A stretch of 13,556 nucleotides of DNA from Bacilli bacterium. Its GTDB lineage: Bacteria; Bacillota_I; Bacilli_A; RFN20; CAG-288. Position numbers and translations under genes: made by a program. Positions 1-13,556 of this stretch are shown one piece after another. Under the pieces are notes generated by a model. It saw only the letters and a program-made list of their open reading frames with translations. It made no database searches and was not told the DNA's origin. How positions within the stretch are numbered: the first letter of the stretch is position 1; each line of letters opens with the position of its first letter. The stretch lies in NCBI GenBank assembly GCA_028707375.1, contig JAQWCB010000010.1:1-13556 (forward strand). Reading direction: 5' to 3'.

Positions 1-1714
1 GATGAATTTGGCATCGTGGGAAATCTTTGTGATATGCCTCTTTCATCTCATACATTCGACTATCAGAAATAATATATACATCGTGACCAGTGTAATCCTT
101 ATTTTCTTGTGTTGAAGCGTATCCATAGCTTATGGAGATTTTATAGCTGGCATCTTTGCGGTCATTAAATTTCTTTAAATCATCGTCAAATATCTCCAAT
201 ATTTCCTTTGTTTTCTCTAAATTATAGTCTTTTAGAATAACAAGAAATTCATCTCCGCCCATGCGAGCAACACATCCGTATTTTGAAAATCTTGTTTTCA
301 ATAAAGATGATAAGTTAACTAATAACTGATCGCCTTGCAAATGTCCTTGTGTATCATTGACAATTTTCAAATTGTTCACATCGATAGATATTACTGAATA
401 AACTTTATGCTTTTCATCCAAATCCTGCATATATTTTACTGCTGTAGTGCGGTTAGCAAGATTAGTAAGAAAATCGACATAGGCCAACTTTGCCAGTGAA
501 TCATATTCACCTTTCTCATATAGATAATCGATGATAGAAATAAAATAACTACCTATTAAAAATAATGTTAAAATAACGCTGGTCAGAGGCAAAATATAGG
601 TTGAATTAAGGGGAACCACTGAATCATTTGAGCCAAATTCTGAAAAGATAATACCGATAAATGAACCGAGCGCAAAAGCAAAGAAACCAATAGACAGCAT
701 AATATTGCTCTGATTAACTTTCCTTTTTACCCAGCGCTTGATAATCAAATAGAGAATATAGAAAACTAGCAATCCATCAAAGGTATGGAATATTGGTAAA
801 AATTCTGGATAGTAAAAAAGGTGATTTAGCGAAAGAACTGTCGCAATGAAAAATAGAAGGATATTAACTCCTAAAAGAACAATCCAAATATTTTTATCCT
901 TTTTATCATCCTTAGCATACTTCCAAAAATACATAAGTAGAGGTATCGTCATTAAAAAGAAAACAATATATTCTAGGTACGTATCAAATAATTCGTTTTT
1001 ATTAAAAAGTAAAATAATTCGCGAGTTGCACGCTATCCATGTCCCCAACATCAATAAAAAAGCACCGATAGAAAATGTATTTCTCCCCGACATCTTCTTT
1101 CCATATAAAGTCAAAGCTAAACCAATAGATATAATGCTGACTGAAATAATGAAAAAACTACTGAACACCGATATGAATTTAGTTTTAAGTATATATGAAA
1201 ATATCTCGACTGTCGGCCCCATATATATTTGTTCAATATAGCGATAGGAGTAAGTTATTGTAGCCATTATTTCAATTCTTAATTCCTTGCCACCATATTC
1301 TTGCCCAAGGTCAATAATATTTAAATTAGTCGGAACTAAATCATTCGATTCATAGTAATCCATGCCATATTCATAGATGGAAGAATCATTGATGTACGCT
1401 TCAACCGTTGATTGATATGTATAAAAAGCAATCGACAATTGCTTAGTCTCAGTATCCGAAGGAATTATATTCGTAAGGATAACTTTTTTACCAGGCTTAA
1501 TCTCATGCATACTGAAAGTATCTATAGCCTGATGCTCATAGGTCGAACCATCAACTTGAATCGTCCAATCATCGTTCCAAACGTGACAAGCATAAGTATT
1601 TTGAAAACCCATAATAGCAAAAAGCGATGCAAAGAAAACACCGATTAGAATAAAAATAATTCCAATTGTCTCAAAAATAAATTTCCACCGCAGTTGTTTT
1701 TCGTTGATTTTCAT
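1..1714 (-). CDS. Membrane-bound diguanylate cyclase (GGDEF protein), 3' end cut by window
   Basis: Predicted to make cyclic di-GMP from two GTP at the inner face of the membrane, in response to an external signal. The 571 visible residues, translated by hand, show an N-terminal membrane anchor (about 12-36), an extracytoplasmic beta-rich domain (about 40-170), about seven hydrophobic segments between 175 and 396, and a GGDEF domain from about 405. This layout resembles 7TMR-DISM sensor cyclases. GGDEF residues are intact: DFLTNLANR at 414-422, metal-binding D445 in SIDVNNLK, N453/D454 before QGH, and MGGDEF at 485-490. The inhibitory RxxD site is replaced by SKYG (477-480), so product inhibition at that site is unlikely. 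The chosen ATG has a GAGG Shine-Dalgarno nine bases upstream. The frame is open at the left edge, and the conserved MYEMK near 554-558 suggests only a few residues are missing. It follows jetC but probably has its own promoter. The signal sensed is unknown. Confidence 0.93.
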   Translation of the reverse strand, partial: MKINEKQLRWKFIFETIGIIFILIGVFFASLFAIMGFQNTYACHVWNDDWTIQVDGSTYEHQAIDTFSMHEIKPGKKVILTNIIPSDTETKQLSIAFYTYQSTVEAYINDSSIYEYGMDYYESNDLVPTNLNIIDLGQEYGGKELRIEIMATITYSYRYIEQIYMGPTVEIFSYILKTKFISVFSSFFIISVSIISIGLALTLYGKKMSGRNTFSIGAFLLMLGTWIACNSRIILLFNKNELFDTYLEYIVFFLMTIPLLMYFWKYAKDDKKDKNIWIVLLGVNILLFFIATVLSLNHLFYYPEFLPIFHTFDGLLVFYILYLIIKRWVKRKVNQSNIMLSIGFFAFALGSFIGIIFSEFGSNDSVVPLNSTYILPLTSVILTLFLIGSYFISIIDYLYEKGEYDSLAKLAYVDFLTNLANRTTAVKYMQDLDEKHKVYSVISIDVNNLKIVNDTQGHLQGDQLLVNLSSLLKTRFSKYGCVARMGGDEFLVILKDYNLEKTKEILEIFDDDLKKFNDRKDASYKISISYGYASTQENKDYTGHDVYIISDSRMYEMKEAYHKDFPRCQIH

Positions 1715-1787
1715 TTGACAATTCCTCATTTTCAAACGGAATATCTAACTTCATATGTTTGTTATCTACTTTTATTAAAATACATAA

Positions 1788-1817
1788 ATTATCTAAAAGC
1801 AACAAGCGAAAGATCAA
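1788..1817 (-). promoter_or_regulatory. Putative sigma-70/sigma-A promoter for the GGDEF gene
   Basis: On the minus strand a TTGATC -35 box (1812-1817) is followed after 18 bases by a GATAAT -10 box (1788-1793). These match the consensus at 4/6 and 5/6 positions. The -10 box lies about 73 bases before the ATG at 1714. It sits in the 151-base gap after jetC, so the cyclase can probably be transcribed independently. The region is very AT-rich, so chance matches are likely. Confidence 0.4.
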
Positions 1818-1865
1818 TATTATTAAAAAGCATCGACATAACAGCATTTTTTCAATCAACAAAAT

Positions 1866-4800
1866 TTATTTAACTTCCTCGTAACGATCAATGTATGAAC
1901 GATTTTTCTTGTTGTCGTGAATCGAGACCAAAACTAAATCAACTTCCGAAGAAAGATCTCTGAGCTTTTCCGAAGGTGTCGATAGAATAGCTTGAAGTCC
2001 AAAGCTTCTAAGCAAACCAACCGCCTCCTTAATTCTAGCTCCATCCATCTTAGAGAAAGCTTCATCAAAAATAACTAATCTAATACTGTCAGAATTTGGT
2101 TCGTTAGTTCGATATAATTGAGCAAACGAAGCCAAGATAGAAATATAAAAAGGAGTTTGAGTTTCACCTCCTGACTGTCTTTTGAAGGTTCGAGCCAACG
2201 ACGATGCATTGTTATCACCTCTCTTGACCAGCAAATCAAAAACTAAATATGTACGATAATCGGTGAATTTCTCTATATTTTCAGCAATTTGAGATCTCAC
2301 ATCGCCTCGACTGTCTGTCGATTCAGAAATCATACTGAACAAATTGTTCATAACCTCAGAATATTTTTCCAAATATTCATTTTCTGAATCACCAATATTC
2401 AAAAGTAAATCATCCATTATCATATTGTAATAATCGAGATAATCCTTGTTGGGTTCAACCGAAAATTTATATGAATCTCTTCCAAATTTAACGCTTTCCA
2501 GCGCTTGATTAAGCTCATCTATCTGCGTTGAAATTTTTTCAAAAGATGTCCGTAATTTGAAAATAAAATCATCCTTGAACTCTTCAATAGCCTTTTTGTG
2601 GGCACTCTCAATCTTCTCCAAGTAACTTGGAAGTAAAACTTGGGAAAGATTATCCAATTCCTTATCGAAATCACTATTGTCATCTTCCAAAGTTATGTCG
2701 TAACTCAGATTGTAGGATGCAACGTATTTCGAGCGCAAATCCATCAATTTGGCCTTGTAATTTTTCATTTTATTTTGAGTTTGAACATAGTGTGATTGAG
2801 CCTGTTGCTTTATTTGTTTTAGCGGAAGATTCTCTGCTGCATTGTCAAAGAAAGGAGCATATTTTTCCTCAACCATTTTCGGATCGTAATCCAATAATTT
2901 CTCGCCCATAAAAGTCAAAGAAGCGTTCTTAGCAGGAATCAGTTCTTCCTTCAATGATTTATTCTGATTTTCAAGTCCGCCTTTTTCCACGAGTAAGTTT
3001 TCTTTTTCTGTTGCTAAAGTTTTGATATCTTCATCAATTGAAGCAATCTTCTCATCATAGGCTGCCACCTCTGATAGATCACCTTCATCCATCTGTTCAT
3101 TCAATCTAGCAATCTGTTCATTCAATTCATCAACCTTGACACCTTCATCCACATCACTGACAAAGGTATGACATTGTGAAGAATTCAAGACTTCAAGTTT
3201 AGCAATTTGACTAAAGTAATTTAAAATATCGTTGTACTTTTCCAATTGATTATTTATCTTCGAAAATTCATTTTTCTTCGCTAAGGTAGTAGCCTGATCA
3301 AGCTTGGTCCCAATATAACTGACGTCAGCCTTGCGCTGATTCAGATAGAAGGAAGCATAACTGCGGTATCCCGTACAGTTAGGAAGCAAGCCATTGCCTG
3401 AATTTCTTGCCTCACTAAAAGTTTCACATCTTTTAACTCTCCCCAACAAAAAGTTCGTGTAAGCCTGCGCTCCTTTATGCTTAGTTTTAATAACTTCCGC
3501 AACGGATCCATCATCTGCTATAAAATTTTTAGAAATCAATTTCTCGGCATCGATAATTGAAACATAATAGAAGCCATACTCCTTACAAATACGCGCTAAA
3601 AGTTTAGAAGCCTCCTCATAATATTCATTTTCAACAAACAGATTGAATTTTTGATTGTAAATAAAAGCTTCGATTGCGTTGGTCCAGCGTGACTCGGTGA
3701 TATCAACTAAATCACAATAAGTGGAAACTGTCGCAAAGGAATGAGACTCTCTAAGTTGAGCCTGCAAAGATGAACGCACCTGCAAATATGTTTGATTGAA
3801 AGGCTTATGACCTGCGTTAATCTGCGATATCTCGCTGTCGATGGCATCCCTTTTTGATCCTAAACTATACACTGAGTTTTCAAGCATATGCACCATTTTT
3901 ATAGAAGTAAAATGCAATGTATTCATCGCGCTCTGAAATTCAGTAATATCCTCGCCCTTGATATCGTGCGAAGTTAATTTCTTCTTAACATTTTCGGCTA
4001 GCTCAATAAATTCACTCGACTCGTCTTTGAACTCCTCAAGAAGATCATTCTCCTCTTCGCTTAAAAAAGCTACGTCTATCTGAGCTAAACGATTGGAAAG
4101 CGAAGACAGTTTAACTAAATAATCATCGGCCAAATTCGTTAATGTTTCTGAAATATATTGATAATTGTTTTCTAAATGTGTAAGTCGCTCCGTGATTTTT
4201 TCCTTTTTATTAGCCAAGGCGGTCGACAAAGAAAATCCAGCTGATCCAATCTTCTTAGCAAAATAACTTTCTTTCTCACTTCTGAGATCTGCAGTTTCTA
4301 CATCATTTTCGTGAAGTGAATTAACTATTTCCGCAATCCTTATTTTATTGTTCTCATATCTTTCTTTGTATTTGTCCAATTCAAGTTTATAAGTTTCATA
4401 ATTAGCGCGATTTGCGACATAGTCCGCTAATTTTAATCCATCTTTAACATCTTGAAATTCATTGTAAGCCGACTTTATTTTTTCCAAAGAATCGATCTTA
4501 GTCTGAATCTTTTTGGCCTCTAACTCCAACAACTTATACTGCTCAATATTTGTTCGCATTGGAGCAATATCAATATTGTAATCAACATCGCAGACAAACT
4601 CCGTGATGAAAGAAGATATATTTGTTATTGGAGAAAAGGATACAGCCTTTTTAAAAAGGGAGAAATATTTATCAGGCAAATTGCCCAACTTCTCACTGAT
4701 AAATTGCTGATAAAGGATATTTGTCTCAAAGAATTTGTACTCGCTCGACTTATATGAATCACTAAAGACCTGCATAAGTTCCTTATACGTCAAAGGGCGA

Positions 4801-5249
4801 GGCATTTCATTGTCGAGCAACTCAGAGTTTGTAAACTTATTGCTTGGAAAAGCTGAATTCAAATAAAAGAAATGATGCGTTTCTGAATCATCATCAAAGC
4901 AATCAAAAACAATCCCCAAAGTAAAAACTTTCTGCGTTTTATCATCAGTAATTTCAAGGGCGATATATGAAGTAAAACGTCCCGGTCGAAGACACATGAC
5001 TTGTCCTTCCTTAGTCTCTCCCGTTTCGCAGCGCAAGTAACCTTTTAAGGTACGTCCAGTCCGATCGTTAGCAGCTTTATTGAAATTTCTTCCGGAAGTA
5101 TCTCCCAAAAGAATAATTTGAATCGCATCAATAATAGTCGATTTACCCGTACCATTTGCTCCAGTTAAAAAAGTGATGTTCTTTATGTCGACTGTCTCAT
5201 TGGAAAATAAGTGCCAATTGATCAGGCGCAACTTTGATAAACTTTTCAT
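1866..5249 (-). CDS. jetC: SMC-type ATPase of a Wadjet/MksB-like complex (JetC-like)
   Basis: Predicted ATP-driven DNA motor of a condensin-like complex. In characterised Wadjet and MksBEF systems the homologous subunit dimerises at a hinge, folds its coiled coils and extrudes DNA loops with JetA and JetB. The 1127 residues show an N-terminal Walker A, GANGTGKST, at 30-38. Long helical stretches rich in E, K and L run about 235-480 and 650-1000. They flank a globular hinge-like region (about 505-650) with the W522-x-NAIE pattern. At the C-terminus are a signature SGGETQ (1026-1031), Walker B LVIFDE with D1062/E1063, and the D-loop SKMD (1066-1069). All ATPase motifs are intact. The SGGETQTPFY signature is more like JetC/MukB-type proteins than canonical SMC or Rad50. 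Its ATG overlaps the jetB stop by one base (TAATG) and has a strong AAGGAG site, so the two are translationally coupled. The family call comes from recognition of motifs and gene order, not from a search. Confidence 0.88.
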   Translation of the reverse strand: MKSLSKLRLINWHLFSNETVDIKNITFLTGANGTGKSTIIDAIQIILLGDTSGRNFNKAANDRTGRTLKGYLRCETGETKEGQVMCLRPGRFTSYIALEITDDKTQKVFTLGIVFDCFDDDSETHHFFYLNSAFPSNKFTNSELLDNEMPRPLTYKELMQVFSDSYKSSEYKFFETNILYQQFISEKLGNLPDKYFSLFKKAVSFSPITNISSFITEFVCDVDYNIDIAPMRTNIEQYKLLELEAKKIQTKIDSLEKIKSAYNEFQDVKDGLKLADYVANRANYETYKLELDKYKERYENNKIRIAEIVNSLHENDVETADLRSEKESYFAKKIGSAGFSLSTALANKKEKITERLTHLENNYQYISETLTNLADDYLVKLSSLSNRLAQIDVAFLSEEENDLLEEFKDESSEFIELAENVKKKLTSHDIKGEDITEFQSAMNTLHFTSIKMVHMLENSVYSLGSKRDAIDSEISQINAGHKPFNQTYLQVRSSLQAQLRESHSFATVSTYCDLVDITESRWTNAIEAFIYNQKFNLFVENEYYEEASKLLARICKEYGFYYVSIIDAEKLISKNFIADDGSVAEVIKTKHKGAQAYTNFLLGRVKRCETFSEARNSGNGLLPNCTGYRSYASFYLNQRKADVSYIGTKLDQATTLAKKNEFSKINNQLEKYNDILNYFSQIAKLEVLNSSQCHTFVSDVDEGVKVDELNEQIARLNEQMDEGDLSEVAAYDEKIASIDEDIKTLATEKENLLVEKGGLENQNKSLKEELIPAKNASLTFMGEKLLDYDPKMVEEKYAPFFDNAAENLPLKQIKQQAQSHYVQTQNKMKNYKAKLMDLRSKYVASYNLSYDITLEDDNSDFDKELDNLSQVLLPSYLEKIESAHKKAIEEFKDDFIFKLRTSFEKISTQIDELNQALESVKFGRDSYKFSVEPNKDYLDYYNMIMDDLLLNIGDSENEYLEKYSEVMNNLFSMISESTDSRGDVRSQIAENIEKFTDYRTYLVFDLLVKRGDNNASSLARTFKRQSGGETQTPFYISILASFAQLYRTNEPNSDSIRLVIFDEAFSKMDGARIKEAVGLLRSFGLQAILSTPSEKLRDLSSEVDLVLVSIHDNKKNRSYIDRYEEVK
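3091..3126 (-). repeat. Short direct repeat encoding a coiled-coil heptad
   Basis: A 15-base sequence occurs at 3091-3105 and again, exactly, at 3112-3126. The 21-base period equals seven codons. On the coding strand it gives two consecutive LNEQ-containing heptads in the second coiled coil of the JetC-like ATPase. A flanking 11-base repeat (3081-3091 and 3141-3151) encodes acidic DEG segments on both sides. This looks like a small tandem expansion within a coiled coil, which should be tolerated because the heptad phase is kept. Confidence 0.55.
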
Positions 5250-5926
5250 TATTCTTCTCCTTCATCTGATTTAGAAACATCAAACATCGTGTTGGATGAA
5301 TCTTGATTCGCGCTCTCTTTCTCGGCTTTTATATCTTCAATTGAATTATATAGCGAATTTAATTTAGCATTCGATATAACATATCGAATTGAAGGCAAAA
5401 TATAAAAGGCATAGAATGATTCCGAAAAAGAACGATCCGCAATAACAACGATGTTGTAAAATGCCAATTTGCGCAGTGATTGCGCAATAGTAAGACTAGA
5501 AATTCGCTTGGTTACACTTGTCAATCCCAATTCTTTGAGCAGCGATTTTATCGCGGTCGAATCCATATATATTTCATTAGCCGCTGGATTAGCACTCAAT
5601 TTATCTTCATAATAACTTCTCAAGGCATAAATGATTAAAGTTGTCACGCCATCAAGTTGAATTTTATTTGTCTCGTCATCTGAGGAAACAAAGATAACCC
5701 CATTCTCATCATCTTTAGAAATATCCATTCCCATATAGGAAAGATAGTCAATAAATAAATCAAAGTGGCGTTCAATGAATAAGTAGTTAGAATTGATTAC
5801 ATTCATATGTGTAACTTTAGAATAAACTCGGCGAACAATAAAGCAAGTAAAGAGCAAACTGCTTATCGTCTTGCGGAAAATATTTTGATCAGCCTTCGTT
5901 AATTTCTCAAACTCTTCAATAAACAT
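5249..5926 (-). CDS. jetB: JetB/MksE-like small condensin subunit (probable KITE protein)
   Basis: Predicted accessory subunit of the JetABC complex. In related systems it is a dimeric winged-helix (KITE) protein that binds the kleisin and contacts DNA. The 225 residues begin FIEEFEKLTKADQNIFRKTISSLL. They continue with Y48LFIERHFDLFIDYLSYMG and a central LDGVTTLIIYALRSYYEDK segment, a pattern familiar from JetB-type families (DUF4194/DUF6063-like) in Firmicutes. The last 25 or so residues are polar and acidic, probably disordered. The ATG lies one base after the jetA stop. Its Shine-Dalgarno (AAGAGG) is inside the last jetA codons, and its own stop overlaps the jetC start by one base. This fits coupled, stoichiometric synthesis. 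Size and position between jetA and jetC are the strongest evidence, since sequence conservation in this family is low. Confidence 0.75.
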   Translation of the reverse strand: MFIEEFEKLTKADQNIFRKTISSLLFTCFIVRRVYSKVTHMNVINSNYLFIERHFDLFIDYLSYMGMDISKDDENGVIFVSSDDETNKIQLDGVTTLIIYALRSYYEDKLSANPAANEIYMDSTAIKSLLKELGLTSVTKRISSLTIAQSLRKLAFYNIVVIADRSFSESFYAFYILPSIRYVISNAKLNSLYNSIEDIKAEKESANQDSSNTMFDVSKSDEGEE

Positions 5927-5927
5927 T

Positions 5928-7388
5928 TTAAATCCTCTTATCTTTCTTGGTAAAACGATAATTTGGTACTAGAAAATTCCCTAATTTTGTCGTTTCACCT
6001 ATTTTTTCTATATCGTAAAAAAGACTGCCAAACTCGGCTCTAACAATTCCTAAAATGAGTAGAACCAATTCATCAAGACTCGTTATTTTTAAATCCTTGG
6101 TCTCAATAATTTTCCGATTACCAAAAGCCTTCAACATAAACTCTTCCACTGCTTGCAACGAAAAGTTATTAACCTCGTTCTCCAAAAAATCATTCATCAA
6201 GGAATCATCACCGATAAATTCATCTTCAAGCGGCAAAGGATCCGTCTCAATCCTTGCGGTTCTTCGAATCGGCATTGTCAAAGAATTAGAATTGATAAAA
6301 CCTTGACTCCAAAGGGATATGGTTTGACTCGCCTGAGCCAATAGAGGTATTTTTTCTGTATCATTTTTCACATCGTATGGCGAAGAAACAATCTGTTTGG
6401 CTAACTCAACAATAATTGTATCAAGTTTACCCTTGATTGACTTGTCAGAATTTGATAAGAAATTTATTTTTCTCTGCACCGAGTGAACATAATTAGCATT
6501 AGCCTTATCAATATCGTCAAAAGAATCAGATAAGCGAGAAAATTTATTGATGGTCTCTTGCAACATCTTATATATAATCTCGTGAAGCTCTGAGGCTTTC
6601 AAGTGTCGATAATTAGTGTCATAAGCCGCTTGATTAACAAGTTTGCCCATGATTCGTGAATCGCGTTGCCACTTGGTCAAGATTTTCACAACGGGGATAG
6701 CATAGAGAGAAAGCGAATCATATGTCTTCATTGGATGATAAATCTTATCACTGACTTCGCTCCGAAAGACATCAAAATGTTGTCTTAAGACTTCATTTGG
6801 TTCAAATTCGTTGGTTAATTTATGTCCAAAGACACAGATTGAATGGTGAAGCAAAGTAATGTTGAGTTCCAGTTCGTCAGCATTTTTATTAGCTGATATC
6901 AAAGATCTAAACATATAATCATCCTCTTTTTCATCTTCCATCGCTAACTCTGAATAAGATTGATGAACCAGAGGAATATAAAGCGAGGTATCCGATGTCA
7001 AATCCGATATATATTGAAGCATTTTTATTGAATACGAAGGTAAGAAAATATAGTCAGTGCCTTTAACATTTTCCACTTCAATCCATCCTGTTGACACCAA
7101 TTTGCGAAAGATATAATTAATCTTGGAAGACACTTCGGAATCTTCGACATCGTAATTTACGGTTTCTTCATCGCTTCGATCATCCATCTGGTCCAGTTTG
7201 ACATCAAAAAGCGACATGATTTCTTCACCATGTTCGCGCAAAGCATTTATATAATCAGATTTTTTAATGTGCGTTTTATATGTTTTTAGTGTCTCAAACA
7301 ATGTCAATAAACTAAAACTATAAACCGCTTTATATTTCCGTGATAATACCGAGAAGAAATTCTCGGGTAACTTTTCAAATAAATTCAA
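5928..7388 (-). CDS. jetA: JetA/MksF-like kleisin subunit (DUF5716-like)
   Basis: Predicted kleisin of an SMC complex: it bridges the two JetC heads and carries JetB. The 486 residues start MNLFEKLPENFFSVLSRKYKAVYSFSLLTLF, which strongly resembles the DUF5716 family annotated as Wadjet JetA in Firmicutes. A conserved-looking KLVSTGWIEVE segment (96-106) fits the winged-helix part. An acidic linker lies at 66-86. A long helical middle (about 150-345) is followed by a linker and a helical C-terminal region (about 395-486), where a kleisin would meet the SMC head. The start codon is TTG at 7388-7386. It is chosen because a TGAGGT Shine-Dalgarno lies seven bases upstream and the protein begins exactly where family members do. 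It is the first gene of the jetABC unit, 123 bases after the acyltransferase gene and behind its own promoter. No nuclease domain is fused to it. Confidence 0.82.
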   Translation of the reverse strand: MNLFEKLPENFFSVLSRKYKAVYSFSLLTLFETLKTYKTHIKKSDYINALREHGEEIMSLFDVKLDQMDDRSDEETVNYDVEDSEVSSKINYIFRKLVSTGWIEVENVKGTDYIFLPSYSIKMLQYISDLTSDTSLYIPLVHQSYSELAMEDEKEDDYMFRSLISANKNADELELNITLLHHSICVFGHKLTNEFEPNEVLRQHFDVFRSEVSDKIYHPMKTYDSLSLYAIPVVKILTKWQRDSRIMGKLVNQAAYDTNYRHLKASELHEIIYKMLQETINKFSRLSDSFDDIDKANANYVHSVQRKINFLSNSDKSIKGKLDTIIVELAKQIVSSPYDVKNDTEKIPLLAQASQTISLWSQGFINSNSLTMPIRRTARIETDPLPLEDEFIGDDSLMNDFLENEVNNFSLQAVEEFMLKAFGNRKIIETKDLKITSLDELVLLILGIVRAEFGSLFYDIEKIGETTKLGNFLVPNYRFTKKDKRI

Positions 7389-7394
7389 TATAAT

Positions 7395-7400
7395 ACCTCA
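7395..7400 (-). promoter_or_regulatory. Ribosome binding site that supports a TTG start for jetA
   Basis: On the minus strand TGAGGT is followed by seven bases and then TTG at 7388. No in-frame ATG near this position gives the conserved N-terminus, so the TTG is the likely start. A weak start codon may keep levels of the complex low. Confidence 0.7.
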
Positions 7401-7424
7401 AAATATGTTAATACCTTATTATTT

Positions 7425-7454
7425 AGTATACTAGAAAAATACAAATCAATTCAA
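7425..7454 (-). promoter_or_regulatory. Promoter of the jetABC unit, -10 box inside a palindrome
   Basis: On the minus strand a TTGAAT -35 box (7449-7454) and a TATACT -10 box (7425-7430) are separated by 18 bases. They match the consensus at 4/6 and 5/6 positions. Transcription would start about 30 bases before the TTG start of jetA. The -10 box lies within a perfect 10-base palindrome, TAGTATACTA (7424-7433), which could be an operator half-site or simply chance in AT-rich DNA. The 123-base gap between the acyltransferase stop and jetA holds no convincing terminator hairpin, so read-through from the upstream operon is possible. Confidence 0.5.
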
Positions 7455-7511
7455 CAAAATAAAAAGATAGTGAGGATATGGAAAACTGATAAAGAACAAT
7501 GATTTATTATA

Positions 7512-8318
7512 TTATATCCCAGTAATTTCTGTTGGCCATTTGCAATGCTTGTAACGATATTTTTCAACGAGTATTTTGTCGTTTTTCTTAAATTCCTCAA
7601 GCTTAGTCGCAATTTCTTTTTTTATTATTTCAGCCATCTCAATAGTGTTGATGTTTTCATACTCTTCAGGCATGTGTGGTTTCAAATAACATATTTGAAT
7701 TGGAAATCTCTTCATGCGCAGGTGTTTATCCAAAACGCGATATGCTCCATAAATAGCGATGGGAACAATAGGTTTTTTAGCAACGTAGGCTGGTTTTAGC
7801 GCACCAGGCTTAAAATCCAACAATGGATGATCAGCTGCCCGCGATCTCGTCCCTTCAGGGAAAATCACGTACGAGTGCTCACTCGTCTTCAAATCTTGAG
7901 CTAATTTATTCATCGTTCGAACCTCTTGTCGAAGATTCCCTCTCTCCATAAAAATACCTGAAACAGCACGAACCACATTGTTGACAAAAGGAAATTTCGC
8001 CACTTCTTTCTTCGCAAGAAAAATAAGTGGTCTCTCACTCAGAGCCACGATGCTGATAGGGTCGGTATTAGATTGATGATTAGGAGTGAAAATAACATTG
8101 GTATCCGTGGGAATATTTTCTTTCCCTGTAATAATGTATTCGCATTTAAATCCTCTTACACATCTTCGCAAAAAATTGCGAACTCGAAAATATCTTTTTT
8201 CAAAAGGATATTTTTCCGGATGTTTTCCATATTTTCTGAGCCAAATATTTGAAAATAGAATATAAAAACCGGCGCGGTTCACAAGTCCTAAATATTTCCA
8301 ACTGACAAAACTACTCAT
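7512..8318 (-). CDS. plsC: 1-acyl-sn-glycerol-3-phosphate acyltransferase (PlsC family)
   Basis: Predicted to transfer an acyl chain to the sn-2 position of lysophosphatidic acid, giving phosphatidic acid for membrane lipids. It would act at the inner face of the cytoplasmic membrane. The 268 residues carry all four LPLAT motifs: NHQSNTD (80-86, the HX4D catalytic pair H81/D86), GIFMERG (121-127), FPEGTRSR (153-160) and VPIAI (185-189). The N-terminus (about 8-26) is hydrophobic enough for membrane association. Length is typical of bacterial PlsC. The ATG has a GAAGGA Shine-Dalgarno and lies 35 bases after the pullulanase stop, so it is probably the last gene of the acpS operon. AcpS activates acyl carrier protein, a possible acyl donor for this enzyme, which gives the pair a common lipid theme. 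The exact acyl donor (ACP or CoA) and acceptor cannot be read from sequence. Confidence 0.93.
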   Translation of the reverse strand: MSSFVSWKYLGLVNRAGFYILFSNIWLRKYGKHPEKYPFEKRYFRVRNFLRRCVRGFKCEYIITGKENIPTDTNVIFTPNHQSNTDPISIVALSERPLIFLAKKEVAKFPFVNNVVRAVSGIFMERGNLRQEVRTMNKLAQDLKTSEHSYVIFPEGTRSRAADHPLLDFKPGALKPAYVAKKPIVPIAIYGAYRVLDKHLRMKRFPIQICYLKPHMPEEYENINTIEMAEIIKKEIATKLEEFKKNDKILVEKYRYKHCKWPTEITGI

Positions 8319-8353
8319 TTTAATTTCCTTCTTTCCTTGATAACATATTAGTT

Positions 8354-10483
8354 TTAACTGGCTACCGCCACTACCATACTGATACCATTTACCAATACGA
8401 GCTGTGCGTAGTTTTCACCTTCGATAAAACCTGCTTCATTAAATATTATTTTATAATATTTTCCAAAGTTATATTTAACTACTGCCTTACTAGGATTAAT
8501 AATGACAATAATTTGTCTTCCTATTCTTTCATTATAGTATTTTATTGCAATAGCACCATAGTCAAGATTAACAAAATCAATTGATTTTTCAATCAGCAAT
8601 TTATCGTTCAAACTAAAATATGGGGAATATTTCTTAAGTTTGATACAGTCGTGAAAGAAAGCAACCATTCCCTGGCGTTCAGCCGCTAAATGATAGTCGA
8701 ATCCATTAATTTTATCACCCGAAATATATGAATTTATATCGCCCTTTTTGCTAGATGCTATCTCTTGTCCCGCGTGGATAAAAGGTACTCCAAAGGCCAA
8801 AATATTTACAGCGTTAATTAACTTTACTCTCTTTACGATCGTGTCGTCGTTCTCATTCGCACAGCACACCTTTAATTTATCAAACAAAGTTTCATTGTCG
8901 TGACATTCAACATAGTTTATCGATTGACTTGGTAAACTAAATAAAGGCGGGAAGGCCAAAGATATAACCGAGCCCAAAAAAACGTGTTTAAATCCATCGA
9001 TATAGTTAGCGTCTCCGCTCAAATAACCTCGACCATTCATATCTTCGCCATAAGTATGACCTTTGATAATATCTCGAAAGCGATCATTAAAAAAACCAAC
9101 TTCGGGAATTTTCATCGCATTATTCAAAGTCGTTTTCTGCACTGATGGAAGCGAAGTCGCCAAGTCCCAGCCTTCACCATAAAACATCAAATTTGATTTA
9201 ATTCCCTTGCATGCCGAATAGGCAGACTTGATAGTATCGATATCAATAATGCCAATAAGATCAAATCGGTATCCATCGATTCCATAATGCTTCATAAAGA
9301 ACTTCAGCGCATCAATAATAAGTTTTCTTGCCATATAGTGACGCGACTCGAAATCATTCCCACATCCTGAACCATTCGATAATGTTCCATCGGAATTTAA
9401 GCGAAAATAATAATTTGGACAAAGAATTTCCAGCGAATTTGAATAAGTTCGAAAAACATGATTAAAGACAACATCCATATTTACTCTTATTCCTTTGCGA
9501 TGGAAACTCGCCACTAAATTGCGCAACTCCCGCATCCGGACATATGGATCTTCAGGATTAGAAGCATACGATCCTTCAACTGCAAAATAGAATTCTGGAT
9601 CATAGCCCCAGTTATATGTTCTCAAGGGATCAGAATCATCAATGGTTTGAAAATCGTAAATCGGCATCAATTGAACATGGCTCACGCCAAGATTAGCGAT
9701 GTAATCTAAACCGATGGGATGGCCTTCAGCGTCAGTCAGTCCCGCCTTCGCCAGTGCATTATACGTTCCCTTGTCGGGAAGATTAGTAAGTGAAGTCATA
9801 TCGCGAACATTACATTCGTAAATTACAGCTTGAGTCGAAATAGAAAAAGGCGGAAGAAATTCATCATTCAATAAAACATCATCAAGTCGCTTCATATTTA
9901 CCACATAGCCAAAACGAGAATTGGTATCAACCGATTTAGCATAAGGATCCACGGCTTCCACGTATTCACCATTCAGGTTAGCAAGATAAGTATACTTGCA
10001 CCGATCTAAATCGCCTTCAACTTTGGCCTCGTATACTCCACCCTCGATACGATTCATCGTAGCGACAAATCGCGTGCCATCAGGCTTGATTATATTGACA
10101 TTGACTGCGCTTGACAGCGGCGTAAACACTCGAAAAATTGTAAAATTTTCGCAATAAATAGCTCCTAATTCACCATCGTAACGATAATCTCGTTCCAATT
10201 CCAAATTGCTTCCTAAACACGAAATATTGATAGGGCAAAATTCATTCTCACCATTCGCTATCGCATATGATTTACCAGGAATAATTTCATAGTTAAAACG
10301 GAAGATGTAAATATAAGTAGATTTTGATTCCGACTTAGAAAGAAACTCCAAGTATCCCTTAAATTGGTAATCCTCATAAAATCTCATCTTCTCGACAAAA
10401 GAGGAGTCATTAGCTTTTTTCACTCTGACTTCCAAGGTACTATTATTTTTTAATGTCGCTTCAATATTTCTATTAATTAGCAT
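8354..10483 (-). CDS. pulA: Type I pullulanase, cytoplasmic GH13 debranching enzyme
   Basis: Predicted to hydrolyse alpha-1,6 branches of glycogen, pullulan or branched maltodextrins. No signal peptide or anchor is visible, so it should act on intracellular glucans, like B. subtilis AmyX, which is of similar length (709 residues here). After an N-terminal region (1-105), a CBM48-like module begins near LGAIYCENFTIFRVFTPLSSAV (106-127). The catalytic barrel starts near 218. It has the type I pullulanase signature YNWGYDP (290-296), region I DVVFNH (337-342), region II GYRFD with nucleophile D408, region III YGEGWD with acid/base E437, and region IV ECHDNE with stabiliser D529. All catalytic residues are present. 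A beta-sandwich C-terminal domain follows (about 625-709). The ATG directly abuts the acpS stop (TAGATG) and has a strong GAGGAG site. Its pairing with acpS and plsC is metabolically unexpected. Confidence 0.95.
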   Translation of the reverse strand: MLINRNIEATLKNNSTLEVRVKKANDSSFVEKMRFYEDYQFKGYLEFLSKSESKSTYIYIFRFNYEIIPGKSYAIANGENEFCPINISCLGSNLELERDYRYDGELGAIYCENFTIFRVFTPLSSAVNVNIIKPDGTRFVATMNRIEGGVYEAKVEGDLDRCKYTYLANLNGEYVEAVDPYAKSVDTNSRFGYVVNMKRLDDVLLNDEFLPPFSISTQAVIYECNVRDMTSLTNLPDKGTYNALAKAGLTDAEGHPIGLDYIANLGVSHVQLMPIYDFQTIDDSDPLRTYNWGYDPEFYFAVEGSYASNPEDPYVRMRELRNLVASFHRKGIRVNMDVVFNHVFRTYSNSLEILCPNYYFRLNSDGTLSNGSGCGNDFESRHYMARKLIIDALKFFMKHYGIDGYRFDLIGIIDIDTIKSAYSACKGIKSNLMFYGEGWDLATSLPSVQKTTLNNAMKIPEVGFFNDRFRDIIKGHTYGEDMNGRGYLSGDANYIDGFKHVFLGSVISLAFPPLFSLPSQSINYVECHDNETLFDKLKVCCANENDDTIVKRVKLINAVNILAFGVPFIHAGQEIASSKKGDINSYISGDKINGFDYHLAAERQGMVAFFHDCIKLKKYSPYFSLNDKLLIEKSIDFVNLDYGAIAIKYYNERIGRQIIVIINPSKAVVKYNFGKYYKIIFNEAGFIEGENYAQLVLVNGISMVVAVAS

Positions 10484-10816
10484 CTATTTATTCTCCTCAT
10501 AAAGATTAACAACGGCTATCGCATATCCATCGTGAGCAATGCTGACCTCACCCACTTCTCTAGCATTTATATATATGTGGGGTTTTCCGTTTTTGTCATC
10601 TATAACTTCTACATTCTTAAAGATAACAGTTTTATCTCCGCTCGCTTTAACATATGCTTCCTTGGCGGCAAAACGTCCACCAACGTATGATATTTTACTC
10701 AATTTTGACTCGTATGTTAACATTTGTTTTTTCTCGTTGGTGGAAAGAATTCTATCGCCAATTTTATCATAATCATCAACGATTCTAGTTAGATCCACGA
10801 TATCAATGCCAATCAT
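10484..10816 (-). CDS. acpS: Holo-[acyl-carrier-protein] synthase
   Basis: Predicted to transfer 4'-phosphopantetheine from CoA to a serine of acyl carrier protein, switching on fatty acid synthesis. The 110-residue length is usual for AcpS, which works as a trimer in the cytoplasm. The magnesium-binding residues are D5 in GIDIVDLTRI and E53 in GGRFAAKEAYVKA (46-58). The C-terminal motif VSIAHDGYAIAVV carries the expected SxxHD-type pattern. The start ATG overlaps the stop of the upstream M16-like gene (ATGA, 10813-10816) and has an AGAGGTG site. The following pullulanase start abuts its TAG stop. This is very likely essential housekeeping, and it marks the operon as core chromosome. Confidence 0.96.
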   Translation of the reverse strand: MIGIDIVDLTRIVDDYDKIGDRILSTNEKKQMLTYESKLSKISYVGGRFAAKEAYVKASGDKTVIFKNVEVIDDKNGKPHIYINAREVGEVSIAHDGYAIAVVNLYEENK

Positions 10817-12078
10817 TTTGCACCTCTTTCCAAATAAATTGCATACTGATATTTTTTCATATCATTCAAAAAACAATTCATCTTTTTGCACGATAATTCA
10901 TCGATATTATTAATAAAATCAACTAGTCTCACATTGTTAGATAAAGATTTCAAATAGAGGTTGCTTATAAATTCAAAGTTGTGAGCATTTTGAATAATGA
11001 TTGAAATCAACTGCTTTTTAAGAAAATTGAAATGCTTATTAGACAGCAGTTTAATCTTTTTATCTGATATATATTTAACCAATTTATCGGGATTAAATGT
11101 TATCAGTTCCTCTTGCAATAACGTTCTCTCCCCTATTTCCAACATGCTGGAATTATGAATTTGAAATATCAATCCACTCTTTAAGGCTCCTGAGCTAAAC
11201 GATGATTTTTCACCGAATACAGCATATGGTAAAAACTGATAGATAGCAAAAAGTTCATCCTTATATTTATCATATAAATCTTTCCGCAAAGGAAAGCAAT
11301 AACTTAAGACAAGACGCGAAAATTTTTCTTTCGTATCCTTTTGAAATAATTTGTTATTGATTGCACTATTATTATCACCCAAATCTCGCTTAGTTTCTAT
11401 TTCATTTACTTTCACCTTACTCGATGAACACAAACTTTTTTCTAAGATATTTCTAATTAAACTCTTGTCGACTTTTCCCATAAAGAGCACGCTTATATTT
11501 AAGCTGGAATAAAATCGGTTATAAAATTTTCTCAAGATAGTAATATTTATAGCTCTAATCTTTTTTTGACACTCTTTAAACACCTCCGTAGGATCAATAT
11601 TCTTATATATAGCACCAGCAGCTTTCAAAAGGCTTAACTGTGACAAATTGTGTACCCTTTGTTCCATCTCAAAGATAGCCTCTTTTTTGGCGATTTCCAG
11701 CGTTTTGTTTGAAATATCAAAAGTAATAAAACAATCAAGTATATCAGTTAAAAAATCATATGGCTTTCCCGGAATCGAAATGTTGAATATCGTTTTAGAT
11801 GAAGTAACCTCACTTTTAAAAGCGACTCCTTGTTCGAACATATTTCTATTTAGTAATTCATTAAGAGCAATATTAAAGGCCTTGGCCATAACCAAGGTGA
11901 CTAAGCCATTAACCCTCATTTTATCTAATAGAATTTCATTTGGTTCCAATAATCCCGCATTGACAATAAAAGCCATTTGTATGGAGGTAACTTTAGTATC
12001 ATCAATGATAGTTAAATGAGAATTTTCGCCGATTGTTTCTTCATAAATGCCCAGGGTCATCTTTTTGATGTCATTCAT
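10813..12078 (-). CDS. Degenerate M16 peptidase-like protein (YfmH/YfmF type), second of pair
   Basis: This resembles the M16 (pitrilysin) half-pair proteins YfmF/YfmH found as adjacent genes in Firmicutes. From the ATG at 12078 it is 421 residues. The layout fits M16: a first half ending in LNISVLFMGKVDKSLI (193-208) and a second half from FSRLVLSYCFPLRKD. The zinc motif HxxEH is absent; the place where it should lie (about 58-68) reads NGLVTLVMAKA. A glutamate-rich EAIFEMEQ (133-140) resembles the region of the third ligand. It is therefore probably non-catalytic. The ATG at 12078 is chosen because AAGGGGAG lies five bases upstream. A possible TTG start at 12108 lacks such a site. It overlaps the upstream partner by eight bases and acpS by four. 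Which family member it is, YfmF or YfmH, is not certain. In B. subtilis this gene pair is annotated with EF-P aminopentanol modification, but no role is proven here. Confidence 0.7.
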   Translation of the reverse strand: MNDIKKMTLGIYEETIGENSHLTIIDDTKVTSIQMAFIVNAGLLEPNEILLDKMRVNGLVTLVMAKAFNIALNELLNRNMFEQGVAFKSEVTSSKTIFNISIPGKPYDFLTDILDCFITFDISNKTLEIAKKEAIFEMEQRVHNLSQLSLLKAAGAIYKNIDPTEVFKECQKKIRAINITILRKFYNRFYSSLNISVLFMGKVDKSLIRNILEKSLCSSSKVKVNEIETKRDLGDNNSAINNKLFQKDTKEKFSRLVLSYCFPLRKDLYDKYKDELFAIYQFLPYAVFGEKSSFSSGALKSGLIFQIHNSSMLEIGERTLLQEELITFNPDKLVKYISDKKIKLLSNKHFNFLKKQLISIIIQNAHNFEFISNLYLKSLSNNVRLVDFINNIDELSCKKMNCFLNDMKKYQYAIYLERGAK

Positions 12079-13300
12079 TTTCACTCCCCTTGATTCTAAT
12101 GCTACCAATCAAATTTATCTTCCGTGAATATGCAATAAAATCCTCTTCTGTAATGCTATTTAATTTATCATTCATCGTTGCCAATGAATAGTCCAATCCT
12201 GCCAATCTTCCCTCAAACAAGTAATCGGCTAAATCTTCCGGATTATTAAATCCTTCCTTCAACTTATTTAATAAGAGATGCTTGATAAGAATAAAATTAG
12301 AAGCTATGTCACTTGTATATGTATCGATTACTTTCCTTTCAAACTCCTCAATAAAATCAATCGAAATATCTTGGTAAGAATAAAGATAAACACAAAAGCA
12401 ACCAGTGGGAACAAAAAGTTTAACATCGATTACCTTGCAATTGTTATCAATTAAATAATCATTCATTATTCCATATGTTTCATTAAATAACATTGCCAGC
12501 AGTATATCGTGACAAAGTTTGACTTTTTCAGAGTGAACTTGCGATAAATTAAAAGCAAATCCAACATAATTTCCCTTAAAGCTATCATTCTCAATTTCTA
12601 GATTGTTCCCTCTTGGCAAAATTTTCTGCGGAAGAGTTAATGGAAATATTTTTATTGTTGGTTTAATCTTATTTCTCGATGCCAAAACAAAACGATAATT
12701 AGTATTTCCAATATAAGTCGCCATTCGATTGGATTTCAACAAATACTCTATGGCAAGATCAATGTCGAGATGATTAATTTTTTGTACTTTTTCTAACTTT
12801 CCATAAGGATATTTCCCCAGGGGTAAATCTGTCAAAAAATTTAGTTGCATCATTCGGTCAAGTTGAAAAATAGGGTCAGCATCCAGCTCAGCATATTTAT
12901 ACTTAACAATATCTAAAGCGCGTTTCAAATCGCAGGAACGTTTGCTCCATCCTGAATCAATCGTCTTCATCAGTCGTTTTCCCATCTTCATTCTCGGCTC
13001 AATTATAGTCTTTTGATTTAATGGCTCCGTTAGGGAACAACGTAAAAAGTACTTTCCATATCCTTCGCGAAAGTTAAAATTAATTCGATGAATAGAATTA
13101 TCAAAAATGTTGCGGTTAAAGGGAGAAATTGAAAGCAGTATTGAAGTCAAGCCCAGTGCTTCTTTCGATATTTTCTCATCGCGATTTGCAATAAGCAGAA
13201 CACTCAAGTAAGTTGAGTTGTACCTATCTTCATCAATGACAAAAAAATTCTCATCACGATTTATATTCGCCTTAGCATTTTCCGTTCTAATTTTATTCAT
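12071..13300 (-). CDS. M16 peptidase-like protein without zinc motif (YfmF-like), first of pair
   Basis: This looks like the non-catalytic member of a YfmF/YfmH pair. The 409 residues have no HxxEH. Family-like patterns include KYKYAELDADPIFQLDRMMQLN (133-154) followed by LPLGKYPYGKLEKV (159-172), which in YfmF proteins lead into the linker between the two M16 lobes. The C-terminal half has NETYGIMNDYLID and LAGLDYSL segments typical of the second lobe. The ATG at 13300 is chosen. It lies one base after the TAA of the preceding gene, so it may be translated by coupling, because no good Shine-Dalgarno is visible. A TTG 21 bases further upstream is possible but also lacks a site. The TGA stop lies within the next gene. 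The pair probably forms a heterodimer. Neither partner shows zinc ligands, so a structural or regulatory role is more likely than proteolysis. Confidence 0.68.
   Translation of the reverse strand: MNKIRTENAKANINRDENFFVIDEDRYNSTYLSVLLIANRDEKISKEALGLTSILLSISPFNRNIFDNSIHRINFNFREGYGKYFLRCSLTEPLNQKTIIEPRMKMGKRLMKTIDSGWSKRSCDLKRALDIVKYKYAELDADPIFQLDRMMQLNFLTDLPLGKYPYGKLEKVQKINHLDIDLAIEYLLKSNRMATYIGNTNYRFVLASRNKIKPTIKIFPLTLPQKILPRGNNLEIENDSFKGNYVGFAFNLSQVHSEKVKLCHDILLAMLFNETYGIMNDYLIDNNCKVIDVKLFVPTGCFCVYLYSYQDISIDFIEEFERKVIDTYTSDIASNFILIKHLLLNKLKEGFNNPEDLADYLFEGRLAGLDYSLATMNDKLNSITEEDFIAYSRKINLIGSIRIKGSENE
12084..12091 (-). promoter_or_regulatory. Ribosome binding site fixing the start of the second M16-like gene
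   Basis: AAGGGGAG on the minus strand lies five bases before the ATG at 12078. It shows that the gene starts at 12078 and not at the in-frame TTG at 12108, which would give a 38-base overlap and ten extra residues. Confidence 0.7.
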
Positions 13301-13301
13301 A

Positions 13302-13556
13302 TTAATTTTTTTCAGCGACAAAACTGATAGGTGATTTTAATAGATAATCCAAAAATTTAATATATTTTGCATACTTTATTTTCTTAATTGCTGTCGTTAT
13401 GGCCTGTGAAGCAAAACGATTGGCGTAATCTTCGCACAAAATATTGAAATATTCGTCTACATCATTTTTATAAATTTCTAAATTGCGCTCAAAACAAGTA
13501 CTTTTCAAATTTCTAAAATCCATGCGTGAAATTATCTTATTCGTCGAAAGGAATTC
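13302..13556 (-). CDS. Unrecognised gene, C-terminal 84 residues only
   Basis: The reading frame is open right to the window edge. An ATG at 13523 exists, but there is no Shine-Dalgarno before it and the 11 codons upstream are also open. This is therefore more likely the end of a longer protein than a 73-residue one. The visible part is mainly helical by composition (EIYKNDVDEYFNILCEDYANRF, then AIKKIKYAKYIKFLDYLLKSP) with no motif I can name. It ends one base before the ATG of the YfmF-like gene, so it heads or belongs to the same operon. No function is proposed. Confidence 0.6.
   Translation of the reverse strand, partial: EFLSTNKIISRMDFRNLKSTCFERNLEIYKNDVDEYFNILCEDYANRFASQAITTAIKKIKYAKYIKFLDYLLKSPISFVAEKN

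Follow-up and report, generated by a model that had tools for sequence, protein, structure and literature searches.

The window, meaning the whole stretch of DNA analyzed here, is one entire contig of 13,556 bases from a 1.08-Mb assembly that comprises 194 contigs and is 65.8 % complete. Its minus strand carries intact jetA, jetB, and jetC genes at positions 7388-1866, which form the core of a type I Wadjet (Table 1), with jetB and jetC overlapping by one base. Type I Wadjets, also named JetABCD, MksBEFG, or EptABCD, additionally comprise JetD, a protein with a DUF3322 and a Toprim domain (DUF2220/JetD_C).

Table 1. The jetABC genes of the window and the ATPase motifs of JetC
Feature	Coordinates	Strand	Description	Basis
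jetA	5928..7388	-	kleisin subunit; 486 aa, TTG start	Pfam + PADLOC
jetB	5249..5926	-	KITE (MukE-like) subunit; 225 aa	Pfam + PADLOC
jetC	1866..5249	-	SMC ATPase subunit; 1127 aa	PADLOC + Pfam head matches
Walker A of JetC	5139..5162	-	GANGTGKS, residues 30-37; intact	
ABC signature of JetC	2163..2174	-	SGGE, residues 1026-1029; intact	
Walker B / catalytic Glu of JetC	2055..2066	-	DEAF, residues 1062-1065; intact	

In Pfam, JetA covers profile positions 11-434 of the 434 in PF18982 JetA (217.8 bits, 2.6e-64), JetB matches PF13835 DUF4194 (58.7 bits, 7.9e-16), and the JetC head is recognized by SbcC_Walker_B (1.1e-24) and AAA_29 (4.8e-19). The best PADLOC models were JetA1 (PDLC00449, 301 bits, 3e-90), JetB1 (203.6 bits, 7.4e-61), and, over residues 1-1125, JetC1 (PDLC00519, 1051 bits, E value of 0); with these matches in order and nearly full length, the three proteins belong to the Wadjet type I core. 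The solved chains nearest to the window JetC are likewise JetC proteins, those of 9qxt, 8as8, and 8dk2. Thus, the original prediction of three coupled genes with JetABC order and ATPase motifs was borne out by Pfam, PADLOC, and the intact motifs. The last of these are general in the window's order: among JetC proteins of at least 1100 aa from its 95 nuclease-less rows, Walker A, the signature, and a Walker B of the form DE[AGVCS][FY] were each found in 83/83.

A membrane protein with 7TMR-DISM and GGDEF domains (positions 2-1735) lies 130 bases past jetC and runs off the contig, while the genes before jetA encode a PlsC-like acyltransferase, an alpha-amylase-family protein, and AcpS. No jetD stands beside jetABC on either flank, as had been claimed from the sequence at first reading, and with no JetD encoded alongside, the locus falls outside the JetABCD defense system. 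Since the assembly is both incomplete and fragmented, jetD might simply have fallen into a gap of the assembly. This explanation is excluded by a profile search that found JetD_C in 0/23 genomes of the window's family, so that the absence extends beyond the locus itself, and by three loci of the same genus (L086-L088) that continue past the site with other genes and no jetD after jetC. The absence of JetD is a trait of the lineage, not an assembly gap. The model does detect the Wadjets of the order, as it exceeded its cut-off in 22/279 genomes. No JetD was found in the order's 95 nuclease-less loci either. Of the 91 that have jetA, jetB, and jetC complete, 81 were read for at least 1.5 kb 3' of jetC, and a single match (9e-4, in L132) proved to be the N terminus of Tex. 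The original prediction had left room for a jetD past the cyclase, elsewhere in the genome, or recently deleted, but none lies past the cyclase position in same-genus relatives or elsewhere in the family, and the relatives' loci bear no sign of a recent deletion. Its further suggestion of an unlinked or new effector is less likely: a neighbor gene common to all families was not found, and JetD adjoins a JetC of its own in 12/12 opened JetD loci of the order (that of G037 left out). The JetD proteins of G142 and G146, considered as unlinked effectors, were discarded because each adjoins its own JetC.

JetA is present in 23/23 genomes of the family, three of which hold fragments or an incomplete copy only, and in 53/55 genomes of the order outside the large family f4. 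Within f4, JetA was not detected (E <= 0.001) in 156/224 genomes, a count that, like the JetA-negative count for the class given below, is an upper bound, since the JetA model misses loci such as those of G142 and G146, which have a further JetC beside JetD and no JetA call. The check for canonical Smc-ScpA proposed with the original prediction gave a uniform answer: over curated cut-offs, ScpA was found in 0/279 genomes of the order and full-length Smc (TIGR02168) in 0/279, the window's incomplete genome included, with 9/14 control genomes positive for ScpA and 10/14 for Smc. An Smc hinge model did exceed its cut-off in 9/23 family genomes, but a hidden Smc is not the explanation at 8 of the 9 places, which sit within a jetC; the ninth, in G007, falls in an open frame of 673 aa located where a 9 kb contig begins. 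Five of the weak TIGR02168 matches, from JetA-negative genomes (G068, G188, G163, G090, and G180), were opened and rejected as divergent Smc, since Pfam gave no SMC domain in any of them, identifying a glycosyltransferase, a BspA-repeat protein, and a phage tail protein, with two lacking an informative match. One family genome, G011, carries a real Smc fragment (391 bits, below the cut-off), which is contamination or a decaying gene.

In the trees, 93 nuclease-less loci and one jetABCD outsider (L081) form a single clade that follows family and genus: f2, f3, f5, and f8 each group, and so do f1 and f4, except for the f4 row G109, which falls inside f1. L081 lies within this clade, although its placement outside was not rejected (AU p 0.376). 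A separate, patchy Wadjet clade comprises 26 loci, 15 with JetD and 11 in which JetD went undetected, and complete Wadjets sometimes share a genome with a nuclease-less operon. The tree omits rows L179 and L197, which are too short, and of the 129 JetA places listed, nine do not figure among the loci, namely, G033, G253, G252, G254, and G251 as well as second copies in G145, G132, G154, and G151. Across the eight genomes with both types, the nuclease-less JetC was the more conserved one in 28/28 genome pairs, which are non-independent.

The glgC/glgD/glgA genes lie near jetABC in 22/36 f1/f2 loci and in 32-34 of 45 f4 loci, and the upstream genes are common within f1/f2 (22/36) and within f4 (23-34 of 45). 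None of the six neighborhood genes checked occurs near the 14 loci of f3, f5, f6, f7, and f8; the kept neighborhood is limited to f1, f2, and f4. Comparing jetABC neighborhoods among relatives, as had been suggested, thus revealed a conserved absence of jetD, with neighbors kept in the larger families. The dN/dS values of jetA, jetB, and jetC point to strong purifying selection: they were 0.00-0.10 in 10/11 close pairs, as for LeuS, PrkC, and GlgA, with the remaining pair at 0.19-0.20. JetC identities follow those of neighbor genes (r 0.69-0.91). All three jet genes are present in 91/95 loci, on the same strand in 91/91.

The window JetB begins at its core domain, without the N-terminal extension of about 8 residues usual in JetB from JetABCD loci. 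Judged from longest open frames, an extension of at least 5 residues occurs in 20/23 JetD-positive rows, 10/93 nuclease-less rows of the window's order, 0/8 f10/f26-28 rows, 14/14 Acholeplasmataceae rows, and 11/11 Wadjet-clade rows without JetD, so that it is only suggestive as a correlate of JetD. The excerpted text of a review gives IFDR as the motif through which JetB contacts JetD; it was set aside as a sign of JetD binding, because it is missing even from the JetABCD loci here, and the IFDR test therefore says little.

With the cutting part JetD absent and the usual chromosome-folding machine not found, the folding of the chromosome has probably passed to the disarmed core. We propose that jetABC is a disarmed, vertically inherited type I Wadjet core that is most likely the cell's SMC condensin, and put the probability of this reading at roughly 0.72. 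The condensin alternative of the original prediction is thereby supported, as to a function read from sequence, by the counts for JetD (0/23) and for ScpA and Smc (0/279), and it also fits the taxonomy-following inheritance, the kept neighbors in larger families, and the housekeeping-like constraint. Of the features expected of a condensin, the SMC ATPase motifs are intact (83/83) and the core behaves as a vertically inherited gene (JetA in 23/23), but 156/224 f4 genomes lack a JetA call; taken with the 57/198 class genomes without ScpA or JetA, this upper-bound count suggests that the group may be able to manage without an SMC complex. As for mechanism, we infer that a type I core (JetA, JetB, and JetC) in an ancestor of the order once had JetD and lost it; the disarmed core may then have been passed on vertically as a housekeeping complex. 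With JetA and JetB as the bridge, JetC dimers would hydrolyze ATP and reel chromosomal DNA into loops; this looping would compact the nucleoid and help to separate sister chromosomes, with JetABC presumably standing in for the missing Smc-ScpAB.

The operon resembles Wadjet type I in its core subunits (by family models), gene order, ATPase motifs, and nearest solved chains, but differs in that it and the family genomes lack JetD, in a taxonomy-bound rather than patchy distribution, and in neighbors kept within larger families. The related MksBEF of Pseudomonas aeruginosa works on the chromosome, which, according to the accessible part of one report (PMC7485682), MksBEF and SMC both organize and segregate. 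That complex coexists with SMC, whereas here no Smc-ScpAB exceeded the cut-offs; moreover, the window JetB fits DUF4194 well and reaches only 16.6 bits against Pfam MksE (cut-off 27). Enterobacterial MukBEF is a different sequence family, in which a match to JetC is confined to the N-terminal region of MukB (residues 6-61 against PF04310, 29.4 bits, cut-off 23). With Smc-ScpAB, the operon shares the presumed condensin job and, in some family JetC proteins, a hinge that matches the Smc hinge model, although the order is without ScpA or full-length Smc over curated cut-offs. The usual list of bacterial condensins, as excerpted from PMC10197239, consists of Smc-ScpAB, MukBEF, and MksBEF, and part of a review states that MukBEF apparently took the place of Smc-ScpAB. 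A nuclease-less JetABC as the sole condensin of a Bacillota lineage was not described in the excerpts of the literature matches listed.

Alternatively, jetABC might still serve defense, handing small circular DNA to an unlinked or unrecognized nuclease or silencing it purely by forming loops. For each of the three subunits, the top-scoring models are those of Wadjet type I defense, and compaction without cutting may be a restriction mode of Smc5/6, whose loop-based silencing of viral circles is proposed in the accessible text of PMC10586767. An accessory role would also suit family f14, where, at five JetABC loci in genomes bearing Smc-ScpAB, jetC is not followed by JetD, which means that JetD loss does not require Smc loss. 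Nevertheless, we consider defense unlikely: the core occurs in 23/23 family genomes, is inherited along taxonomic lines, and is constrained like PrkC or LeuS, whereas the Wadjets found in this order occur patchily and diverge more quickly; furthermore, JetD_C is absent from the family, and no neighbor is common to all families. Condensin-free chromosomes also look viable here, given the f4 genomes without JetA (at most 156/224) and an order without ScpA or full-length Smc over cut-offs, and the five opened weak Smc-model matches gave no Pfam SMC domain, all of which would agree with jetABC being an accessory chromosome or repair factor (at DNA ends or replication forks, or in prophage maintenance) in a group that lives without a condensin, as numerous sister genera appear to do. 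The full SMC-kleisin-KITE architecture, the presence in 53/55 genomes outside f4, and the fact that genomes lacking Smc-ScpAB have repeatedly kept JetABC without JetD make this improbable. Lastly, a defense system may shed its toxic part first, and JetD is missing, but a decaying Wadjet remnant after nuclease loss is already disfavored to the point of being negligible by the low dN/dS in all 11 close pairs, the ATPase motifs (83/83), and the three genes kept in 91/95 loci on one strand.

The condensin reading may extend beyond the window's order. In a class sample of 198 genomes, ScpA exceeded the cut-off in 97/198 and Smc in 95/198, while neither ScpA nor JetA was detected in 57/198, again an upper bound. 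In other orders, Acholeplasmataceae included, JetD is absent in 31/33 genomes with JetA and without ScpA (the whole operon was opened in 14 of the 33), compared with 3/10 genomes that have both. AU tests (32 rows, LG+G4) rejected the one-clade trees that a single origin of the nuclease-less sets implies. The pattern is best read as convergent disarming of Wadjets and their recruitment as chromosomal condensins, so that a disarmed core probably took over chromosome folding more than once in evolution. We also lean, with considerable reserve, toward at least three cases in the class in which Wadjets lost JetD and became the only SMC condensin, namely, the window's order, Acholeplasmataceae, and f26-f28.

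If this is true, whole families of Bacilli, and apparently the culturable Acholeplasmataceae too, would have no recognizable SMC complex other than a type I Wadjet core, which would amount to a lineage-wide replacement. It is tempting to see here several independent cases for a speculation found in the accessible text of PMC10586767, that chromosome-segregation complexes can originate from defense complexes; in that case, new chromosome-organizing machines would have arisen repeatedly from defense systems. Defense-finding models, for their part, will label jetABC as defense where it may be housekeeping. Acholeplasma opens the idea to direct laboratory test: the Acholeplasmataceae cases include Alteracholeplasma palmae and, apparently, Acholeplasma laidlawii (G364), whose jet proteins are also matched by PADLOC models and whose JetB scores 29.4 bits against Pfam MksE.

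Family-model searches showed that the type I Wadjet models cover JetA (kleisin), JetB (KITE) and JetC (SMC ATPase) of the window almost over their full length. The Walker A, signature and Walker B motifs of JetC are all intact, and the closest solved sequences are JetC chains. No gene for the nuclease JetD was found in the 13,556 nt of the window; the original prediction of an intact jetA, jetB and jetC set without jetD is therefore borne out by gene calls, model matches and JetC motifs. Upstream of jetA, the window encodes a PlsC-like acyltransferase, an alpha-amylase-family protein and AcpS, as well as two more proteins, of which one matches M16 weakly. At the place after jetC, three relatives of the same genus carry another gene (cluster 14), so the 7TMR-DISM and GGDEF gene of the window looks like a local insertion.

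Coordinates of the jetABC operon and the gene that follows it in the window
Feature	Coordinates	Strand	Remark
jetA	5928-7388	minus	type I Wadjet model match
jetB	5249-5926	minus	type I Wadjet model match
jetC	1866-5249	minus	type I Wadjet model match
membrane GGDEF protein (7TMR-DISM + GGDEF)	2-1735	minus	directly after jetC; runs off contig

By itself, a jetD gene missing from the window means little, because the assembly is incomplete (65.8% complete, 194 contigs) and the window is one whole contig, C29. However, profile searches of the 23 genomes of its family detected JetA in all 23, although G007, G008 and G019 yielded just fragments or an incomplete copy, and JetD_C in none, which rules out an assembly gap as the cause and indicates that the absence, which the original prediction had left to a whole-genome search, is not merely local. 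The JetD model itself works in the window's order, given that 22 of the 279 genomes match it over its cut-off. Since JetD adjoins a JetC of its own in 12/12 opened JetD loci of the order, it belongs there with its own Wadjet and not with the nuclease-less operon.

Across the order, profile searches found JetA in 121 of the 279 genomes: 53 of 55 outside the large family f4 and 68 of 224 within it, with family sizes derived from how the genome handles are ordered and the genomes lacking a match listed in part. Taking 120 of the 129 listed JetA places, with genes found by models built from the window's proteins, we obtained a JetA+JetB+JetC tree of 120 rows with two sides. The first contains 93 JetD-free loci plus L081, an outside locus that has JetD; here families f2, f3, f5 and f8 are each grouped, as are f1 and f4, save that the f4 row G109, whose contig measures 5 kb, falls inside f1, perhaps through contamination. 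Genera with multiple rows stay together on this side. The second side comprises 26 loci, 15 of them with JetD, scattered across f2 and f4; these are ordinary, patchy Wadjets. Among the eight genomes with a sufficiently long copy of both kinds, nuclease-less JetC is more similar than Wadjet JetC in 28/28 pairs, which share genomes. L081 (624-7345) is a Bacillota record with jetABCD, presumably from termite gut judging by the style of its isolate name; its JetABC is nearest the nuclease-less clade, and it possibly gives a picture of the ancestral state.

Comparison of loci, proposed at the outset, showed that the nuclease-less operon retains its neighbors within the larger families f1, f2 and f4, but none of six checked neighbor genes occurs in the 14 loci of f3, f5, f6, f7 and f8; f3, f5 and f8 have shared jetABC neighbors of their own. 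In f4, a housekeeping run named by reading sequences rather than by family search (rsmB, rlmN, a PP2C phosphatase gene, prkC, rsgA, rpe and thiN) precedes the operon, six counted upstream genes each being present in 23 to 34 of 45 loci, and glgC/glgD (one cluster; 34/45), glgA (32) and leuS (26) follow it. In f1 and f2, an amylase-family gene and plsC precede the operon (each in 22/36 loci) and the same glg genes follow it (22/36); in all these counts, contig ends truncate many of the loci. JetC identity follows that of six neighbors (r of 0.69 to 0.91). Of 11 close pairs, 10 give dN/dS values of 0.00 to 0.10 for jetA, jetB and jetC and one gives about 0.2; LeuS, PrkC and GlgA fall in the same range. 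Kept neighbors, tracking identities and low dN/dS together rule out a decayed remnant or a mobile island.

As for Smc-ScpAB, the usual chromosomal condensin, whose presence the original prediction had left to be searched for, its absence stands for ScpA and for full-length Smc over cut-off, each found in 0/279 genomes of the order by profile search. A single sub-threshold ScpA match lies in G041. Smc-model matches below cut-off occur in 245/279 genomes; the five that were opened, all from JetA-negative genomes, hold no SMC domain, and a hidden Smc was rejected for those five. A genome of the window's own family, G011, carries a 391-bit Smc fragment below cut-off (contig C55, locus L082) in open frames of 635 and 229 aa, without ScpA, which is either contamination or a decaying smc. 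In 14 control genomes, the models detected ScpA in 9 and Smc in 10 over cut-off. Of the SMC hinge-model matches in the own family, 8/9 lie inside jetC. The hinge of some f1 JetC proteins (e.g., loci L027 and L028) exceeds the Pfam SMC_hinge cut-off at 25 to 31 bits, unlike that of the window's own JetC.

The pattern of JetA without JetD and ScpA reaches beyond the order. In a class sample of 198 evenly drawn genomes (24 from the own order and 174 others), ScpA was over cut-off in 97, Smc in 95 and JetA in 54, with ScpA and JetA together in 10. Among the 33 genomes from other orders that have JetA but no ScpA, 31 gave no JetD over cut-off, versus 3 of the 10 with both (Fisher p = 1e-4, descriptive because the genomes are related), and the Smc model gave weak matches at most in the 33 (best 5e-16). 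In 14/14 opened loci of families f10, f16, f26, f27 and f28, jetA, jetB and jetC are all present and no JetD lies within roughly 2 kb after jetC. Family f16 is Acholeplasmataceae, including Alteracholeplasma palmae J233, Mariniplasma anaerobium and Haploplasma axanthum; we take genome G364 to be A. laidlawii PG-8A.

In trees, the nuclease-less sets lie apart from each other, interspersed with JetD-bearing relatives. AU tests (32 rows) rejected a single clade of the own order, f16, f26-28 and f10 (p = 1e-34), as well as clades of the own order with f16 (p = 8e-41), the own order with f26-28 (p = 7e-74), f16 with f26-28 (p = 7e-9) and these two with f10 (p = 9e-5); f26-28 with f10 was borderline (p = 0.047), and L081 outside the own-order clade was not rejected (p = 0.376). 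On the starred branches the JetD label must change three times or more; we would read these changes as losses, a direction that AU tests cannot distinguish from gain. According to a review, MukBEF apparently took over from Smc-ScpAB in enterobacteria and relatives, and in P. aeruginosa SMC is retained alongside MksBEF (PMC7485682). Among the matches listed (titles and abstract openings, with most subscription journals and preprints outside the scope), none describes nuclease-less JetABC as sole condensin of a Bacillota lineage; the parts are known, while the combination, breadth and convergence look new.

Several observations speak against a strict rule. In family f14, jetC is not followed by JetD at five JetABC loci (L272-L276, in G326, G284, G342, G317 and G334) whose genomes possess Smc and ScpA, so JetD absence needs no Smc absence and JetD can be lost without Smc loss. 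G317 and G334 hold an additional JetABCD elsewhere. In the Wadjet clade, 11 of the 26 loci are without detected JetD, some at contig ends (f4 genera g42 and g13: L174, L177, L180, L181, L182, L185, L199 and L202-L205); they may represent either a second, younger nuclease-less set or divergent effectors. JetA was not found in 156/224 f4 genomes, with a model that misses some loci (G142, G146), and ScpA and JetA are both missing in 57/198 class-sample genomes. Genomes without either occur in f4 (e.g., G086, G097 and G070) and in class families f12, f19 and f23, some estimated at 99 to 100% complete. Such genomes perhaps have no known condensin at all, and because they are many, an SMC complex may not be strictly needed there; a Hi-C study of gut bacteria likewise detected species that lack every known condensin (PMC10197239). 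JetB of JetABCD loci here also lacks the published JetD-contact motif, which makes that motif uninformative as a test. The JetB N terminus is shorter in the nuclease-less sets of the own order and f26-28, which would fit a lost JetD contact, but, contrary to this pattern, JetB of Acholeplasmataceae retains the N-terminal extension.
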